From: Streptomyces yatensis
GTDB lineage: Bacteria > Actinomycetota > Actinomycetes > Streptomycetales > Streptomycetaceae
Assembly: GCF_018069625.1 (NCBI RefSeq)
Contig: NZ_CP072941.1
Location: forward strand, 7,192,001 to 7,256,000
DNA: 64,000 bases
Direction of reading: 5' to 3'
In this document: piece after piece, positions 1 through 64,000 of the stretch
How positions within the stretch are numbered: the first letter of the stretch is position 1
Layout: the number at the start of each line of letters is the position of its first letter
Translations under genes and position numbers: made by a program
Notes under the pieces: generated by a model
Database searches by the model: none
What the model was told of the DNA's origin: nothing
The model's input: the letters and a program-made list of their open reading frames with translations, nothing else

Positions 1-2
1 AG

Positions 3-344
3 GACGTGGAGGGGCGCCAGCGGGCCGCCTCCGCGAACTGGCAGTGTTTCGGTGCGCCCGCCGCGCTGTTCTGCTACATCGACCGCGACCTGGGCCCGGC
101 CCAGTGGTCCGACCTCGGCATGTATCTGCAGACCGTCATGCTCCTGCTCCGCGCCGAGGGGCTGCACAGTTGCCCGCAGATGGCGTGGGCGAAGTTCCGC
201 AAGAGCGTCTCGGAGATCGTTTCGCCCCCGGACGAGCTCATGCTCTTCTGTGGCATGTCGATCGGGTACGAAGACCCCGCGCAGAGGCTCGAGCGTACGG
301 GTCGGGCACCGCTCGACGAGACGGTCACCTTCATCGAGGGTTAG
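3..344 (+). CDS. nitroreductase family protein, 3' part only
   Basis: Only the C-terminal ~113 residues are in the window; the 5' end lies to the left, so the start cannot be given. The segment ANWQCFGAPAALFCYIDRDL, then DLGMYLQTVMLLLRAEGLHS, and the closing FCGMSIGYEDP fit the C-terminal half of FMN-dependent NAD(P)H nitroreductases, where the Gly-Met-Ser-Ile-Gly-Tyr stretch lies near the flavin. These enzymes reduce nitroaromatics or quinones in the cytoplasm; the substrate is unknown here. It converges on the Rrf2-type regulator gene across a GC-rich repeat-like spacer. Family call is firm, function beyond that is not. Confidence 0.85.
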   Translation, partial: DVEGRQRAASANWQCFGAPAALFCYIDRDLGPAQWSDLGMYLQTVMLLLRAEGLHSCPQMAWAKFRKSVSEIVSPPDELMLFCGMSIGYEDPAQRLERTGRAPLDETVTFIEG

Positions 345-349
345 TGAGG

Positions 350-482
350 GTCCGCAGGGCCTTCGGGGTCCTCGGGGGCCGAGGGCTCCCCGGGGGCCTC
401 GGGGTCCCCGGGGCTTCGGGGGTTGCAGGGGGCTCGGGGTCTTCGGGCCTCGGGGGACTCGGTGGCCTCGGGTCCTCAGGGG
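350..482. repeat. GC-rich low-complexity spacer
   Basis: The sequence between the nitroreductase stop and the convergent regulator is built of imperfect, irregularly spaced copies of a CTCGGGG/CCCCGGGG-like heptamer. It can fold into many alternative hairpins and may act as a bidirectional terminator. No coding signal is seen in it. Confidence 0.5.
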
Positions 483-495
483 CCGCGCGTGGCGC

Positions 496-978
496 TCAGC
501 CTTGCGGCGCCGTCAGCCACGCGCTGACGCGCGTCATCGCCGACGGCCCCGAGGTCTCGGCGACGTCCAGCGCCAGATCGGCGATCGAGACGGCGCGCAG
601 CGCTTCCCGCCAGGCCGCGTCCGCCCCGGACATCGCCCGGGCGATCGGGCACGGTGTGGTGCAGGACTCGGCCGGGGTGGCCAGCGGGCCCCGCTGGCGG
701 ATCTCCGTGCAGGTGAACGCCGCGGCGGGGCCGTCGACCGCTTCCACCACGTCGAGCACCGTGATCGAGCCGGGCTCCCGGGTGAGTACGTAACCGCCCG
801 CCTTGCCCTGGACCGAGCGCACAAGCCCGGCCCGGGAGAGCGCCTGCAGCTGTTTGGCCAGGTAGCTGGCCGAGACATCGTGCAGTTCCGCCAGCTTGGT
901 CGCGGGGATGGGCTCCTCGACGGACGTGAGCACGACGCAGCAGTGCAGGGCCCACTCGACTCCGCCGGACATCTTCAC
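496..978 (-). CDS. rsrR: RsrR-like Rrf2 family redox regulator
   Basis: A 160-residue Rrf2-family winged-helix regulator. Reading from the GTG at 978 gives N-terminus (M)KMSGGVEWALHCC, which places Glu8 and His12 in helix 1; the C-terminal part has Cys90, Cys106 and Cys110. These are the positions I recall for Streptomyces venezuelae RsrR, whose [2Fe-2S] cluster has Glu/His/Cys ligands, so I prefer GTG 978 over ATG 972. The HTH lies around residues 27-55 (IPATKLAELHDVSASYLAKQ) and the wing near GKAGGYVLTREPG. Like RsrR it is divergent from an NmrA-type gene, with two matching inverted repeats between them. It probably represses both genes in a redox-dependent way. Cluster state and redox response are inferred from the family. 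Confidence 0.88.
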   Translation of the reverse strand: MKMSGGVEWALHCCVVLTSVEEPIPATKLAELHDVSASYLAKQLQALSRAGLVRSVQGKAGGYVLTREPGSITVLDVVEAVDGPAAAFTCTEIRQRGPLATPAESCTTPCPIARAMSGADAAWREALRAVSIADLALDVAETSGPSAMTRVSAWLTAPQG

Positions 979-1001
979 GGGACCACTGTAATCAGCCCGT
1001 C

Positions 1002-1026
1002 TACTCGGACAACTTGTGTCCGCGTA
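1002..1026. promoter_or_regulatory. RsrR-type operator 1
   Basis: An 11-3-11 imperfect inverted repeat with left arm TACTCGGACAA and right arm GTGTCCGCGTA. The core CGGACA...TGTCCG is perfect. It lies 24 bp upstream of the regulator start and about 100 bp upstream of the NmrA-like gene, and closely resembles the class 1 RsrR site as I recall it. Confidence 0.75.
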
Positions 1027-1028
1027 TT

Positions 1029-1053
1029 TTCTCGGACAAGATGTGTCCGAGTT
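1029..1053. promoter_or_regulatory. RsrR-type operator 2
   Basis: A second 11-3-11 inverted repeat, left arm TTCTCGGACAA and right arm GTGTCCGAGTT, with an 8-bp perfect core CTCGGACA/TGTCCGAG. Its centre is 27 bp from that of operator 1, so two dimers could sit about two and a half helical turns apart. Confidence 0.75.
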
Positions 1054-1123
1054 TGGTGGATGCCCCGCTCGTGTGGGTACCCATATGCCGTGTTTCAGAC
1101 GTAATCCCGACGAAGGGCATGTC

Positions 1124-1852
1124 ATGAAGTTCGCAGTCATCGGCGGTACCGGGCTGATCGGATCGCAGGTCGTCAAGAATCTGAACGCCGCCGGGCACGA
1201 GGCGGTGCCGCACTCGCAGTCCACCGGCGTCGACGTCATCACCGGCCAGGGGCTGGACGAGGCGGTGGAGGGAGCCGACGTCGTCGTCAACCTGACCAAC
1301 TCGCCGACCTTCGACGAAGCCTCCCCGGCCTTCTTCCAGACCTCGATGGACAACCTGCTGGCCGCGGCTCAGCGGGGCGGCGTCGGCCACTTCGTGATCC
1401 TCTCGATCGTCGGCGTGGACCAGGTGCCGGAGCTGGACTACTACCGGGCCAAGGTGCTCCAGGAGGAGATCCTCGCGGCCGGGCCGATCCCGTACTCGAT
1501 CGTCCGGGCGACGCAGTTCATGGAGTTCATGGACGCCACCATGTCCTGGACCTCCGACGCCGAGACCGTCCGGCTGCCCGCCACGCCGATCCAGCCCATC
1601 GCCGCCAAGGACGTGGCCGCCGCGGTGGCGGAGGTCGCCGCGGGCACCCCCATTCGCGGCATTCACAACATCGCGGGCCCCGAGGTCTTCACCCTGGACG
1701 AGCTGGGCCGGATCACCCTGTCCCACACGGGCGACGACCGCACCGTCGTCACCGACCCCACCGCCGGCATGTTCGCCGCCGTCAAGGGCGACGTCCTCAC
1801 CGACAAGGGCGCCCACCTCGCCACCACCCGCTACACCGACTGGCTCTCCTGA
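1124..1852 (+). CDS. NmrA-like NAD(P)-binding oxidoreductase
   Basis: A 242-residue atypical SDR of the NmrA/HSCARG type. The N-terminus MKFAVIGGTGLIGSQVV has the Rossmann GxxGxxG motif; QSTGVDVITG and EGADVVVNLTN follow, and DYYRAKVLQEEIL supplies a Tyr-x3-Lys-like pair. The start is ATG 1124, preceded by GAAGGG; the reading frame is open further upstream but passes through the operator region. Such proteins bind NAD(P)(H) and act either as quinone or other reductases or as redox-sensing regulators. Divergence from the Rrf2 regulator suggests it is its primary target, as for sven6562 next to rsrR in S. venezuelae. Substrate unknown. Confidence 0.85.
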   Translation: MKFAVIGGTGLIGSQVVKNLNAAGHEAVPHSQSTGVDVITGQGLDEAVEGADVVVNLTNSPTFDEASPAFFQTSMDNLLAAAQRGGVGHFVILSIVGVDQVPELDYYRAKVLQEEILAAGPIPYSIVRATQFMEFMDATMSWTSDAETVRLPATPIQPIAAKDVAAAVAEVAAGTPIRGIHNIAGPEVFTLDELGRITLSHTGDDRTVVTDPTAGMFAAVKGDVLTDKGAHLATTRYTDWLS

Positions 1853-1880
1853 CGCGGCCTGCCGTGGCGGGAGCGGACGA

Positions 1881-1901
1881 GACGCCGGCCCGTCCGGCGT
1901 C
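1881..1901. terminator. bidirectional hairpin between convergent genes
   Basis: A perfect 8-bp stem GACGCCGG/CCGGCGTC with a CCCGT loop sits between the NmrA-like gene and the convergent flavin oxidase, overlapping the latter's stop codon. There is no T-tract, which is usual in Streptomyces. Confidence 0.55.
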
Positions 1902-3306
1902 ACCGCCCCGCCGGGCGGGGCTCGATGCGGGGCTCGACGTTGTGGTTGAGCCGGAAGACGTTGTCCGGGTCGTACAGGGCCTTCACCCCGGCCAGGCGCT
2001 GGTAGTTCTCGGCGCCGAACCCCTCGATGACCCGGTCCCGGCCCTCCCTGCCGATGAAGTTGAGGTAGACCGCGCCGCGGGACCACGGCCGGACGTCGGC
2101 GCGGGTGTCATGGGCCCATTGCCGTACGCGGGCGTCGTCGGCCGGGTCGTCCCACAGGCCGAAGGGGTGCACGATCCAGGCCGCCCCGCGCCAGGGCAGC
2201 GGATAGTCGGAGGGTCCCCCGCTCACCGCTCCGCCCTGGGGGAACAGCACGTGCTGGGAGGGGGAGGGGACGACCATGTCGGAGGCGCGCGAGCAGAAGC
2301 GGTCCACCGCCTGGTCCGGAAAGGAGTCGAGGTATTCCGCGGACCAGTAGTTCCGGTAGCCGGGCGGGTCGTCGAGCATGCACTGCAGATCCGCGTAGGG
2401 CAGCTCCGTGATCATTTCCGCGTCGTGGCCGAGTCGCAGCAGGGGAGCGGAGATGGCGCGGGCCTGCTCCTCGTGGCCGGTGTACGTGATGAGCACCGCG
2501 CAGACGAGGGTGTCGACCATGTCGTCGGGAACGAACTCCTCCGGCGGGCCGGTGAGATAGAGCAGCCCTCCGCCGACCTGGCCCGGCGCGGACGCGAAGA
2601 AGTCGCGGTAGGCGCGCGCCACGGCCGGACCCGCTTCCGGGCGCCACAGCAGCAGCATCGCCGTCATGGTGGTGAGCGGATGGAGCCGGAGGGTGAAGGC
2701 GGTGGCCACGCCGAAATTGCCGCCACCGCCGTGCAGGGCCCAGAACAGCTCCGGGTGCTCCTTCTCGTCCACGTGCAACTGGTCGCCCTGCGCCGTCACC
2801 AGCTCCACGGACAGGAGGTTGTCGCAGGCCAGACCGAAGGCGCGGTCCAGAAAGCCCGCGCCACCGCCCAGTACGAAGCCGCCGACCCCGGTGGTGGACA
2901 CCCGGCCTCCGGTCGTCGCCAGGCCGTACGGCTGCGTCGCCCGGTCGAGCCCGCTCATGATCGCGCCGCCGCCGACCGTGGCCGTACGGGCGACGGGGTC
3001 GACCGTCACCCCGTCCATCCGGCGCAGGTCGATGACGAGACCGTCGTCCACGAGGGACATCCCGGCCACGCTGTGTCCGCCGCCGCGCACCGCGATCGGC
3101 AGACCCTGGTCGCGGGCGAAGCGGATCGCGTGGGCGACGTCCTGTGCGGTCTCGCATTGCGCGATGGCGGCCGGGCGCCGGTCGATCATCGTGTTGAAGA
3201 TCTTGCGGGCCTCGTCATAGGCCGCGTCGCCCGGCGTGATCACGTCGCCGACGAGACGCTCGCCGAGGTCGGTGAGGGCTGCGCCGTAGCTGCCAGCGGC
3301 TGCCAT
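1900..3306 (-). CDS. FAD-binding oxidoreductase with C-terminal BBE domain
   Basis: A 468-residue berberine-bridge-like (PCMH) flavin oxidase. Near residue 80 AVRGGGHSVAGM carries the His that usually attaches FAD through its 8-alpha position; TTGVGGFVLGGGAGFL and ELFWALHGGGGNFGV are the next FAD-domain motifs; the C-terminus NYQRLAGVKALYDPDNVFRL is the BBE signature. The second covalent Cys of bicovalent members appears replaced (GGRVSTTGVGG where GxCPTVG is usual), so monocovalent FAD is likely. Start ATG 3306 has GGGGAG eight bases upstream; a GTG at 3315 sits on top of that RBS and is less likely. Cytoplasmic, since no signal peptide is seen. These enzymes oxidise alcohols, sugars or alkaloid-like intermediates with O2; the substrate is unknown. 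Confidence 0.88.
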   Translation of the reverse strand: MAAAGSYGAALTDLGERLVGDVITPGDAAYDEARKIFNTMIDRRPAAIAQCETAQDVAHAIRFARDQGLPIAVRGGGHSVAGMSLVDDGLVIDLRRMDGVTVDPVARTATVGGGAIMSGLDRATQPYGLATTGGRVSTTGVGGFVLGGGAGFLDRAFGLACDNLLSVELVTAQGDQLHVDEKEHPELFWALHGGGGNFGVATAFTLRLHPLTTMTAMLLLWRPEAGPAVARAYRDFFASAPGQVGGGLLYLTGPPEEFVPDDMVDTLVCAVLITYTGHEEQARAISAPLLRLGHDAEMITELPYADLQCMLDDPPGYRNYWSAEYLDSFPDQAVDRFCSRASDMVVPSPSQHVLFPQGGAVSGGPSDYPLPWRGAAWIVHPFGLWDDPADDARVRQWAHDTRADVRPWSRGAVYLNFIGREGRDRVIEGFGAENYQRLAGVKALYDPDNVFRLNHNVEPRIEPRPAGR

Positions 3307-3458
3307 GGGGACCACTCCCCGGAGTGATGGCCGGCTTCATGTCCGTTGCCGACCTCCCCTCAAGCGTAGCGAGCGGTGCGGTCGGGGGCGCGTCGAGAAG
3401 GGTGCGCAGCGGGCCCCGGGCGTGCCCCGCAACCGAGCGCCGCTTACCCGAACGGCGC

Positions 3459-4262
3459 TCAACCGAACGCCGCCAGGGAGACCGGCTGCCACTCCCGCCA
3501 CGTCGCCAGGCGCTCCTCGTAGAGATCGGCGACATCGGTGAAGGACTTGCCGAGGAAGATCCTCAGCGGGGGCCGTTCCGCGTCGACGATCCGGAGAATC
3601 GCGTCGCGGGTCGCCCGCGGGTCACCGACCTCGAAATCCACCGCGGTGGCCTCGTGGACTTCGGCGTAGTCCGGGTGCCGCTCACTGTGCCGCGCCCCGC
3701 GCTCCAGCCAGTCGGTGGCATAGGGGCCGGGCTCGACGTTGGTGATATGGATGCCGAAGGCCGCCACCTCCTGTGCCAGGGACTCCGACAATCCCTCAAG
3801 GGCCCATTTGGAGGCGTGGTACGCGCCGATGCCGGGGAAGGCCCGTACGCCGCCCTCGCTGGTCACCTGGAGGATCCGTCCCGATCGCTGCGACCGCATG
3901 AGGGGCAGAACGGCCTGTGTGACCCACACCGCGCCCAGGAAGTTGGTCTCCAGCTGGGCCCGGAGTTCGTCCTCGGTCAGCTCCTCGACCATGCCGAAAT
4001 GCCCGTAGCCGGCGTTGTTGACGGCGATGTCCAGCGAACCGAAATGCGCATGGGCGCGCCGCACGGCCGCATCCACCGCGGCGCGGTCGGTGACATCGAG
4101 CCGCAGTGGCAGCACCGCATCGCCGTACCGCTCGACCAGAGGGGTCAGCCGGCTGACATCCCGGGCCGTCGCCGCCACATGATCGCCGCGTTCCAGCGCG
4201 GCGTCCGCCCACTCGCGGCCGAACCCCCTCGAGCTGCCCGTGATGAACCACGTCTTCGCCAT
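3459..4262 (-). CDS. short-chain dehydrogenase/reductase
   Basis: A 267-residue classical SDR. MAKTWFITGSSRGFGREWAD has the TGxxxGxG cofactor motif, NNAGYG follows at ~84, and the catalytic Ser-Tyr-Lys are in VTSEGG...YHASKWALEG. The Arg/Asp pattern after beta-2 (ATARD) suggests NADP. Start ATG 4262 has GGGAG upstream; the frame is open further but lacks a better start. It is divergent from a LysR-type regulator that probably controls it. Substrate unknown. Confidence 0.9.
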   Translation of the reverse strand: MAKTWFITGSSRGFGREWADAALERGDHVAATARDVSRLTPLVERYGDAVLPLRLDVTDRAAVDAAVRRAHAHFGSLDIAVNNAGYGHFGMVEELTEDELRAQLETNFLGAVWVTQAVLPLMRSQRSGRILQVTSEGGVRAFPGIGAYHASKWALEGLSESLAQEVAAFGIHITNVEPGPYATDWLERGARHSERHPDYAEVHEATAVDFEVGDPRATRDAILRIVDAERPPLRIFLGKSFTDVADLYEERLATWREWQPVSLAAFG

Positions 4263-4389
4263 GATGATGAGTGCTCCCTGTGATGGTCTGGCTGCTGTCG
4301 CTCCTCCAGCGTGCGACGGGTCTGGGCATTCCACCAGCGAAGGTCTGGTATAGGAGACATGCGGTTCCGGAATGTGTCAGAGTGGTGGC
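4263..4389. promoter_or_regulatory. divergent SDR/LysR promoter region
   Basis: 127 bp separate the SDR and the LysR regulator. A LysR protein would be expected to bind here and act on both promoters. A short CCGG-centred dyad (GGTTCCGGAAT) is visible at about 4363-4373, but I cannot define a full T-N11-A operator with confidence. Confidence 0.4.
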
Positions 4390-5298
4390 ATGGCCGAGCT
4401 GTCCCTCACCGGTCTCCGCGTCGTCCGGGCCGTCGTCGACACCGGATCGTTCACCGCCGCGGCCGACGCACTCGGATACACCCAGTCGGCGGTGTCCCGT
4501 CAGGTGGCGGCGATGGAAGCCGCCGCGGGCGCACCGCTGTTCGTCCGGGGCGCCCGTGGGGTGACGCCCTCACCCGCGGGTATGGTGCTCGCCCGCCGGG
4601 CCGCGACGGTCCTCAGCGAGATCGACGCCGTCGGCGCGGACCTCGCCGGGCTGACGGACCATGTCACCGGACGCGTCTCCATCGCGGCCTTCCCCTCGGC
4701 CGCCGCCGTGCTCGTCCCCCGGACCCTGGCCCGGCTGCGCGACGACCATCCGGCGCTGATCGTCGAGTTCGGCGAGGCGTCCTCGCCCACCCAGCTCCGC
4801 CAACTCCGCGCCCACCGCATCGATGTCGCGGTGATCGGCGTGGGAGCGGATCTGCCCGGCTACGCATTCGACGGACTGCGCCGCGATCTGCTCCTCGACG
4901 GCGGCCTGCTGCTCGCCGTCCCCGCGAACCACCGGTTCGCCGGTCGCGGAACCATCCCGGTCACCGAGCTCAGGGACGAGCCCTGGATCGTCGGCAAGGG
5001 CCTCCGCGACGACCCCCAGTTCGGCGCCTGGCCCACCCTCGACCACCCGCGGATCGCCTACGCCGCCCGCGAATGGCCCACCCGCCTCGGCCTCGTCGCC
5101 ACCGGTCTCGGCATCGCCGTACTCCCCGAAGTGGCCGCCGCCGCGATCCCCGCCGGCGTCCGCACCGTCCGCGTCGACGACCCCGCCTGGCTCGGCCGGG
5201 CGATGGTCGCCGTCACGGCCCGCGACCGCTCTCCCGAGGTGACGGCCACCGTGGAGGCGCTGCGCCAGGAGGCCGCACAGCTGCGTGCGACACCCTGA
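4390..5298 (+). CDS. LysR family transcriptional regulator
   Basis: A 302-residue LTTR. The N-terminal winged helix is clear: LTGLRVVRAVVDTGSFTAAA, then LGYTQSAVSRQVAAMEAAAG and PLFVRGARGVTPSPAG. The rest is a periplasmic-binding-protein-like effector domain. Start ATG 4390 gives a standard N-terminus; the 6-residue extension to 4372 is unlikely. No good Shine-Dalgarno is present, so it may be translated from a short or absent leader. Divergence from the SDR makes that gene the likely target. Confidence 0.9.
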   Translation: MAELSLTGLRVVRAVVDTGSFTAAADALGYTQSAVSRQVAAMEAAAGAPLFVRGARGVTPSPAGMVLARRAATVLSEIDAVGADLAGLTDHVTGRVSIAAFPSAAAVLVPRTLARLRDDHPALIVEFGEASSPTQLRQLRAHRIDVAVIGVGADLPGYAFDGLRRDLLLDGGLLLAVPANHRFAGRGTIPVTELRDEPWIVGKGLRDDPQFGAWPTLDHPRIAYAAREWPTRLGLVATGLGIAVLPEVAAAAIPAGVRTVRVDDPAWLGRAMVAVTARDRSPEVTATVEALRQEAAQLRATP

Positions 5299-5329
5299 CG
5301 CCGGGGCGCGACCGTGCGGGCACATGCCA

Positions 5330-5357
5330 GCGCCCCCGGGGATTGGCGCGGGGGCGC
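5330..5357 (+). terminator. hairpin downstream of LysR gene
   Basis: Stem GCGCCCCC/GGGGGCGC with a 12-base loop, 32 bp after the LysR stop. The remaining spacer up to the convergent nuclease gene (5358-5552) shows no gene. Confidence 0.45.
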
Positions 5358-5552
5358 GAGCGGGCTCGATCGCGGCGAGAGGCCACACCTGGGGAGAGGG
5401 GGCTCGCGCTCGGCATGGGTCGAACCTGGTTGTGACGGTAGGCCCGTGATGCTGTGTGTGTCACGGGTCGCGCACAAGACTGCCCGTATGAGGTCCTGAT
5501 ACGGCCCCCGCCGGGGCCTGATCGGCATGGGTCGGTCGGCTGGGCCGGGAGC

Positions 5553-6359
5553 TCATCGAGGGCTGTGGTGGCCGGGGCCGGGGGCGCCGGATTGGCCCGG
5601 TGGGCGTGGGGCCGTCGCGGGGCGGGCGGCTGTGCCCCGAGTGTCCCTGAGGCCCCGTGGCCGACGGCCGTGGCCCGCCCCGTTGAGCGGGATCAGCGAC
5701 TCCAAGGTGGAGCCCCGCACCCAGGCGCCGAGGAGGTTGCGGTGCATGGCGACGATCTCGTGCTTCACCGCGAGCCGCTCCGCCTCCCGGGTGAAGTCGC
5801 AGGTGGCGACGAACACCGCCACGTCCGCGGCGTGTTCGGCCTTCGCGGTGCCGAGGAACTTCTGCATATCGCCGCTCGGCACGGTGCGATGGGGTGCGTA
5901 GTGCTTGCACTGGATCACCAGCCGGCGCCCGTCGGGCATCCGGCCGACGACGTCGGCGCCCAGGTCACCCGACTTTCCGGAGACGACGACCTGGGTGCAG
6001 CCGTCCCGGCGGCACAGCTCGGCGACGTACCGTTCGAACCGCTGCCAGGTCATGGCGTCGACCTCGGCCATGGACCGCTCGCGCGCCGCGTTCTCCTCCT
6101 CGGTCTGCCAGGCGCGGTGTTCCGCCACGGTGCGCAGCTGCGTACGCCGCAACCACCAGCCGACGCCGCCGAGCAGGCCGATGAGGATCGCCCCGACGAC
6201 GTACGGCCACACCGTCTTCCAGAGCAGGGCCAGCGCGAGGAGTGCCACCGCGCCGCCGCTCCAGGCCGTGCGGTGCAGCCGTGCCTTCGCTCGCCGTAAG
6301 GCCGCTTTACGTCGGCGTTGCCGTTGCCGTAACCGCTGCCCTCGTCGTCGCACGGCCAT
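5553..6359 (-). CDS. membrane-anchored Mrr-type restriction endonuclease-like protein, two TTA codons
   Basis: A 268-residue protein with three parts. Residues 1-35 are extremely basic (RRRGQRLRQRQRRRKAALRR). Residues ~36-70 form two hydrophobic segments (AVALLALALLWKTVWPYVVG, ILIGLLGGVGWWL). Residues ~105-215 are an Mrr_cat/PD-(D/E)xK domain: MTWQRFERYVAELCRRDG, then GDLGADVVGRMPDG and LVIQCKHY, giving the Asp...Gln-x-Lys catalytic pattern. Membrane Mrr-like proteins are widespread in actinobacteria; roles in DNA restriction or defence are suspected but not settled. Codons 10 and 21 (6330-6332 and 6297-6299 on the plus strand) are both TTA, so translation should depend on the bldA tRNA and occur late in development. 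Confidence 0.85.
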   Translation of the reverse strand: MAVRRRGQRLRQRQRRRKAALRRAKARLHRTAWSGGAVALLALALLWKTVWPYVVGAILIGLLGGVGWWLRRTQLRTVAEHRAWQTEEENAARERSMAEVDAMTWQRFERYVAELCRRDGCTQVVVSGKSGDLGADVVGRMPDGRRLVIQCKHYAPHRTVPSGDMQKFLGTAKAEHAADVAVFVATCDFTREAERLAVKHEIVAMHRNLLGAWVRGSTLESLIPLNGAGHGRRPRGLRDTRGTAARPATAPRPPGQSGAPGPGHHSPR

Positions 6360-6447
6360 CGCGCCCGCCCCCCTGTCGGCTCGTTTACCGGCAGTCTCGG
6401 GAATGGCGAGACGCCCCGCAAGACCGCCTTATGGGCCGCCGGACCGG

Positions 6448-6480
6448 GTCTGCCGTGGGCGAATCTGCCGCGGGCCGAGA
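6448..6480 (+). promoter_or_regulatory. candidate PopR half-sites upstream of clpP3
   Basis: GTCTGCC-GTG-GGC (6448-6460) and TCTGCC-GCG-GGCCGAGA (6464-6480) resemble the left half of the PopR palindrome as I recall it (TGTCTGCC, 3-4 bases, GGCAGACA). Right halves are degenerate, so this is a candidate only. The two sites lie 90-125 bp upstream of clpP3. Confidence 0.35.
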
Positions 6481-6529
6481 TTCCTTACCGCGCAAGCGAA
6501 TGGGGCCCATGGTGAAAGGACCGCGGCGG

Positions 6530-6549
6530 TGTGCGTCGCGGTACGCACA
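6530..6549 (+). promoter_or_regulatory. 7-bp inverted repeat just upstream of clpP3
   Basis: Perfect dyad TGTGCGT-6-ACGCACA ending 23 bp before the clpP3 start. It could be an operator over the promoter or a leader hairpin. No known consensus is matched with confidence. Confidence 0.4.
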
Positions 6550-6572
6550 GGCGGCACTCACAGGGAGGTCCG

Positions 6573-7235
6573 ATGGGAACATTCGGAGCATTCACCACCG
6601 GCTGGGAGCCGGGGCCTATTCCGCGAGCCGCGGAGGGGGACACGGCACCCACGCGGTTCGACGATCACCTCGCCTCGCAGCTGCTGACCCAGCGCATCGT
6701 CTTCCTCGGGACGCAGGTGGACGAGGTGTCCGCGAACCGGGTGTGCGCGCAGATGCTGCTGCTGTCGGCCGAGGATCCGCGGTCGGACATCAACCTCTAC
6801 ATCAACAGCCCGGGCGGTTCGGTGACGGCGGGGCTGGCGATCTACGACACGATGCGGCTGATTCCGAACGACGTCTCCACGCTCACCATGGGATTCGCCG
6901 CGAGCATGGGGCAGTTTCTGCTCACCGTCGGAGCGCCGGGAAAGCGCTACGCACTGCCGAATTCCCGCATCATGATGCATCAGCCGTCCGCCGGTATCGG
7001 CGGGAGCACGGCCGATATCGCGATTCAGGCCGAGAACCTGGAATTCATGAAGCGGTCCATCGAGCGGATCACGGCGGAACACACCGGACAGAGCGTGGAG
7101 ACCATTTCCCGCGACGGCGACCGCGACCGGTGGTTCACGGCGGAGCAGGCGAAGGAGTACGGAATGGTCGACCGGGTCCTGGAGTCCCTCGCGGACGTAC
7201 GGCCGGCCGGGGCGCGACGCAGGATGGGGATCTGA
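6573..7235 (+). CDS. clpP3: ATP-dependent Clp protease proteolytic subunit (ClpP3-like)
   Basis: A 220-residue ClpP serine peptidase. The fold motifs are in order: [52 protein letters not shown] with the catalytic Ser, [10 protein letters not shown] with the catalytic His, and [15 protein letters not shown] with the Asp. So the triad is complete. Start ATG 6573 has AGGGAGG four bases upstream. A second ClpP gene follows one base after its stop, and a PopR-like activator lies 3 kb downstream, the arrangement of the Streptomyces clpP3-clpP4/popR locus. The product should be part of a secondary ClpP tetradecamer that is made when housekeeping ClpP1P2 is missing or impaired. Confidence 0.92.
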
Positions 7236-7236
7236 C

Positions 7237-7842
7237 ATGGGGCAGTACACGATTCCGACCGTCGTCGAGCGCACCACGCAGGGGGAGCGCGCGTACGACA
7301 TCTACAGCCGGCTGCTGTCCGAGCGGATCATCTTCCTCGGCACGGAGATCGACGACGGCGTGGCCAACGTCGTCATCGCGCAGCTGCTCCACCTCGAATC
7401 GTCGAGCTCGGAGCAGGAGATCGCGATCTACATCAACTCACCGGGCGGCTCGTTCACCTCGCTGATGGCGATCTACGACACGATGACGTTCGTGTCCGCG
7501 CCCATCTCGACGTTCTGTGTGGGGCAGGCGGCCTCGACCGCGGCGGTGCTGCTGGCCGGGGGAGACCCCGGGCGGCGGTTCGTGCTGGAGCACGCCCGGG
7601 TGCTGCTGGGGCAGCCGGTGAGCGGCGGTCAGCAGGGCACGGTCTCGGACCTCAGCCTGCAGGCCAAGGAGATGCTCCGGATCCGCTCGCAGGTCGAGGA
7701 GGTGCTGGCCCGCCATACGCCCCACGACGCCGCCACGCTCCGCGCCGACATGGACCGCGACAAGGTCTTCACGGCGCGGGAGGCGGTGGCGTACGGGCTC
7801 GCCGACGAGGTGCTGAGCCGGCGGGCGGGCCGGGGTTTCTGA
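7237..7842 (+). CDS. clpP4: ClpP4-like subunit with catalytic His replaced by Gly
   Basis: A 201-residue ClpP-family protein in the same operon as clpP3, its ATG one base past the clpP3 TGA. The fold is intact ([66 protein letters not shown]) and the nucleophile Ser and the Asp are kept. The His motif, normally RVMIHQPLGG, reads [11 protein letters not shown], so the general-base His is Gly. On sequence this subunit should be inactive or need help from a partner. A structural role in a mixed ClpP3-ClpP4 ring, perhaps docking the ATPase, is the simplest inference. Confidence 0.88.
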
Positions 7843-7870
7843 GCGCGTTCCTTCGAACCTCCCGGCCCAT

Positions 7871-7919
7871 CGGACTCCGGACTCCGGGCTCCGGACTCCG
7901 GACTCCGGACTCCGGACTC
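7871..7919. repeat. 7-bp tandem repeat (CTCCGGA)n
   Basis: About seven copies of CTCCGGA, one with a G variant, fill the space between clpP4 and the convergent lipoprotein gene, touching the latter's stop. Each unit is self-complementary at TCCGGA, so the array can fold as a hairpin and may serve as a terminator for both genes. Confidence 0.8.
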
Positions 7920-8547
7920 AGGCGGGGAGGTTCCACCTGCCGGTGTGCTCTCCGTTGGTCTGCAGGAGCGAGTCCATCTGGTACGTCACGGCCGTGATCT
8001 TCGCGTCCTGCGGCACGTTGAAGATCACCCAGCCGGTGGCCTTGTCGCCGGGCTGGAGGATCATGGTGAGGTCCATGGACTCACCGGCGGTGGGGCTACC
8101 GGGCTTGCCGGGGTACACCTTCCCGGTCGAGTCGACGACCTTCGCCCCCAGGTTGCCGGGGTCGTCGTAGGTGGCGTCGCCGGTGCTGAGGATCGTGAAC
8201 TCCGTGGCGACCAGGCGCTGTCCGTCGGGGGCCGCGAAGGCCTCCAGCGCCGGTTTGGCGTGGTCCTCGTACTTCTTCAGCGTGACGTCGGCCTGGACGT
8301 TGGTACCCGTGGAGCCCATACCGGGCAGGCCCTCCAGCGAGAGGGTGTCACCGACCTTGGCGGCACTCTGCGTTGTGCTGGTGGGCGCGGCGTCCGGCGT
8401 CCGCCGGCCGTCGGACGCGGCGGCGCCGCCGGAACCGGCGCTCTTCGTGGCCTCGGCCTTGTTGCTGTCCCCGTCCGAACCCCCGCACGCCACGAGGGCG
8501 GCGGCGAGCACGACGGCCGCGGCGGCGGATGTGATGGAGCGATGCAT
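7918..8547 (-). CDS. DUF4352-like secreted lipoprotein
   Basis: A 209-residue lipoprotein. The signal peptide MHRSITSAAAAVVLAAALVAC ends in the lipobox LVAC, with Cys as the lipidated residue, followed by a Ser/Gly/Ala/Thr-rich linker to about residue 65. The C-terminal ~135 residues (GDTLSLEG, LVATEFTILSTGDATYDDPG, MILQPGDKATGWVIFNVPQD) match the immunoglobulin-like DUF4352/telokin-like fold found in extracellular actinobacterial and Firmicute proteins. Start ATG 8547 has GGGGGA upstream; the longer frame to 8643 has no support. Anchored outside the membrane; ligand unknown. Confidence 0.85.
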   Translation of the reverse strand: MHRSITSAAAAVVLAAALVACGGSDGDSNKAEATKSAGSGGAAASDGRRTPDAAPTSTTQSAAKVGDTLSLEGLPGMGSTGTNVQADVTLKKYEDHAKPALEAFAAPDGQRLVATEFTILSTGDATYDDPGNLGAKVVDSTGKVYPGKPGSPTAGESMDLTMILQPGDKATGWVIFNVPQDAKITAVTYQMDSLLQTNGEHTGRWNLPA

Positions 8548-8866
8548 GGAATTCCCCCGTAGTTGCCAGTGGAGCCGGCGGGTGTGGCGACACAGGAATT
8601 GTGAGGGCCTGGTGTGGGGGTGGCGTGTCTTTCCTGTCACCAAACGGCATCAGAGGGATGCGGCGGGCGGCGGTACGGCGGCGGGCCCGGACGGCCCGCC
8701 GCCTCTCCCACGGCGACCAGCCCCTCATCGCCGCGCCCCTGCGCCAGGTCATCACCGACCGCTTGCACGGCCCTGCCCCTCTACCTCGACCTGTCGACGG
8801 ACAACCTCGTACAGCTCTGTAGCCTCGTTGGCGACTGCCCGTGGCTTTACCCTCCCGCGCGGCTGG
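8548..8866. other. 319-bp spacer without a convincing gene
   Basis: The region holds the lipoprotein promoter and leader at its left end. A short plus-strand frame at ~8658-8775 reads LIAAPLRQVITDRLHG, resembling a piece of a polysaccharide pyruvyltransferase-like protein, but it is too short and unsupported to call. It may be another remnant next to the decayed operon to its right. Confidence 0.4.
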
Positions 8867-9122
8867 TCAGTCGTCCTGGGCGTCCTCGTGCAGGCGCTGG
8901 GCGAGGTCGTCGGCCCAGTCCCGGGCCCAGTCCCGCAAGGTGGACGTGTCCCTCTCGGTGAGCCCGTAGGCGATGAATTCGTCGTCCTCGTACCACTCCG
9001 CGCCCGCCAGGCGGGCGGCCGTGCGCCTGGACGGCGTACCCGCCGGTGATGACCAGGGGGTAGGGGGCGCCGATGGCCAGGATGTCGGAGAGGAGCCGGC
9101 GGTGCAGGTGGCTGAGGTTCAC
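8867..9122 (-). pseudogene. nucleotidyltransferase (AbiEii-type) remnant, internal deletion and frame change
   Basis: The gene starts at GTG 9122, overlapping the upstream stop by 4 bp (GTGA), and reads VNLSHLHRRLLSDILAIGAP then LVITGGYAVQAHG, the N-terminus of the AbiEii/nucleotidyltransferase family (GG-Y-A-x-x-A-H-G). It then passes directly, out of frame, into a sequence that in the +1 frame reads RTAARLAGAEWYEDDEFIAY and TLRDWARDWADDLAQRLHED before TGA at 8867. That second part looks like the C-terminal end of the same protein, so most of the body, including the catalytic acidic residues, has been deleted. An intact family member has 200 residues or more. Inference: a recently decayed toxin or nucleotidyltransferase gene. 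Confidence 0.6.
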
Positions 9123-9487
9123 GCTGCGGCTGCCGGGCGGGCGGCGGCCAGCTCGGGAAAAGCCTCTTCCCATACGTCGCGGATGGCGCGGCTGATCAGC
9201 GTGCGCAGGACGGGCCACTGGTTTATCAGGAGGTCCCGGTTCAGCAGGGCGATCAGGCCGCCGTGCTGCCCTTCGGCCAGCACGGTGCGGTACATGCTCA
9301 TCCGCGACCGCGGCCGGTCCAGATCGAACCGCGTCAGACCCGACCACGCCACATGCAGCGGCAGTTGGACGGAGCCGTGCGCCGGCCCGGCCAGTTCGCC
9401 TAGCGCGTCGGGAAGCCTTCGCACATAGCGCTGCCGCAGCACCTCGGCAGCAGGCGGTGACGGCTCGGCGGCAGACATAGCGGACAT
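9119..9487 (-). CDS. small protein, first gene of a decayed AbiEii-type pair
   Basis: A 122-residue (119 from ATG 9478) mainly helical protein: VLRQRYVRRLPDALGELAG, SVQLPLHVAWSGLTRFDLDR, MSMYRTVLAEGQHGGLIALL and NRDLLINQWPVLRTLISRAI. In Streptomyces this type sits directly in front of, and overlaps, a nucleotidyltransferase of the AbiEii type, as here by 4 bp. It is probably the partner or antitoxin-like member. Its own frame is intact although the partner is broken. ATG 9487 and ATG 9478 are both possible; neither has a strong RBS. Function inferred only from position. Confidence 0.65.
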   Translation of the reverse strand: MSAMSAAEPSPPAAEVLRQRYVRRLPDALGELAGPAHGSVQLPLHVAWSGLTRFDLDRPRSRMSMYRTVLAEGQHGGLIALLNRDLLINQWPVLRTLISRAIRDVWEEAFPELAAARPAAAA

Positions 9488-9720
9488 GTACCCAGTGTAT
9501 GAGTGATGAGATCGCAGCTCGTGGCAGAGGGCGCCCTGCGAGCCCGCGGATCCCCAGAACGGCCGGCCTACCGGCCAGGCCACGGCACATGGGAGAGCTC
9601 GGCATGCCTCATCGCTCCCGGAAGGTACTCCGACATGGCCTGCTGCGGATGTGCGGCCGCGAGGGCCATCCCACCCCACTCGGCGCCGGGCTCGCCGAGT
9701 ACGGCCGCATCGACAGGAGC

Positions 9721-10269
9721 TCAAGCGGGCGGCGGGACCGGGGGCCATACGCCCATCCACTGTTCGGCGCCCCACGCCTCGTACCGTTGCACCTCGGTGA
9801 ACCCCAGCTTCGCCGCGAGGCGCATCGAGCGGGTGTTGGCGGTCTGGGTGCAGAGCACCACCGGATGGCCCGGAAGCGCGTCGGCGAACCAGCCGAGCGC
9901 CGCCGTGCACGCCTCGGCGGCGTAGCCGTGGCCCCATGCCTCCGGCAGGAGCAGGTAGCCGAGTTCGGCCTCCCCGGCATCCGGGCGGACATGACTCCGG
10001 CGCTCCGCGTCGCGCCGGTTGAGCTCGATGGTGCCGATCATCGCTCCGTCGAGCTCGATCACGAAAAGGCCGGGGCGCCTCTCGGGCGTCTCGGGCAACG
10101 TGCGCTCGCACGCATCACGCGGTCGAGGGCCACCGAGGTAGGTGTTCACCTCCGGCGAGCTGAACAGCTCGATGAACGCCGCACGGTCCCGGGCCTCGGA
10201 CTCGCGGAGCACGAGCCGCTCCGTCGTGATCGGGGCAGGTGGCCAGGCGATGGACCCCGGTTCAGTCAT
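9721..10269 (-). CDS. GNAT family N-acetyltransferase (paralogue 1)
   Basis: A 182-residue RimJ/RimL-type GNAT. ITTERLVLRESEARDRAAFI is the family N-terminus; GEAELGYLLLPEAWGHGYAAEA carries the acetyl-CoA pyrophosphate loop; NTRSMRLAAKLGFTEVQRYE is the C-terminal beta-strand/helix. ATG 10269 is used; the extension to a TTG at 10278 is not supported. It is one of three close paralogues in this window (others at 47.7 kb, broken, and 52.9 kb), sharing phrases such as TERLVLRESEARDRAAFI. Substrate unknown, perhaps a small amine or protein N-terminus. Confidence 0.92.
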   Translation of the reverse strand: MTEPGSIAWPPAPITTERLVLRESEARDRAAFIELFSSPEVNTYLGGPRPRDACERTLPETPERRPGLFVIELDGAMIGTIELNRRDAERRSHVRPDAGEAELGYLLLPEAWGHGYAAEACTAALGWFADALPGHPVVLCTQTANTRSMRLAAKLGFTEVQRYEAWGAEQWMGVWPPVPPPA

Positions 10270-10424
10270 GGTGGGCAACTTATCGAACGCTCGTCGAGCG
10301 GCACGTGCCGCGGCTACGAAGGCGTTGTGTGTGCGGCGCGGGCGAGGCCGTCGCGTCGGTCGGGGGCGGCCCGGGCGGGCCGGTGCCTCGGGCGCGGGGC
10401 GTCGGGCGGCGATGTCACGGTGTC

Positions 10425-11045
10425 TCAGGCGGCGAGCCGTACCTCGCCCTGCCGCCCCGCGTGCCGGGACCCGCGGTCCGTGACGGAGGTGGGGGACGCG
10501 ACGGAGGTGGCCGACGTGAGGGAGCCGGCGGAGGCGACGGACGTGAGGGACGCGACCGACACCACCGCGCCGTCGCGCCGCCGCCGCGGGCCGGAGACGA
10601 GTCGGATCAGCTCGCCCTGGGCCATGGCGAGGAGGTCGGCCAGGCTGAGGCCGAGCGCGCGGGCGGCGGCCGCGAGGACCTCGGACGACGCCTCCTTGCG
10701 GCCCCGTTCGAGTTCGGAGAGGTACGGCATCGAGATCCGGGCCGCCTCGGCCACGTCCTTGAGCGTGCGCTGCTGGGCCAGCCGCTCGCGCCGCAGCACG
10801 CCTCCGACGAGATCCCGCAGCAGGGGCTCCTTCACCGGCTCCCGGCCCGGCTGCTCCCGCCGGACAGGGCCGCCCGGGGCAACCGGGCCGCCCGGGGCAA
10901 CCGGGGCAACCGGGGCGGCCGGAACGGCGGGGCCCGCCGCGGGGGCTCCGGCGGCCTCGGCGGTGGCCCCGGCCTGGGGTGCCGGGTCCGTGGTGGCCGG
11001 ACGCAGGGGAATGACGCGGGCTCGGTTCGACGCGTGGCTGCTCAC
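10425..11045 (-). CDS. popR: PopR/ClgR-type XRE activator with C-terminal LAA tail
   Basis: A 206-residue regulator. Residues 1-65 are a Pro/Ala/Gly-rich low-complexity arm; residues ~70-135 are an XRE helix-turn-helix (DLVGGVLRRERLAQQRTLKD, AARISMPYLSELERGRKEAS); the tail has imperfect TSVAS-type repeats and ends GEVRLAA. In S. lividans PopR and ClgR the two terminal alanines make the protein a ClpP1P2 substrate, and the same ending is present. PopR activates clpP3-clpP4, which lies 2.6 kb away here, so PopR is preferred over ClgR. Start GTG 11045 follows GAGGGG. Logic: when ClpP1P2 is impaired PopR accumulates and turns on the reserve ClpP pair. Confidence 0.82.
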   Translation of the reverse strand: MSSHASNRARVIPLRPATTDPAPQAGATAEAAGAPAAGPAVPAAPVAPVAPGGPVAPGGPVRREQPGREPVKEPLLRDLVGGVLRRERLAQQRTLKDVAEAARISMPYLSELERGRKEASSEVLAAAARALGLSLADLLAMAQGELIRLVSGPRRRRDGAVVSVASLTSVASAGSLTSATSVASPTSVTDRGSRHAGRQGEVRLAA

Positions 11046-11100
11046 CCCCTCAGGGTAGGAGCGTCGCGCCCGACGGGAAGGGGGCGGCGCTCTGCCCTTG

Positions 11101-11139
11101 GCGAACCGCTCATACGTTCGAGTGTCTTCCTCGGTTCGC
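11101..11139 (-). promoter_or_regulatory. 8-bp inverted repeat upstream of popR
   Basis: GCGAACCG (11101-11108) and CGGTTCGC (11132-11139) form perfect arms 23 bp apart, 56-94 bp upstream of the popR start. They contain GTTCGC/GCGAAC, the type of element described for ClgR sites, so this may be an autoregulatory or ClgR site. Candidate only. Confidence 0.4.
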
Positions 11140-11249
11140 CGCGACCCCGTTGTCAGTGCCCGGCTCTACCGTATGGCTGTCCTTATTCACGCTTGCTGGG
11201 CTGCTTGCGTACTCGGACACGGCGGGGGCCGGGCCCAACAGCGCGGGCC

Positions 11250-11277
11250 CGGCCCCCGGCGGAAGCCGGGGGCCGGT
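11250..11277 (-). terminator. strong hairpin after histidine phosphatase gene
   Basis: A perfect 12-bp stem CCGGCCCCCGGC/GCCGGGGGCCGG with a GGAA tetraloop lies 19 bp past the stop of the phosphatase gene. A second overlapping dyad GCCGGGCCC/GGGCCCGGC is just beyond it. Confidence 0.75.
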
Positions 11278-11295
11278 TGCGCCAGTTGCGCGTGG

Positions 11296-11931
11296 TCAGG
11301 AAGTGAGGCGCAGCTCCGGCGGATAGCCGGTCCAGCGCAGCGGCGCGGGCAGATGCGCCATGTCGTTGGAGAAGAGCACCGAGGGCGGACGGCCGGGCGG
11401 GGGATAGCGGATGACCGTCAGCGCCGCGTTGCACTGGTTGAGGCCGAGCCAGCGCCACTTCGGGGCGTCGAGCGCGGCTCGGACCAGCCAGCCGATGAGG
11501 AAGTTATGGGTGACGACCAGCTCATGGCGGTCCTCGGGGCCGTCCACGGGCCCGGTGAAGCGCTCCTCGGCGGTACGGGCCAGCAGCGGGCCGCGAGCGC
11601 GCTCATCGGGTGGAAAGCGATGGACGAAGTCGAGCAGGAAGTCCGCGGAATCGGCGGGCAGTTCGGCTCGGCGGGGCGTGTACGGCACATAGTCGCCCGC
11701 CGGTTCGCAGGCATGGGCGGGTACGCCGTCGAGCCGGTCACCGATCAGCCGGGCGGTCTCGGCCGCCCGGGGCAGCGGGCCGTGGTGGACCGCCGACAGC
11801 GGGACGTCCCGGAGCCGCTCGCCGAGCAGCGCGGCCTGGCGGCGGCCGGTGGGGGTGAGCCCGTCTTCGTCCGGCGTGGCCTCGCCGTGGCGGGTCAGAT
11901 AGAGATAGCGGGTGGCGTGGGTCGCGGTCAT
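11296..11931 (-). CDS. histidine phosphatase family protein
   Basis: A 211-residue protein of the phosphoglycerate-mutase-like branch. YLYLTRHGEATPDEDGLTPT has the RHG motif with the phospho-accepting His; GPLPRAAETARLIGDRL supplies the second Arg; HELVVTHNFLIGWLVR has the second catalytic His. Start ATG 11931 has GGGA just upstream. Cytoplasmic phosphatase or mutase; substrate unknown. Confidence 0.9.
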   Translation of the reverse strand: MTATHATRYLYLTRHGEATPDEDGLTPTGRRQAALLGERLRDVPLSAVHHGPLPRAAETARLIGDRLDGVPAHACEPAGDYVPYTPRRAELPADSADFLLDFVHRFPPDERARGPLLARTAEERFTGPVDGPEDRHELVVTHNFLIGWLVRAALDAPKWRWLGLNQCNAALTVIRYPPPGRPPSVLFSNDMAHLPAPLRWTGYPPELRLTS

Positions 11932-12054
11932 GGTCCCTGTCCGTCGAGAGTCGCTGGAAAGGACGGCCATCGCGGGGGAGCGGTTCCGGGCGCCCGGTGC
12001 CGAGTGGTGCTTCCAGCCCGGCGCACCTTCCCGGCGGCGCCCTCGGTCAGCCCC

Positions 12055-13080
12055 CTACCGCCGGTCCGTGGACTTCCGGTCGCCTTCGGGCGGGCGGGGC
12101 TCGTCCGGGGCGAGGCGGAAGACGGCTTCGGCCAGTTGGGCGCAGACGTGTTCGATCTGGCGGCGGGTGGCGTTCCGTTCGGTGATGATCGCCGACAGCA
12201 GCAGGGCCGTCAGGGCCGTCGAGCCGTTGAACGCCTGGAGGGTGACCATCCGGGCCGGCAGCGCATGGTGGGAGAACGGACCGGTGCCCTCCGCCGTCGC
12301 GGCGATCGCGAGGACCGAGACGATGAGCGAGCACGGGGCGGCGCCCGCGAGTTGGAAGCGCAGGGCGGCCCAGATCAGGAAGGGGAAGACGAGGAAGAGC
12401 AGGCTGACCTCGGTCCGCGTGGCGACCAGGGTGACGGCCGCCGTGCCCAGCAGCAGGACCGCGGCCTCCAGCAGGCGGTACGGGCTGACGTCACGGGGCA
12501 GCCGGACGCGGCGGAGCAGGCGGTGGAGCACCAGCAGCAGGGGGGTGATCACCAGCACCCCCATCGCGTCGCCCGTCCACCACACCGACCAGGCGGTCCA
12601 GAAGTCGCCCACCGGAAGCGCGCCCGACACGATGAGCGCGGCGGTCCCCACGGTGGCGCTGATCAGCATGCCCGCCAGGGCGCCCAGGAAGACCAGGACC
12701 AGCGCGTCCCGCAGCCGGTCCAGGGCGGGTCGGAAGCCCACCCGCCGCAGCAGCAGATACGAGCAGATCGGGGCCAGGGTGTTGCCCACGACGATCGCGA
12801 GGACCGCCAGGGGCGAGGGGCCGATGGGGGCGTTGACCGCGACGGCCCCGAGAGCGATGCCCGGCCAGGCCATGGGCCCAAGCGTCAGCAGACAGGCCAG
12901 GGCGATGCCGGTCGGCGGCCACAGCGGGGTCACCTGATCGCGCACCAGCTCCTGCAGCAGTCCGATCCAGGCGCCCGCGTAGTAGAGGGCGGCGACGGCC
13001 ACGAGCCGCAGCGCCGTGGCACCGTTGCGCCGGAAACCGTTGTTCCGCCGGATCCCCGTATCGCGCGCCACAGCGGCCAT
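12055..13080 (-). CDS. MASE1 domain integral membrane protein
   Basis: About 341 residues, nearly all a MASE1 sensory membrane domain with eight or more hydrophobic helices: LRLVAVAALYYAGAWIGLLQ, VTPLWPPTGIALACLLTLGP, WPGIALGAVAVNAPIG, LAVLAIVVGNTLAP, and so on to TLQAFNGSTALTALLLSAII. The motif LWPPTGIALA is diagnostic. MASE1 normally precedes a kinase, GGDEF or PAS output domain, but here only ~35 residues follow, so it is a stand-alone sensor or its partner is encoded elsewhere. The start is uncertain: ATG 13080 keeps the domain intact, while the open frame to 13278 runs through a repetitive non-coding-looking segment. Confidence 0.82.
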   Translation of the reverse strand: MAAVARDTGIRRNNGFRRNGATALRLVAVAALYYAGAWIGLLQELVRDQVTPLWPPTGIALACLLTLGPMAWPGIALGAVAVNAPIGPSPLAVLAIVVGNTLAPICSYLLLRRVGFRPALDRLRDALVLVFLGALAGMLISATVGTAALIVSGALPVGDFWTAWSVWWTGDAMGVLVITPLLLVLHRLLRRVRLPRDVSPYRLLEAAVLLLGTAAVTLVATRTEVSLLFLVFPFLIWAALRFQLAGAAPCSLIVSVLAIAATAEGTGPFSHHALPARMVTLQAFNGSTALTALLLSAIITERNATRRQIEHVCAQLAEAVFRLAPDEPRPPEGDRKSTDRR

Positions 13081-13130
13081 CCCACTACGCGCGCCCGCGG
13101 CCGGCGCGGCTGACACGCGGCCACCGGGGC

Positions 13131-13226
13131 GGGCTCGCCCGTACGCAGCACAGGCCCGCCCGTACGCAGTGCGGCCTCGCCCGTACGCAGCACAGACGCT
13201 TCCGCACGCGGCACGGCCTCGCCCCA
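13131..13226. repeat. imperfect ~25-bp repeat, GCCCGTACGCAG core
   Basis: Three to four degenerate copies of a unit centred on CGCCCGTACGCAGCACAGGC lie upstream of the MASE1 gene. They make the upstream extension of that reading frame look like low-complexity protein, which argues against it being translated. Confidence 0.65.
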
Positions 13227-13422
13227 CACACCACAGCGCACACAATTTCACGGCTTGACTTAAGGCTCGTATTGACACCGGAATCCCATGGTCATACCGT
13301 CCTCAAAACCGCGGTACGGACCAACCAACGAGCCGGTGACGAGGACTCGTTGGAACGCGCCGCGACCGCCCTGTGACCGCACCGGGGCGCTCTTCCCCAC
13401 CCCACGAGGAGAGGCTTCCGTG

Positions 13423-15654
13423 ATGCGAGAACCGGCACGATGGGCGAGACGCTCCAGACCCCCGAGGCCCGCCCGATCCCCGAGAGCGGCTCTGCTGGCC
13501 GTCTTCGCGCTGCTCACCGCGGTGTGCGGCTCGCTGGCCACGGCCCCCGGGGCGAGCGCCAAGGCCGCGGCGCTGCCGACGGGCTGGGCCACCGCCGTCA
13601 ACAAGGGCAGCGGCAAGTGCGTGGACGCGCGGGGCGCGGCGACGGTGAACGGCACCGCCGTCCAGCAGTACGCCTGCAACAACTCCGCCGCCCAGCTGTG
13701 GAAGTTCGAGGACACCGGCGACGGCTACGTCCGCGTCGACAACCGCAACGACTCCGCCCAGGCGTGGGACATGACGGATGTGTCCACGGCCGACGGCGCC
13801 CCCGTCCAGCTGTGGACCTACGGCGGCGGCGACAACCAGCAGTGGCGCGCCGTGGACGAGGGCGGCGGGGCGTATCACTTCGTCAACCGGCACAGCGGCA
13901 AATGCCTCGATGTGCCCAGCGCCTCCACGCAGGACGGGGTGCAGCTCACGCAGTACACCTGCAACGGCAGCGCCGCCCAGTCCTTCCAGGTGGCCGCCGC
14001 GCCCGAGCAGCCGGGCGACGGCCCCGACCTCGGCCCGAACGTCGCCGTCTTCGATCCGACGATGCCCGCGTCGACCATCCAGGGCCGGCTGAACTCCATC
14101 TTCCAGCAGCAGGAGCGGAACCAGTTCGGCTCCAACCGCTATGCGGTGCTCTTCAAGCCGGGCACCTACAGCGCCGACGTCAATGTGGGCTTCTACACGC
14201 AGGTGCTGGGCCTGGGGATGTCACCGGACGATGTGACCATCAACGGCGCGGTGCACGCCGAGGCCGACTGGTTCCAGGGGAACGCGACCCAGAACTTCTG
14301 GCGCGGCGCGGAGAATCTGTCGGTCACTCCCTCCTCGGGCACCGACCGATGGGCGGTGTCCCAGGCCGCGCCGTACCGCCGGATGCATGTCCGCGGTTCG
14401 CTGCAGCTCGATGACGGGGGCTGGTCGAGCGGCGGGTTCATGGCCGATACGAAGATCGACGGCCAGGTGCGCTCCGGTTCGCAGCAGCAGTGGCTCTCCC
14501 GGAACACCCAGTGGGGAAGCTGGTCCGGGTCCAACTGGAACATGGTGTTCGTCGGGGCCCTCAACGCGCCCTCGGGGAACTTCCCGAGCCCGCCCTACAC
14601 GGTGGTGAACCAGACCCCGACCGTCCGCGAGAAGCCCTTCCTCTACGTCGACCAGGCGGGCGCCTACAAGGTCTTCGTGCCCTCGCTGCGGTCGAATTCC
14701 CAGGGCACCACCTGGGCCGGTGGCGCTCCGGCGGGTTCGTCGCTGCCCATCGACCAGTTCTTCATCGCCAAGCCCGGGGTCTCCGCGTCGGCCATCAACG
14801 CCGCGCTCGCCCAGGGCAAGCATCTGCTGTTCACCCCGGGCGTCTACCACCTCGGCGAGACCCTGAAGGTGACCCGGCCCGACACGGTCGTCCTCGGCCT
14901 CGGGCTCGCCACCCTCGTCCCCGACAACGGTGTGACCGCGATGACGGTCGCCGATGTCGACGGGGTCAAGGTGGCGGGGCTGCTGTTCGACGCCGGTACG
15001 GTCAATTCCGCCTCCCTGATGGAGGTGGGGCCGAGCGGGGCGAGCGGCAAGCACGCGGCCAATCCGACGTCCCTGCACGATGTGTTCTTCCGGGTCGGCG
15101 GGGCCGGGGTGGGCAAGGCGTCCAAGAGCCTGGTGGTCAACAGCTCGAACGTGATCGGCGACCATCTGTGGATCTGGCGGGCCGACCACGGTGACGGCGT
15201 CGGCTGGAACACCAACACCGCCGCCAACGGCCTGATCGTGAACGGTGCCGACGTCACCATGTACGGCCTGTTCGTCGAGCACTATCAGCAGTACCAGACG
15301 ATCTGGAACGGCAACGGCGGCCGGACCTACTTCTACCAGAACGAAATGCCCTACGACCCGCCCAACCAGGGCGCCTGGACGAACGGGAACACCCAGGGCT
15401 ACGCGGCCTACAAGGTGGGGCCGAACGTCACCAGCCATGAGGCGTGGGGGCTGGGCAGCTACTGCTACTTCAATGTGAACCCCGGTGTCGTCGCGGCCCG
15501 CGCCTTCGAGGTCCCCGACACCCCGGGCGTCCGCTTCCACCACATGGTCACCGTGTCGCTCGGCGGCACCGGCACCATCAGCCACGTCATCAACAACACG
15601 GGCGGGCCGTCCAATTCCGGCAACAATGTGGCGAATCTCGTGAACTACCCCTAG
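13423..15654 (+). CDS. secreted protein: ricin-B (CBM13) plus pectate-lyase-like beta-helix domain
   Basis: A 743-residue exported protein. The signal peptide (Arg-rich n-region, AALLAVFALLTAVCGSLATA, cleavage near ASA) is followed by a ricin-type trefoil at ~50-190 with repeated QxW units (AAQLWKFE, GDNQQWRA, AAQSFQVA) and GKCLD motifs. A ~530-residue right-handed beta-helix domain follows, starting near NVAVFDPTMPASTIQGRLNS and including RYAVLFKPGTYSADVNVGFY and HLLFTPGVYHLGETLKVTRP. Homologues are common in Streptomyces and often named adenylyl cyclase by error. The architecture suggests a polysaccharide-binding and possibly polysaccharide-cleaving enzyme. I cannot name the catalytic residues. 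ATG 13423 and GTG 13420 are both well placed after GAGGAGAGG. Confidence 0.85.
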   Translation: MREPARWARRSRPPRPARSPRAALLAVFALLTAVCGSLATAPGASAKAAALPTGWATAVNKGSGKCVDARGAATVNGTAVQQYACNNSAAQLWKFEDTGDGYVRVDNRNDSAQAWDMTDVSTADGAPVQLWTYGGGDNQQWRAVDEGGGAYHFVNRHSGKCLDVPSASTQDGVQLTQYTCNGSAAQSFQVAAAPEQPGDGPDLGPNVAVFDPTMPASTIQGRLNSIFQQQERNQFGSNRYAVLFKPGTYSADVNVGFYTQVLGLGMSPDDVTINGAVHAEADWFQGNATQNFWRGAENLSVTPSSGTDRWAVSQAAPYRRMHVRGSLQLDDGGWSSGGFMADTKIDGQVRSGSQQQWLSRNTQWGSWSGSNWNMVFVGALNAPSGNFPSPPYTVVNQTPTVREKPFLYVDQAGAYKVFVPSLRSNSQGTTWAGGAPAGSSLPIDQFFIAKPGVSASAINAALAQGKHLLFTPGVYHLGETLKVTRPDTVVLGLGLATLVPDNGVTAMTVADVDGVKVAGLLFDAGTVNSASLMEVGPSGASGKHAANPTSLHDVFFRVGGAGVGKASKSLVVNSSNVIGDHLWIWRADHGDGVGWNTNTAANGLIVNGADVTMYGLFVEHYQQYQTIWNGNGGRTYFYQNEMPYDPPNQGAWTNGNTQGYAAYKVGPNVTSHEAWGLGSYCYFNVNPGVVAARAFEVPDTPGVRFHHMVTVSLGGTGTISHVINNTGGPSNSGNNVANLVNYP

Positions 15655-15680
15655 AACCCCCCGCCCCGCGGACGGCCACA

Positions 15681-15720
15681 TGCCCGCGATACGGCCCCTC
15701 CACGGGTCGTATCGCGGGCA
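15681..15720 (+). terminator. 13-bp perfect hairpin after the beta-helix gene
   Basis: Stem TGCCCGCGATACG/CGTATCGCGGGCA with a 14-base loop, 27 bp after the stop. Length and perfection suggest a rho-independent-type terminator without a T-tract; an operator for the following hydrolase is less likely. Confidence 0.7.
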
Positions 15721-15822
15721 CGCATATGCGCACCGGGCTTGCCCACCTCTGCCGGAGACGTCACCGTTGAGCCCCACGGGCACGCGCCGCGTCGCCCGTA
15801 TTCGACTGGGACCGGAGGTGCC

Positions 15823-16605
15823 ATGGGACCGATCGTTCCACCCCTCGTTCCACCGTATGAGACCGTCGGCGACGGGCCGCACCATGTGATGGCGGTGCAC
15901 GGCTGGTTCTCGGACCGTGCCGCGTACGCCGCGATGCTGCCGCATGTCGACCGGCGCGGATTCACCTATGTTCTGCCCGATCTGCGCGGCTACGGCGAGG
16001 CGCGCGACATCCCCGGCGCGTACACCACCGGCGAGGCCGGGCAGGATCTGCTCGCGCTCGCCGATCACCTCGGCTGGGAGCGGTTCTCGCTCGTCGGCCA
16101 CTCGATGGGCGGGGCCGTCGTCCAGCGCGTCCTGGCGGCCGCCCCGCAGCGGGTCCGCCGGCTGGTCGGGGTCGCGCCGGTGCCGGCCAGCGGAGTGCCG
16201 ATGGAGGGCGAGCAGTGGCAGCTGTTCGCGGCCGCCGCCGACCACCCGGAGAATCGACGGACCATCATCGACCTGACCACCGGCGGTCGTCACCCGGCCG
16301 CCTGGCTGGACCTGATGGTGCGCCACTCACTGGAGCACAGCGAGCCCAAGGCGCTCCGCGCCTGGCTCGACTCGTGGGCGCTGGAGGACTTCCACGAGGA
16401 CATAGCCGGCGCCCAGGTGCCGGTCCGGATCGTGGTCGGCGCCCACGATCCGGCGCTCACGGCGGAGGTGATGCGGCAGACCTGGCTGCGCTGGTACGTC
16501 AACGCCGAGCTGGTGGAGCTGGAGTATGCCGGGCACTACCCCGCCGACGAGACTCCACAGGAACTGGTGCGGGCGGTGGAGGACTTCATCACGGCCGACG
16601 CGTAG
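15823..16605 (+). CDS. alpha/beta hydrolase
   Basis: A 260-residue alpha/beta-hydrolase. HHVMAVHGWFSDRAAYAAML holds the oxyanion HGW; SLVGHSMGGAVVQ has the nucleophile Ser in GHSMGG; IVVGAHDPALT carries the acid Asp; YAGHYPADE the catalytic His. The triad is complete. Start ATG 15823 has GGAGG five bases upstream. Likely a cytoplasmic esterase, haloperoxidase-like or lactonase enzyme. Its 3' end overlaps the convergent transglycosylase gene by 17 bp, so antisense interference is possible. Confidence 0.9.
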   Translation: MGPIVPPLVPPYETVGDGPHHVMAVHGWFSDRAAYAAMLPHVDRRGFTYVLPDLRGYGEARDIPGAYTTGEAGQDLLALADHLGWERFSLVGHSMGGAVVQRVLAAAPQRVRRLVGVAPVPASGVPMEGEQWQLFAAAADHPENRRTIIDLTTGGRHPAAWLDLMVRHSLEHSEPKALRAWLDSWALEDFHEDIAGAQVPVRIVVGAHDPALTAEVMRQTWLRWYVNAELVELEYAGHYPADETPQELVRAVEDFITADA

Positions 16606-17299
16606 CCGGCGGTGAGTCGCCGGGGGCGGTCGCGGACGGATCGGTGGAGGGCGAGGTGGAGGACGAGGTGGAGGACGAGCCGGACGGCGAGGCGGAGGCA
16701 CTGCTGGTGTGCTTCGCCTCGCTCCGCTGGTACTTCTCCTCGCTCTCCCGGTACTTGGGCAGCAGGTCGTTCAAGATCTTGTCGACGTAGTCCTGCGTCT
16801 CCAGGATCTTCGGGATGCCGCGGGCCCGAAGCACCGCGTTCGGCCCCGCGTTGTACGCCGCGAGCGCGAGCCGGGTCGCCCCGAGCGTGGTCTTGCCGCC
16901 CGGGACCACCTTGACCACCTCGTACAGATGGCACATGTAGCGGGCCTGCGAGGGGATGGCGTCGCGGGGCTCCCAGACATTGGCCTTGCCGTCGCCGTCG
17001 CCGTCCTGGCCCCATTCCTTCCAGGTGACCGGGGAGAACTGCGAAATGCCCTGGGCGTGCCCGGAGTCCGCGTCCGGACGCCAGCCGCTCTCCGCGTCGA
17101 TCTGGGCGGCCAGCAGCGGCACGCTCAGCGGGGTGCAGGCCCGCACCGCCGCCTCCACGACGGGGCGCCGGGCCTCGGGGACCACCGGAAGCTCCGGTTC
17201 CGAGGGCGCGGTGAGATGCCGTACGACGAGCACCGCGGCGACGACCAGTGCGAGCCCGGCGACGAACGCCGCGGCCAGCCCGGCGGCGCGGGTCAGCAT
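16589..17299 (-). CDS. lytic transglycosylase-like protein (SLT domain)
   Basis: A 236-residue membrane-anchored protein. One TM segment (AAGLAAAFVAGLALVVAAVL) is followed by an SLT/goose-lysozyme-like domain at ~45-180: LLAAQIDAESGWRPDADSGH with the catalytic Glu, AQGISQFSPVTWKEWG, ARYMCHLYEVV and LALAAYNAGPNAVL. The last ~45 residues are a Ser/Thr/Pro linker. It probably cleaves peptidoglycan outside the membrane. Start ATG 17299. Confidence 0.9.
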   Translation of the reverse strand: MLTRAAGLAAAFVAGLALVVAAVLVVRHLTAPSEPELPVVPEARRPVVEAAVRACTPLSVPLLAAQIDAESGWRPDADSGHAQGISQFSPVTWKEWGQDGDGDGKANVWEPRDAIPSQARYMCHLYEVVKVVPGGKTTLGATRLALAAYNAGPNAVLRARGIPKILETQDYVDKILNDLLPKYRESEEKYQRSEAKHTSSASASPSGSSSTSSSTSPSTDPSATAPGDSPPATRRP

Positions 17300-17383
17300 G
17301 CCAGAGGCGGTACGGAAGGGGTACGCATGCAGGGACGGTAGCGGGTCTCGCGGGCCGATCCGTAATCGGTCGCCGACACGGCC

Positions 17384-18109
17384 CTATCGCGCCTGGTGGA
17401 CCGGGGGCAGGGGCTGCCCGGCGGGTGCCGCGGGGAGCGGTCCGGCCGCGTTGGCGCCCGGACGCTTCATCACATACGCCGCGCCGGAGCCCGCCGCGAA
17501 GAGCGCGAGCACCGAGACCGCCGTGCCGAGCCAGGTGGCGCCCAGCCACTGGCCGCCGATATAGCCGAGGGCCACGCTGTACGCCGCCCAGGCGAGCCCG
17601 GCCACCGCGGACCACGGCAGGAATTCCTTCACCCGCCGGTGGGCCGCGCCCGCGCTCAGGCTGACGACCGAGCGCCCCGCGGGCGCGAAGCGGGCTATCA
17701 CCACGAGCGGACCGCCCCCGCGCACCAGCGCGGTGCCCAACTTCTCCTGTGCGGAGGTGAGTCGGCGGGAACGGGCGATGGCGCGATCGAGCCGGTCGCT
17801 GCCGCGCCAGGCCAGCCGGTAGGCGACCATGTCCCCGAGGACGGAGGCGGTCGCGGCGCACAGCATCAGCCCGAACATGGCGGGAAAGTCGGCGGCACCG
17901 GCCTGGCGCACCACGCCGACGGCGTCGACGGTGGTGCCGGCGGCCGCGGTGGCGGCGGTGATGACCAGAACTCCGCTGGGCAGGACGGGCAGAAAGACAT
18001 CGAGCAGGACGGACGCCCCGATCACCGCATAGATCCATGGGGTGTTGGTCAGCGACCCCAGATGTTCCAACAACGTTCTACTCCCGATCCCGGTCCCCCC
18101 GCTGCGCAT
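17384..18109 (-). CDS. DedA family membrane protein
   Basis: A 241-residue SNARE-associated/DedA protein. Hydrophobic helices include IYAVIGASVLLDVFLPVLPS, and the family motif appears as FAPAGRSVVSLSAGAAHRRV followed by FLPWSAVAGLAWAAYSVALG. DedA proteins are undecaprenyl-phosphate or phospholipid translocases or flippases that maintain the envelope; here the usual acidic residue before the Pro-rich re-entrant loop is Asp in LLDVFLPVLP. Start ATG 18109. Weak context with the neighbouring transglycosylase on the same strand. Confidence 0.88.
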   Translation of the reverse strand: MRSGGTGIGSRTLLEHLGSLTNTPWIYAVIGASVLLDVFLPVLPSGVLVITAATAAAGTTVDAVGVVRQAGAADFPAMFGLMLCAATASVLGDMVAYRLAWRGSDRLDRAIARSRRLTSAQEKLGTALVRGGGPLVVIARFAPAGRSVVSLSAGAAHRRVKEFLPWSAVAGLAWAAYSVALGYIGGQWLGATWLGTAVSVLALFAAGSGAAYVMKRPGANAAGPLPAAPAGQPLPPVHQAR

Positions 18110-18206
18110 GTCGCCGGGAAGCGGCAGGCGTCAGCCTGTAACAGCCATACAGCGTACGCCTGTGACTGACGAGGATAACGGTAAGGGGCGTCATGAGGTT
18201 GTTCGA

Positions 18207-18245
18207 ATCACGCCATGCAGGGCGTTCGACCCTGCATGGCGTGAT
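18207..18245 (-). terminator. 16-bp perfect hairpin downstream of doxX-like gene
   Basis: Stem ATCACGCCATGCAGGG/CCCTGCATGGCGTGAT with loop CGTTCGA, 46 bp beyond the DoxX stop and upstream of dedA. Probably terminates the DoxX transcript. The loop-side GTTCGAATC resembles a tRNA T-loop, but no tRNA can be folded. Confidence 0.65.
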
Positions 18246-18290
18246 CGGTCAGGTGATGCTGGATGTCGGTCGAATGCGGAGAAGTGACGC

Positions 18291-18773
18291 CTATCCGACA
18301 GTCGACGGTTCGCGTTGCGTTTCGGGCGCCGCCTCGTTCGCGCGGGCCGAGCCGAATATCCGGTCCAGCGCCCAGGGGCCGGGGCCGGTGAAGACGATCA
18401 GCAGCAGCGCCCAGCAGAACATCGCGGCCGCCTCGCCGCCGTTCTGAATGGGCCACAGCTTCTCGGGCTGGTGCTCATGGAAGTACGCGTAGGCCATCGA
18501 GCCCGAGGAGATGAACGCCGCGGTGCGGCTGCCGACGCCGAGCATCACGAGGGCGCCGCCGACGAGCTGGATCACCGCCGCGTACCAGCCCGGCCAGGTG
18601 CCGGCCTCGACGGTCTTGCCGGTGCCCATCATGCCGCCGAACCAGCCGAGCAGCGACGAGGCGCCGTGGCAGAAGAAGAGCAGTCCGACGACGATGCGGA
18701 AGAGGGAGAGAACGTACGGCCTGGCGCCATCGAGCGCCTCGCCGAGGGTGCGGGGGGTGGGGGAAGAAGGCAT
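18291..18773 (-). CDS. DoxX family membrane protein
   Basis: A 160-residue four-helix membrane protein: YVLSLFRIVVGLLFFCHGAS, WYAAVIQLVGGALVMLGVGS, AAFISSGSMAYAYFHEHQPE, AAAMFCWALLLIVFTGPGPW. The motif FxxHGxxKL/FG appears as FFCHGASSLLGWFGG. DoxX proteins take part in thiosulphate/quinone redox or oxidative-stress complexes (mycobacterial DoxX with SodA), but the function in Streptomyces is unclear. A possible iron box precedes it. Confidence 0.9.
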   Translation of the reverse strand: MPSSPTPRTLGEALDGARPYVLSLFRIVVGLLFFCHGASSLLGWFGGMMGTGKTVEAGTWPGWYAAVIQLVGGALVMLGVGSRTAAFISSGSMAYAYFHEHQPEKLWPIQNGGEAAAMFCWALLLIVFTGPGPWALDRIFGSARANEAAPETQREPSTVG

Positions 18774-18822
18774 GGGAGGGGAGCTCCTTGCTCCTGGGGA
18801 CAGGGAACAGCGGAACGCCAGG

Positions 18823-18841
18823 TTAGGTTCCCCTCACCTTT
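18823..18841 (-). promoter_or_regulatory. possible iron box (DmdR/IdeR type)
   Basis: TTAGGTTCCCCTCACCTTT matches the TTAGGTTAGGCTAACCTAA consensus at 13 of 19 positions, with both outer arms (TTAGGT and CACCT) intact. It is 50-68 bp upstream of the DoxX start. A candidate for iron repression, not a firm call. Confidence 0.4.
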
Positions 18842-18912
18842 TGTTGCAAGTTCAAGTTCATGCCAATGTCGGTGCCCGGGCGCCCTCTTCAAGGCGCCCC
18901 AAAAGCCGCTCT

Positions 18913-20949
18913 TCAGAGCCCCGCCGCGCACATCGGGACACCTTCCTGCAGGGTCTCTCCCGTATGTGCCACGCGCAGCGCCGCGCGTGCTACCGCGTCC
19001 GTGTCGCAGAGGGTGACGGAGTTCACGCCCGGCCGCGCGCCCGCGGCCGTCACCCAGTGGACCCCCTCGGTCGGCACCCCGATGGCGAACCGCCGCGGAT
19101 GCGGGCGGCCGTGGGCGTCGACCAGCCGGTAGGGGGCGGTGGTGACATCGAGGCCGCCGGTCTCGTAGCCCTCCACCCGATGCGGACGGCCCTGCCCGGT
19201 CTCCAGCAGATGGATCAGCAACTCATCGGCGGTCCGGCGCACATCCGGCTCCGGCAGCCGCGCCTCGATCAGGGTCGTGGCCACCACCGGCGGACCCGGC
19301 ACCTCGGCCGACCGGGCGGCGAAACCGGCGCCTTCGGCTCCCGTGTCCGGGCTTTCCAAGGTCACTTCGAGCCGTGGGCCCAGGACCTCCAGGACGCCCG
19401 CATCGATCAGCGCGGCCATCTCCTCGATCCGGCGGCGCGGCGGGCCGATCGAGAGAAAGGCGTTCAGCGGGGTGTACCAGCGGTCCAGATGGGCCCGGCG
19501 GGACGCCCCCGTCAGCCCGCCGTGGTCGACGATCTGCCGCACCTCGTTGCGGAGGTCGCGCAGCACGTCGAGGGCCGCCTTGACCGGGCCCTCGACATTG
19601 CCCAGCCGGGCGTGCGCCACATCCTGGTGGGCGTAGGTCAGCAGCCACCGCCGGAACTCGTCACGCCCCGTGAACCGGCGTCCGCGATACGGCTGGGAGA
19701 CCGCGTCCCACGACCAGCGCTCCGCGTCCGGTATGCCGTACGCCGTGAGCACGGCGGCCTCTTCGGGGCTGCCGTGCCCGGTGGCCAAAAAGTGACTCCT
19801 GAAGCGTGCTGAGGTGTGCGGGGCGGGGGCGCCGGGCTCGGTCCCGGAGCCTTCCGGGGCCGCCGGGGCGCGGGTGTCGGGTGCGCGGAGGGCCAGCAGC
19901 GCCTCGTAGTAGACCGTCTCGGCCTCCTTGGCGACCAATGGCCATATCTCGGCGAGGAAGTCCGGCGGATCGCCGGAGTCCGCGCGCTTGCGGAAGTGGC
20001 CGAGCACATCGGGGGTCAGCAGCAGCGGGGTGTGCCGCCCGCACGGCCCCTTCGCGTTGTCGCCCCGCGCGTGGTACGGGATGCCGCGCCGCGACCCCGC
20101 GTACAGCCGTGGCTCGCGCCCCGAGGGCCGGTAGACCAGACCGCCGCGCGGATGCGGTGCGAAGGTGCCGCCCCGGCCCGCCGTCAGCAGCGCCATATGG
20201 TCGAAGAAGTTGAGGCCGAGACCGCGCAGCAGCACCGGTTCGCCCGGCGCGATGGGCGACAAGTCGACATCGGCGGGGTTGGCGGGCGGGTAGTAGCGCA
20301 GCCCGTGCCGCTCCGCGTGCGCCGCGTGCCGCCGCTCCGTGGCGTCGCCGGCCGCCGGCAGATGACCCTGCGCCAGGACGACCGCGCGCAGCCCCTCCAG
20401 GCGGCTGCCGTCGTCCAGCGTCAGCACCTGCTCGCCGTCGGCCCGCTCCTCCAGCCGTACGGCGCGGGCCCGGTGCGTCCGGACGGTCACGGTCTCCGGC
20501 GCGCCCCGCACCACCTCGCCGAACACCCACTCCAGATAGCGGCCGTAGAGCGCGCGGCTGGGATAGTCGTCCGGGCCGAGACCGGGCGCAAGACCGCGCG
20601 CCGCGACCCATTCGTACAGACTCGGCCCGGTCCGCACCGGTCCGCCGCATTCGACGCTGGCGTCGGTGAACAGGGTCACCTGCGAGGCCACGGTGTTCAT
20701 CAGCAACTCGGCCGGCTGGGCGGTGCGCCACACCCGTCCCGCACCGGGCGGCGAGGGGTCCACCAGGTGCACCGTCAGCGGGGTGCCGGGCGCCAGTTCC
20801 GGGGCCGAGGCGCACAGGCGCTCCAGCACGCTGGTGCCGCGCGGCCCGGCGCCGACGACGGCTATCGCGTGAGGGTCTCCGGCCAAGGTCGTGTCTCCCG
20901 GGGCAGATGTGACGCAGGATGCGCGCCCATCATGCCGCTCGCTCCACAC
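18913..20949 (-). CDS. FAD/NAD(P)-binding protein (NAD_binding_9 type)
   Basis: A 678-residue protein. HAIAVVGAGPRGTSVLERLC is a Rossmann dinucleotide motif of the class found in large actinobacterial FAD/NAD(P)-binding proteins; VHLVDPSPPGAGRVWRTAQP and ELLMNTVASQVTLFTD follow, then RAVVLAQGHLPA (NAD(P)-side motif) and LLRGLGLNFFDHMALLTAGR. The protein resembles ornithine/lysine N-hydroxylase-like flavoproteins but is longer and has no proven reaction. The start is unclear: GTG 20949 gives ~28 residues before the Rossmann strand, and the true start may be further in. No partner gene is obvious. Confidence 0.82.
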   Translation of the reverse strand: MWSERHDGRASCVTSAPGDTTLAGDPHAIAVVGAGPRGTSVLERLCASAPELAPGTPLTVHLVDPSPPGAGRVWRTAQPAELLMNTVASQVTLFTDASVECGGPVRTGPSLYEWVAARGLAPGLGPDDYPSRALYGRYLEWVFGEVVRGAPETVTVRTHRARAVRLEERADGEQVLTLDDGSRLEGLRAVVLAQGHLPAAGDATERRHAAHAERHGLRYYPPANPADVDLSPIAPGEPVLLRGLGLNFFDHMALLTAGRGGTFAPHPRGGLVYRPSGREPRLYAGSRRGIPYHARGDNAKGPCGRHTPLLLTPDVLGHFRKRADSGDPPDFLAEIWPLVAKEAETVYYEALLALRAPDTRAPAAPEGSGTEPGAPAPHTSARFRSHFLATGHGSPEEAAVLTAYGIPDAERWSWDAVSQPYRGRRFTGRDEFRRWLLTYAHQDVAHARLGNVEGPVKAALDVLRDLRNEVRQIVDHGGLTGASRRAHLDRWYTPLNAFLSIGPPRRRIEEMAALIDAGVLEVLGPRLEVTLESPDTGAEGAGFAARSAEVPGPPVVATTLIEARLPEPDVRRTADELLIHLLETGQGRPHRVEGYETGGLDVTTAPYRLVDAHGRPHPRRFAIGVPTEGVHWVTAAGARPGVNSVTLCDTDAVARAALRVAHTGETLQEGVPMCAAGL

Positions 20950-21052
20950 GAATCGACCCGGTCTCCGGAACGTACGGCTCCGTTGTGGCCTGTATCACGT
21001 GACGTACGGCGCGGAACGGTATCCAAGGGACCCGAGGGACCCGAGGACCCGA

Positions 21053-22813
<1,761 letters not shown>

Positions 22814-22942
22814 CCGGACCTCCTCCGTCGTTCTCTGATGTGCTCGTCATGCGTACGGTACGGAACGACGGAGGAGGTGCGGCGTTCCACCCGGCGGAGT
22901 GCCGGTTGGCAGGCCGATCGGTAGGCCGGTCGGTACGCCGTC

Positions 22943-23611
22943 TCAGCAGCCGTTGAGGATGCCGCTGAGCGCGGACTTCTCGGCCGAGTCGAGGCTGAGT
23001 TTGTACGTGTACTTCACCGAGACCCACATGCGGGCGTACATGCAGTGGTAGGCGGTCCGGGGCGGCAGCCACTCGCCGGGGTCCTGGTCGCTCTTGGACT
23101 GGTTGACGTTGTCCGTCACGGCGATGAGCTGGGAGTGCGTCAGGTCGTTGGCGAAGGCCTGGCGCTGGGCGGTGGTCCAGCTGTTGGCGCCGGACTTCCA
23201 CGCCTCGGCGAGCGGGACCATGTGGTCGATGTCCACGTCGGAGGAGGCGGTCCAGGTCTCGCCGTCGTACTCGGAGTACCAGGAGCCGCTGGTGGCCGCG
23301 CAGCTGGAGTTGGTCTGCACGTTGGTGCCGTCGCGCTTGAGGACCTCCTCGCGGGTGTCGCAGGAGCCGCTCTGGGTGATCCAGTGGGGGAACTTGTCGC
23401 GGCTGTAACCGTCGGTGGAGCCCTCGGCCTTGACGGTCAGCGAGGCCAGCTGGGTGCGGGCGGTGGCGGCGCTCGGCGGGGTGGGCGGGGAGGCCTGGGC
23501 GGTGGGCCCGCTCATGACGATCGTGCCCAGCAGGGCGACGAACCCGCTGAAGACGGAGGCGCGACGCGCGTAGACGCGGCGGCGAGTGGGATGACGGTGC
23601 ATGTCTGACAT
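22943..23611 (-). CDS. secreted HNH endonuclease
   Basis: A 222-residue exported nuclease. The signal peptide (RRRVYARRASVFSGFVALLG then TIVMSGPTAQAS) precedes a domain with SDVDIDHMVPLAEAWKSGAN, the DxDHxVPL core of this DUF1524/HNH family, and TDNVNQSKSDQDPGEWLPP with the Asn and Asp of the third element. Six cysteines, e.g. SGSCDTREEV, SSCAATS, YHCMYARM and the terminal NGC, suggest disulphides. Start ATG 23611 has GGGAG well spaced. Likely degrades extracellular nucleic acid. Confidence 0.92.
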   Translation of the reverse strand: MSDMHRHPTRRRVYARRASVFSGFVALLGTIVMSGPTAQASPPTPPSAATARTQLASLTVKAEGSTDGYSRDKFPHWITQSGSCDTREEVLKRDGTNVQTNSSCAATSGSWYSEYDGETWTASSDVDIDHMVPLAEAWKSGANSWTTAQRQAFANDLTHSQLIAVTDNVNQSKSDQDPGEWLPPRTAYHCMYARMWVSVKYTYKLSLDSAEKSALSGILNGC

Positions 23612-24317
23612 GCGAACTCCCTTGAGGGTGGGGGGTCGTTGGCCGCTGGTGCCCGGCCATGCTTGCGACGCCGGGTTTCCGTGGGGTGGGCGCCAGGTAA
23701 CAGAGTGACGACGCGGTCATGTCAACGCAAGGGGTTCCAGGGGGTGGTTGGGGCCAGGTATGCGATCCGGCGTGGCGGTCGCGCGCCGCGCGTTGGCCGC
23801 GTGGTGGCCGCGTCGTGGCCGCGTGGTGCGTGCGCCCGCCCGCGCGGTGGTGGGTGTTTGCCGCCGGTCAACGCGGTGGGCGGGGTGGGTGCTTGCCGCG
23901 TTGCTGTCGGCCGCTGTCGGCGGTTGTGGACCGCCGTCGGCCGTTGTCGCCCGCCGTCGCCCGCCTCGGCATCGCGGCGCGCGCCTGCGCGCTGCGGTGC
24001 GCGCTGCGGCGAGGCGTGGGGGCGGGACTCGCGTCGGGGCGGGACTCGGGTCGGGGCGGGACTCGGGTCGAGGCGGGACTCGCGTCGGGCCGCCGGACCG
24101 GGCGCCCGACGCGAGATCGTCCGCCCGGCGGCCCCGGACTGTGGGGCTGGTCACACTCCCGGCGGCTTCGGCGGGAGGCCGTCGGGCGGCGCCTCATCCG
24201 TGTCGCCAGGCGCGGGGCGGCTGTTCGTGCTGATCACGAGCTGATCGCGGAGGACGCGGTGGGGGTGGGGCCGGTGGCCCGGGCGGTGGACGTGCTGGAG
24301 GTCTCCCGTATCCTTGT
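23612..24317. other. 706-bp region without a gene, repeat-rich
   Basis: No open frame here has a plausible product; the long plus-strand frame is Arg/Ala/Gly low complexity. The sequence is made of degenerate repeats: GGCCGCGTGGTG-type near 23800, GTCGGCCGTTGTCG-type near 23900, and a clear 17-bp tandem array at 24020. The left end has the HNH gene promoter. Possibly an old eroded gene. Confidence 0.6.
24020..24087. repeat. 17-bp tandem repeat, four copies
   Basis: Four head-to-tail copies of GGGCGGGACTCGGGTCG, with GCG for GGG in copies 1 and 4 and A for the first G in copy 4. No promoter or coding role is evident. Confidence 0.85.
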
Positions 24318-24460
24318 CGGCAGCAGAAGGGGAGTAGCTCCTCGCCGGACCGTCGACATACTGCCCGCCCTCGAGGTGCGGGCCGGCGCCCGGAGCGTAC
24401 GGAACCACCGCGTGACGCGGAGGCCGTGCGCCAGCGAGACCTTCGGCCGCAGTGTCCGAC
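24318..24460 (+). ncRNA. yybP-ykoY manganese riboswitch
   Basis: The leader of the UPF0016 gene has the conserved blocks in order: AGAAGGGGAGTAGCTCCTCG (24326-), GTCGACATACTGCC (24353-), and, ~80 bases on, GAGACCTTCGGCCGCAG (24436-). These are the two Mn-binding loop strands of the yybP-ykoY class (Rfam RF00080). This class senses Mn2+ and is commonly linked to UPF0016, TerC and MntP exporters. In the plus-strand RNA, Mn2+ should turn on the exporter. About 70 bp separate the aptamer from the GTG start. Confidence 0.88.
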
Positions 24461-24528
24461 GCTGCCGTGCCGAAGCGATCCCTCCCCGGGGCCCTTGGGT
24501 GCGGCCCGATCTACGAGGTATCCATTCC

Positions 24529-25110
24529 GTGTTCAGCATCACCGTCGCCGCCGTGGTCTTCGGCGTCGTCTTCCTCGCCGAACTTCCCGACAAGACCGCC
24601 CTGGCCGGGCTGATGCTCGGCACCCGCTACCGCGCCTCGTACGTCTTCGTCGGCGTGGCCGCGGCCTTCGCCCTTCACGTCGGGCTCGCCATCGCGGCGG
24701 GCAGTGTGCTCACCCTGCTGCCGCACCGGCTGCTGCAGGCGATCGTGGGGGTCCTCTTCCTCGGCGGAGCGGCGATGCTGCTCCTGAAGAAGGACGACGG
24801 GGAGGAGGAGGTCCGCAAGCCCGCCGACCAGAGCTTCTGGAAGGTGTCCGGCGCGGGCTTCATGCTGATCCTGGTCGCCGAGTTCGGCGATCTGACCCAG
24901 ATCATGACCGCCAACCTCGCCGCCCGCTACGACGACCCGCTGTCGGTGGGCGTGGGCGCGGTGCTGGCGCTGTGGGCCGTCGCGGGCCTTGGCATCGTGG
25001 GCGGCCGCACCCTGATGCGGTACGTACCGCTCCGGCTGATCACGAAGATCGCGGCGCTGGTGATGCTGGCGCTGGGCGGATTCAGCCTGTACGAGGCCAT
25101 CGCGGGCTGA
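24529..25110 (+). CDS. UPF0016/GDT1-family Mn2+ (or Ca2+) exporter
   Basis: A 193-residue six-helix membrane protein with two repeats of the family signature E-x-G/P-D-K/L-T: VVFLAELPDKTALAGL (residues ~14-28) and LVAEFGDLTQIMTA (~126-139), placed to line a cation path. The longer upstream frame is not coding; GTG 24529 begins exactly before the first helix (VFSITVAAVVFGVVFLAEL). The yybP-ykoY aptamer directly upstream argues for Mn2+ export. Start context has no strong Shine-Dalgarno (ATCTACGAGG is ~10 bases upstream). Confidence 0.92.
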   Translation: MFSITVAAVVFGVVFLAELPDKTALAGLMLGTRYRASYVFVGVAAAFALHVGLAIAAGSVLTLLPHRLLQAIVGVLFLGGAAMLLLKKDDGEEEVRKPADQSFWKVSGAGFMLILVAEFGDLTQIMTANLAARYDDPLSVGVGAVLALWAVAGLGIVGGRTLMRYVPLRLITKIAALVMLALGGFSLYEAIAG

Positions 25111-25152
25111 GCGGGCGGCGGGCCCGGGCGCGTCCGAGTCGCGCGTCCGAGC

Positions 25153-25174
25153 GCCCCGGGGGCGCCCCCGGGGC
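25153..25174 (+). terminator. palindromic hairpin after the exporter gene
   Basis: GCCCCGGGGGC directly followed by GCCCCCGGGGC, a 22-bp perfect palindrome 43 bp past the stop. It should form a strong hairpin and end the riboswitch-exporter transcript. Confidence 0.65.
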
Positions 25175-25469
25175 ACCCGGGCGGGCGGCGGCGGCGCGGC
25201 GCTGCGTCCGCGGTGCTGAGCCCGGGAAGCCGGGCGCGTGGGTCGAGGCTCAGCCCGAGGACTCGCGGTGTGTGGGGGTGTGAGTTCCGGCGCTCGGTCC
25301 GAGATGCCGGGCCCTGCGGGCGCGACGCTCAGCCCAAGACGTCCGCGGATCGTGGGGGCAATGGGGGTAAGGGCCCGAGGCGTGCAGGGGGCGAGAGGCG
25401 TGGCGTGGCACTCAGCCGGAGACGTGCAGCCGCGTCCGAGGCGTCCAGGGGCGAGGCGTGGCGCGGCAC
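25175..25469. repeat. degenerate copies of the 3' end of the HAD gene
   Basis: Downstream of the HAD phosphatase stop, the segment 25382-25434 repeats 25442-25492, including the stop codon (TCA at 25412 and 25470 on the plus strand) and the last codons (LHVSG versus LHISG). More degenerate copies (CTCAGCCCGAGGACTCGCGG near 25252; CTCAGCCCAAGACGTCCGCG near 25328) lie further away. No separate gene is seen. Confidence 0.75.
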
Positions 25470-26120
25470 TCAGCCGGAGATGTGCAGCCGCAGCGTGCCG
25501 TCGGCCAGTGCCTCGACCCCCACCTGCTCCAGGTCCCGCACATGGGCGTCCGGGGCGTGCGCCGCGGCGCGCGGTCCGACGCCGACGACCCGCATCCCGG
25601 CCGCCCGGCCCGCCGCGATGCCGACCTCCGAGTCCTCGAAGACGACACAGTCCGCGGGGGCGAAGCCCAGCTCGGCCGCGCCCTTGAGGAAGCCCTCCGG
25701 GTCCGGCTTGCTCGCCCCGACGCACTCCGCGGTGACCCGCACCTCCGGCATCGTGAGCCCGGCGGCGCCCATCCGCGCTCCGGCGAGCCCCTTGTCGGCG
25801 GAGGTCACCAGGGCGTGCGGAAGACCGGCCAGCGAGGCCATGAAGGCGGGCGCGCCGGGCACCGGTACGACGCCGTCGAGATCCGTGGTCTCCCACTCCA
25901 GCATCCGCTGGTTGTCGGCCAGGTTCTGCTCGACCGGCCGATCGGGGAGGAGCACCGCCATCGTCGCGTGGCCCTGCCGCCCGTGGACGATCCCGAGCAC
26001 GCTCTCCGCGTCCAGCCCCTGCTCGGCCGCCCACCGCCGCCAGCAGCGTTCGACGACGGCGTCGGAGTTGACCAGGGTGCCGTCCATGTCGAGGAGGAGT
26101 GCGCGGGCGGTGAGCGACAT
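25470..26120 (-). CDS. HAD superfamily phosphatase (beta-phosphoglucomutase-like)
   Basis: A 216-residue HAD hydrolase. ALLLDMDGTLVNSDAVVERC has the nucleophile DxDGT; PHALVTSADKGLA holds motif II Thr/Ser; ECVGASKPDPEGF motif III Lys; DCVVFEDSEVGIAAGRAAGM motif IV with the ED pair. The small helical cap between motifs I and II is that of sugar-phosphate phosphatases (RVPVQ-like, PDRPVEQNLADNQRMLEWET). Likely dephosphorylates a sugar or polyol phosphate. Start ATG 26120 has AGGAG six bases upstream; longer frames are shadows. Confidence 0.93.
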   Translation of the reverse strand: MSLTARALLLDMDGTLVNSDAVVERCWRRWAAEQGLDAESVLGIVHGRQGHATMAVLLPDRPVEQNLADNQRMLEWETTDLDGVVPVPGAPAFMASLAGLPHALVTSADKGLAGARMGAAGLTMPEVRVTAECVGASKPDPEGFLKGAAELGFAPADCVVFEDSEVGIAAGRAAGMRVVGVGPRAAAHAPDAHVRDLEQVGVEALADGTLRLHISG

Positions 26121-26277
26121 CGGGACTCCTGGGCGCGAGCGCGGAAAGAGGCACAGCGGTAAGGAACACAAGCGGCTCCGCCCGCCGGTCAGGGGAAGCG
26201 GGCGGAACCACTTTGTTCCTTCACGATACAAAGCCTGGCCCGGATGCGCCAGGGGGGGGTGCCCCCACGGCTCGTCT

Positions 26278-26319
26278 CTATGGCTCTCTGGTCCTGGTCT
26301 ATGGCTCTCTGGTTCTGGA
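26278..26319. repeat. 21-bp tandem duplication at the 3' end of the peptidoglycan-binding gene
   Basis: CTATGGCTCTCTGGTYCTGG occurs twice in tandem; the right copy holds the true stop (TAG, minus strand) and last codons, the left copy repeats them beyond the stop. Two mismatches. Confidence 0.85.
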
Positions 26320-27333
26320 TTCGAGGTCGCGGCGGGTGTTCTCGCCGTAGACACCATCCGGGTCGCCCGTGATGTCGTGCTGGTCCTGGTAGCTGGAGAC
26401 CACCCGCCGCACCCCGGCGTCGTAGTCCCCGTCCGCCGCGCCGATGTACAGCAGCAGCTGGGACAGCCTCTTCTGCAGCTCGGCCACCTCGGGCCCGCTG
26501 TCGCCCTCGCGCAGCGCCGGCGGCCCGGTGGGCCCGGGAGGATCGGACGGGGCGGAGGTCGGGCCGCCGGAGGCGGTCGGCCCGGGCTTCGTCGCCGAGC
26601 CGGTCGGGGAGCCCGACGCCGAGGGGCGGGTGGTGGCCGAGGGGCCCGTCTCGCTCGGGGACGCGCTCGCGCTCGCCGAGCCGGACGCGGACGGGCGGGG
26701 CGTGGCACTCGACGACGGGGCACCGGACGACGGGCCGTTCTCCGCGGCCGGCAGCTCCTCCTCGACCGGGGCGCTGGCGGTGCTGTCGGCCAGCGTGCGG
26801 TCGCTCGCGCCGCCGCCGCCGTCCTCCTTGTGGTCACCGCCGAGCAGACCGGTGCCGACCGCCAGCGAACCGGCCACGGCCACGGCCGCCGCCCCCGCGA
26901 GCACGGCCGCCACGACCTTGCGCTTGCTCTTGCGGTGCCGGGCGGGGCCGGGCTCCTCTCCCGGTGCGCCTCCGTCGGCGAATCCCGGTGCGCCTCCGTC
27001 GGCGAAGACGTCGCCGTCCGCCGCCGCCTCGTCCCCGCCGGGTCTCTCCTCGACGCGGTCGATCACCCGCGTCTCGTCGGTGTCCCCCTTCTCCGCCTCC
27101 TCCTTCTCCTTCTCCGCCTTCTTCCTCTCCGCCTCCTCGAAGAGACGCAGATCACGCGGATCGGGCCCGCCCGGGCGCTCCTCCGAGCGCGTCACAAGGG
27201 GGTGCGGATGGGTCTGGTCGTCGGTCTCGCCTGCGGTCGCGGTGGACGCGGCGGCGCGTTCGGCACACGTACAGCCCGGGCGGCCGTTGGCGCGCGCCGG
27301 TGCGAAGCAGTGCGGGCAGGACTCTGCCGTCAC
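26299..27333 (-). CDS. zinc-ribbon, single-TM protein with peptidoglycan-binding domain
   Basis: A 344-residue protein with an unusual layout. Residues 1-25 have a CPHC...CTC zinc-ribbon pattern; ~45-95 are a charged coiled-coil-like stretch (LFEEAERKKAEKEKEEAEKG); ~139-165 is one TM segment (VVAAVLAGAAAVAVAGSLAV); ~175-275 are a Ser/Pro/Thr/Gly linker; ~280-344 are a PG_binding_1 domain (LREGDSGPEVAELQKRLSQL, YDAGVRRVVSSYQDQHDI). The topology puts the zinc ribbon in the cytoplasm and the peptidoglycan-binding domain outside. Similar proteins occur across Streptomyces; function unknown, perhaps wall sensing. Start GTG 27333 has GGGAGGG upstream. Confidence 0.85.
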   Translation of the reverse strand: MTAESCPHCFAPARANGRPGCTCAERAAASTATAGETDDQTHPHPLVTRSEERPGGPDPRDLRLFEEAERKKAEKEKEEAEKGDTDETRVIDRVEERPGGDEAAADGDVFADGGAPGFADGGAPGEEPGPARHRKSKRKVVAAVLAGAAAVAVAGSLAVGTGLLGGDHKEDGGGGASDRTLADSTASAPVEEELPAAENGPSSGAPSSSATPRPSASGSASASASPSETGPSATTRPSASGSPTGSATKPGPTASGGPTSAPSDPPGPTGPPALREGDSGPEVAELQKRLSQLLLYIGAADGDYDAGVRRVVSSYQDQHDITGDPDGVYGENTRRDLESRTREP

Positions 27334-27495
27334 GGAACTTTCCCTCCCTGGAGTTCGCAGCGATTATGCGCATCCGATCCCCTTCCGCGCAGGTGTTCGC
27401 CCGCCGTGCGGACCGGCACGGCGGGCCGTAACAGGGCATAAAGGTGAGGATGGGGTGAGGATGAAGAGGGAACGGAGGAGCGAGGAGGAGTCGCC

Positions 27496-29589
27496 ATGGC
27501 GCGGGACGGCGGCAGCCCGGCTCCGGCCCCGGGAGCCCCCGACGCCGTGGCCCCCGGCCCCGGAGAGGGCCGGCCGCGGCGCGCGGTCCTGGTGGCCATC
27601 GGCGCGCTGCTGCTCGGCATGCTGCTCGCCGCGCTCGACCAGACGATCGTCTCCACCGCGCTGCCCACGATCGTCAGCGACCTCGGCGGCCTGGAGCATC
27701 TGTCCTGGGTCGTCACCGCGTATCTGCTCGCCTCGACCGCGGCCACCCCGCTGTGGGGCAAGCTCGGCGACCAGTACGGCCGCAAGAGGCTCTTCCAGAC
27801 CGCGATCGTCATCTTCCTGATCGGCTCCGCGCTGTGCGGGCTCGCCGCGAACATGGCGGAACTCATCGTCTTCCGCGCGCTGCAGGGGCTGGGCGGCGGC
27901 GGCCTCATGGTCCTGTCGATGGCGATCGTCGGCGATATCGTCCCGCCCCGTGACCGCGGCCGCTACCAGGGCCTCTTCGGCGCCGTCTTCAGCGCCGCCA
28001 GTGTGCTGGGGCCGCTGCTGGGCGGGGTGTTCGTCGACCATCTCAGCTGGCGCTGGGTCTTCTACATCAACCTGCCCGTCGGCATCGTCGCCCTCCTCGT
28101 CATCGCCTCCGTGCTGCGGATCCCGGTGCGCCGCACCTCGCACACCATCGACTACCTCGGCACCTTCCTGATCGCCGCGGTCGCCGCCGCGCTGGTGCTG
28201 ATGACCTCCCTCGGCGGGGTCTCCTTCGGCTGGGGGTCCTGGCAGATCGTCGGGCTCGCGGTGGTCGGCATGGCGCTGCTGGCGGCCTTCGTACGGGTGG
28301 AGTTCCGCGCGGCCGAGCCGGTGCTGCCGCTCACCCTCTTCCGCAGCCGTACCTTCACGCTCTGCGCGGTCATAGGCTTCATCGTCGGCTTCGCGATGTT
28401 CGGCAGCATGACCTATCTGCCGACCTTCCTCCAGGTCGTGCAGGGCGTCTCACCGACCACCTCCGGCCTCCATCTGCTGCCGCTGGTCCTCGGCACGCTC
28501 CTGTCCTCCACCGTCTCCGGTCACCTGGTCAGCCGCACCGGCCGCTACAAGGTCTTCCCGGTCCTGGGCACCGCGATCACCGCCATCGGCCTGCTGCTCC
28601 TGCACCAGCTGCGGGAGTCCAGCGGGGTGGCGGAGATGAGCGCGTACTTCTTCGTCTTCGGCTGCGGTCTCGGCCTGGTCATCCAGGTGCTGGTGCTGAT
28701 CGTGCAGAACTCCGTCAGCTATCAGGACCTGGGCGTCGCCACCTCCGGCGCGACCTTCTTCCGCTCGATCGGCGCCTCGTTCGGCGTCTCCGTCTTCGGC
28801 ACGATCTTCGCCAACAACCTCGGCCCCCATATCGCCGACGCCCTCGCCGGACGACGCCTGCCACCCGGTATCACCCCCGGGTCCCTCACCTCCGACCCCC
28901 GCGGCCTCGGCCGGCTGCCCCCGGCGGACCGGGCGGCGGTGCGGCACGCGTTCTCCGTCTCCATCACCGACGTCTTCCTGTACGCGGTGCCGGTCGTGCT
29001 GCTCGCCTTCCTCCTCGCCTGGTACCTCCGGGAGGAGCCGCTGCGCGGCAGCGTCACCGCGCCCGACGGCAGCGAAATACTGGCCAGCAACCCCGTCCAG
29101 CGCTCCTCGCACGAGGAGTGCGCCCGGGCCCTGTCCCTGCTCGGCAGCCGGGAGGGCCGCCGGAAGGTCTACGTCGACATCACCCGGCGCGCCGGCCTGG
29201 ACCTCGGACCGGCCGCGAGCTGGATGCTGCTGCGCATCCAGCACTACGGCTCGGTCGAACCCGCGATGCTCGCCGAGCGCTCGCCCGTACCGCTGCGGGT
29301 CATCACCGAGGCGGCCCGGCAGATCGAGGAGCGGGGCCTGGGCCGCCGCTACGGACTGGACCTGATCCTCACGGACGACGGCCGCGAGGCCGCGATCAGG
29401 CTCTACGGGGCCCGCGAGGCGTCCCTCGCGGAACTCCTGGGCGACTGGTGGTCACCCGGCCGCCCGACCGACCTGAGCGAGCTGGTGGACGAGCTGACGC
29501 ACGAGCTGTGCGGCTCCGACGCGGAACAGCCGAGAGAAGGCACCCCCCGCCCCGACCACCGCCGCCCCCCGCCACCGCGCACGCCGTAA
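27496..29589 (+). CDS. DHA2-family MFS exporter with C-terminal MarR-like domain
   Basis: A 697-residue drug:H+ antiporter. Residues ~30-520 are a 14-helix MFS unit: LLAALDQTIVSTALPTIVSD is motif D1, LWGKLGDQYGRKRLFQTAIV motif A, and VLGPLLGGVFVDHLSWRWVF motif C of exporters. After the last helix (VPVVLLAFLLAWYLREEPLR) about 150 residues form a winged-helix domain: CARALSLLGSREGRRKVYV, GPAASWMLLRIQHYG, VITEAARQIEERGL, LILTDDGREAAIRLYGAREA, as in MarR regulators. The fusion suggests the transporter senses ligand or controls transcription itself. Start ATG 27496 has GAGGAGG upstream. Confidence 0.92.
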   Translation: MARDGGSPAPAPGAPDAVAPGPGEGRPRRAVLVAIGALLLGMLLAALDQTIVSTALPTIVSDLGGLEHLSWVVTAYLLASTAATPLWGKLGDQYGRKRLFQTAIVIFLIGSALCGLAANMAELIVFRALQGLGGGGLMVLSMAIVGDIVPPRDRGRYQGLFGAVFSAASVLGPLLGGVFVDHLSWRWVFYINLPVGIVALLVIASVLRIPVRRTSHTIDYLGTFLIAAVAAALVLMTSLGGVSFGWGSWQIVGLAVVGMALLAAFVRVEFRAAEPVLPLTLFRSRTFTLCAVIGFIVGFAMFGSMTYLPTFLQVVQGVSPTTSGLHLLPLVLGTLLSSTVSGHLVSRTGRYKVFPVLGTAITAIGLLLLHQLRESSGVAEMSAYFFVFGCGLGLVIQVLVLIVQNSVSYQDLGVATSGATFFRSIGASFGVSVFGTIFANNLGPHIADALAGRRLPPGITPGSLTSDPRGLGRLPPADRAAVRHAFSVSITDVFLYAVPVVLLAFLLAWYLREEPLRGSVTAPDGSEILASNPVQRSSHEECARALSLLGSREGRRKVYVDITRRAGLDLGPAASWMLLRIQHYGSVEPAMLAERSPVPLRVITEAARQIEERGLGRRYGLDLILTDDGREAAIRLYGAREASLAELLGDWWSPGRPTDLSELVDELTHELCGSDAEQPREGTPRPDHRRPPPPRTP

Positions 29590-29813
29590 GGGCGGGGCAC
29601 CTCGGGAGACCTTTGATGCGATGGTTGCGCCATATCAAGCATTTTGTGAAGGGGTACCCGGCCCCCCTTGGCAGCCCACCGCCCACCGGCCCACCGGCCC
29701 GCCACCCGGCGACGAACCCTAGGCCGCCGCCCCCGCACTCATGCTCAAAGCGCCGAAGGCGCGAGACGAGAGCCGTACCTGACCGAACACCGCACCCCCA
29801 CACGCATCCCGCC

Positions 29814-30389
29814 TCAGCCCAGCTCCTTGGCCATCCAGACCTCGGCGTACGGCCCCTCCGTGAAGGGCGGCACCTCCCGGTACCCATGCCGGGCGTACAG
29901 CGCGCGGGCCTCGACCAGGTCGAGCCGGGTGTCGAGCGCGATCCGCTCGGCGCCCAGTTCGCCCGCCGCCGTCTCGACGGCCGCGAGCAGCGCGGCGCCG
30001 CCGCCCAGCCCCCGCTTGGCGGGCCGTACGTACACCCGCTTCAGCTCCGCCGCGCGCTCCGGCCCCGCCGTGCGCCCGTCCATCAGCCGCACCCCCGCAC
30101 AGCCGGCGAGTTCGCCCTCGTGATGGGCCAGCAGGAAGACCCCCCGCGGCGGGGCGAGATCGTCGCTGGGCATCTCCGCGAGCGCCTGCTCGATCTCCTC
30201 CGGGGTCGAGTCCCGCTCCTCGTGGAGCCGGTAGTAGCGGTCCGCGACATCGACGAGGTACTCGCGCAGCAGCATGGCCGAGACCGGATCGTCGACGGGC
30301 CGCGCGGCGACCGTCCAGCCCCTCGCCGGCTCCGTCGCGGGGGAGGCCGGGGCGCGCGAACCGTCCTGGCTACGTGGCGTACTCGTCAT
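29814..30389 (-). CDS. GNAT family N-acetyltransferase
   Basis: A 191-residue GNAT. After a ~30-residue flexible N-terminus come MLLREYLVDVADRYYRLHEE, GCAGVRLMDGRTAGPERAAE, ELKRVYVRPAKRGLGGGAAL with the acetyl-CoA loop (RxxGxG/A as KRGLGGG), and ALYARHGYREVPPFTEGPYA. It is not one of the RimJ-like paralogues elsewhere in the window. Start ATG 30389 is favoured (AGGA upstream), with ATG 30398 as an alternative. Substrate unknown. Confidence 0.9.
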   Translation of the reverse strand: MTSTPRSQDGSRAPASPATEPARGWTVAARPVDDPVSAMLLREYLVDVADRYYRLHEERDSTPEEIEQALAEMPSDDLAPPRGVFLLAHHEGELAGCAGVRLMDGRTAGPERAAELKRVYVRPAKRGLGGGAALLAAVETAAGELGAERIALDTRLDLVEARALYARHGYREVPPFTEGPYAEVWMAKELG

Positions 30390-30515
30390 GGTCGGCATCC
30401 TGGCACTCACCACCGGCCTCACGCACCGCAGTTTGAGGGCCGAAGACCGGGCTACCCGAAGAGAGGAGCCCCCCGAACGCGGAGGGGGAAGCGAGCGGGA
30501 AGGCAGAAGCAGACC

Positions 30516-31226
30516 ATGTCAACTGCTGTCATCAGCATCGTGGTTGTCGTCGCGGTCGTCCTCGCGGCCGCGCTCATCATCCGCGTCGTCCGTGCGGGCG
30601 CCAGCCGTAGGGAACGCGCTCTGCGACGCCGCTTCGGGCCCGAGTACGAACTGAACGTCGCCCAGCACGCGGGCGACTCCAAGGCGGCGCAGCGGGAGCT
30701 GGACGAACGGCTGCGCATGTACGGCGATCTGAGGACCCAGCCGCTGCCGGGTGAGCTGCGCGAGCGGTACGTCGCCGAGTGGGCGGCCGTGCAGGAGATG
30801 TTCATCGAGTCTCCGGAGCGCGCGGTGACCAGCGCCGATCGGCTGCTGGCCCGCCTCGCCCACGACCGCGGCTATCCGTCGGACCGTTACGAGGAGCAGG
30901 TGGCGGCGCTGTCCGTGCACCACGCCGAACACGTCCAGGGCTACCGGCAGATCCATGACACGGCCGGCCTCGCCCGCGAGGGGCGCGCGGACACCGAGGA
31001 GCTGCGCGAGTCCATCGTGCACGCCCGGCCGTTCTTCGAGGACCTGGTCAGGCCCCCGCACCACGGCGCCACGACCGGCCCCGAGACCGCACGCCAGCCC
31101 TACGGCGAGCGGCGGAGCGGAAGCGGACTGCGTCGGTGGCTGCCCGGGAGCGGGACCGGCACCGGGACCGGATCCGGAACGGGCCATACGCGGTTCGGCC
31201 ACACCAGGAAGGGTGGCGCGTGGTGA
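30516..31226 (+). CDS. single-TM protein of unknown function, first of a coupled pair
   Basis: A 236-residue protein. An N-terminal TM anchor (VISIVVVVAVVLAAALIIRV) is followed by a charged helical domain: RALRRRFGPEYELNVAQHAG, AQRELDERLRMYGDLRTQPL, ERYVAEWAAVQEMFIESPER, ADRLLARLAHDRGYPSDRYE. The end is a Gly/Thr/Ser-rich tail with GTGTGTG-like repeats. I recognise it as a widespread Streptomyces secreted-protein type but know no function. The stop overlaps the next start by 4 bp (GTGA), so the two are co-translated. Confidence 0.8.
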   Translation: MSTAVISIVVVVAVVLAAALIIRVVRAGASRRERALRRRFGPEYELNVAQHAGDSKAAQRELDERLRMYGDLRTQPLPGELRERYVAEWAAVQEMFIESPERAVTSADRLLARLAHDRGYPSDRYEEQVAALSVHHAEHVQGYRQIHDTAGLAREGRADTEELRESIVHARPFFEDLVRPPHHGATTGPETARQPYGERRSGSGLRRWLPGSGTGTGTGSGTGHTRFGHTRKGGAW

Positions 31227-31789
31227 CGGATCCGATCGACCCGGCGGAGCACGACGGCCGGCGGCGCCATGGACTGGAGAAGCATGAAGTGGCGCCGCTG
31301 TCCCAGGGAGTGGGCAACAGGGACAACAGGGACGACAGGGAAGTAGCGGCGGATCCGATGACGTCCTGGCACTCGCCGGTGCCGACGAACGGAACGCGGC
31401 CGTCGAACGGTTCGCAGCCGTCGAACGGCACGAAGCCGACGACGCGGCAGCCGTCCGGGGCGTCCGGACCCTCCGGGACGTCCGCCGAGCAGCCGAACAC
31501 CCCGAACGGCCCCAGCTTCCCCGTGCTGCCGACCAGCGAGCACGACATGCTGGCCCAGCGGCTGCGGTACGCCGTCAGCGGCTTCGTCGACTCCCCACGC
31601 GGCGCCGTCGAGGAGGCCGATGCCCTGCTCGCGGAGGTGGCCACCCGGCTCGCCGATCTCCTGGCCGAACGCCGCGGCACGCTCCGTGCCGCCTGGCATG
31701 AGAATGACGCGGTCATCTCGGAGACGGAAGAGCTGCGCCTGGCGATGCGGGGCTACCGCAATGTGCTGGAGCGCCTCATCAGCATCTGA
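31223..31789 (+). CDS. unknown protein with repeat linker, coupled to the upstream membrane protein
   Basis: A 188-residue protein in two parts. Residues 1-~100 are low-complexity (NGTRPSNGSQPSNGTKP and Gly/Ser/Thr stretches). Residues ~105-188 form a helical domain: MLAQRLRYAVSGFVDSPRGA, EEADALLAEVATRLADLLAE, AVISETEELRLAMRGYRNVL. Starts GTG 31223 (4-bp overlap) and GTG 31220 are both possible, with AGGAAGGG upstream. It probably interacts with the helical domain of the preceding protein; no known function. Confidence 0.78.
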   Translation: MTDPIDPAEHDGRRRHGLEKHEVAPLSQGVGNRDNRDDREVAADPMTSWHSPVPTNGTRPSNGSQPSNGTKPTTRQPSGASGPSGTSAEQPNTPNGPSFPVLPTSEHDMLAQRLRYAVSGFVDSPRGAVEEADALLAEVATRLADLLAERRGTLRAAWHENDAVISETEELRLAMRGYRNVLERLISI

Positions 31790-31878
31790 CCGTCCAGGAC
31801 CGACGACACCACCACAACCGGCCAAACCATCAGGGCCACCCCTCGGCCACCGCCCGGATCCCCTCCGGGTGGTGGCCA

Positions 31879-31915
31879 TCTCCCATTTCTGGGATATCTT
31901 CTCGAATATGGGAGA
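31879..31915 (+). promoter_or_regulatory. operator/promoter over the XRE-cupin start
   Basis: Arms TCTCCCAT (31879-31886) and ATGGGAGA (31908-31915) are perfect inverted repeats, the right arm covering the start codon. TATCTT (31895-31900) lies 8 bases before the ATG, where a -10 box of a leaderless transcript would be. Autorepression is the likely use. Confidence 0.45.
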
Positions 31916-32483
31916 CCCGGAGATCGTCGCACCGCTGGAGGCCCGGCTGGCCACCCGCCTCGGCGACTTGCGCAGGGAACGAGACTGGTCACTGGAGGAG
32001 TTGGCGCGCCGGACGGGCATCAGCCGTTCGACGCTGTCCCGTCTCGAACGCGGCGAGATCAGCCCGACCGCCGCCCTGCTCAACACGTTGTGCACGGCCT
32101 ACGAGCGCACGATGTCGCGGCTGCTGGCCGAGGTGGAGGCGGAGCCGCCCCAGGTGGTGCGCGCCGCCGCGCAGCCGGTGTGGCGGGACGAGACCTCGGG
32201 GTTCACCCGCCGCTCGGTGTCCCCGCCGCATCCGGGGCTGCGCGGTGAGGTGGTCGAGGGCACGCTGCGCCCGGGTGCGGACATCGCGTACGACGGACCA
32301 CCGGTCCCGGGCGTCGAGCAGCACATCTGGGTGCTGGAGGGCGCGGTGGAGATCACGGCCAACGGCCAGGCGTACGCGCTCGGGGCGGGGGACTGTCTGC
32401 GGTTCCGGCTGTGGGGAAGCTCGCGGTTCCGCTGCGTGGGCTCCGATCCGGTGCGCTACGCGCTGATGGTCGTCCTGCCGTAG
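31908..32483 (+). CDS. XRE-cupin transcriptional regulator
   Basis: A 191-residue regulator. The XRE HTH is at ~10-65 (LATRLGDLRRERDWSLEELA, TGISRSTLSRLERGEISPTA), and a C-terminal cupin at ~115-190 (GVEQHIWVLEGAVEITANGQ, YALGAGDCLRFRLWGSSRFR). Such proteins sense small ligands with the cupin and usually repress adjacent metabolic or acetyltransferase genes. ATG 31908 has no Shine-Dalgarno, consistent with leaderless translation. The GNAT gene follows 63 bp downstream, a likely operon partner. Confidence 0.92.
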   Translation: MGDPEIVAPLEARLATRLGDLRRERDWSLEELARRTGISRSTLSRLERGEISPTAALLNTLCTAYERTMSRLLAEVEAEPPQVVRAAAQPVWRDETSGFTRRSVSPPHPGLRGEVVEGTLRPGADIAYDGPPVPGVEQHIWVLEGAVEITANGQAYALGAGDCLRFRLWGSSRFRCVGSDPVRYALMVVLP

Positions 32484-32546
32484 CGGCACCGCGGCACCGC
32501 GAGATCCCCAACCCCCCCCGCCACCCCGCAGAAAGAGAAGCGCCCC

Positions 32547-33089
32547 GTGCCCGCAGCACCCCGCATCGACCGCCTGACTGCCGCCGACTTCCCCGACACA
32601 GTCAAGGCTCTGGCCGAGCTCCTGGTCGACGCCGTCGACGACGGTGCCTCCATGGGTTTCCTGGCCCCCTTCGACCATGAGACCGCCGCGAGCTGGTGGC
32701 AGACGCAGGCCCCGGCGGTGGCCGACGGCACCCTGGCCGTCTGGGTCTGCCACGACACCCACGGCATCACCGGGACCGTCAGCCTGGCCTTCTCCCGGAA
32801 GCCCAACGGCCGTCACCGGGCCGAGCTCCTCAAACTGATCGTCCATCGCGAGGCCCGGGGCCGGGGCATCGCCCGCGCCCTCCTGGCCACCGCCGAAGCC
32901 GCCGCCACCGCCGCCGGGGTCACCCTCCTGCTGCTGGACACCCGCACCGGCAGCCCCGCCGAGCGGGTCTACGGCGCCGAGGGCTGGACCCGCTACGGCA
33001 TCGTCCCGGCCTACGCCGCCGACCCGGACGGCTCCCTGGAGGACTGCAGCTTCTTCTACAAGCACCTCACGCCGCCGACCGGGTCGTAA
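32547..33089 (+). CDS. GNAT family N-acetyltransferase
   Basis: A 180-residue GNAT. IDRLTAADFPDTVKALAELL starts the fold; AELLKLIVHREARGRGIARA carries the RxxGxG/A acetyl-CoA loop (REARGRGIA); LLLLDTRTGSPAERVYGAEG and EDCSFFYKHL close it. The Asp-rich LDTRTGS and FYKHL endings match the group of GNATs that use small-molecule amines such as antibiotic-like substrates. Start GTG 32547 follows AAAGAGAAG. It is probably controlled by the XRE-cupin regulator upstream. Confidence 0.9.
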   Translation: MPAAPRIDRLTAADFPDTVKALAELLVDAVDDGASMGFLAPFDHETAASWWQTQAPAVADGTLAVWVCHDTHGITGTVSLAFSRKPNGRHRAELLKLIVHREARGRGIARALLATAEAAATAAGVTLLLLDTRTGSPAERVYGAEGWTRYGIVPAYAADPDGSLEDCSFFYKHLTPPTGS

Positions 33090-33218
33090 ATCGGTCGTAC
33101 GGGGGACGGGTCACGGCCTACCGTGGCGCGGTTGTGATCAGCCGGGTTCAGGAAGATTCAGGCAGTTTCAGGCGGGTTCGGACGGGGCCGGCCGGGGGCC
33201 GTGAAGGGGCGGGACGCG

Positions 33219-34364
33219 ATGGAGCGGTACAGCGGGTGGGCCGATGAGGGGTTCGGCGGCGTCGCCGAGGTGTTCGCGCGGAACTTCGAGGAGTTTCCCG
33301 AACTCGGGGCGGCCGTCACCGTCTTCGCCGGTGGCCGCAAGGTCGTGGAGCTGTGGGGCGGGGTCGCGGACCAGGGGAGCGGGCGGGCGTGGGAGCGGGA
33401 CACCGCCGTGCCGGTGTTCTCGTGCGCCAAGGGCATCGTGAGCGTCTGCGCCCACCTCCTCGCCCAGGAGGGGCGGCTGGACCTCGATGCCCCGGTGAGC
33501 CGGTACTGGCCGGAGTTCGACCGGTACGGCAAGGAGGCCATCACCTGCCGGATGGTCCTCGGGCACCGGGCGGGGGTCCCCGTGCTCGACCGGGTGCTGA
33601 CGTTCGAGGAGATCGCCGACTGGGAGCCGGTGATCCGCGCCATCGAGGGGCAGACGCCGCTGTGGGAGCCGGGTGTGTCGTACGAGTACCACGGCCATGT
33701 CTTCGGCTTCCTCATCGGTGAGGTCATCCGGCGGATCACCGGCCACACCCCCGGCGCGTACTTCCGCCGGGCCGTGGCGGATCCGCTGGGGCTGCGGGCC
33801 TGGATCGGGCTGCCCACGGCGGAGAGGGACGGGCGGGCCCGGCTCGTCGAGGCCGAGGGGCGGCCCGGGATGCCGGGGCCCGAGCATCTGCTGACCCGCA
33901 TCGTGACCATGAACGGCGCGCTGGCCTTCCCCGGCCTGGAGGAGCCGCACGGCTGGAACGACCCGGCGCTGCTCGGCATGGAGCTGCCCGGCGCCGGCGC
34001 CACGGCGTCGGCGACCGGGCTCGCCGGGCTGTACGCGGCGGCGGTGACCGGTATCGAGGGCCATCGGCGGCTGCTCAGCCCCGAGACCGTGACGGACGCG
34101 GTCCGCGAGGTCTCGTCCGGCAAGGGATGGCTGGGCTTTGACATGGGAGCGCGCTGGGGCTCGGGCTTTCTGCTCGACTCGCCGTCCTTCCGGCCGATGC
34201 TGGGGGAGCGCAGCTTCGGCAACGACGGGGCGGGCGGCCAATTCGCCCTCGGCGACGATGAGTTCGGGGTGGGCTTCGCCTATGTGGCCAACCGCATGAT
34301 CGGCCACGGTGACGCCCGGGCCTCTCGTCTTGTCGCCGCCCTGCGGAAGTCTTTGGGCGGCTGA
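33219..34364 (+). CDS. serine hydrolase, beta-lactamase/EstB family
   Basis: A 381-residue class C-like esterase. VPVFSCAKGIVSVCAHLLAQ has the SxxK nucleophile (Ser-Cys-Ala-Lys); EPGVSYEYHGHVFGFLIGEV has the Tyr of the YxN/YxH motif; FGNDGAGGQFALGDDE stands where the third K/H-x-G motif is expected. No signal peptide is present, so it is likely a cytoplasmic carboxylesterase rather than a secreted beta-lactamase. ATG 33219 is favoured; GTG 33201 is a possible earlier start. It converges on the ThrRS-like gene across a long tandem repeat. Confidence 0.9.
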   Translation: MERYSGWADEGFGGVAEVFARNFEEFPELGAAVTVFAGGRKVVELWGGVADQGSGRAWERDTAVPVFSCAKGIVSVCAHLLAQEGRLDLDAPVSRYWPEFDRYGKEAITCRMVLGHRAGVPVLDRVLTFEEIADWEPVIRAIEGQTPLWEPGVSYEYHGHVFGFLIGEVIRRITGHTPGAYFRRAVADPLGLRAWIGLPTAERDGRARLVEAEGRPGMPGPEHLLTRIVTMNGALAFPGLEEPHGWNDPALLGMELPGAGATASATGLAGLYAAAVTGIEGHRRLLSPETVTDAVREVSSGKGWLGFDMGARWGSGFLLDSPSFRPMLGERSFGNDGAGGQFALGDDEFGVGFAYVANRMIGHGDARASRLVAALRKSLGG

Positions 34365-34394
34365 TCGTCCCCCACCCCGCCCCTTCCCGAAACA

Positions 34395-34624
34395 GGGGCT
34401 CTGCCCCTGGCCCCGGCGGGGCTCTGCCCCTGGCCCCGGCGGGGCTCTGCCCCTGGCCCCGGCGGGGCTCTGCCCCTGGCCCCGGCGGGGCTCTGCCCCT
34501 GGCCCCGGCGGGGCTCTGCCCCTGGCCCCGGCGGGGCTCTGCCCCGGACCCCGGCGGGGCTCTGCCCCTGGCCCCGGCGGGGCTCTGCCCCTGGCCCCGG
34601 CGGGGCTCTGCCCCGGACCCCGCT
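34395..34624. repeat. 23-bp tandem repeat, ten copies
   Basis: The unit GGGGCTCTGCCCCTGGCCCCGGC starts at 34395, 34418, 34441 and every 23 bp to 34602. Copies 7 and 10 have GGA for TGG (CCCCGGACCCC), and copy 10 runs into CCCCGCTCCTCAATCGCCGG. The last variant is the common Streptomyces intergenic hairpin element. Each unit contains GGGGC...GCCCC, so the array offers many hairpins between the two convergent genes. Confidence 0.92.
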
Positions 34625-34626
34625 CC

Positions 34627-35877
34627 TCAATCGCCGGAGGGGCTGGGGCGGGGGGCCCACAGCTCGGTGCGGTGCGCCCCCACCAGTGCGTCGATCCGGG
34701 CCAGCGCCTCCCCGACCGGTAGCGGGTCCAGCCGGCGGCCGTCCCGCAGCCGCAGGGCCACTCGGCCGTCGTCGGCCTCTCTCGCGCCCACCACGGCCTG
34801 GTAGGGCACCAGGCGGGCCTCCCGGATCCGGGCGCCCAGGCTGCCGCGCTCCGGTCCGGCGAGTTCCGCGCGCAGCCCGAGGTCCACGCACCGCCGGACG
34901 AGCGCCTCGGCGTGCGGCAGTTCGGCCTCGGAGACCGGCAGCACCACCAGCTGAGTGGGGGCGAGCCAGGCGGGGAAGGCCCCGCCGTGCTCCTCGATGA
35001 GATGGGCCACGGCCCGTTCCACACTGCCGATGATGCTGCGGTGGACCATGACCGGACGGTGCCGGGCGCCGTCCGGCCCGATGTAGTGCAGATGCAACTG
35101 CTCGGGCTGGTGGAAGTCGACCTGGACGGTGGACAGGGTGGACTCCCGCCCGGCCCCGTCGGTGACCTGCACATCGATCTTGGGGCCGTAGAACGCGGCC
35201 TCGCCCTCCTCCGCCTCGTACGGCAGACCGGAGCGGTCCAGGACGTCGGTCAGCAGGGCGGTCGAGCGGCGCCACATCTCGGGGGCGGCGACGTACTTGC
35301 CGCCGGGGCCCGGGAGGGAGAGCCGATAGCGGGCCGGGGTGATGCCGAGCGCCTCGTACGCCCGGCGGATCATCTCCAGCGCGGCCGCCGCCTCGTCGGC
35401 GACCTGGTCCAGGGTGCAGAAGATATGGGCGTCGTTGAGCTGGATGGCCCGGACCCGGGTCAGCCCGCCGAGCACCCCCGACAGCTCCGAGCGGTACATT
35501 CCGCCCAACTCGGCAATGCGCAGAGGCAGTTCGCGGTAACTGTGGCCGCGGGAGCGGTAGATGACCGCGTGGTGGGGACAGAGGCTCGGACGCAGGACGA
35601 CCTGCTCCGCACCCGGCTCCGCGCCCAGCTCCATCGGGGGAAACATGTCGTCGCTGTAGTGCGACCAGTGCCCCGACAGCTCGTACAGCTCCCGTTTGCC
35701 GAGCACCGGCGAGTACACATGCCGGTAGCCCGCCCGCCGCTCGGCGTCGCGGATGTACTCCTCCAGGGTGTGCCGAACGGTCGCGCCATCGGGCAACCAG
35801 TACGGCAGCCCCGCGCCGATCAGCGGATCGGTGTCGAACAGGCCCAGCTCACGGCCCAGCTTGCGGTGGTCGGACAT
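34627..35877 (-). CDS. short threonyl-tRNA synthetase paralogue lacking editing domains
   Basis: A 416-residue class II synthetase containing only the catalytic and anticodon-binding domains. The TGS and editing (N1/N2) domains, ~230 residues in bacterial ThrRS, are absent: it starts MSDHRKLGRELGLFDTDPLI, where the catalytic core begins. Zn ligands Cys, His and His are present in RPSLCPHHAVIY, NDAHIFC and PVMVHRSIIGSVERAV. Motif 2, usually RGFTQDDAHIFC, reads RAIQLNDAHIFC, changing the Gln that lines the threonine pocket to Leu. Motif 3 and the anticodon domain (FPAWLAPTQLVVLPVSE) are normal. Start ATG 35877 has GAGGAG seven bases upstream. It is likely a second, possibly inhibitor-insensitive or specialised ThrRS, with an attenuator upstream. 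Confidence 0.9.
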   Translation of the reverse strand: MSDHRKLGRELGLFDTDPLIGAGLPYWLPDGATVRHTLEEYIRDAERRAGYRHVYSPVLGKRELYELSGHWSHYSDDMFPPMELGAEPGAEQVVLRPSLCPHHAVIYRSRGHSYRELPLRIAELGGMYRSELSGVLGGLTRVRAIQLNDAHIFCTLDQVADEAAAALEMIRRAYEALGITPARYRLSLPGPGGKYVAAPEMWRRSTALLTDVLDRSGLPYEAEEGEAAFYGPKIDVQVTDGAGRESTLSTVQVDFHQPEQLHLHYIGPDGARHRPVMVHRSIIGSVERAVAHLIEEHGGAFPAWLAPTQLVVLPVSEAELPHAEALVRRCVDLGLRAELAGPERGSLGARIREARLVPYQAVVGAREADDGRVALRLRDGRRLDPLPVGEALARIDALVGAHRTELWAPRPSPSGD

Positions 35878-35934
35878 CGCGGTCTCCTCGTTGGCGTGGC
35901 GAACGCCGGTGGAATCGGGCGAGTGACCGCACGG

Positions 35935-35966
35935 CGAAGCCCCGGGGCACTCGCCCCGGGGCTTCG
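35935..35966 (-). terminator. attenuator hairpin upstream of the ThrRS paralogue
   Basis: A perfect 14-bp stem CGAAGCCCCGGGGC/GCCCCGGGGCTTCG with a 4-base loop lies 14 bases after the leader-peptide stop and 57 bases before the ThrRS ATG. In the minus-strand RNA it should end transcription unless the leader ribosome stalls. Confidence 0.75.
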
Positions 35967-35980
35967 GATCAGAACATCGA

Positions 35981-36049
35981 TCAGCGCGCCGGGACACTCT
36001 CCGGCGTCGTCGTCATGGCGACGAGGGCAGCGATGGCAGCGCGCTTCAT
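35981..36049 (-). CDS. threonine leader peptide (attenuator)
   Basis: A 22-codon frame, too short for the usual gene filters, from ATG 36049 to TGA 35981. It begins MKRAAIAALVAMTTT, with three consecutive ACG Thr codons (residues 13-15), and ends PESVPAR. A second ATG (36016) directly precedes the Thr codons. It lies 4-5 bases after the expected transcription start and 14 bases before the attenuator hairpin. The order promoter, Thr-rich peptide, hairpin, ThrRS is that of ribosome-mediated attenuation: low Thr-tRNA stalls the ribosome at ACGACGACG and allows read-through. Translation is not shown by sequence alone. Confidence 0.7.
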   Translation of the reverse strand: MKRAAIAALVAMTTTPESVPAR

Positions 36050-36060
36050 GCCGACGACCG

Positions 36061-36090
36061 TAGCAAGGCCCAACGCACCCCGCCCGTCAA
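36061..36090 (-). promoter_or_regulatory. promoter of the leader peptide-ThrRS transcript
   Basis: On the minus strand TTGACG (36090-36085) and TTGCTA (36066-36061) are separated by 18 bases, a sigma-HrdB-like spacing. The transcription start would fall about 4 bases before the leader ATG, so the peptide would be leaderless, matching the absence of a Shine-Dalgarno. Confidence 0.55.
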
Positions 36091-36454
36091 TTTCCCGGCA
36101 CGGACCCCGCCGCACCACGGCTCCGACGGGGCCGCCGAGCTACGGCCTGCGGCCGGGGCGCCGTGTCGCCGCCCGCACTGGGCCGCCGGGGCAACGGCCT
36201 GCGGCCGCGCCGCCATGGCCACGGCCCGCAGCTGCGGGCGGTTACACCCCTTCCGGCACCAGCTCGGGCACGGGTTCTGCCGGGCCACGGCCGCACCGGG
36301 GCCGCCGGGGCGAGGCGCCCTGCCAGGGCGCGGCCTGCATCTGGTGGCCGGGGCCACGGCCCGCACTGGGCCGCCGGGGCTACGGCCCGCGGCCCGGCCG
36401 CCGGGGCTACGGGCCCCAGCCGCACCGGGGCCAACGGCCCGCAGCCGGGGGTCG
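36091..36454. other. 364-bp spacer with a displaced copy of the reductase 3' end
   Basis: No gene is seen. The sequence is full of short GGCCGCCGGGGC/ACGGCCCGC repeats. Segment 36217-36272 repeats 36428-36483, the 3' end of the reductase gene, including the stop (TTA at 36242 versus 36455 on the plus strand) and CTGGTGCCGGA codons. Confidence 0.65.
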
Positions 36455-37681
36455 TTACGCCCCCTCCGGCACCAGTTCCCCCACCGCGTCCCGCCACGCG
36501 GCCCGCGTCGCGACCGCCTGTCGCCACGTGCGGATTGCCTTCGGGGGCATGCCGACGGCCAGTACTCCGGCCACCCGGTCCCCGGAGCGGTAGACGGCCA
36601 GGAACTTCCGCTCCTCCAGGGCGCCCTCCACGACCGCGACCTCCTCATGGCCTCGCAGATGGCCATGGGCCTGGATCCGGAGGTCGTACTGGTCCGACCA
36701 GAAGTACGGCACCGGGGCGAACGGCCGCCGCTCGTCGGGGCGGAGGAGGTTGCGGGCCACGGCCATGCCCTGTTCGGTGGCGTTGGTCCGGTGCTCGATC
36801 CGCATCGCCGTGCCGAACAGCGGGTTGTGCCAGCGGGCCACGTCCCCCGCGCCGTACACATCCGGCGCGGCGGCGCTGTACTCGTCGCACTCCAGGCCGT
36901 CGCCCAGGGTGAGGCCACTGCCCTCCAGCCAGCCGGTGTTGGGCACCGAGCCGATCGCGACCAGCACCTCATCGGCCTCGACCAGCGTGCCGTCCGTCAG
37001 CCGCACCCCGCCGTCGGCCACCTCGGCCACCATGACGCCGGTGCGCAGATCGACGCCGTGGTCGTGGTGGGCCTGGGCGAGCACCCGGCCGACCCGTTCG
37101 CCGACCGCCGGGGCCAGCGGCACCGGTGCCGGTTCCAGCAGCGTCACCTCCGTGCCGAGCCCCCGGGCGACGGCGGCCGCCTCGGCGCCGAGGAACCCGG
37201 CGCCGACCACCGCCAGCCGCCGCCCCGGGCCCAGCCGGTCCCGCAGGGCCAGGGCGTCGTCCAGGGTGCGCAGCACATGCGCGCGCCCCTCGCCGCCGCC
37301 GTTCCCGTCGCCGTCCCCACCGCCGTTCCCGTCGCCGGGCAGCCGGCGCGGGCGGACGCCGGTGGCGATGACCAGGCCCTCGTACGGCACCCGCTCCCCG
37401 TCGGCCAGCGCGACCGTACGGCCCGCCAGGTCGAGGCCGGTCGCGGCGACCCCGAGGCGCAGATCGAGGCCGAGCGCGTCCAGATCGGCGGGCGCGCGCA
37501 GCGGCACCCGGTCGGGCTCCCACTGCCCGCCGAGGATCTGCTTGGACAGCGGTGGCCGGTCGTACGGGTGGTACGGCTCATCGCCGATGAGCGTGATCGT
37601 GCCCTCGTACCCCTCCCGGCGCAGCGTCTCCGCCGCCGCCAGACCGGCGGCGGATCCACCGACCACCACCACGTGCTTCAC
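36455..37681 (-). CDS. ferredoxin reductase (FAD-dependent, rhodocoxin-reductase type)
   Basis: A 408-residue FAD/NAD(P)H oxidoreductase. HVVVVGGSAAGLAAAETLRR is the FAD motif, YDRPPLSKQIL the family signature, GLVIATGVRPRRLPG follows, then RRLAVVGAGFLGAEAAAVAR is the NAD(P)H motif and DVYGAGDVARW the second FAD contact. A Gly/Asp-rich insert (GDGNGGGDGDGNGGG) interrupts the loop before the NAD(P) domain. It starts at GTG 37681, overlapping the ferredoxin stop by 4 bp, and feeds electrons from NAD(P)H through ferredoxin to the P450 of the same operon. Confidence 0.94.
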   Translation of the reverse strand: MKHVVVVGGSAAGLAAAETLRREGYEGTITLIGDEPYHPYDRPPLSKQILGGQWEPDRVPLRAPADLDALGLDLRLGVAATGLDLAGRTVALADGERVPYEGLVIATGVRPRRLPGDGNGGGDGDGNGGGEGRAHVLRTLDDALALRDRLGPGRRLAVVGAGFLGAEAAAVARGLGTEVTLLEPAPVPLAPAVGERVGRVLAQAHHDHGVDLRTGVMVAEVADGGVRLTDGTLVEADEVLVAIGSVPNTGWLEGSGLTLGDGLECDEYSAAAPDVYGAGDVARWHNPLFGTAMRIEHRTNATEQGMAVARNLLRPDERRPFAPVPYFWSDQYDLRIQAHGHLRGHEEVAVVEGALEERKFLAVYRSGDRVAGVLAVGMPPKAIRTWRQAVATRAAWRDAVGELVPEGA

Positions 37682-37875
37682 TTCTCGACCACCCGTATCG
37701 CCGCCGCCGGGCAGACCACCGCGGACTCCCGCACATCGGCGTGGAGTTCGGGCGCGGGCCGCTCGTCCAGCAGGATCACGATGCCGTCCTCCTCCCGCTG
37801 GTCGAACACGTCGGGCGCGATCATCACGCACTGACCCGACGCCACACACTTGGGAACATCGACTTCCACACGCAT
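37678..37875 (-). CDS. P450-type ferredoxin, 3Fe-4S or 4Fe-4S
   Basis: A 65-residue ferredoxin. Cysteines are spaced KCVASGQCVMIAPDVFD and SAVVCPAAAI, the C-x5-C...C-P pattern of actinobacterial P450 ferredoxins that lack one canonical Cys and usually bind [3Fe-4S]. ATG 37875 has GGAGT upstream. It sits between P450 and reductase genes, 22 bp after the P450 stop, and is their electron shuttle. Confidence 0.94.
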   Translation of the reverse strand: MRVEVDVPKCVASGQCVMIAPDVFDQREEDGIVILLDERPAPELHADVRESAVVCPAAAIRVVEK

Positions 37876-37897
37876 GGTGACTCCTTGCCTCCGCTGC

Positions 37898-39142
37898 TCA
37901 AGACGCCCAGGTGACGGGCAGTTCGTAGACGCCGTAGACCAAGCCGTCGTCCTTGAAAGGTAGTTGGTCGATCCCGGTCGCCAGCCGCAGCGTGGGGATG
38001 CGGCGGTAGAGCGTGCCGTAGACCACCTGCAGCTCCACCCGGGCCAGCGGCTGGCCCAGGCACTGGTGGACGCCGAAGCCGAAGGCCATGTGGCGGCGGG
38101 CGTCGCGGCCGATGTCCAGCCGCTCGGGCTCGGGGAAGACCTCCGCGTCCCAGTTGCCGGTGCCGGTGTAGACGATGATCCCGTCCCCGGCGCGGATGGT
38201 CTCGCCGCCGATCTCGATGTCCTCCCGCGCGACCCGGCGCCGGCCGTTGTGCACGATGGTCAGATAGCGCAGCAGTTCCTCGACGGCCCTGGCGACCGCC
38301 TTCGGGTCGTCGGTCTCCCGCAGGACGGCGAGCTGGTCGGGGTTCTCCAGCAGGGCGACGGTGCCGAGGGCGATCATGTTGGCGGTGGTCTCATGACCGG
38401 CGATCAGCAGCAGCACGCCCATGTTGGCGGCCTCGCGCTGGGTCAGCTCTCCGGCCCTGACCCGGGCGGCCAGCTCGGAGAGCATGTCGTCGGCGGGGTG
38501 GGCGAGTTTGGCGCTGACCAGGTCGTCCAGATAGTCGGTCAGCGCCTCGTTGGCGCCGACCACCTCCTCGACCGAGGAATGGCGGTTGATCAGGAGCGAG
38601 CTGTTGCGCTGGAAGAAGTCGTGGTCCTCGTACGGCACTCCGAGCAGCTTGCAGATCACCAGCGACGGCAGCGGCAGCGCGAACGCGCGCACCAGGTCGA
38701 CCGGGGCCGGCCCGGCCAGCATGGAGTCGATCAGATCGTCGGTGATCTTCTGGATCTCGGGCCGCATCGCCTCGACCCGCTTGATGGCGAACGGTGCGGT
38801 GACCATCCGGCGGATCCGGGCGTGCTCGGGGTCGTCCATGGTGATGAAGGAGCGCCGCCGCCCGGCGTTCTCGCGGAAGCCGGCGCTCGCATGGGGAAAG
38901 CCGGGCCGGGTGGCCTCGGAACTGACCCGGGGGTCGGCGAGCAGGGCGCGCTGGTCGGCGTACCGGGTCACCAGCCAGGGGGCGCTGCCGTCCCACAGCC
39001 GCACCCGCGCGATCGGCCGTTCGGTGTGCAGCGCCCGTGCGGTCGGGGGCGGGGCGAAGGGGCAGCCGTTCGCCCGCGGCATCGGGAACTCCGGAAGCGG
39101 CTCTTCCGCCTCGGCCGTGGTCTCTGCCAGCGTCTCGGTCAT
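37898..39142 (-). CDS. cytochrome P450, CYP105-like
   Basis: A 414-residue soluble P450. LLIAGHETTANMIALGTVAL is the I-helix with AGHETT; EELLRYLTIVHNGRRRVARE contains ExxR; the heme loop is FGFGVHQCLGQPLARVELQV. The N-terminus (FPMPRANGCPFAPPP) and the heme loop fit the CYP105 family, Streptomyces xenobiotic and antibiotic hydroxylases. First gene of a three-gene operon with its own ferredoxin and reductase, so the whole electron chain is encoded together. Start ATG 39142. Direct repeats 39-78 bp upstream may bind a response regulator. Confidence 0.94.
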   Translation of the reverse strand: MTETLAETTAEAEEPLPEFPMPRANGCPFAPPPTARALHTERPIARVRLWDGSAPWLVTRYADQRALLADPRVSSEATRPGFPHASAGFRENAGRRRSFITMDDPEHARIRRMVTAPFAIKRVEAMRPEIQKITDDLIDSMLAGPAPVDLVRAFALPLPSLVICKLLGVPYEDHDFFQRNSSLLINRHSSVEEVVGANEALTDYLDDLVSAKLAHPADDMLSELAARVRAGELTQREAANMGVLLLIAGHETTANMIALGTVALLENPDQLAVLRETDDPKAVARAVEELLRYLTIVHNGRRRVAREDIEIGGETIRAGDGIIVYTGTGNWDAEVFPEPERLDIGRDARRHMAFGFGVHQCLGQPLARVELQVVYGTLYRRIPTLRLATGIDQLPFKDDGLVYGVYELPVTWAS

Positions 39143-39180
39143 GTCTCTCCTCGGGTGGGGGATTCCGATGGGAGCGGAGC

Positions 39181-39220
39181 GTGAACCTTCGCGTCAGGGG
39201 GGGACGTGAACCTTTCGCGT
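39181..39220 (-). promoter_or_regulatory. direct repeats upstream of the P450 operon
   Basis: GTGAACCTTCGCGT (39181-39194) and GTGAACCTTTCGCGT (39206-39220) are tandem, about 25 bp start to start, just upstream of the P450 start. Head-to-tail sites are typical of OmpR-type regulators, and such a response regulator is encoded 0.8 kb further upstream. Link inferred. Confidence 0.5.
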
Positions 39221-39267
39221 TAACGGGGACGATGACCAGCCAACCCGCTCGACCTGACGTCCTCCGG

Positions 39268-40011
39268 TCAGTTACCTGACGAAACGCTGACTATGGGGAA
39301 GGCCACAGTGACCGTGGTGCCGCGGCCCGGTGCGCTGTGCACGCTCACCTCGCCGCCGTGCCGCTCGACCACCCGCCGCACGATGGACAGGCCGAGGCCG
39401 CCGCCCAGCTCGATCCGCCCGTCCTCGGAGCGGGGGGAGGTGAGCCGGGCGATGTCGTGCGGGCTCATGCCCGGCCCCTGGTCGCTGACCGACAGCTCGA
39501 CCCGCGGCCGCCCACCGGACCCGGCCACCGGGCCGCGCACCGCCACGGTCACCGGGGATCCGGCGGGGGTGTGCCGCAGCGCGTTGCCCAGCAGATTGCG
39601 GATGGCGTGCCGCAGCATGCGGTTGTCGGCGACGAGGGTCGGCCGGCCGGAGTTCTCGCGGGCGATGGGGCGTTCGGGGTCGAGCAGCCCCAGATCCGCC
39701 ACCGCCTCGTCGGCCACGTCCCGCAGATCCACCGGCTCCGCGTCCAGCGGCCGTACCCAGGAGGTGTCCGCGCGCGGAAACACCTGCTGGACCGCCTGGT
39801 GCATATGGTCGGCCTCGTCCTGGATCCGGCGCAGGGCGCGCACCATCAGCTCGGGGTCGTCGCTGAGCCCCTGCAGCGGGAGTTCGGCCCAGCCGCGGAT
39901 GGTGGTCAGGGAGGTGCGCAGCTCGTGCAGCAGGACCTCCAGCCGCTGCTGGCGCTCGTACGCGTCCTCGCCATGGTGCCGGTCGTCCCCGCGGTGCTTG
40001 TCCATGCTCAT
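39268..40011 (-). CDS. soluble sensor histidine kinase
   Basis: A 247-residue kinase without TM segments. LEVLLHELRTSLTTIRGWAE is the HisKA H-box; MLRHAIRNLLGNALRHTPAG is the N-box; LSVSDQGPGMSPHDIA the G1 box and ELGGGLGLSIVRRVVERHGG the G2 box. With no sensor domain it is probably regulated by an interacting protein. It follows the OmpR-type regulator by 22 bp. Start 40011 or ATG 40005, the latter with AGGG well placed. Confidence 0.9.
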   Translation of the reverse strand: MSMDKHRGDDRHHGEDAYERQQRLEVLLHELRTSLTTIRGWAELPLQGLSDDPELMVRALRRIQDEADHMHQAVQQVFPRADTSWVRPLDAEPVDLRDVADEAVADLGLLDPERPIARENSGRPTLVADNRMLRHAIRNLLGNALRHTPAGSPVTVAVRGPVAGSGGRPRVELSVSDQGPGMSPHDIARLTSPRSEDGRIELGGGLGLSIVRRVVERHGGEVSVHSAPGRGTTVTVAFPIVSVSSGN

Positions 40012-40033
40012 CCCTACGGGCGCTCGTTCCTGC

Positions 40034-40768
40034 TCATGGGGAGGCGAGCCGGCCGAGCCAGTAGCCGAAGCCCCGACGGGTGTGGATCAGGGCGGGCCCG
40101 GTCCCGTCGACCTTATGGCGCAGCCGTGAGATCAGCTTCTCGATGGCGTTGTCCCCGTACCGCCGGTGGTCCGCCACCCACAGATGCTCGCCTATCTGCT
40201 CCTTGGACAGCACCTGACCGGCGTTGACCAGCAGATAGCGCAGCAGCCGGAATTCGGCCGGGGTCAGCTCCAGCGCCCGTCGGCCGCGCCGCGCCTGACG
40301 GGTCGTGTCGTCCAGCAGCAGATCCGCGTAGCGTGGCGAGGGCTCCTCCCGCCGCCGGTTGCGGGTGCGCAGCAGGGCCTGTACCCGGGCCAGCACCTCG
40401 GCGATCCGGAACGGCTTGGTCACATAGTCGTTCCCGCCGATGCCGAGGCCGGTGACCAGCGAGTCCAGCGAGTCGCGGGCGGTGAGGAAGAGGACGGGCG
40501 GATGGTTCTCGTCGGCCGCGACCAGGCGGCGGCACACCGTGAAGCCGTCCAGATCGGGCAGCATCACATCGAGGATCACCAGGTCGGGCCGCTCCCGCCC
40601 GACCCGGTCGAGCGCCTCTCCGCCGGTGGCGGCGGTGCCGACCCGGTATCCGGCCAGCTCGAGGGTGGTCGAGAGCAGCTCGGCGATTCTCGACTCATCG
40701 TCGACGACCAGGATGTGCTGCCCGCTGCCACGGGCGGGCGCTGGTTTTTCGCTGACACTCCCGTACAC
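40034..40768 (-). CDS. OmpR/PhoB-type response regulator
   Basis: A 244-residue regulator. The receiver has HILVVDDESRIAELLSTTLE, ILDVMLPDLDGF with the phospho-acceptor Asp, FLTARD and YVTKPFRIAE; the C-terminal winged helix is LTPAEFRLLRYLLVNAGQVL and DNAIEKLISRLRHKVDGTGP. It opens an operon with the histidine kinase. Start GTG 40768 is the best available; no clear RBS is seen. Possible target: the adjacent P450 operon. Confidence 0.92.
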   Translation of the reverse strand: MYGSVSEKPAPARGSGQHILVVDDESRIAELLSTTLELAGYRVGTAATGGEALDRVGRERPDLVILDVMLPDLDGFTVCRRLVAADENHPPVLFLTARDSLDSLVTGLGIGGNDYVTKPFRIAEVLARVQALLRTRNRRREEPSPRYADLLLDDTTRQARRGRRALELTPAEFRLLRYLLVNAGQVLSKEQIGEHLWVADHRRYGDNAIEKLISRLRHKVDGTGPALIHTRRGFGYWLGRLASP

Positions 40769-40876
40769 GCCATGACACTACGTGAACCGACCGTTCCGGG
40801 GCACGGGGCCCTGACCGCGACCGATGGGATCCGGACAGGGGTCCGTGGGGGGGAGCCCTCCTCACGGCACCCTGTC

Positions 40877-40930
40877 TTCCGGTTTCCTCAACCTCCGGTT
40901 CCTTCGCCTTCCGGTTTCCTCAACCTCCGG
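40877..40930. repeat. 22-bp direct repeat copying the 3' end of the BAHD gene
   Basis: TTCCGGTTTCCTCAACCTCC plus GG occurs at 40877-40898 and 40909-40930. The right copy contains the true stop (TCA at 40920 on the plus strand) and last codons of the BAHD gene; the left one repeats them downstream. The rest of the spacer to 40769 has no gene. Confidence 0.85.
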
Positions 40931-42338
40931 CTTTGGGCGATCCGAAAGTCAGCGCGGAGGCCTCGCCGGATTCCGCGTAACAGTGGAACCGGTCGGTCCA
41001 GGACTGTTCCCGAAGGGTCTGGACCAATGCACGGGGCACGGCCATATGCACATCGCGGCCACCGGGCTCATCCGGCGGAGTCGGCGCTATGAGTACGGTC
41101 CAGGGAGTGGGAAGCGCCGGGACGTCGTACCAGAAGGGCGTGCCCGCTCCGAAGTCGAGGTCGTAGAAGGGGAGCTTGGACCAGTTGTTGATCACGATGG
41201 TGTTCTCGAACTTGTCGAGCGTCATGGTGGGCAGGATGCGCTTGAGGCGTCCCGCCTCGTATTCGGCACAGAGGAACGCCGTTTCCTGGCGAATTTTCTC
41301 CTCCGTGTTCTCGGCATAGCCCGCGCGGACCGCCAAGGCGATCTCGCCGAGCGGGCGGGAGCGCAGTTCGGCCGCGGGCATCCCGGGTCGGGTGTTGGTG
41401 ACGGTGTTGCCCCAGTAGCCGTCCGGTACGGCCCCGCCGCCGAAAGCGCGGAAGTCGGCGAGGAGGCCCAGCTTTTCCTCGCTCGCATCGGGGCGGTCCC
41501 GCAATGCGCCGAGGACTTTCCACAGATGGGCGGTCAGCGCGTCATTGGTCGACACCCATCGCTCCGTGCCCGCGAGGTCGGCCATCGCGGCGTCCTTCAT
41601 GGTGGCCAGTTCGGCGGCGGTGAAGCGGGTGGTCACCATCGTCGTCACCTTGGCGATGCTGCTCAGCAGGATACGGGCCACATAGGCGGACTTCCGGCCG
41701 CGCTTGGTGACCGTGAAGTGGTCGTTGTCCGGCGGGGCGTCACCCGCGACCGGCGCCGCGAGGGCGTCGATGATGCCGCGGTCGTGGCCGGGCGCGGGGT
41801 ACCCGAGCCCTCGGTGCTCCTTCGACCAGCTCTCCATGAACCGCATATAGGCGGATCCGTCGGCCACGGCGTGGTTCATGTTGACACCCAGAACCGAGCC
41901 GCCGCCTTTCATATGGGTGAGCTTCACCGTGAAAAGCGGTATGTCGCCGTCGACCACCTGGAGTGGGTTGACCTGACTCAGATAGCGATTGATGCCCTTT
42001 TTCGCCGTGTGATGAGGCCCGTGATCCGGCATGGGCTCGGCCGCGTGTGTCTCGATGAAGCGCACACCGGAGTCGTCGCAGAGCACGCTGAGACGGCCGT
42101 CGGGATCCTTCTTCATGCGGCCTGAAACCATCGGGAAGCTGAGCAGTGTTCTGCTGAGGGAGGCGCGCAGCGCATCGCCGTCGAGCGTCTCGCGGTAGAA
42201 AAAGGTACGTGGGGTGTAGACCAGCCCGATGAGCATGTCGTAGACGCTCAAACGTATGCGGTCACCGCTCGCCTCTCCGGCGCGTACGGTGGTCGATCGC
42301 TTGGTGTCGCTCTCGGTGGCAGTGGGGGATGCCATCAT
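40920..42338 (-). CDS. BAHD-type acyltransferase
   Basis: A 472-residue acyl-CoA-dependent transferase. Both BAHD signatures are recognisable: GVNMNHAVADGSAYMRFMES with HxxxDG (His-Ala-Val-Ala-Asp), and the second motif DFGWG as DFGAG in YDLDFGAGTPFWYD. Other parts fit the plant/fungal transferase family PF02458: IRLSVYDMLIGLVYTPRTFF, LRASLSRTLLSFPMVSGRMK, GYWGNTVTNTRPG. These enzymes acylate alcohols or amines of secondary metabolites. Bacterial members are uncommon. Start ATG 42338 (or 42335), no strong RBS. Divergent from the PAP2 gene. Confidence 0.85.
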   Translation of the reverse strand: MMASPTATESDTKRSTTVRAGEASGDRIRLSVYDMLIGLVYTPRTFFYRETLDGDALRASLSRTLLSFPMVSGRMKKDPDGRLSVLCDDSGVRFIETHAAEPMPDHGPHHTAKKGINRYLSQVNPLQVVDGDIPLFTVKLTHMKGGGSVLGVNMNHAVADGSAYMRFMESWSKEHRGLGYPAPGHDRGIIDALAAPVAGDAPPDNDHFTVTKRGRKSAYVARILLSSIAKVTTMVTTRFTAAELATMKDAAMADLAGTERWVSTNDALTAHLWKVLGALRDRPDASEEKLGLLADFRAFGGGAVPDGYWGNTVTNTRPGMPAAELRSRPLGEIALAVRAGYAENTEEKIRQETAFLCAEYEAGRLKRILPTMTLDKFENTIVINNWSKLPFYDLDFGAGTPFWYDVPALPTPWTVLIAPTPPDEPGGRDVHMAVPRALVQTLREQSWTDRFHCYAESGEASALTFGSPKAGG

Positions 42339-42719
42339 GTGCGCACGTTCTTTCGTTCTGTCCGAAGGTGTTTCTGGGTCGGTGGATTGACCCTACCCCC
42401 GGGGCGAACGCTGCCTCATTGACTAGAACTTGTTTCAGGCAATTTTGAAAAATGGCGGGCGGGGTCGGCTCGCGGGGTGCCCGCCGACCCCGGGGAGCCT
42501 CGCGGCCGGCTGGGGGCCACGGCGCCGCGGCGCTGCTACGTCACCCACTCGCATCCCTCCGTTAACATGATCGGACCCCCACGACGAGAACCCCCATCGT
42601 CCGCCCATCGCCGGAAAACGGCGCTATCCGGTACGAAGGGTGACCCATACCCAACATCTAGCAAATCGGCCAAAGCATTGATACCTATAGCATCGCGGGT
42701 GATTTCCCGGATAAGCCGC
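42339..42719. other. divergent promoter region of the BAHD and PAP2 genes
   Basis: A 381-bp spacer, lower in GC than its surroundings in places. It contains a palindrome TAGAACTTGTTTCA (42424-42437). An in-frame extension of the PAP2 reading frame runs through part of it but looks non-coding. No other gene is seen. Confidence 0.6.
42424..42437. promoter_or_regulatory. TnnAACnnGTTnnA palindrome, KstR/TetR-type candidate
   Basis: TAGAACTTGTTTCA fits the T-nn-AAC-nn-GTT-nn-A motif of KstR-type TetR regulators of sterol/lipid genes. It is 86 bp upstream of the BAHD start. Short motif, so chance is possible. Confidence 0.35.
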
Positions 42720-44039
42720 ATGGCTGCGTTCACCACGTGGCGTCGACCACGGGCGATGCTGTACGCCGCGGCGGGTGTGGTGGCCCTCGGATTCTTCATC
42801 GCGCTGGAGATCACCGCGCGCCGCTACGGCCTGCCGGGGCCGGTCACCAATCAGGTGCAAGAGGTGGTATTGCCACCCAAGTCGGGCTTCCTGTTGTACG
42901 CCGGGATGGCCTTGATGATGGTGGTGCTCACCTGGCGGCAACGGTTCATCGCCCTCGGCGCCGCGATCGGCATCGACGTCGTCTTCCTGCTGGTGCGGTG
43001 GGCGGTCGGGGCGAAGCTGACCGAGGGCCACCCCTTCGGCAACGGCGCGCTGTGGGTGATGTTGGGCTGTGTGGTCATCGCCCTCACCCGCCGCACCGGC
43101 CGGGAACGCGCCCTGCTGCTCAAGGGCGTCGGGCTGGGCCTGCTGCTGGTGGCCGGTCGTAAGACGGGCGATACCTGGCTGCTCATCACGTCCAGGACCC
43201 GCCCGACGGTGCTCGACCAGTACGTGGCGACCGCCGATCAGGCGCTGGGCAACCCCTCGTGGGTGGTGGGCCGGATCGTCGAGGCCACCGGCCCGATCGG
43301 CGCCCATGTTCTCGACTACGTCTATATCCAGCTCGCGGTGGCCGCGGTCGTCGTCACGATGTACCAGCTGCGCCACGTGGCGGCCGAGCGCCGCTTCCCG
43401 CGCCACCATCTGGTGCGCACCTTTCTGGTCATCGGCCTCGTCGGGCCGGCCGTCTACATGATCTTCCCGGTGGTCGGCCCGGTCTTCGCCTACGGCGCCG
43501 ACGGCGGGCACTGGGCGCTGGCCGACATCTGGCCGAACACGCTGCCGCCGGTCAACCCCCCGCACCCGATGCCCTTCGACGAGATCACCCCGCGCAACTG
43601 CATGCCCAGCCTGCACACGGCGTGGGCCACCGCGATCTTCATTCACTCCCGCCAGGGCCCCCGTCCGCTGCGCTACGCCGGCACGTTCTGGCTGGTCGCC
43701 ACGCTCGGCGCGACGCTGGGATTCGGCTACCACTACGGCGTGGATCTCATCGCGGGCGTGGTGTTCACCCTCACGATCGAGACCGCGCTGCGCGCGCTCG
43801 CACGTGGCTGGGACCGGTCCGCGATCCAGCTGGTCGCTCATGGCACGACGGTTTTCGCCGCGCTCCTGGTCTCCTATCGCTATCTGCCGATGGAGATGGC
43901 CAGACATCCGTGGCTGTTCGGACCGCTTCTCCTGCTGGCGATGGGCTCAGTGATCCACGGCTATGTGCGGACCACCAGGCTGTGGGAACCGAAGGCCGCA
44001 CCGGCACTGCAACCGGAGCCGCAGCCCGAGCTGGTGTGA
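42720..44039 (+). CDS. PAP2-superfamily membrane phosphatase/transferase
   Basis: A 439-residue protein with ~10 helices. The catalytic PAP2 motifs are near the C-terminal half: RNCMPSLHTAWATAIFIHSR (motif 2, S-x-H) and GFGYHYGVDLIAGVVFTLTI (motif 3, H-x3-D). The upstream K-x6-R/P motif is not obvious, which makes it similar to the inositol-phosphorylceramide-synthase-like group that shares the MPSLHxxW signature. It may transfer or remove phosphate headgroups at the outer membrane leaflet. ATG 42720 is chosen because it leads straight into TM1. Confidence 0.85.
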   Translation: MAAFTTWRRPRAMLYAAAGVVALGFFIALEITARRYGLPGPVTNQVQEVVLPPKSGFLLYAGMALMMVVLTWRQRFIALGAAIGIDVVFLLVRWAVGAKLTEGHPFGNGALWVMLGCVVIALTRRTGRERALLLKGVGLGLLLVAGRKTGDTWLLITSRTRPTVLDQYVATADQALGNPSWVVGRIVEATGPIGAHVLDYVYIQLAVAAVVVTMYQLRHVAAERRFPRHHLVRTFLVIGLVGPAVYMIFPVVGPVFAYGADGGHWALADIWPNTLPPVNPPHPMPFDEITPRNCMPSLHTAWATAIFIHSRQGPRPLRYAGTFWLVATLGATLGFGYHYGVDLIAGVVFTLTIETALRALARGWDRSAIQLVAHGTTVFAALLVSYRYLPMEMARHPWLFGPLLLLAMGSVIHGYVRTTRLWEPKAAPALQPEPQPELV

Positions 44040-44151
44040 GGGGGTTAGCGAGGCGTTAGCCGGTCAGCAGTGGATCACAAGCGGCGGCAGGCAGCCTGGT
44101 GATTACAGGGCCCGAAGGCCGGGACCACCTGCTGACAAAGGGGGGAGACAC

Positions 44152-45459
44152 ATGTCCCGCCGCACCGCACACCGCACCGCGCCCCGCGCCGCACGGCATC
44201 ACGCGCGTAAAGTCGCCGCCGTCGCGGTGGCCGCCGTCGCCGCGTTCGGATTGACCGCTTGCCAGGACGGTGACACCAGCGGTGACACCAAGGCCGCGTC
44301 CTCCAGCGCCTCCGGCTCCCAGGACTCCGGCTCCCCCGACGCGTCCGCGAAGAGCGGGGCGGGCGACGCGGGGTCCTTGCGGAAGACGGCCCCCACGCCG
44401 CTGCGCGACGGCGGGGCCCTCTACCCCCGGGCGATCCGTCTGCAGCACAGCGGCAAGGACAACGGCCGTGTGCTGGCCTCGACCGTCGTCCACGACGGCG
44501 GCAACGGCATCGGCGCCATCCAGGAGAGCACGGACGGGGGATCCAGCTTCCGCCAGGTGGGCACCGTGGCCGACCCCAAGTCCGCCGCCGGCCGGGGGCT
44601 GTGCTGCGCGACCCTCTACGAGCTGCCGCAACAGGTCGGTGACATGCCGGCCGGCACCCTGCTGTGGGCCGCCTCCTTCGGGCAGGACACGCCCGGGCGC
44701 CGTATGACGATCGAGGTGTTCAAGAGCACCGACCTGGGGCGGAAGTGGTCCCATCTGTCCACGGTCGCCACCGCCGAGGACACCAAGGGGCTGTGGGAGC
44801 CGGAGTTCTCCATCGACGCGGAGGGGAACCTGGTCTGCCACTACTCCGACGAGACCGATCCGCGCCACAGCCAGAAGCTCGTCGCCGTACGCTCGCGGGA
44901 CGGCGTCTCATGGAGCGGCCTCCACGACACCGTCGCCGGCACCCCGGCCTCCGACCGCCCCGGGATGGCGGTCGTACGGAAGCTGCCGAACGGCACGTAC
45001 GTCATGACGTACGAGATCTGCTCCGAGGACCCCAAGTTCTCCTGCGTCGTGCACTACCGCACCTCTCCCGACGGATGGGACTGGGGCAACCCCACCAACC
45101 TCGGCACCCGGCCCGAGACGGCCGACGGCAAGTACTTCAAGCACGCCCCGACCCTGGCCTGGGCACCGGAGGCGGGGAATCCGCAGGGCAAGCTGCTGCT
45201 GATCGGACAGGCGATGTACAACGCGGACGGCAGCAGGGCCGAGGGCAGCGGCCGCACGATCTGGACCAACAGCAAGGGCGGCGACGGTGCCTGGCGCGAG
45301 ATCCCGGCCCCCGTCGCCGTGACATCCGACAAGCTGGACTCCTGCCCCAACTACAGTTCCAGCCTGCTGCCCTCCTCCGACGGGCGCGAGGTACTGGAGA
45401 TCGCGACCGACTACGACGGGGGAGTGTGCCGGCCATACCACGCCACGCAGGGCACATGA
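44152..45459 (+). CDS. sialidase-fold (BNR repeat) lipoprotein
   Basis: A 435-residue exported protein. The signal peptide (VAAVAVAAVAAFGLTACQDG) has lipobox LTAC. After a Ser/Asp/Gly linker, the domain has Asp-box-like turns (ESTDGGSSFRQVG, STDLGRKWSHLS, RSRDGVSWSG, TSPDGWDWGN), the six-bladed propeller repeats of the BNR/exo-alpha-sialidase superfamily. Cys pairs RGLCCATL and EICSEDPKFSCVVHY suggest disulphides. Likely a glycoside hydrolase acting on arabinan or related sugars outside the cell, with the exact family undecided. Start ATG 44152 has GGGGGGAG upstream. Confidence 0.85.
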   Translation: MSRRTAHRTAPRAARHHARKVAAVAVAAVAAFGLTACQDGDTSGDTKAASSSASGSQDSGSPDASAKSGAGDAGSLRKTAPTPLRDGGALYPRAIRLQHSGKDNGRVLASTVVHDGGNGIGAIQESTDGGSSFRQVGTVADPKSAAGRGLCCATLYELPQQVGDMPAGTLLWAASFGQDTPGRRMTIEVFKSTDLGRKWSHLSTVATAEDTKGLWEPEFSIDAEGNLVCHYSDETDPRHSQKLVAVRSRDGVSWSGLHDTVAGTPASDRPGMAVVRKLPNGTYVMTYEICSEDPKFSCVVHYRTSPDGWDWGNPTNLGTRPETADGKYFKHAPTLAWAPEAGNPQGKLLLIGQAMYNADGSRAEGSGRTIWTNSKGGDGAWREIPAPVAVTSDKLDSCPNYSSSLLPSSDGREVLEIATDYDGGVCRPYHATQGT

Positions 45460-45478
45460 CCTCGTCGAAGCGGCATCC

Positions 45479-46393
45479 TCAATTTCTGATCGCGCCGACC
45501 TGGTCGCGGATGGCGGTGTCAAGGTCGGTGGCGGTCAGGCCGAAGGTGTCAGCCGTCTCCGTCGCGTCCATGTGGAACGGCGCGTACCACTGGTAGTCCA
45601 TCTCGGCCACCTCCCGGGCGATCGGCAGGACCAGCCCCGCTGTACGCATCACGAAGCGCGGCATCTGGATCAGCTTGGCCGGTGGCCGGCCCGCGGCGTC
45701 GGTGCAACGCCGGGCCAGCTCGCGAATGGTGACGGCGGGCGGGGACGGAACGTGCCAGGCCCGGCCCCACGCGCGTTCATCCTGGGCGAGCGCCACCAGG
45801 GCGTGCGCCATGTCGCCGTTGAAGGTGAAGGTGTGCGGCATATCCAGGTGGCCGGTGATCCAGGCAGCGCGGCCCTTTTGCACAGCCGGCTCGATGAAAA
45901 TGGCGTAGATGCCTGTCGCGTCCTTACCGATGTAGTCGGAGCCGCGGACTTCGACGGTACGGATACCGGCGGCGAGGGCCTGTTCCCACATCCGTTTGCG
46001 CAGGCGGCCCTTGCGCCCGGTGGCGGCCATGGGAGTGTGCTCGTTCATCCGGCCGCCGGGCTGCCGGCCGTAGGCGTAGAGGCTGCCGGTGAGCGCCAGG
46101 ACGGCATCATGCGCCTTGGCGGCGGCGATCGCCGCCGTCTGCAACGGCGGCAACAGGTGTTCCCACATGGTGTACGAGGGCGGATTGGCACAGTGGTAGA
46201 TCACCTTTGCGCCGCGGGACAGCTCGGTCAGGCGGGCCGGGTCGGAGGCGTCCGCGGCGACCCGCACGATCAGCGGGTGCTCAGGGCCTGAGCCACTGCG
46301 CGTGACGATGCGAACGCCCTCGCCGCGCTCGGCGAGCAGGCGGGCGACGTTCGAGCCGATCGAGCCGGCGCCGATGACAACATGATCGGCCAT
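45479..46393 (-). CDS. NAD-dependent epimerase/dehydratase family protein
   Basis: A 304-residue extended SDR-like protein. MADHVVIGAGSIGSNVARLL is the Rossmann motif (GAGSIG in place of GxxGxxG), LALTGSLYAYGRQPGGRMNE holds a Ser and Tyr pair; the Lys of Tyr-x3-Lys is not evident, so it may be non-catalytic or act as a reductase. MLFD-like C-terminus absent. It lies in tandem after the Dabb gene, 85 bp apart, and shares with it the TetR operators upstream. Start ATG 46393 is 12 bases after AGGAGA; GTG 46402 is an alternative. Confidence 0.85.
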   Translation of the reverse strand: MADHVVIGAGSIGSNVARLLAERGEGVRIVTRSGSGPEHPLIVRVAADASDPARLTELSRGAKVIYHCANPPSYTMWEHLLPPLQTAAIAAAKAHDAVLALTGSLYAYGRQPGGRMNEHTPMAATGRKGRLRKRMWEQALAAGIRTVEVRGSDYIGKDATGIYAIFIEPAVQKGRAAWITGHLDMPHTFTFNGDMAHALVALAQDERAWGRAWHVPSPPAVTIRELARRCTDAAGRPPAKLIQMPRFVMRTAGLVLPIAREVAEMDYQWYAPFHMDATETADTFGLTATDLDTAIRDQVGAIRN

Positions 46394-46478
46394 GACAGGC
46401 ACTTCTCCTGGACAGGGATGATCTTTGGCGGACGTCCTGGGGGCACTGTCGCGCCCAGGACGAGGGGTTGGATCTCGG

Positions 46479-46883
46479 TCAGTCATTCACGCCGGAGCCG
46501 GAGTAGGCGGGCACGTCGGCGAGCATTCCCGCGACCTCAGGGGCGAGCTCGTTGCGGCGCCGGTGCAGTTCCTGGATCTTCGCGTCCAGCTCGGGATCGT
46601 CGTCGTCGCTGACGTCGAAAATTTCGAGTCGCTCGACCAGGTTCAGGCCGAGGTGGTCGGTCTGGTAGGTGGTCGGGTGAGTCAGATACGCGAAGAGTCC
46701 GTCGAGGTCCTCGACGACGAACACCGCGCTGTACTCGTAGTCGCCGCCGTGGTCGCGGCCGACGATGAAGGACTTGACCGCGGGATTCGAGCGGCCCTGC
46801 TCGCGCCAGCTCTCCAGTGCTGCCTCGATCTGCTCGCGTGCCGCGGTGGGCTTCATCGTGGCCCGGTTGATGTGGTAGAGCAT
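46479..46883 (-). CDS. Dabb-domain (A/B barrel stress-responsive) protein
   Basis: A 134-residue protein. MLYHINRATMKPTAAREQIE, VKSFIVGRDHGGDYEYSAVF, VVEDLDGLFAYLTHPTTYQT show the stress-response A/B-barrel/Dabb pattern (HP-x-H/Y after the long helix), followed by a helical tail. Such proteins bind small aromatics or act as cyclases/oxygenases; function here is unknown. The start at ATG 46883 follows two palindromic operators. Confidence 0.8.
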   Translation of the reverse strand: MLYHINRATMKPTAAREQIEAALESWREQGRSNPAVKSFIVGRDHGGDYEYSAVFVVEDLDGLFAYLTHPTTYQTDHLGLNLVERLEIFDVSDDDDPELDAKIQELHRRRNELAPEVAGMLADVPAYSGSGVND

Positions 46884-46900
46884 GCCGAGTACCTTTTTCC

Positions 46901-46911
46901 TAACGGCGTTA
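46901..46911. promoter_or_regulatory. TetR operator, copy 1
   Basis: Perfect palindrome TAACGGCGTTA, 18 bp upstream of the Dabb gene start. Confidence 0.75.
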
Positions 46912-46918
46912 TATTTCC

Positions 46919-46929
46919 TAACGTCGTTA
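46919..46929. promoter_or_regulatory. TetR operator, copy 2
   Basis: Perfect palindrome TAACGTCGTTA, 18 bp centre to centre from copy 1 and 78 bp upstream of the divergent TetR gene. Two dimers would bind almost the same helix sides 1.7 turns apart. Confidence 0.75.
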
Positions 46930-47006
46930 AGATAGCTACGCCGTGACGGTGTCGTCAAGGACGGCAGATACTGTTCGAGGACATCAACGGAGGTAAGAGA
47001 CGGGGC

Positions 47007-47609
47007 ATGCCCAGCAGCACAAGACGGGCCCGTGAACGGGCGAGCACCCGCGAGCGGATCATCGAGGCCGCGCTGCATGTCCTTGAGACTGACGGCGCCG
47101 CAGCGCTCACGATCCGGCGCATCGCGACCGACATCGAATACTCCGCACCTGTCGTCTATCAGCACTTCGCCAACAAGGACGCACTCGTACTGGAGCTGGC
47201 CGCCCACGGCCACCGCCTGATGCTGGCCGAGTTCCGGCAGGCTGCCGAGGAGTCCGATATCGACCGGCGCATGATGCGGATCGCGTCCGAGTACATCCGG
47301 TTCGCCGGCGAGCATCCGCACCTCTACGAAGTCATGAACGGCACCACGGTCGGCGCGAACGAACGCCGCCGCGCCGCGGAACCGGCCATCGGCCTCCTCA
47401 AGGAACTGCTCACCACCTGGTCCGACACCCACGACGTGGTCCTGGCCGACCCCGACGAGGCATGCGAGATCATCTGGGGCACCCTGTACGGCATCGCATC
47501 GCTCGGCTCCGTCGGCACCATCAGCAACGAGCGCGCCCGGCGACTCGCCGAGCAAGGGCTCCGCGCGATCCTTCTCGGCTGGCGGACTGAGGCGCCGGGG
47601 AACGGGTAG
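47007..47609 (+). CDS. TetR family repressor
   Basis: A 200-residue TetR regulator. The N-terminal HTH is TRERIIEAALHVLETDGAAA, IRRIATDIEYSAPVVYQHFA and NKDALVLEL; the rest is an all-helical ligand domain (TetR_C-like, MMRIASEYIRFAGEHPHLYE). Divergent from the Dabb gene with two palindromes between, so likely repressing it, the epimerase and itself. Start ATG 47007 with GGAGG 13 bases upstream, a long spacing. Confidence 0.92.
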   Translation: MPSSTRRARERASTRERIIEAALHVLETDGAAALTIRRIATDIEYSAPVVYQHFANKDALVLELAAHGHRLMLAEFRQAAEESDIDRRMMRIASEYIRFAGEHPHLYEVMNGTTVGANERRRAAEPAIGLLKELLTTWSDTHDVVLADPDEACEIIWGTLYGIASLGSVGTISNERARRLAEQGLRAILLGWRTEAPGNG

Positions 47610-47680
47610 TCCGGCACCGAAGCCGGCTCAACGCGAGACCCCGCAAGGACGAAAGAGCTGGAGAGGGAGGGTGATACACC

Positions 47681-48228
47681 GTGGACTGCCCGCATGACCG
47701 CGAGCCCGTCGCCTGGCCACCTGCCCCGATAAGGACCGAACGGCTCGTGCTCCGGGAGTCCGAGGCCCGGGACCGGGCGGCGTTCATCGACCTGCTGGCG
47801 TCGCCGGAGGTGCACACGTACCTCGGCGGCCCCCGGCCGCGTGACGAGCTTGAGCGTGAGATGCCCGGGGTGCCCGAACGGTGGCCGGGGAGTTTCGTCG
47901 TTGATCTCGACGGGGCGATGATCGGCCAGATCCTGCTCAGGAGGGCAACGGAGCATCGTCGCTCGGCTGCTGCGGGGAAGGCCGATCTCGGCTACCTGTC
48001 CTGCCGCGGGCGTGGGGATTTGGGTATGCCGCCGAGGCGTGCGAGGCCGCACTCGATTGGTTCGGCGGCCTCTTTCCCTGCGAGCCGGTGGTGCTCACCA
48101 CCCAGACCGCCAACATCGGCTCGCTGCGGCTCGCGGCAAAGCTGGGGTTCACCGAGGTAGAGCGGTTCCAAGCCTGGGACACCGAGCAGTGGTTCGGTGT
48201 GTGGTCCGCGGTCACACCGTCCGGCTGA
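47681..48228 (+). pseudogene. GNAT family acetyltransferase, frameshifted (paralogue 2)
   Basis: A decayed copy of the intact GNAT at 52.9 kb. From GTG 47681 it reads PVAWPPAPIRTERLVLRESE, EARDRAAFIDLLASPEVHTY and GSFVVDLDGAMIGQILLRRA, then shifts frame near 47997-48002 where one base is missing relative to the paralogues. In the next frame it continues RAWGFGYAAEACEAALDWFG, LAAKLGFTEVERFQAWDTEQ and WFGVWSAVTPSG to TGA 48228. The middle ELGYVFLPE region is also shortened. Without correction the product stops in an unrelated frame. A sequencing error could mimic this. Confidence 0.8.
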
Positions 48229-48235
48229 GCGGTCA

Positions 48236-48312
48236 ATGGTCCTTGTGGCAATCGCTGGACTGGGACCGGTTCCAGACCGCTCGCGTGCTGTCGTCATCAT
48301 GCGGCTTCGTCA
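48236..48312 (-). pseudogene. remnant of the PH-domain membrane protein gene, 5' part only
   Basis: The minus strand 48254-48364 matches 53898-54008, which holds the start, RBS and first 19 codons of the intact gene at 53.5 kb, without indels. The ATG has become ACG (TTG precedes it), residues KPHDDDSTRAVWNRSQSS follow, then homology stops and the frame ends within a few codons. The RBS CGGAGG is still present. So the second gene of the duplicated GNAT-PH unit is truncated here. Confidence 0.75.
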
Positions 48313-48441
48313 ACGCCTCCGTGATGGTGTGCGACCCACAGCAACGATCGCAGCGTCGATGGCCAATCGCCAGAGCGTAAGCCCCCTGTTCTCTCGCTCC
48401 ATGGGCAGCCCCCGTCGTGCCCACAGGGCGCCGTTCACGTG

Positions 48442-49638
48442 TTACAGCGTGAATGGATCCTCGTCGAGCTTTTCTGACAAGCGCTCAAGAGTGTCCGTAA
48501 GGCTTGTCGGTGCGCCGTTCAGCCTTTCGCGCTGCTCGGCGACATGACCGATGAGGCGGAGGGTCCGCCCCGAGGAGATGCCGGGTGCGGCGGTGACCAG
48601 GGAGCTGACGACGTCTTCCGCGTCGCGCCAGGCACGGACGTCCAGCAGGCATTGTGCGAGCCGTGCGGATGACATACTTGCGTAGCCGGTCCCGACGCCA
48701 TGCCCTGGTTGTGCGGATTGCAGTAGCCGCTGGATGGCTTTCTGTACGTCACCTGCGATCTGCAGTGTGTGACCCCAGTGGCCGTCAATCTCCCTGTCGG
48801 TCAACCACCATGACCAGTCCGGTTCGCCGACGTCGTTACCGTCCTCGATGAGCGACCGGGCGCGTTGAAGCGACTCGATGGCCTCCGACGTACGTCCCGT
48901 GCCGACCAATCCCTTCGCTTCACGCATGCGGAACATCGCCTCGACGCGCGGGGAGAGCCGCCTTCGGTTGAGCACCGACCGGGCAATGGCCAGCGCCTCT
49001 TGGTTCCGTCCGCGCCATTCACTGTGCATCGCCATGTTCTGCAGTGTCAGCAGTGCGATGGAGCGGTCCCCCGAGAGATTCGCGAGGAACAGCGCCTCTT
49101 GGTTGAAGCGCCGGGCGGCGCCGTCTCTTTCCGCGTCAAACAGAGCCCAGCCGGTTATTTCGGCGAGTTCTGCGGCGGCCGACTGAATGTCGCGCTCGTA
49201 CCGGGGGTCGTAGTCTCCGGCCCCGAGCCGCCGATGCACGACCTTGAATGCTCGGCCTGCGGGCTCGGCGATGGATACTCCGCTGAGTTCGTTGTCCAGG
49301 ACGACCAGCCGACGGGAAGTCTCCCGGATGGCCTGGACGAAGTCGGTTCCGCGTGCCTCGTTGAGTGTCAGTATCCGATCAGTGATGGCCGGAGATTCAG
49401 TAGCTTCCGGTGAAACGGTCGGCGGTGCTACTCGTACCGCGATTTCGGCCAGTTCCCCGTTCGTCTTGAACAGATTGTCCAGTGCCGTGACGAATTGCGT
49501 GGACGGCTGCTGTTTCCCGGAGAGCACGCGGGACAGATAGGCGTGGTCGTAGTTCAGTTGGCGGGCGACCGCCCGAACACTCATGTCCCGGTCACGGAGC
49601 AGGTCGCGAACTCGTTGGCTGAACTCCCCGCAGCTCAT
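48442..49638 (-). CDS. XRE regulator with TPR-like C-terminal domain
   Basis: A 398-residue regulator. The HTH is at ~5-60 (FSQRVRDLLRDRDMSVRAVA, LNYDHAYLSRVLSGKQQPST). The C-terminal ~330 residues are helical repeats of TPR type (RFNQEALFLANLSGDRSIAL, QNMAMHSEWRGRNQEALAIA, GLVGTGRTSEAIESLQRARS). This class, common in Streptomyces, acts with small divergent partner proteins. GC is lower than in neighbouring genes. Start ATG 49638. It faces two small genes across 11-bp direct repeats and probably binds there. Confidence 0.9.
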   Translation of the reverse strand: MSCGEFSQRVRDLLRDRDMSVRAVARQLNYDHAYLSRVLSGKQQPSTQFVTALDNLFKTNGELAEIAVRVAPPTVSPEATESPAITDRILTLNEARGTDFVQAIRETSRRLVVLDNELSGVSIAEPAGRAFKVVHRRLGAGDYDPRYERDIQSAAAELAEITGWALFDAERDGAARRFNQEALFLANLSGDRSIALLTLQNMAMHSEWRGRNQEALAIARSVLNRRRLSPRVEAMFRMREAKGLVGTGRTSEAIESLQRARSLIEDGNDVGEPDWSWWLTDREIDGHWGHTLQIAGDVQKAIQRLLQSAQPGHGVGTGYASMSSARLAQCLLDVRAWRDAEDVVSSLVTAAPGISSGRTLRLIGHVAEQRERLNGAPTSLTDTLERLSEKLDEDPFTL

Positions 49639-49656
49639 GGTGACCAGAGTACGGCT

Positions 49657-49694
49657 GTCACCGCGCAGTCACCAAGCGATCACCAACCGCGACC
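49657..49694. promoter_or_regulatory. 11-bp direct repeats (iterons) between the XRE-TPR gene and the small genes
   Basis: GTCACC at 49657 and 49668, (A)TCACC at 49679 and a degenerate CGACC at 49690 recur every 11 bp. A one-turn spacing puts all sites on one face of the helix, suggesting cooperative binding, most simply by the XRE-TPR regulator. Confidence 0.6.
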
Positions 49695-49758
49695 ACGCAT
49701 TCGCGGTTGTCTTGGGCGTACGTAAGGACCCCCGCGACCGTGCGACCGGCCCGGGGGC

Positions 49759-49971
49759 ATGGCCATCGCCAACGGGAGCGACAACGTGTCGGACACTAGC
49801 CCAGCCACCCCACCCGCGAACACGCCCAACGACGGCTGCGATGTGTGCGGGGCGCTGTTACGACAGCAGGCCGAAGCACGGCGCAACGGGGATCACAAGC
49901 GGGCGACCGCCTGTCTCATCGAACTCCAGCGGCACCACGACGGCCTGCTCCACGGCGAGGCGGCCCGGTGA
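49759..49971 (+). CDS. small CxxC protein with a TTA codon
   Basis: A 70-residue protein conserved in type in Streptomyces: an acidic, Pro-rich start, then GCDVCGALLRQQAEARRNGD with CxxC and a helical tail (ATACLIELQRHHDGLLHGEA). Codon 34 (49858-49860) is TTA, so translation likely needs the bldA tRNA. Its stop overlaps the next start (GTGA). It is divergent from an XRE-TPR regulator and is probably its partner or effector. Confidence 0.7.
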   Translation: MAIANGSDNVSDTSPATPPANTPNDGCDVCGALLRQQAEARRNGDHKRATACLIELQRHHDGLLHGEAAR

Positions 49972-50144
49972 AGGACCGCACGACGATGACGCTGCGAGTG
50001 TCGCGGGACAGTGGAAAGACCTACGGGCCGACCCGCGTGGTCAGGTCCACCGAGCCCCTGATGCCGCTCGAGACGTCGGTGTGGCCGCCGTGCGAGTGCG
50101 CCCGATGCGTACCGGCGCACGTGACCGGTCGTCAGCCGCGCTGA
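49968..50144 (+). CDS. small Cys-containing protein, translationally coupled
   Basis: A 58-residue protein from GTG 49968, overlapping the previous gene by 4 bp. The end WPPCECARCVPAHV has the C-x-C-x2-C pattern typical of these small partner proteins; the front (MTLRVSRDSGKTYGPTRVVR) looks like a two-strand domain. Function unknown; likely works with the CxxC protein. Confidence 0.65.
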   Translation: MKDRTTMTLRVSRDSGKTYGPTRVVRSTEPLMPLETSVWPPCECARCVPAHVTGRQPR

Positions 50145-50176
50145 CGGTCAACACGAAACCCCTGGCGGGGCCCGGG

Positions 50177-50893
50177 TCAGGCCAGGCCGGCCGCGATGGC
50201 GCGGCGGACGGCGTCGGCGCGGTCCTGGATGCCGGCTTTGGCGAACAGGTTGTTGATGTGGGTCTTGACCGTGGCCTCGCTGATGAAGAGTTTCTCGGCG
50301 ATGGCCCGGTTGGGCAGGCCCTGGCCGATGAGGGTCAGCACCTCGCGTTCGCGGCGGGTGAGGTCCGGGGGGAGCGGCTGCGTGTCGGCCTGCGGGCGCG
50401 TGCGGACGGTGGCCAGGAGGCGGTTCTGCACCTCGTGGTCGAGTACGGACTGTCCCGCGGCGGCGGCCCGGATCGCGCGGACGATGTCCTGGCGCCCCGC
50501 GTTCTTCGTCAGATAGCCGCGGGCGCCGGCGCTCAGGGCGGCCAGGATCGAGTCGTCGTCGGCGAAGGTGGTCAGCACGACCACGGCCGTTCCCGGGTGT
50601 TCCTCGCTCAGCCGGCGGGTGGCCTCGGTGCCGTCCATGACAGGCATGCGCAGGTCCATCAGGACGACGTCGACCGGTGTGGCGGCCACGGCGGCGAGCA
50701 CCTCGGTACCGTCCGCGGCGGCGGCCACGACGTCGATGTCCTCGGTCATGTCGAGCACCGCGGCCAAGGGCTCGCGGACGGTGGCCTGGTCGTCGGCGAC
50801 GATCACCTTCAGCGAGCGCTCGGTCAGCGGGTCCTGCGGGTCCTGCGGGGCCTGCGGGTTCCGTGGCTCCTGGGCCGGTTCGTTCGTCGTCAT
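50177..50893 (-). CDS. NarL/LuxR-type response regulator
   Basis: A 238-residue regulator. The receiver has VIVADDQATVREPLAAVLDM, VLMDLRMPVMDG with the phospho-Asp and VVVLTTFADDDSILAALSAG. The C-terminal LuxR HTH is LTRREREVLTLIGQGLPNRA, EKLFISEATVKTHINNLFAK. It starts at ATG 50893, overlapping the kinase stop by 4 bp (ATGA). An Asn/Pro/Gln-rich leader of ~25 residues precedes the receiver. Confidence 0.94.
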   Translation of the reverse strand: MTTNEPAQEPRNPQAPQDPQDPLTERSLKVIVADDQATVREPLAAVLDMTEDIDVVAAAADGTEVLAAVAATPVDVVLMDLRMPVMDGTEATRRLSEEHPGTAVVVLTTFADDDSILAALSAGARGYLTKNAGRQDIVRAIRAAAAGQSVLDHEVQNRLLATVRTRPQADTQPLPPDLTRREREVLTLIGQGLPNRAIAEKLFISEATVKTHINNLFAKAGIQDRADAVRRAIAAGLA

Positions 50894-52080
50894 CCTCGGA
50901 TCACTGCCTCCACCTGCCAGCCGCCCCGGTCCGGTCCCTCGGTGAGCGGACCCGCGGTGAGGGTGCCGCCCAGCAGGGCGACGCGTTCGCGCATTCCTAT
51001 CAGCCCCATGCCGCTGCCGACACCCGCGGTGGCCTCACCGGTCGCGGGCCCGTTGCGGACGGCGAGGCTGGTCGAGGCGGCGTCGAACGTCAGCTCCACC
51101 GCGATCTCGGCCCCGGGGGCGTGCCGGGCCGCGTTGGTCAGCGCCTCCTGCACGATGCGCAGCACGTTCTGGGTGACCTGTGCCGGCAGCTCTCGGACGG
51201 CCCCGGTGACGGTGAGCACCTCGCGGTGGCCGGACGACTCGATCATGGCGGTCAGGCTCTCGAGCAGCGGAAGGGAGTCCTCGCGCAACGCGTGCACGGT
51301 CCACTGGGCCTGCTTCAGGCTCTCCTTGACCAGGCTCTGCGCCTTGTTGTGCGCCGCGCGGACCTTCTCCAGGTCGCCGGTGTCCATCAAGGCGTCCGCC
51401 AGCTCCAGGTGCATGTTGATCCCGGCCAGCGAGTGCGCCAGCACATCGTGGACGTCGCGGGCGATGCGGCCGCGTTCGGTGAGCACGGCCGTTCGCACCT
51501 CGGCCCGCGCGGCCCGCTCGGCGGACTCGGCGGCCTGGAGCCTGGCCTCCACTGCCTGTTGCTTGCTGCGGCCCAGGATTCCGGCCACCACCGGGACACC
51601 CGTGCTGAGACCGAAGGTCCACGTCATCACCTGGTGATCGGGGCCGACGTAGAAATAGAAGACAGCGCCGCACAGCAGGCTGGACAGGGCCGCGACCGCC
51701 AGGGCCGGCTTGAGGGGGAGGCGGTAGCCGGCGTGGCCGACGAGGAAGTAGGCGAAGAGGTAACCGGAGCCCTTGTCGCACACCTCGAGCAGGCCGGCGC
51801 ACGCCACGACACCGGCGGTCAGCCAGACCAGCGCGGCCCGGCGTGGGAAGTCGGGCGGCAGGTGTCTGGCCAGCAGGGCGACGGAGTTGACCACCAGCAG
51901 GGCAGCCACGGCCAGGCCGCGGCCGCTGACGCCCACCGGCCGGACGGTGGTGACCGCGATGGCGATGATCAGCAGGGTGACGGCCCACTGGAGAGAGACG
52001 TCGTGCCGGAGCACGACCCGAGGGCCGGGCTCCCGTTCGGAAGCCGGCCCGGAGGCTGGGGGATCGTCGGAAGCGGACAC
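50890..52080 (-). CDS. NarL-type sensor histidine kinase
   Basis: A 396-residue kinase starting at GTG 52080. Residues ~30-160 contain five or six TM segments (LQWAVTLLIIAIAVTTVRPV, GLAVAALLVVNSVALLARHL, LFAYFLVGHAGYRL); HisKA_3 has the phospho-His in ERGRIARDVHDVLAHSLAGI; the HATPase region is IVQEALTNAARHAPGAEIAV and VGSGMGLIGMRERVALLGGT. The long upstream frame is not coding. Co-transcribed with the response regulator and preceded by a membrane protein gene 20 bp away. Signal unknown. Confidence 0.92.
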   Translation of the reverse strand: MSASDDPPASGPASEREPGPRVVLRHDVSLQWAVTLLIIAIAVTTVRPVGVSGRGLAVAALLVVNSVALLARHLPPDFPRRAALVWLTAGVVACAGLLEVCDKGSGYLFAYFLVGHAGYRLPLKPALAVAALSSLLCGAVFYFYVGPDHQVMTWTFGLSTGVPVVAGILGRSKQQAVEARLQAAESAERAARAEVRTAVLTERGRIARDVHDVLAHSLAGINMHLELADALMDTGDLEKVRAAHNKAQSLVKESLKQAQWTVHALREDSLPLLESLTAMIESSGHREVLTVTGAVRELPAQVTQNVLRIVQEALTNAARHAPGAEIAVELTFDAASTSLAVRNGPATGEATAGVGSGMGLIGMRERVALLGGTLTAGPLTEGPDRGGWQVEAVIRG

Positions 52081-52100
52081 GGCGCGACGATAACCCGTAC

Positions 52101-52703
52101 TCAGACCGTCCGGTCCGCGGCGACGGCCGCGACCCGTCCGTCCGCCGCGACCCGTCCGTCCGCCGCGACCCGTCCGTCCGCCGCGGCCTGTCCGTCCACG
52201 GCAGGCCGCCGCTGCTCGCGGGTGACCATGCGGGCGCGGAGAAATATGGTGGCCAGCCGCGTGACCACCTCGGTGAGTGCCATCAGCACGAACGCGGCCA
52301 CCCACGCGTCCCCCGTGGTGATCTGGTGGGCCAGGCTGAAGCGGGCCACGTCGTCGGCGCCGCCGTGGTCGACCCACAGCTGGAAGCCCATCCGCGCCCC
52401 CATGCCCAGCACCCACAGGGTCGCGGAGACCGCGCCCGCCTTGATGAAGAGATGCGCGCCGACCTTGCGTATACGGGTGTAGACGCCGCCCGCGACGCCG
52501 AGGGCCGCGCCGATGGCGACGAGCGTGCCGATCAGCACCAGGTCGTTGCCGGCCGTGGGCACGGTGTTCAGGTAGCTGCGCGCGACGAAGGCCACGATTC
52601 CCAGGGGGATCACGTACGACTTGGCGTCGAGGCGGCCCTCCCGCAGCTGCCGGAAGACGACGAGGAGGAGGGCGATGTCGGTGATCCAGTCAGTCGTTGT
52701 CAT
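52101..52703 (-). CDS. CcdC-like/DUF1453 membrane protein with repeat tail
   Basis: A 200-residue protein with about five hydrophobic helices (VIPLGIVAFVARSYL, LVLIGTLVAIGAALGVAGGV, FIKAGAVSATLWVLGMGARM, AWVAAFVLMALTEVVTRLAT). The last 25 residues are AADGRV repeats encoded by an 18-bp direct repeat. The family is often beside NarL-type kinases in Streptomyces. It is the promoter-proximal gene of the operon with the kinase and regulator. Start ATG 52703. Possibly part of the sensor complex. Confidence 0.82.
   Translation of the reverse strand: MTTTDWITDIALLLVVFRQLREGRLDAKSYVIPLGIVAFVARSYLNTVPTAGNDLVLIGTLVAIGAALGVAGGVYTRIRKVGAHLFIKAGAVSATLWVLGMGARMGFQLWVDHGGADDVARFSLAHQITTGDAWVAAFVLMALTEVVTRLATIFLRARMVTREQRRPAVDGQAAADGRVAADGRVAADGRVAAVAADRTV
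52131..52190. repeat. 18-bp tandem repeat in coding sequence
   Basis: Three copies of CGTCCGTCCGCCGCGACC in frame near the 3' end of the DUF1453-like gene encode the repeated Ala-Ala-Asp-Gly-Arg-Val. The tail length can vary by slippage without frameshift. Confidence 0.85.
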
Positions 52704-52885
52704 GCCTCAAGGCTGCTGGCACGGGCCCGTACGCGCCTGGACCCACGGGTGGAACTATGGGTGGAGTCCGGTCAGCCGGTGATCTCCCGGACTCACGGGA
52801 GCGGCAGTCGTTGGGCGCACCAGCACGACATCGCTGGGCCTTCCCTTCCGGATCGCGCTCACGGGCGTGCGATAGGTTGCCCGCC

Positions 52886-53434
52886 ATGACTGGACTCGGA
52901 CCCGTCGCCTGGCCACCTGTCCCGATAAGGACCGAACGGCTCGTCCTCCGGGAGTCCGAGGCGCGGGACCGGGCCGCGTTCATCGAGCTGTTCGCGTCGC
53001 CGCAGGTGCGCACCCATCTGGGTGGCCCTCGATCGCGTGAGGAACTCGAAGCCGCGGTGCCCGAGGTGCCCGGGCGGCGCCCTGGCCGGTTCGTGGTCGA
53101 TCTCGACGGGGCGATGATCGGCATGATCACGCTCGATCGGCGCGATGCGGAGCGTCCGGGGCACCTCCGTCCGGATGCCGGGGAGGCCGAACTCGGTTAT
53201 GTGTTCCTGCCGGAGACGTGGGGGTGCGGGTACGCCGCCGAGGGGTGCGCGGCGGCGCTCGGCTGGTTCGCCGGCGCGCTTCCCGGGGAGCCGGTGGTGC
53301 TCTGCACCCAGACTGCCAACGACCGCTCGATGCGCCTCGCGGCGAAGCTGGGGTTCACCGAGGTGGAGCGGTTCGAGGAGTACGGCGCCGAGCAGTGGTT
53401 CGGGGTGTGGTCCGCGGTCACGCCGTCCGGTTGA
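52886..53434 (+). CDS. GNAT family N-acetyltransferase (paralogue 3)
   Basis: A 182-residue intact RimJ/RimL-type GNAT, about the same length as paralogue 1. TERLVLRESEARDRAAFIEL, AELGYVFLPETWGCGYAAEG and NDRSMRLAAKLGFTEVERFE are the fold markers; the acetyl-CoA loop is WGCGYAAEG. Start ATG 52886. The PH-domain gene follows convergently. The frameshifted paralogue at 47.7 kb is the copy from the same duplication; the gene at 9.7 kb is a third, intact one. Confidence 0.92.
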   Translation: MTGLGPVAWPPVPIRTERLVLRESEARDRAAFIELFASPQVRTHLGGPRSREELEAAVPEVPGRRPGRFVVDLDGAMIGMITLDRRDAERPGHLRPDAGEAELGYVFLPETWGCGYAAEGCAAALGWFAGALPGEPVVLCTQTANDRSMRLAAKLGFTEVERFEEYGAEQWFGVWSAVTPSG

Positions 53435-53477
53435 GCCGGGTCGTTCCGTCAGGGGCGCGCAGCGGGGCCAATGGCCC

Positions 53478-53954
53478 TCAGGGCCTGCGGGCAAGGTATC
53501 GGTTGACCAGTTCCGCCGCCGTCTGCGCGTCATCGATCGTGATGACGAAGCGGGTTCCGCGGGTGAGTTCGAGCCAGAGCGCGTCGCCCTTCCGGAGCGA
53601 GACCGCCCGCACCCCCGGCTTCCACCGGTAGCCCCAGCCGCCGATCTCCAGGGGGCTGGTCCACCGCGCCGTGGCCCGCTCGATCCGGTCCATCGTGATG
53701 TTCTGCCGCAGGAAGGGGACGAGCGCTGAGGCCACCGTGACGCCGCGTGGGGAGACGGTGACCTTGATGGCCCCCGTGACGAGGAACGCGGCCGCCGCGA
53801 GCAGCAGGGCCAGGCCGACGGCCCGGTATTCCGCGTCGACGACGGCCAAGGCGATCAGTCCTACTCCCAGGATCACGCCGACGGCGAGCATCCAACGGCT
53901 GGACTGGGACCCGTTCCAGACCGCTCGCGAGCTGTCGTCATCATGCGGATTCAT
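53478..53954 (-). CDS. PH-domain-like (bPH) membrane protein
   Basis: A 158-residue protein with two N-terminal TM segments (WMLAVGVILGVGLIALAVVD, AVGLALLLAAAAFLVTGAIK) followed by a bacterial PH-like domain: VTVSPRGVTVASALVPFLRQ, ITMDRIERATARWTSPLEIG, GYRWKPGVRAVSLRKGDALW, RFVITIDDAQTAAELVNRYL. ATG 53954 has GGAGG five bases upstream. A decayed partial copy lies at 48.3 kb. Function unknown. Confidence 0.8.
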   Translation of the reverse strand: MNPHDDDSSRAVWNGSQSSRWMLAVGVILGVGLIALAVVDAEYRAVGLALLLAAAAFLVTGAIKVTVSPRGVTVASALVPFLRQNITMDRIERATARWTSPLEIGGWGYRWKPGVRAVSLRKGDALWLELTRGTRFVITIDDAQTAAELVNRYLARRP

Positions 53955-54104
53955 CGACGCCTCCGTGTGAGTGTGCGACCCACAGCAACGATCGCAGCGT
54001 CGATGGCCCAGGCCAAGGTGATGGCGAACGATACCCGTTGTGACCAGGACGGATCGCCGACACGGGCGCCGTGCCACCCGCACGGTCCTCATGAACGCGT
54101 GAGG

Positions 54105-55034
54105 TCAGCGGGGCGGGCGGATCGGTTCCGTAGGTGAGGTCTGCGGTGCTGTCCAACTGGCGAGGAGTTTGAGGCGGTCCTCCGAGGCGGTGCCGGGCTC
54201 GGCCGCGTAGATGATCAGGTCGTGGACGGCCCGTTGAGGCAGGGGCAGTTCCAGGGAGCGGAAGGTCATCTCCAGACGGCCGACTTCGGGATGGTTCAGC
54301 CGCTTGACGCCTTCGTGATGGATCCGGACGTCGTGACTGGCCCACATGGTGCGGAAGTCGGAGCTCAGCGTGGACAGTTCGCCAATGAGTTCGCGCAGGG
54401 CCCGGTCGTGGGGTTCACGTCCGGCTTCGGCGCGGAGCACGGCGACCGTGGCCCTCGCGCCTTCCTCCCAGTCGACGAAGAAGTCGGAGGAGCCGGGGTC
54501 GAGGAAGAAGTAACGGGGAAAGTTGGCGCAGCCCCGGTCGCCGGTGGTGTCGCTGTCGAACATCGGTGAATACAGGGCCCTGCACAGCGCGTTGCTCGCG
54601 ATGATGTCCAAACGGCCGCTGCGTACGAAGGCGGGAGCCATGGTCATGGAGTCCACCATCCATTGGACGGGGGACGGGATCGTGACGTCCTTGCGGCGGT
54701 GCGACCTGCGGCGAGCGGGGCGAGCCGCTCTGGCCAGATCGAGCAGGTAGGTGCGCTCGTCCTCGTCGAGGAGCAATGCCCGGGCGACCGCTTCCAGCAC
54801 GTCCTCGGAGACACCGCCGATGTGGCCCTTCTCCAGCCGTGTGTACCACTCGGTGCTCACGCCGGCGAGGGCCGCGACCTCCTCGCGCCGTAGTCCCGGA
54901 ACCCGGCGGCGTCGGCCGGTGGGCAGTCCGACCCGCTCCGGGGCGAGCTTGGCGCGTCGGCTGATGAGGAAGTCGCGGATGTCCGAACGGTTGTCGGTGG
55001 GATCACCGGTGTGGTTTTCGGACGGAGGCTCCAT
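54105..55034 (-). CDS. MmyB-like XRE regulator
   Basis: A 309-residue regulator. The HTH_31 is at ~15-80 (RDFLISRRAKLAPERVGLPT, RVPGLRREEVAALAGVSTEW, YTRLEKGHIGGVSEDVLEAV) and the C-terminal part is the MmyB-like ligand-binding domain (VQWMVDSMTMAPAFVRSGRL, LFSPMF-like LYSPMFDSDTTG, VRIHHEGVKRLNHPEVGRLE). Such proteins bind fatty acids or small ligands and control a divergent SDR, as is the case here. Start ATG 55034. Confidence 0.93.
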   Translation of the reverse strand: MEPPSENHTGDPTDNRSDIRDFLISRRAKLAPERVGLPTGRRRRVPGLRREEVAALAGVSTEWYTRLEKGHIGGVSEDVLEAVARALLLDEDERTYLLDLARAARPARRRSHRRKDVTIPSPVQWMVDSMTMAPAFVRSGRLDIIASNALCRALYSPMFDSDTTGDRGCANFPRYFFLDPGSSDFFVDWEEGARATVAVLRAEAGREPHDRALRELIGELSTLSSDFRTMWASHDVRIHHEGVKRLNHPEVGRLEMTFRSLELPLPQRAVHDLIIYAAEPGTASEDRLKLLASWTAPQTSPTEPIRPPR

Positions 55035-55131
55035 TCGCCCAGGGTACCCATGGTCCGGCCGATAGAGGGGTTGTGCTTATACCCCCCATAAACACGACCT
55101 TCCCCGCCTCTGACGGCGCCGGTTTCATGGG

Positions 55132-55194
55132 GTCGGCGGAGTTGAACGGCACTTCGGCGGACGTGAACGGCACTTCGGCGGAGTTGAACGGCAC
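55132..55194. repeat. 21-bp tandem repeat between the MmyB regulator and the SDR
   Basis: Three copies of TTCGGCGGAGTTGAACGGCA plus C, starting at 55132, 55153 and 55174; the second reads GACGTG for GAGTTG and the first begins GTC. The 21-bp period is two helical turns, so it could be iterated regulator sites in this divergent promoter, or just a slippage array. Confidence 0.8.
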
Positions 55195-55286
55195 TCCTTC
55201 ATCGCGGGCATCGCGTCCATCGCGGGCCGCCATCCGCCGTGTCCGCCGTGTCCGCCGTCCCCCATCCACACCTCAGGAGCATGACC

Positions 55287-55979
55287 ATGGCCAGCAAGAC
55301 CGTACTGATCACCGGCGCGACCAGCGGTATCGGCGCCCACACCGCGCGGTTGCTCCTCGACCGCGGCCACCGTGTGGCGGTCACCGGCCGCAACGAGAGC
55401 AAACTGAAGACCTTCCTCGACGAGGCCGGCCACCCCGACCGGCTGCTGGGTCTTGTCGCGGACGCGGCGGACTGGCAGGCCACCGAGTCGGTCGTGACCC
55501 GCACCGTGGAGCGTTTCGGTGCCCTGGACGCGGCGGTGGCCAACGCCGGATTCATGTCCGGTGACTCCATCGGGGCCGGCGACCCGACACTGTGGCCGCC
55601 CATGGTCCTCACCAACGTCCTCGGCCCCGCCCTGCTGGCCCATGCCACCCTGCCCCACCTCGAGGCCACTGGCGGACGGCTGGTGCTCATCGGCAGCGTC
55701 GCCGGGCTGAAGAACTCTCCCGCCAATCTCTACTCGGCCACCAAGTGGGCCACCACCGGACTCGCCGAGAACCTGCGCCTGCACGCCACGACCCGCGGCA
55801 TCGGGGTCACTCTCGTCAACCCCGGCATGATCGACACACCCTTCTGGCAAGGCGCGAGCGTTCCCCCCTTCGCCCTGCCTCCCCAGCCCATCGCCGAGGC
55901 CATCTGCCTCGCCCTCGACCAGCCGGCGGGCATCGACCTCAACGCCCTGACCATCCGGCCCATGGGCCAGCCCGCCTGA
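55287..55979 (+). CDS. short-chain dehydrogenase/reductase
   Basis: A 230-residue SDR. MASKTVLITGATSGIGAHTA has TGxxxGIG; VANAGFMSG is the NAG-like motif; LIGSVAGLKNSPANLYSATKWATTG holds Ser, Tyr and Lys. Start ATG 55287 has AGGAG seven bases upstream, so ATG 55281 is too close. It is divergent from and probably regulated by the MmyB-like regulator. Substrate unknown. Confidence 0.92.
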   Translation: MASKTVLITGATSGIGAHTARLLLDRGHRVAVTGRNESKLKTFLDEAGHPDRLLGLVADAADWQATESVVTRTVERFGALDAAVANAGFMSGDSIGAGDPTLWPPMVLTNVLGPALLAHATLPHLEATGGRLVLIGSVAGLKNSPANLYSATKWATTGLAENLRLHATTRGIGVTLVNPGMIDTPFWQGASVPPFALPPQPIAEAICLALDQPAGIDLNALTIRPMGQPA

Positions 55980-56047
55980 CCGCGGCGCGAAACCGTAGCC
56001 CCCGGGCCTGGGCCCGGGGACCGGCGACGGTTCGTCAGGGGCCCGGT

Positions 56048-56374
56048 TCAGCCCTGTTTGGGCGCGGCCTGCTGGACGACCTCGAAGGACCACAGGGTGG
56101 AGCCGGCCGCGGCGGGCTTCTGCTGGGGGGCGTCCTCGCCGCCGCGCTGGTGGGCCGCCTTCATGGGGCCCTCCATCCACGCCTGGAAGTCCTCCTCGCT
56201 GCGCCAGCGCGTATAGACGAGGTACTGGTCGGTCCCCTCGACCGGGCGCAGCAGCTCGAACCACTCGAAACCGTCGGAGCCCTCCACGGCCCCGGCGCGC
56301 GACGCGAAGCGCTTCTCCAGCACCTCGCGCTGTTCCTCCGGCACGGTCAGCACATTGATCTTGACTACGCTCAT
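56048..56374 (-). CDS. MhuD/IsdG-type heme-degrading monooxygenase
   Basis: A 108-residue ABM-fold protein. The catalytic residues of Mycobacterium tuberculosis MhuD fall at the same positions: Asn7 (MSVVKIN), Trp66 (DFQAW) and His75 (MKAAH). The surrounding phrases EKRFASRAGAVEGSDGF, ELLRPVEGTDQYLVYTRW and LWSFEVV also match. It should open heme to release iron, without using a dedicated reductase. Start ATG 56374. It may be co-transcribed with the DUF2000 gene 48 bp upstream. Confidence 0.88.
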   Translation of the reverse strand: MSVVKINVLTVPEEQREVLEKRFASRAGAVEGSDGFEWFELLRPVEGTDQYLVYTRWRSEEDFQAWMEGPMKAAHQRGGEDAPQQKPAAAGSTLWSFEVVQQAAPKQG

Positions 56375-56422
56375 GGCCCCATCTTGCCGTAGCCGATGCC
56401 GCGTCCCGGCGGTGCCTCACCC

Positions 56423-56827
56423 TCAGCCGTGCAGCTTCAGGCCCTTGGTCACCTTGTCCACCTGGCCGCGCGGCCCGTAGACGGCGAGGCCGACCAGGTT
56501 CAGCGCGTCGACGGCGCGGACCGCCGCGCGGTTGTCGTCCTCGTTGTTGGTGCCGAAGAGCTCCTCCGTGTAGAGGGCCGTCGGCAGGTCGCGGGAGAGG
56601 GCGCGGGCGTGGGTGCGGGTGAGGGCGGGGGCGTCGGCGGCGTAGACGAGGACCGGCTCGCGGAACATCGGGAGGTAGCCATTGCCCGAGGCGTCCTCGT
56701 ACGGCTTGCCGACGATCTCGTCCGTGGCGTGCGCCAGGCCGCTGGAGAGGAACGCGGTCACGTTCAGCTTCTGCCAGTCGGCGAGGTCGGTACGGACGAT
56801 GACGGCGATCTTGGTGTCGAAACGCAT
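56423..56827 (-). CDS. DUF2000 family protein
   Basis: A 134-residue protein of the DUF2000 family (peptidyl-tRNA hydrolase II-like fold). MRFDTKIAVIVRTDLADWQK, LNVTAFLSSGLAHATDEIVG, VLVYAADAPALTRTHARALS and YTEELFGTNNEDDNRAAVRA are its hallmarks. Start ATG 56827 is favoured over GTG 56845. Function unknown. It precedes the MhuD-like gene. Confidence 0.88.
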   Translation of the reverse strand: MRFDTKIAVIVRTDLADWQKLNVTAFLSSGLAHATDEIVGKPYEDASGNGYLPMFREPVLVYAADAPALTRTHARALSRDLPTALYTEELFGTNNEDDNRAAVRAVDALNLVGLAVYGPRGQVDKVTKGLKLHG

Positions 56828-56911
56828 GGACGGCAGTCTCGCCACGATCCCGGCCCGCGGTCTTGAACGCTGGTGCGGGGGCGGTCACGACCGTGACGGC
56901 ACAATGGGGGC

Positions 56912-57808
56912 GTGGGTGTGGCAGGAGAAGGGGAGCGGGGGCCCGAGGACTGGGCCCGGTACTGGCGCGATCCCGACCGGGCCGTGGAGGCCATGCACGC
57001 CCACTTCTTCAGCCATCGCTTCCATCCCCACAGCCATGACGCCTACTCCTTCGCCGTCACCGAGATCGGCGCCCAGCGCTTCCGGTGCCGGGGTGCGCTG
57101 CGCACCAGCGGGGCGGGGATGGTGATGGTCTTCAACCCCGACGATCCGCATGACGGGGAGGCGGCCGCCGAGCTCGGCTACAAGTACCGCATCGTCCATA
57201 TGGGTCCCGATGTGATGCGGAACGTCCTCGCCGATGTGGCCGACAGCGCGGCCGACCGGGCGGCGTTGCCGCTGTTCGACCGGCCGGTGGTCTCCGATCC
57301 CGTGCTGGTCCCCGCCCTGCTGCGGCTGCACACCGCGCTGGTCGGCGGCGCCGGTCCGCTGGTGCGGGACGAGCGGCTGACGGCGGCCGTCGGGGCGTTG
57401 GTGCGGCGCGGGGCCACCGGGCCGCTGCGCGCCCGGGAGCTGCCGGGCGGGAGCGGCGAGCAGGCGCGGGCCGCGCGGCGGGCCCGGGCGCTGCTGGAGG
57501 AGGAGTACCTGGAGGAGATCCCGGCGGCGCGGCTCGCGGAGGCCGCCGGATGCAGCCGCTTCGCGCTCTACCGGGCCTTCCGCGCGGCGTACGGGATGGC
57601 GCCGAGCGACTTCCAGCGGCAGCTTCGGCTGCGCCGGGCGCGCGGGCTGCTGGTGGCGGGCCGTAGCGCCGCCGAGGCCGCGGCCCAGGCGGGGTTCGCC
57701 GACCAGAGCCATTTCCACCGGTGGTTCGTGCGGTGCTTCGGAGTGACGCCGGGAACATTTCAGCGCGCGGCGGGTCCCGATTCGCGGCGCACCCCGCAGC
57801 CCTGGTGA
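56912..57808 (+). CDS. AraC family transcriptional regulator
   Basis: A 298-residue regulator. The N-terminal cupin has FHPHSHDAYSFAVTEIGAQR and MVFNPDDPHDG; the C-terminal double HTH has IPAARLAEAAGCSRFALYRA, YGMAPSDFQRQLRLRRARGL, AAQAGFADQSHFHRWFVRCF and GVTPGTF. Start GTG 56912 or GTG 56918. It diverges from the DUF2000/MhuD-like pair with an 84-bp spacer, so those genes may be targets. Confidence 0.92.
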   Translation: MGVAGEGERGPEDWARYWRDPDRAVEAMHAHFFSHRFHPHSHDAYSFAVTEIGAQRFRCRGALRTSGAGMVMVFNPDDPHDGEAAAELGYKYRIVHMGPDVMRNVLADVADSAADRAALPLFDRPVVSDPVLVPALLRLHTALVGGAGPLVRDERLTAAVGALVRRGATGPLRARELPGGSGEQARAARRARALLEEEYLEEIPAARLAEAAGCSRFALYRAFRAAYGMAPSDFQRQLRLRRARGLLVAGRSAAEAAAQAGFADQSHFHRWFVRCFGVTPGTFQRAAGPDSRRTPQPW

Positions 57809-57972
57809 AATTGGGCCGGACCGTACGGACTCACGCGGAGCGATAGCACCCTGCCAAAGCCTGACATCTTTCGGACAACCTCGGACGACGGTCAGGTGAA
57901 GTGGGAGTGTTCGGCGTCTGAGTAGTGGGCTCAGTAGGGTCTTCAGACATCCAGGACAGGTGAAGAGGGCGA

Positions 57973-60180
57973 GTGGGGGAGCGGCAGGGCGTGGCGAACG
58001 TGGAGCGGAGCGGACTGGGGAGAAACCCGGACACGGGGCCGGGCCCCGGTGCCGTCGGGGCGCGGACGTCACGGGCCAGAATGGGGCTCGTCGCCCTGTG
58101 GCTCCTGGCCGGCGTGCTGGCGGTCCGTCAGGCGGCGGCGGTGCTGCGGCTGCCCCCCGACGAGCGGCTGACCGACCTGGAGACCTGGATCGGCGAAGAG
58201 GGTGTGCTGCATGTCAGGGGGTCGCTGTACGACGGGGACTCCTTCACCGGCACCCCGTTCTCCGGGCTCGTCCTCAAGCCGCTGACCCGGGCCGCCGAGC
58301 AGAGCCTCGGCGTCGCCTGGACCTTCGGCACCCTGCTGCTGGTCGTGGTCCTCGGGCTGGTCGTGGCCCGGGCGCTGCCCGGTCCGGTCTCCCGCCGCAC
58401 CGCGCTGATCGCCGCGCCGCTGGCCATCAGCCTGCTGGTGCTCTCGCTTCCGGTGCGCAACACCTTCACCCTCGGCCAGACCAGCATCATCCCGGTGCTG
58501 CTGGTCGTCCTCACCGTGCTGCCCAGAACCTCCGGGCGGCAGGCCGGTGTGCTCATCGGGGTGGCCGCGGCGCTGCAGCCCGCGCTGCTGCTGTTCGCCG
58601 TCGTGCTGTGGCTCATCGGCCGGCGCCGGGCCGCGGCGCTCGCGGGCGCCACGTTCGCCGGGTGCACCGCGCTCGCCTGGGCGGCCATGCCGCACGACTC
58701 GTGGACGTACTGGGGCCACCACATCGGCGGCGCCGGGCTCGGCGCGCCCGCCGACAGCCTGGCCAACCAGTCGCTGCACGGGCTGCTGCTGCGCATCGGT
58801 CTCGAGGGCCCGGGCGAGCTGGCGCTGCTGGCCGTGCTCGCGGTCGCCGTCGCCGTGATCGGCCTGCGGCGCGCCGTGCACTACGCGAAGGACGGGCAGC
58901 TGCTGCTCGCCGCCGCCATCACCGGCAGCGTCGCGCTCGCGGTCTCGCCCACCTCCTGGCAGCACCAGCAGCTGTGGATCCTGCTGGCCGTGGTCGGCCG
59001 GGTGGGGCGGCGCGGCTCCGACCGGCTGGTGTGGCCGGTGCTGGTGGTGCTGGTGATGTCGCTCAGCCGTACCGCGCTGCTGCCCGACATCGAGATTCTC
59101 GGACATATCGGCTACAATGCGCCGCTTCTCGCCGCGCTCGCCGCCGCCTGTGTGGTGCCGTTCCACTCCCGCACCTCGCCGCGATGGGACGACCCCGAGC
59201 CGACGCCGGTCGCCGAGCCGGCCAGGAGCCGCTACGCCTGGGTGCCGCTGCTGCGCTTCCTCAAGCGGCCGCTGTCCCGCCCGAACCTGATGCTCGAGCT
59301 GATGCTGATCCGCGTCGGCTACTTCGCCTACTCCTGGATCCGCGCCCACGCCCCGGACGAGCGCAGCGTGGCCGAGGGCCACGGCGACCAGGTGCTCACC
59401 CTCGAGGGCTGGCTGCACATCGACATCGAGCACTGGTTCAACGCCATCGTGGCGGACACCTCATGGCTCAAAGACTTCATGAACTGGTACTACAGCACCT
59501 TCCACTTCCTGATCCCGCTGTCCCTGCTGGCCTGGCTGTATCTGCGCCGCCCGGCGACCTACCGCTGGGCCCGTACGCCGCTGGCCTTCGCCACGATGCT
59601 CGCCCTGGTCGGCTTCTGGCTCTACCCGCTGGCCCCGCCGCGGCTGATGGGGCTCGGGTACGTGGACACCGCGCACGGCCCGCAGGATCTGAACAACCCG
59701 GACTTCGGCGCCCTCACCAAGCTGTCCAACCAGTACGCGGCCATGCCCTCGCTGCATGTGGGGTGGTCGCTGTGGTGCGGGGTGGTCATCGCGATCGTGG
59801 CGCCGTACGTATGGGCGAAGGTGCTCGGCATCCTGTACCCGCTGCTGACGACGGCGGTCATCGTGGGCACCGCCAACCACTATGTGCTGGACGCGATCGG
59901 CGGCGCGGCCATCGTCTCGGCCGGGTTCGGGCTGCAGTACGTGCTGCTCGGCGTGGGCAAGCGCCCGCGCGAGGAGGCGCCACCGCTGTCGGCGGCGATG
60001 GGCGCCGCGATGGCCCGGGCCAGGGGGCTGGTGCCGGGGCTGGTGCGGCAGCGCGGCGGTGGGCACGACGACGTGGAGCCGGCCGGCGCCGAGTCCGCCG
60101 GGAAGGATCGGTCCGACGCCGCGGACGGGCCCCCGAAAGGGGGACAGGCTCGCGTTGAGCGCCATGACCAGCGGGTCTAG
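57973..60180 (+). CDS. bifunctional GT87 glycosyltransferase/PAP2 phosphatase
   Basis: A 735-residue integral membrane protein. The N-terminal ~400 residues fit the GT87 family of polyprenyl-phosphate mannosyltransferases: MGLVALWLLAGVLAVRQAAA, LSLPVRNTFTLGQTSIIPVL with the GT87 GQ motif, and the helices to HIGYNAPLLAALAAACVVPF. The C-terminal ~280 residues are a PAP2/inositolphosphotransferase domain (AMPSLHVGWSLWCGVVIAIV, TANHYVLDAIGGAAIVSAGF). One chain may thus use a polyprenol-linked sugar and then process the lipid phosphate. Start GTG 57973. Activity is inferred from the domain pair. Confidence 0.88.
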   Translation: MGERQGVANVERSGLGRNPDTGPGPGAVGARTSRARMGLVALWLLAGVLAVRQAAAVLRLPPDERLTDLETWIGEEGVLHVRGSLYDGDSFTGTPFSGLVLKPLTRAAEQSLGVAWTFGTLLLVVVLGLVVARALPGPVSRRTALIAAPLAISLLVLSLPVRNTFTLGQTSIIPVLLVVLTVLPRTSGRQAGVLIGVAAALQPALLLFAVVLWLIGRRRAAALAGATFAGCTALAWAAMPHDSWTYWGHHIGGAGLGAPADSLANQSLHGLLLRIGLEGPGELALLAVLAVAVAVIGLRRAVHYAKDGQLLLAAAITGSVALAVSPTSWQHQQLWILLAVVGRVGRRGSDRLVWPVLVVLVMSLSRTALLPDIEILGHIGYNAPLLAALAAACVVPFHSRTSPRWDDPEPTPVAEPARSRYAWVPLLRFLKRPLSRPNLMLELMLIRVGYFAYSWIRAHAPDERSVAEGHGDQVLTLEGWLHIDIEHWFNAIVADTSWLKDFMNWYYSTFHFLIPLSLLAWLYLRRPATYRWARTPLAFATMLALVGFWLYPLAPPRLMGLGYVDTAHGPQDLNNPDFGALTKLSNQYAAMPSLHVGWSLWCGVVIAIVAPYVWAKVLGILYPLLTTAVIVGTANHYVLDAIGGAAIVSAGFGLQYVLLGVGKRPREEAPPLSAAMGAAMARARGLVPGLVRQRGGGHDDVEPAGAESAGKDRSDAADGPPKGGQARVERHDQRV

Positions 60181-60279
60181 CGTGGTGAGAAGGGGGCGGA
60201 AAGGCGTGAAAGAGCGTTAAGCGGGGGGATCCGGGAATCGAGACGGGGAGCGGGGACCCCGACCGAGGAGGGATCAACG

Positions 60280-60909
60280 ATGTCCCTGGTGAAGGCAGTC
60301 ACCGCGGCGGTCGCGATGGGCGCTTCGATGGCCATAGCGACCCCCGCGGCCGCCGCGCCGCCGCACCCCTTCGTCTTCGTGCACGACAAGTTCCAGCCCG
60401 CGTCGCAGGCGAAGACCGCCGATGCGGTGACCTACGACAAGTCGCTGGTGCCGACGTCGGCCACGGTGTTCATCGCCGAGCTGCGCGTGGGCGGCGAGGG
60501 CATGAAGCACCATGAGGGCGGAGAAGGCCAAGGCCACCGCATGATGCACAAGGGCACGTTCGTGTTCCTCAGCGTGCGCGGCCTCGCGGCCCACCACCAC
60601 TACGGGATCCATGTCCATACGAAGCCGTGCGGCACCACGCCCGACTCCTCGGGGCCGCACTACCAGAACAAGAAGGATCCCAAGCAGCCCTCGACCAATC
60701 CGAAGTACGCCAACCCGCACAACGAGGTCTGGCTGGATGTCACCACCAACGGAGCCGGTAAGGGCTGGGCCAAATCCTGGGAGAAGTGGCAGTTCAGGCC
60801 CGGGGAGGCCCGTTCCGTGGTGATCCACAAGCATGCGACGGGCACCACGCAGGGCAAGGCCGGCCAGGCCGGAGCCCGGGTGGCGTGCGTCAACGTGCCG
60901 TTCAAGTAG
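60280..60909 (+). CDS. secreted Cu/Zn superoxide dismutase-like protein
   Basis: A 209-residue exported protein. The signal peptide (VTAAVAMGASMAIATPAAAA) leads into a SOD_Cu fold: GIHVHTKPCG with the HxH copper ligands, GPHYQN with the bridging His, NPHNEVWLDV with a further His and the Asp, and SVVIHKHATGT with the last His. AGARVACVNV closes the fold. A His/Met-rich loop (MKHHEGGEGQGHRMMHKG) is extra and could load copper. Start ATG 60280 has GAGGAGGG upstream. Expected to remove extracellular superoxide or act as a copper protein. Confidence 0.88.
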   Translation: MSLVKAVTAAVAMGASMAIATPAAAAPPHPFVFVHDKFQPASQAKTADAVTYDKSLVPTSATVFIAELRVGGEGMKHHEGGEGQGHRMMHKGTFVFLSVRGLAAHHHYGIHVHTKPCGTTPDSSGPHYQNKKDPKQPSTNPKYANPHNEVWLDVTTNGAGKGWAKSWEKWQFRPGEARSVVIHKHATGTTQGKAGQAGARVACVNVPFK

Positions 60910-60950
60910 CGGTGCCGTTCAGGTAGCGGTGTTGCCGTTCAGGTAGCGGC
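60893..60950. repeat. tandem copies of the SOD gene 3' end
   Basis: GTGCCGTTCAAGTAGCGGT (the gene's own end) is followed at 60912 by GTGCCGTTCAGGTAGCGGT and at 60931 by GTTGCCGTTCAGGTAGCGG, each with an in-frame-like TAG. The three stops are at 60907, 60924 and 60944. Confidence 0.85.
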
Positions 60951-61007
60951 GTTCCGGGGCGCCCGGTGGGGCGGCGGGTTCAAGGCCAGCGTGAGCCCGG
61001 GTAAGAC

Positions 61008-61607
61008 TCAGGGTGGCAGCAGCCCGCCCTCCACCGAGGCGTTCCTGATCTCCTCGTACAGCGCGCGCAGCGTCTCGCTCACGGCGACCCGTGGCAGATG
61101 CAGCCGGTCCAGCGCCTCGGCGTCCACGGGAGCGTGGCTGTCGGTGGCCATATCGCCCCAGCCCTGGCCGGTCAGACAGCGCATCAGGGTGGGGTTGAGC
61201 CGGTCCACCCCGCGCACCAGACACGCCTCGGGCGTACGGCCCTCCTCGTACTCCCGCCACAGCGCCAGCAGTTCGGTGCCGAGCGGCGCGGGCAGCGAGG
61301 CGAAGCGCGCGGGCTCACCGCCCCCGGCGCCCCGCTCCACCGCGTCCATCTCGACGAGGTCGTGCATCAGGCACAGCTTGAGCATCTTGGTGAGGTCGAG
61401 CCGCTGCCCGGCCTCGCGTTCGAACTCGCCGTGCAGTATCCAGCTCACCATCGCCAGATGCCAGGAGTGCTCCGCGACGCTTTCCTTGCGCTCCGGGGTG
61501 GCCTTGTTGGCGCGCTCGATGTCACGAAGGCGGGCGGTCAGGGCTATGAAGTCGAAGAGTCTTCGCCGATCGGCCGCCGCGCCGTGCGGACCGTACATCT
61601 CGCTCAT
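61008..61607 (-). CDS. HD-domain hydrolase (YfbR-like 5'-nucleotidase type)
   Basis: A 199-residue HD protein. ESVAEHSWHLAMVSWILHGE has the first His; LKLCLMHDLVEMDA has the HD pair; RGVDRLNPTLMRCLTGQGW holds the later Asp. The ES-x-AEHS signature is that of the YfbR/HDDC2 5'-deoxynucleotidase group. Likely hydrolyses dNMP. Start ATG 61607. Five bp separate it from the LysR gene upstream on the same strand, so they may be one operon. Confidence 0.88.
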   Translation of the reverse strand: MSEMYGPHGAAADRRRLFDFIALTARLRDIERANKATPERKESVAEHSWHLAMVSWILHGEFEREAGQRLDLTKMLKLCLMHDLVEMDAVERGAGGGEPARFASLPAPLGTELLALWREYEEGRTPEACLVRGVDRLNPTLMRCLTGQGWGDMATDSHAPVDAEALDRLHLPRVAVSETLRALYEEIRNASVEGGLLPP

Positions 61608-61612
61608 GGCGG

Positions 61613-62500
61613 TCAGTGTGCCCGCGTCCGGGGGGTTGTGGCGAGCAATGTACGTGCGGCGTCTTCCAGGGATCCGAGCAGCGGGTCGGGGTCGTCGGCG
61701 CGCGTGACGAGCACGACCTCGCAGGGATCGATGTCGATGACGGGTACCAGGGCGATGTCCTCGCGCACGGCGGCGCGCCGATCGCCGGCCGGGAAGATCG
61801 CGACACAGTGGCCGGTGGCGATGAGTTCCAGCTTGTCCTCGTAGCCGTCGTCGATCGCGGGCGGGGGTGGGGCCGGGCGGCCGCCGACCGGCTTGGGCGT
61901 GCTCCAGATCACCGGACTGCTGGCGCAGGCCACCAGTTCCTCGTCCGACAGAGCGCGCAGGCTGACGGCCTTCTCGTGCGCCAGACGATGACGCGCCGAC
62001 GTGACGAGTACCCGCGATTCCTCATGGAGCTTCGTCACCCGGAAGCCGTCCGTGGGGAAGGGCAGCGGCCGGTACGCGACGAGGGCCTCGATCCGTCCCT
62101 CGGCCAGGGCGCGGGTGTCCCGCCAGTCGAGGTGCCGGGTGCGGATCCGGTCGTCGGGGTGCCGGCGGCGCACTTCCTGCACCCAGGCGGTGATGACCAG
62201 TCCTTCGGCGCAGCCGACGGTGATGGTACGGGGCTGGACGGCGGCTCTGGCGGTGCGAGCGGCCCGCTCGGCCTCCTGGAGCAGTGTCCGGGCCCCGGGC
62301 AGGAACGCCCGGCCGGCGTCGGTGAGGCTGGTGCCCTGCGGTGAGCGGTCGAAGAGCCGGACCCCGAGCTGAGCCTCCAGCCGCTGGATCTGGCGGCTCA
62401 GCGACGGCTGCGCCAGATGCAGCCTGATGGCGGCCCGGCCGAAGTTGCCGCACTCCGCCACGACCGTGAAATAGCGCACGAGCCGCAGATCGACGTCCAT
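61613..62500 (-). CDS. LysR family transcriptional regulator
   Basis: A 295-residue [44 protein letters not shown] and [20 protein letters not shown] form the winged HTH; the effector domain follows. Start ATG 62500. It is divergent from an SDR gene 99 bp away, its probable target, and shares strand and possibly transcript with the HD gene. Confidence 0.93.
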
Positions 62501-62599
62501 TCGCCCAGCGTACGTCGCGTGCCGTCATACGCCTGGGGCATGGCGGCATGCGGAACAGGTCTTGGACAGGCGGTGCCGGTGGATATTTGGCTTACGGGC

Positions 62600-63343
62600 A
62601 TGACCACTTATGACGGCAAGAAGATCGTGATCACGGGCGGAAGCAGCGGTATCGGCCTGGCCGCGGCCCGGTTGTTCGCGGACGGCGGGGCACACGTACT
62701 GATCACCGGCCGCACCCAGTCCACCCTGGACACCGCGCTGGAGCGGCTGGGGGACAAGGCGATCGCCGTCCGCAGCGACGCCGCGTCCCTGGAAGAGATC
62801 AAGGCGCTGGCCGGCACGGTCCAGGAGCGGTTCGGCGCGGTGGACGCGCTGTTCGTCAACGCCGGCGTCACCGCGTCCGCGCCGTTCGACTCCACGACGG
62901 AGGAGATGTACGACGCGCTGTTCGGCATCAATACCAAGGGCCCCTACTTCACGGTGCAGGCGTTGGCGCCGCTGATGCGCGAGGGCGGCGGCGTGGTCCT
63001 CACCACGTCGGTGGTGAACGTCCTGGGCGTCGACGCGCTCAGTGTCTACTCGGCGAGCAAGGCGGCCCTGCGGTCGATGACGCGCACGCTGGCCCGCGAG
63101 CTGCTGCCGCGCAAGGTGCGGGTCAATGCCGTGAGCCCCGGTCCGATCGACACGGGCATCCTGGACCGCTCCGTCCCCGCCGACGTCCTCGAGACGATGA
63201 AGGACACCTACCGGAGCACCATCCCGATGCAGCGGCTGGGGTCGTCCGAGGAAGTGGCCGCCGCGGTGGCGTACTTGGCGTTCGGTGCCACCTTCTCGAC
63301 GGGAACGGAGTTCCCGGTCGACGGCGGAGGTTCGCAGCTCTAG
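62600..63343 (+). CDS. short-chain dehydrogenase/reductase
   Basis: A 247-residue SDR. MTTYDGKKIVITGGSSGIGL has TGxxxGIG; ALFVNAGVTASAPF the NAG motif; TTSVVNVLGVDALSVYSASKAAL holds Ser, Tyr and Lys. VDGGGSQL closes as in 3-oxoacyl-ACP-reductase-like SDRs. The Arg after beta-2 (ITGRTQ) suggests NADP. Divergent from a LysR regulator. Start ATG 62600; the longer frame is not coding. Confidence 0.93.
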   Translation: MTTYDGKKIVITGGSSGIGLAAARLFADGGAHVLITGRTQSTLDTALERLGDKAIAVRSDAASLEEIKALAGTVQERFGAVDALFVNAGVTASAPFDSTTEEMYDALFGINTKGPYFTVQALAPLMREGGGVVLTTSVVNVLGVDALSVYSASKAALRSMTRTLARELLPRKVRVNAVSPGPIDTGILDRSVPADVLETMKDTYRSTIPMQRLGSSEEVAAAVAYLAFGATFSTGTEFPVDGGGSQL

Positions 63344-63396
63344 GTGAGGAACCCGCTCCAGGTGAGGGATCCCCGGACCTCAGGCCGGGGAACACC

Positions 63397-64000
63397 TCAT
63401 GTGTAGGTCACCCTCAGCTCCTTGATCCCGTTCAGCCAGGCCGAGCGCAGCCGCCGGGGCTCGCCCGCGAGCCGGATGTCCGGGAGGGTGTCCGCGACGG
63501 CCTGGAAGATCAGCCGGATCTCCAGCTCCGCCAGGCTCTTGCCGAGGCAGAAGTGCGGTCCGCCCCCGCCGAAGCCCAGATGGGGGTTGGGGTCGCGGGT
63601 GATGTCGAAGTCCTCGGGGCGGTCGAAGACCTCCGGGTCGTTGTTGGCGGAGGAGTAGAAGACCCCGACCCGCGCGCCCGCCTCGATGCGCTGTCCGCCC
63701 AGTTCTGTGTCCTGGGTGGTGGTGCGCTGGAAGGACATCACGGGGGTGGCCCAGCGCACGATCTCGTCGGCGGCGGTGGCCGGGCGCTCGGCCTTGAACA
63801 GCTCCCACTGGTCGGGGTGGGTGAGGAAGGCGTGCATCCCGTGGCTGATGGCGTTGCGGGTGGTCTCGTTGCCGGCGACGGCGAGCAGCAGCACGAAGAA
63901 GCCGAACTCGTCCGAGCCCAGATTGCCCTCGTCCTCGGCGGCCACCAGCCGGCTGACGATGTCCTTGGCCGGGCAGGCCTTGCGGTCGGCGGCGAGGTTC
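63397..64000 (-). CDS. cytochrome P450, CYP125/124-like, 5' part outside the window
   Basis: The C-terminal ~200 residues are present; the gene continues past 64000. AVAGNETTRNAISHGMHAFL is the I-helix, ADEIVRWATPVMSFQRTTTQ has the ExxR-equivalent region, and FGGGGPHFCLGKSLAELEIR the heme loop. The phrases NETTRN, EIVRWATPV and LRSAWLNGIKELRVTYT at the end match mycobacterial CYP125/CYP124/CYP142, which oxidise the side chain of cholesterol and methyl-branched lipids. Substrate here is inferred only. Confidence 0.9.
   Translation of the reverse strand, partial: NLAADRKACPAKDIVSRLVAAEDEGNLGSDEFGFFVLLLAVAGNETTRNAISHGMHAFLTHPDQWELFKAERPATAADEIVRWATPVMSFQRTTTQDTELGGQRIEAGARVGVFYSSANNDPEVFDRPEDFDITRDPNPHLGFGGGGPHFCLGKSLAELEIRLIFQAVADTLPDIRLAGEPRRLRSAWLNGIKELRVTYT

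Follow-up and report, generated by a model that had tools for sequence, protein, structure and literature searches.

A candidate threonine attenuator upstream of an auxiliary, editing-less threonyl-tRNA synthetase in Streptomyces and other actinobacteria

In Streptomyces yatensis, a second gene for threonyl-tRNA synthetase (ThrRS) is preceded by a short open reading frame (ORF) with three consecutive threonine codons and by a strong hairpin, which raises the question of whether the enzyme is controlled by the supply of Thr-tRNA. Based on a window of 64,000 nucleotides (the whole stretch of DNA analysed; contig NZ_CP072941.1, positions 7,192,001 to 7,256,000) and on homologous loci, we consider it quite probable that this region (table 1) is a ribosome-mediated, Thr-tRNA-sensing attenuator which controls an auxiliary, editing-less ThrRS, hereafter ThrRS2. 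The attenuation interpretation is supported by comparison of sequences, namely by the parts themselves, their conservation, their linkage to ThrRS2, the selection on the RNA and the Thr codons, and a predicted exclusivity of alternative helices. We infer stalling of the ribosome and its footprint, read-through, and the ending of transcripts at a hairpin that lacks a U-run.

Table 1. Features of the leader and synthetase region (positions in the window)
Feature	Position	Strand	Remarks
Extended -10 (TGC-TACGGT) of the leader promoter	36065-36057	-	Conserved in homologous leaders
Leader peptide ORF	36049-35981	-	22 codons, encodes MKRAAIAALVAMTTTPESVPAR and a stop codon; read from sequence
Control codons ACG ACG ACG (Thr)	36013-36005	-	ACG in 44, 44 and 43 of 44 leaders
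Leader stem P2	36006-35987	-	CGCCGG (36006-36001) pairs with CCGGCG (35992-35987), variable loop
GUCCCGG, predicted antiterminator strand	35995-35989	-	Partner CCGGGGC at 35959-35953
Terminator-like hairpin T	35966-35935	-	14 perfect pairs, loop GAGT, no U-run
GGTCACTCGCC strand	35928-35918	-	Can form helix A or helix S
Shine-Dalgarno GAGGAG of the synthetase	35889-35884	-	Read from sequence; aligned loci
ThrRS2, threonyl-tRNA synthetase without TGS and editing domains	35877-34627	-	416 aa

Leader ORF, promoter and synthetase

Direct reading of the sequence confirmed the arrangement described in the initial annotation: a 22-codon ORF with ACG ACG ACG, a 14-bp hairpin which begins 14 nt after the leader stop codon, and a ThrRS with its own GAGGAG. 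The promoter proposed there was TTGACG/TTGCTA. Both sequences are present, but the -10 had been placed three bases away from the conserved one, which is TACGGT (36062-36057) and lies seven nt before the ATG. TTGACG is located 22 nt from TACGGT in the window, and no conservation was found at this offset in aligned leaders. Just upstream of this offset, about 30 nt before the extended -10, the leaders have a conserved A-rich tract.

Among 139 homologous leaders, the conserved promoter element is an extended -10, TGnTAnnnT. The distance from the end of TAnnnT to the start codon is 6 nt in 34 and 7 nt in 104 leaders (138 of the 139 together); TAnnnT is absent from the remaining one, and TGn precedes it in 115/139. 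Since the conserved -10 is TACGGT and not TTGCTA, the leader ORF is probably leaderless, and transcription is expected to start at, or within 1–2 bases of, the leader ATG. A start at or upstream of the leader ORF is indicated both by this spacing and by the S. lividans orthologue, thrL, which is leaderless according to RNA-seq data (PMC8079986); for this orthologue, a start site downstream of the hairpin, which would speak against attenuation, is contradicted. A scan of the region with consensus promoter and terminator models gave no match; the -10 found here belongs to a different type, and no U-run follows T.

The ACG counts in 44 leaders indicate that the short ORF carries codons cognate to the downstream synthetase, its translation being predicted. 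In eight genes of the window ACG is not a rare codon, being used 43 times vs 123 times for ACC.

ThrRS2 passes the NCBIfam cut-off for thrS. Its only Pfam matches are the class II core and the anticodon domain, and its residue 3 aligns to residue 242 of the 645-aa ThrRS 1nyq, so that the N-terminal region of about 240 residues (TGS and editing domains) is absent, in agreement with the earlier description of the enzyme as editing-less. The same genome encodes another ThrRS, in an open frame of 719 aa, that is 42% identical to ThrRS2; ThrRS2 is thus a second copy beside a housekeeping enzyme, as are auxiliary synthetases of the trpRS1 type. The best solved relative of ThrRS2 is 1nyq/1nyr (382 bits vs 282 for the next), which comes from Staphylococcus aureus (PMC4389257). 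At E <= 1e-110, a threshold that selects close matches, 14 of 198 genomes from the phylum contain a match to ThrRS2: five belong to the same genus (its own genome included), a sixth has a ThrRS2 of 83% identity with a perfect leader (G655), and the other eight show 47–52% identity in open frames of 572–731 aa, which exceed ThrRS2 in length and are about full-length. It is unlikely that ThrRS2 arose by recent copying of the housekeeping gene; the enzyme may descend from another ThrRS lineage which lost its N-terminal domains.

Comparison of 207 ThrRS2 sequences, related loci included, revealed that the zinc ligands (C334, H385, and H511 in Escherichia coli) are retained wherever the position is aligned. 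At the position of E. coli M332, 200 of 201 ThrRS2 proteins have Ser, and at that of N333 all 201 have Leu, Ile, or Met, whereas the housekeeping enzyme of S. yatensis has Met and Asn, respectively. Human M411, which is among the borrelidin contacts (PMC4389257), corresponds to E. coli M332 according to our reading of the alignments. G463, a change of which gives resistance (PMC11252418), is retained in ThrRS2. A Gln at the position of E. coli L489 was considered as a sign of borrelidin resistance and rejected, as the housekeeping ThrRS of the same genome also has Gln there. Resistance of ThrRS2 to an inhibitor is at most a fair guess.

Two further observations concern the synthetase genes. 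Directly after the ThrRS2 stop codon, the window contains a 23-bp tandem repeat (34395-34622; 9.9 copies, 97% match), with units that include GGGGC as well as GCCCC and are potentially hairpin-forming. In addition, one homologous locus (L264, G014:C316:20000-35337) encodes two further ThrRS-like proteins, 54% and 40% identical to ThrRS2, the second of which has changes at the equivalents of H309 and G463. The neighboring genes encode a carbamoyltransferase, an LD-carboxypeptidase, a DegT-type aminotransferase, and a dehydrogenase; this locus may be a natural-product cluster that has ThrRS as its target or makes use of it.

Occurrence of the leader and selection on its parts

The initial annotation had proposed to look for the leader, its Thr codons and the hairpin in front of other short thrS genes, and the outcome was strongly positive. 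Near-full-length ThrRS2 (>=64% identity) was detected in 45 of 101 Streptomyces genomes, 44 of which have the leader upstream (leaders identified by up to 9 edits from the core of the window). The exception, G041 (L022, L263), has lost the leader ORF and kept hairpin T and the Shine-Dalgarno (SD) region, next to a ThrRS2 of 80% identity. We also searched with a core pattern of 29 specified bases, allowing up to 3 mismatches. The pattern has a single match in S. yatensis itself and is present in 171/392 Streptomyces genomes, a count whose 3-mismatch matches were not checked singly; the reversed pattern was found in 0/392, which points to more than a chance match. Within the 101 genomes shared by both searches it matches 40 of the 45 ThrRS2 carriers, and four of the five carriers that it misses hold variant leaders (L017, L028, L031, L035). 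Only two of the other 56 genomes contain the pattern (G081 and G099), both with ThrRS2 fragments.

A similar relationship was observed at the level of the class. Among 246 genomes, 41 have ThrRS2 (E <= 1e-110) and 37 have the pattern; the two coincide in 34, with the pattern adjoining the gene. The pattern matches without a paired ThrRS2 are one at a contig end (G345) and two with 3 mismatches in genomes that lack ThrRS2 (G457, G611). Conversely, seven ThrRS2 loci have no pattern match: one (G534) ends before the leader site and six have a variant leader, of which L031 was found by script and L252, L254, L260, L261, and L262 were read from the sequences and then translated. The leader is therefore present in 40/40 assessable ThrRS2 loci of the class, including those with ThrRS identity of 54–61%.

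The exact core was detected in at least 120 stretches of named genome contigs. Among the matches listed, these represent 16 named genera besides Streptomyces (Kitasatospora, Streptacidiphilus, Actinacidiphila, Actinocrispum, Allokutzneria, Amycolatopsis, Nocardia, Nocardiopsis, Nonomuraea, Microbispora, Planotetraspora, Planobispora, Streptosporangium, Frankia, Jiangella, and Kribbella), plus some metagenome bins. ThrRS2 lies downstream on the same strand in 140 of 148 exact-core loci (108 + 40; the distance is 65–255 nt in the set of 108). These sets overlap, 105 of the 108 being distinct and 8 being equal to leaders of the 44-leader set. Six of the other eight loci reach the end of the sequence (L079, L083, L130, L161, L163, L187), the start of ThrRS2 being visible in L163, and two precede ThrRS2 pseudogenes (L067, L164).

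Many Streptomyces genes end in hairpins without U-runs, and on this ground one might see in the leader and hairpin what is left of a short gene that had a terminator of its own, without any regulatory tie to thrS2. The linkage to ThrRS2 in all three samples (44/45, 40/40 assessable, and 140/148 loci) and the agreement of the Thr codons with the downstream product make this explanation hardly credible.

Broken or partial ThrRS2 genes were observed in L067 (G022:C149), L164 (Nocardiopsis prasina), G094:C1:122821, and G099:C52, and the leader core is still exact in L067, L164, and G099; such copies point to gain and loss of the element. In Jiangella (an assignment that we made by inference), 12/12 genomes of the class sample have the pattern and ThrRS2, vs 45/101 in Streptomyces. 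The core loop of G526 is the same as that of the Jiangella locus L132.

Within the 44 Streptomyces leaders, the three codons before CCG are almost always ACG (table 1), the codon preceding them is free, and the complementarity between CCCGG and CCGGG is near-invariant. The residues encoded after the Thr codons could themselves matter: TTTPxxVPAR is found in most of these leaders, and a conserved peptide end (TTTPESVPAR) might arrest the ribosome as a nascent chain, in response to a signal other than Thr-tRNA, for example an antibiotic or a general slowdown. However, the reading frame is changed after TTTP in L017, L252, and L254, a 3-nt insertion follows CCCGG in L028, L031, and L035, and the residues differ in L260–L262, while the CGCCGG/CCGGCG stem persists in these leaders; moreover, the variable residues coincide with the RNA loop. 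Arrest by the nascent peptide thus appears very improbable. As the frame changes leave the stem intact, it is the RNA and the Thr codons that are under selection, and not the C-terminal end of the peptide.

Alternative RNA structures of the leader

The 181-nt leader folds better than 200/200 dinucleotide shuffles (z = -3.64). All six pairs of P2, which we take as the anti-antiterminator, are invariant in 44/44 Streptomyces leaders and the four loop bases vary, and each of the seven antiterminator pairs is retained in 43 or 44 of the 44. The complementarity of CCCGG and CCGGG noted in the initial annotation is present, and folding predicts that the antiterminator forms once the Thr codons are covered. 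When the 5' part of the leader was covered, which mimics a ribosome on the Thr codons with an assumed footprint, 6.85 of 7 antiterminator pairs were expected and the antiterminator was predicted in 161 of 162 leaders. With the leader free, only 1.14 of 7 pairs were expected and at least four pairs formed in 20/162, the stem of the leader being predicted to sequester GUCCCGG; in L009 the antiterminator was predicted even in the free state. The antiterminator is thus predicted to be exclusive with the leader stem and with T, and to be favored by stalling. As its pairs are almost invariant, they offer no evidence by covariation, and the 162 leaders together come close to a single test that is repeated.

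The terminator candidate between leader and gene, T, is a strong covarying hairpin that has no U-run downstream and no match in the terminator scan. Covariation was examined in 149 of 197 distinct leaders. To enter the larger set, a leader had to contain an ACG-rich CGCCGG..CCGGCG core close to a ThrRS start; the 149 were those which also had a 4-nt T loop, at least 90 aa of ThrRS, and at least 12 nt after T. The T helix reached z = 7.7 against a tree-based null, a simplified covariation test of our own design that was used without comparison to a published program. The outer pairs of T covary and its inner CCGGG hardly varies, as would follow from a second role of CCGGG as partner of the invariant CCCGG in the leader. 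As the mean energy of T is -28.9 kcal/mol, the antiterminator must win kinetically, by timing, as in other attenuators. In a Streptomyces xylophagus locus (L146), the leader is kept upstream of a ThrRS2 of 77% identity, and T is shortened to GAAGCCCCGGGGCTT, with the loop and 3' arm lost; this locus is a natural test of whether T is needed.

A T-box riboswitch was considered as well and rejected: neither the region of the gene, with just two sub-threshold matches, nor any of ten homologous loci gave a match to an Rfam family at threshold. T-boxes also control synthetase genes by tRNA charging; the element described here differs in being a leader with cognate codons that is predicted to be translated, and in having no Rfam match at threshold.

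Downstream of T, the GGTCACTCGCC strand may form either of two helices. For helix A, CACTCGCC (35925-35918) can pair with GGCGAGTG of the 5' arm and loop of T; in RNA letters, CACUCGCC is complementary to GGCGAGUG of the same arm and loop. For helix S, GGTC..CTC (GGUC..CUCG) can pair with the SD region. In the 149 leaders, helix A showed covariation (z = 4.1, with 0/300 nulls as high) and was, after T, the best helix anywhere, 3/120 nulls holding any 4-bp helix as good. None of its single pairs was significant alone (best E about 4). Helix S is compatible with the 149 sequences and showed no covariation (z = 0.1; 110/300 nulls as high). A hairpin that masks the SD is possible in most of these leaders, 76–95% of cells being paired per column. 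Reading by eye of the divergent leaders L261 and L262 suggested that GGGCUCC can pair with GGAGCCC, and that 15 of 16 (L261) and 12 of 13 (L262) positions are pairable between the 5' arm of T and the strand before the SD.

When duplex energies of own and cross combinations were compared for helices A and S, none of 5000 permutations attained the mean of the own combinations. However, a mirrored control came close in strength (own -19.50 vs -19.94 with one sequence per loop), and some of the difference between own and cross persisted in it, which is why the register was tested and the tree-based null was built. In the register test of helix A, 0/5000 permutations (mirror 28) were obtained with all 165 sequences and 0/5000 (mirror 352) with the 57 deviating loops; the result was weak with one sequence per distinct loop (21 sequences; 301/5000, mirror 2342). 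Based on these tests, we hold with moderate confidence that helix A is real. Release of the SD through this helix was unsupported by folding: blocking the 5' or the 3' arm of T in 168 leaders did not free the SD (mean unpaired 0.27 before, 0.25 or 0.27 after), which speaks against a second, translational layer of control.

The same data bear on whether the switch could be mainly translational, with T not a terminator at all and the stalled ribosome shifting CACUCGCC between the arm and loop of T and the SD region, so as to expose or hide the SD of thrS2. The missing U-run after T, the SD-masking hairpin possible in most leaders, the GGGCUCC/GGAGCCC pairing in L261 and L262, and the covariation of helix A would all fit such a switch. 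It appears unlikely nevertheless, given that helix S lacks covariation support, that no single pair of helix A is significant, that helix A is weak with one sequence per distinct loop, and that blocking either arm of T does not free the SD. A more far-reaching proposal, which we regard as rather unlikely, is a class-wide RNA element in which one stalled ribosome would work two stacked controls, the GUCCCGG antiterminator and a covarying helix in which the arm and loop of T take up the strand that would otherwise mask the SD. An editing-less ThrRS with a changed pocket would then be made only when ThrRS is inhibited or when ACG-reading Thr-tRNA is short.

Proposed control and related systems

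Since the same arrangement stands before ThrRS2 in many actinobacteria, it very probably switches ThrRS2 on when Thr-tRNA is short. For transcriptional attenuation, which we prefer, the following course may be proposed. Transcription would start at or next to the leader AUG, so that ribosome loading is immediate. If the supply of Thr-tRNA for the ACG codons is sufficient, the ribosome would reach UGA and cover GUCCCGG; hairpin T would then form and most transcripts would end there. In the transcripts that read through, translation may be reduced further by a hairpin between GGUC..CUCG and the SD region. Under a shortage of Thr-tRNA, caused by a lack of threonine or by an inhibitor of the housekeeping ThrRS, the ribosome would stall on the ACG codons and cover CGCCGG, and the freed GUCCCGG would pair with CCGGGGC of the 5' arm of T, so that T is blocked and thrS2 is transcribed. 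Several observations speak against this course: the missing U-run and the stability of T, the near-invariance of the antiterminator pairs, the antiterminator predicted for free L009, the presence of two Thr codons in S. lividans, the use of ACG as a codon that is not rare, the loss of the leader in G041, and the loss of the loop and 3' arm of T in L146.

The trp, his, and thr operons of Proteobacteria are the classical amino-acid attenuators, and ilvBNC of Corynebacterium is another (PMC11857589). Our element resembles them in its control codons and in the predicted anti-antiterminator, antiterminator, and terminator with shared strands, and differs in its leaderless ORF, the lack of a U-run, the synthetase as target, and a 29-base core found across many genera.

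Leader-peptide control of synthetases had been called less usual in Streptomyces in the initial annotation; examples were, however, already on record: attenuators have been predicted before trpS (trpS2) and leuS (PMC1262725), and leader peptides have been reported before alaS, thrS, trpS, and leuS in S. lividans (PMC8079986). As far as the available text of the former goes, no conserved structures were found for other pathways in Streptomyces (PMC1262725). The closest case is thrL of S. lividans TK24 (SLIV_19412; peptide MKRVRPFLETTPGFVPAR), which lies upstream of thrS (SLIV_19410) and is followed by one hairpin without a U-rich run (PMC8079986, 2021). The genome G136 (L265) encodes a peptide identical to that of thrL in front of a ThrRS2 of 77% identity, and S. 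lividans thrL is therefore the same element. Both are leaderless Thr leader peptides with a U-run-less hairpin before a thrS, thrL having two Thr codons and the leader of the window three. In the accessible part of its source, thrL is reported for one strain, without an antiterminator, homologues, or a link to an editing-less ThrRS (PMC8079986). Among the papers listed, titles and the openings of abstracts, with few subscription journals among them, revealed no other thrS attenuator, and the survey of Lopatovskaya et al. 2010 may contain one. The basic idea is thus already in print for one strain, in the form of thrL before thrS; new here are the breadth, the conservation, and a covarying helix that joins the hairpin to the strand preceding the SD and whose role was not borne out by folding.

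Vecchione and Sello reportedly described attenuation of S. coelicolor trpRS1. This gene encodes an auxiliary, indolmycin-resistant TrpRS (PMC9437257), and such an enzyme is also described in PMC6804068. The Streptomyces trpS2, leuS, and trpRS1 systems use Trp or Leu codons, in contrast to the Thr codons found here. The first two are alike in placing a leader-peptide attenuator before an aminoacyl-tRNA synthetase, and trpRS1 in being an auxiliary synthetase behind a leader; inhibitor resistance is a feature of trpRS1 and, for ThrRS2, a guess.

The spare enzyme may be a backup under ThrRS inhibition or Thr stress. If the proposed control is true, actinobacteria of many genera keep a spare ThrRS under direct control of Thr-tRNA. 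An editing-less ThrRS that was made constantly could mischarge serine, which may explain a tight switch. There is a precedent for induction by an inhibitor, since one of the two TrpRSs of S. coelicolor is induced by indolmycin, according to the title of a paper cited in PMC9437257. Inhibitors of ThrRS would likewise be predicted to induce their own bypass in these bacteria.
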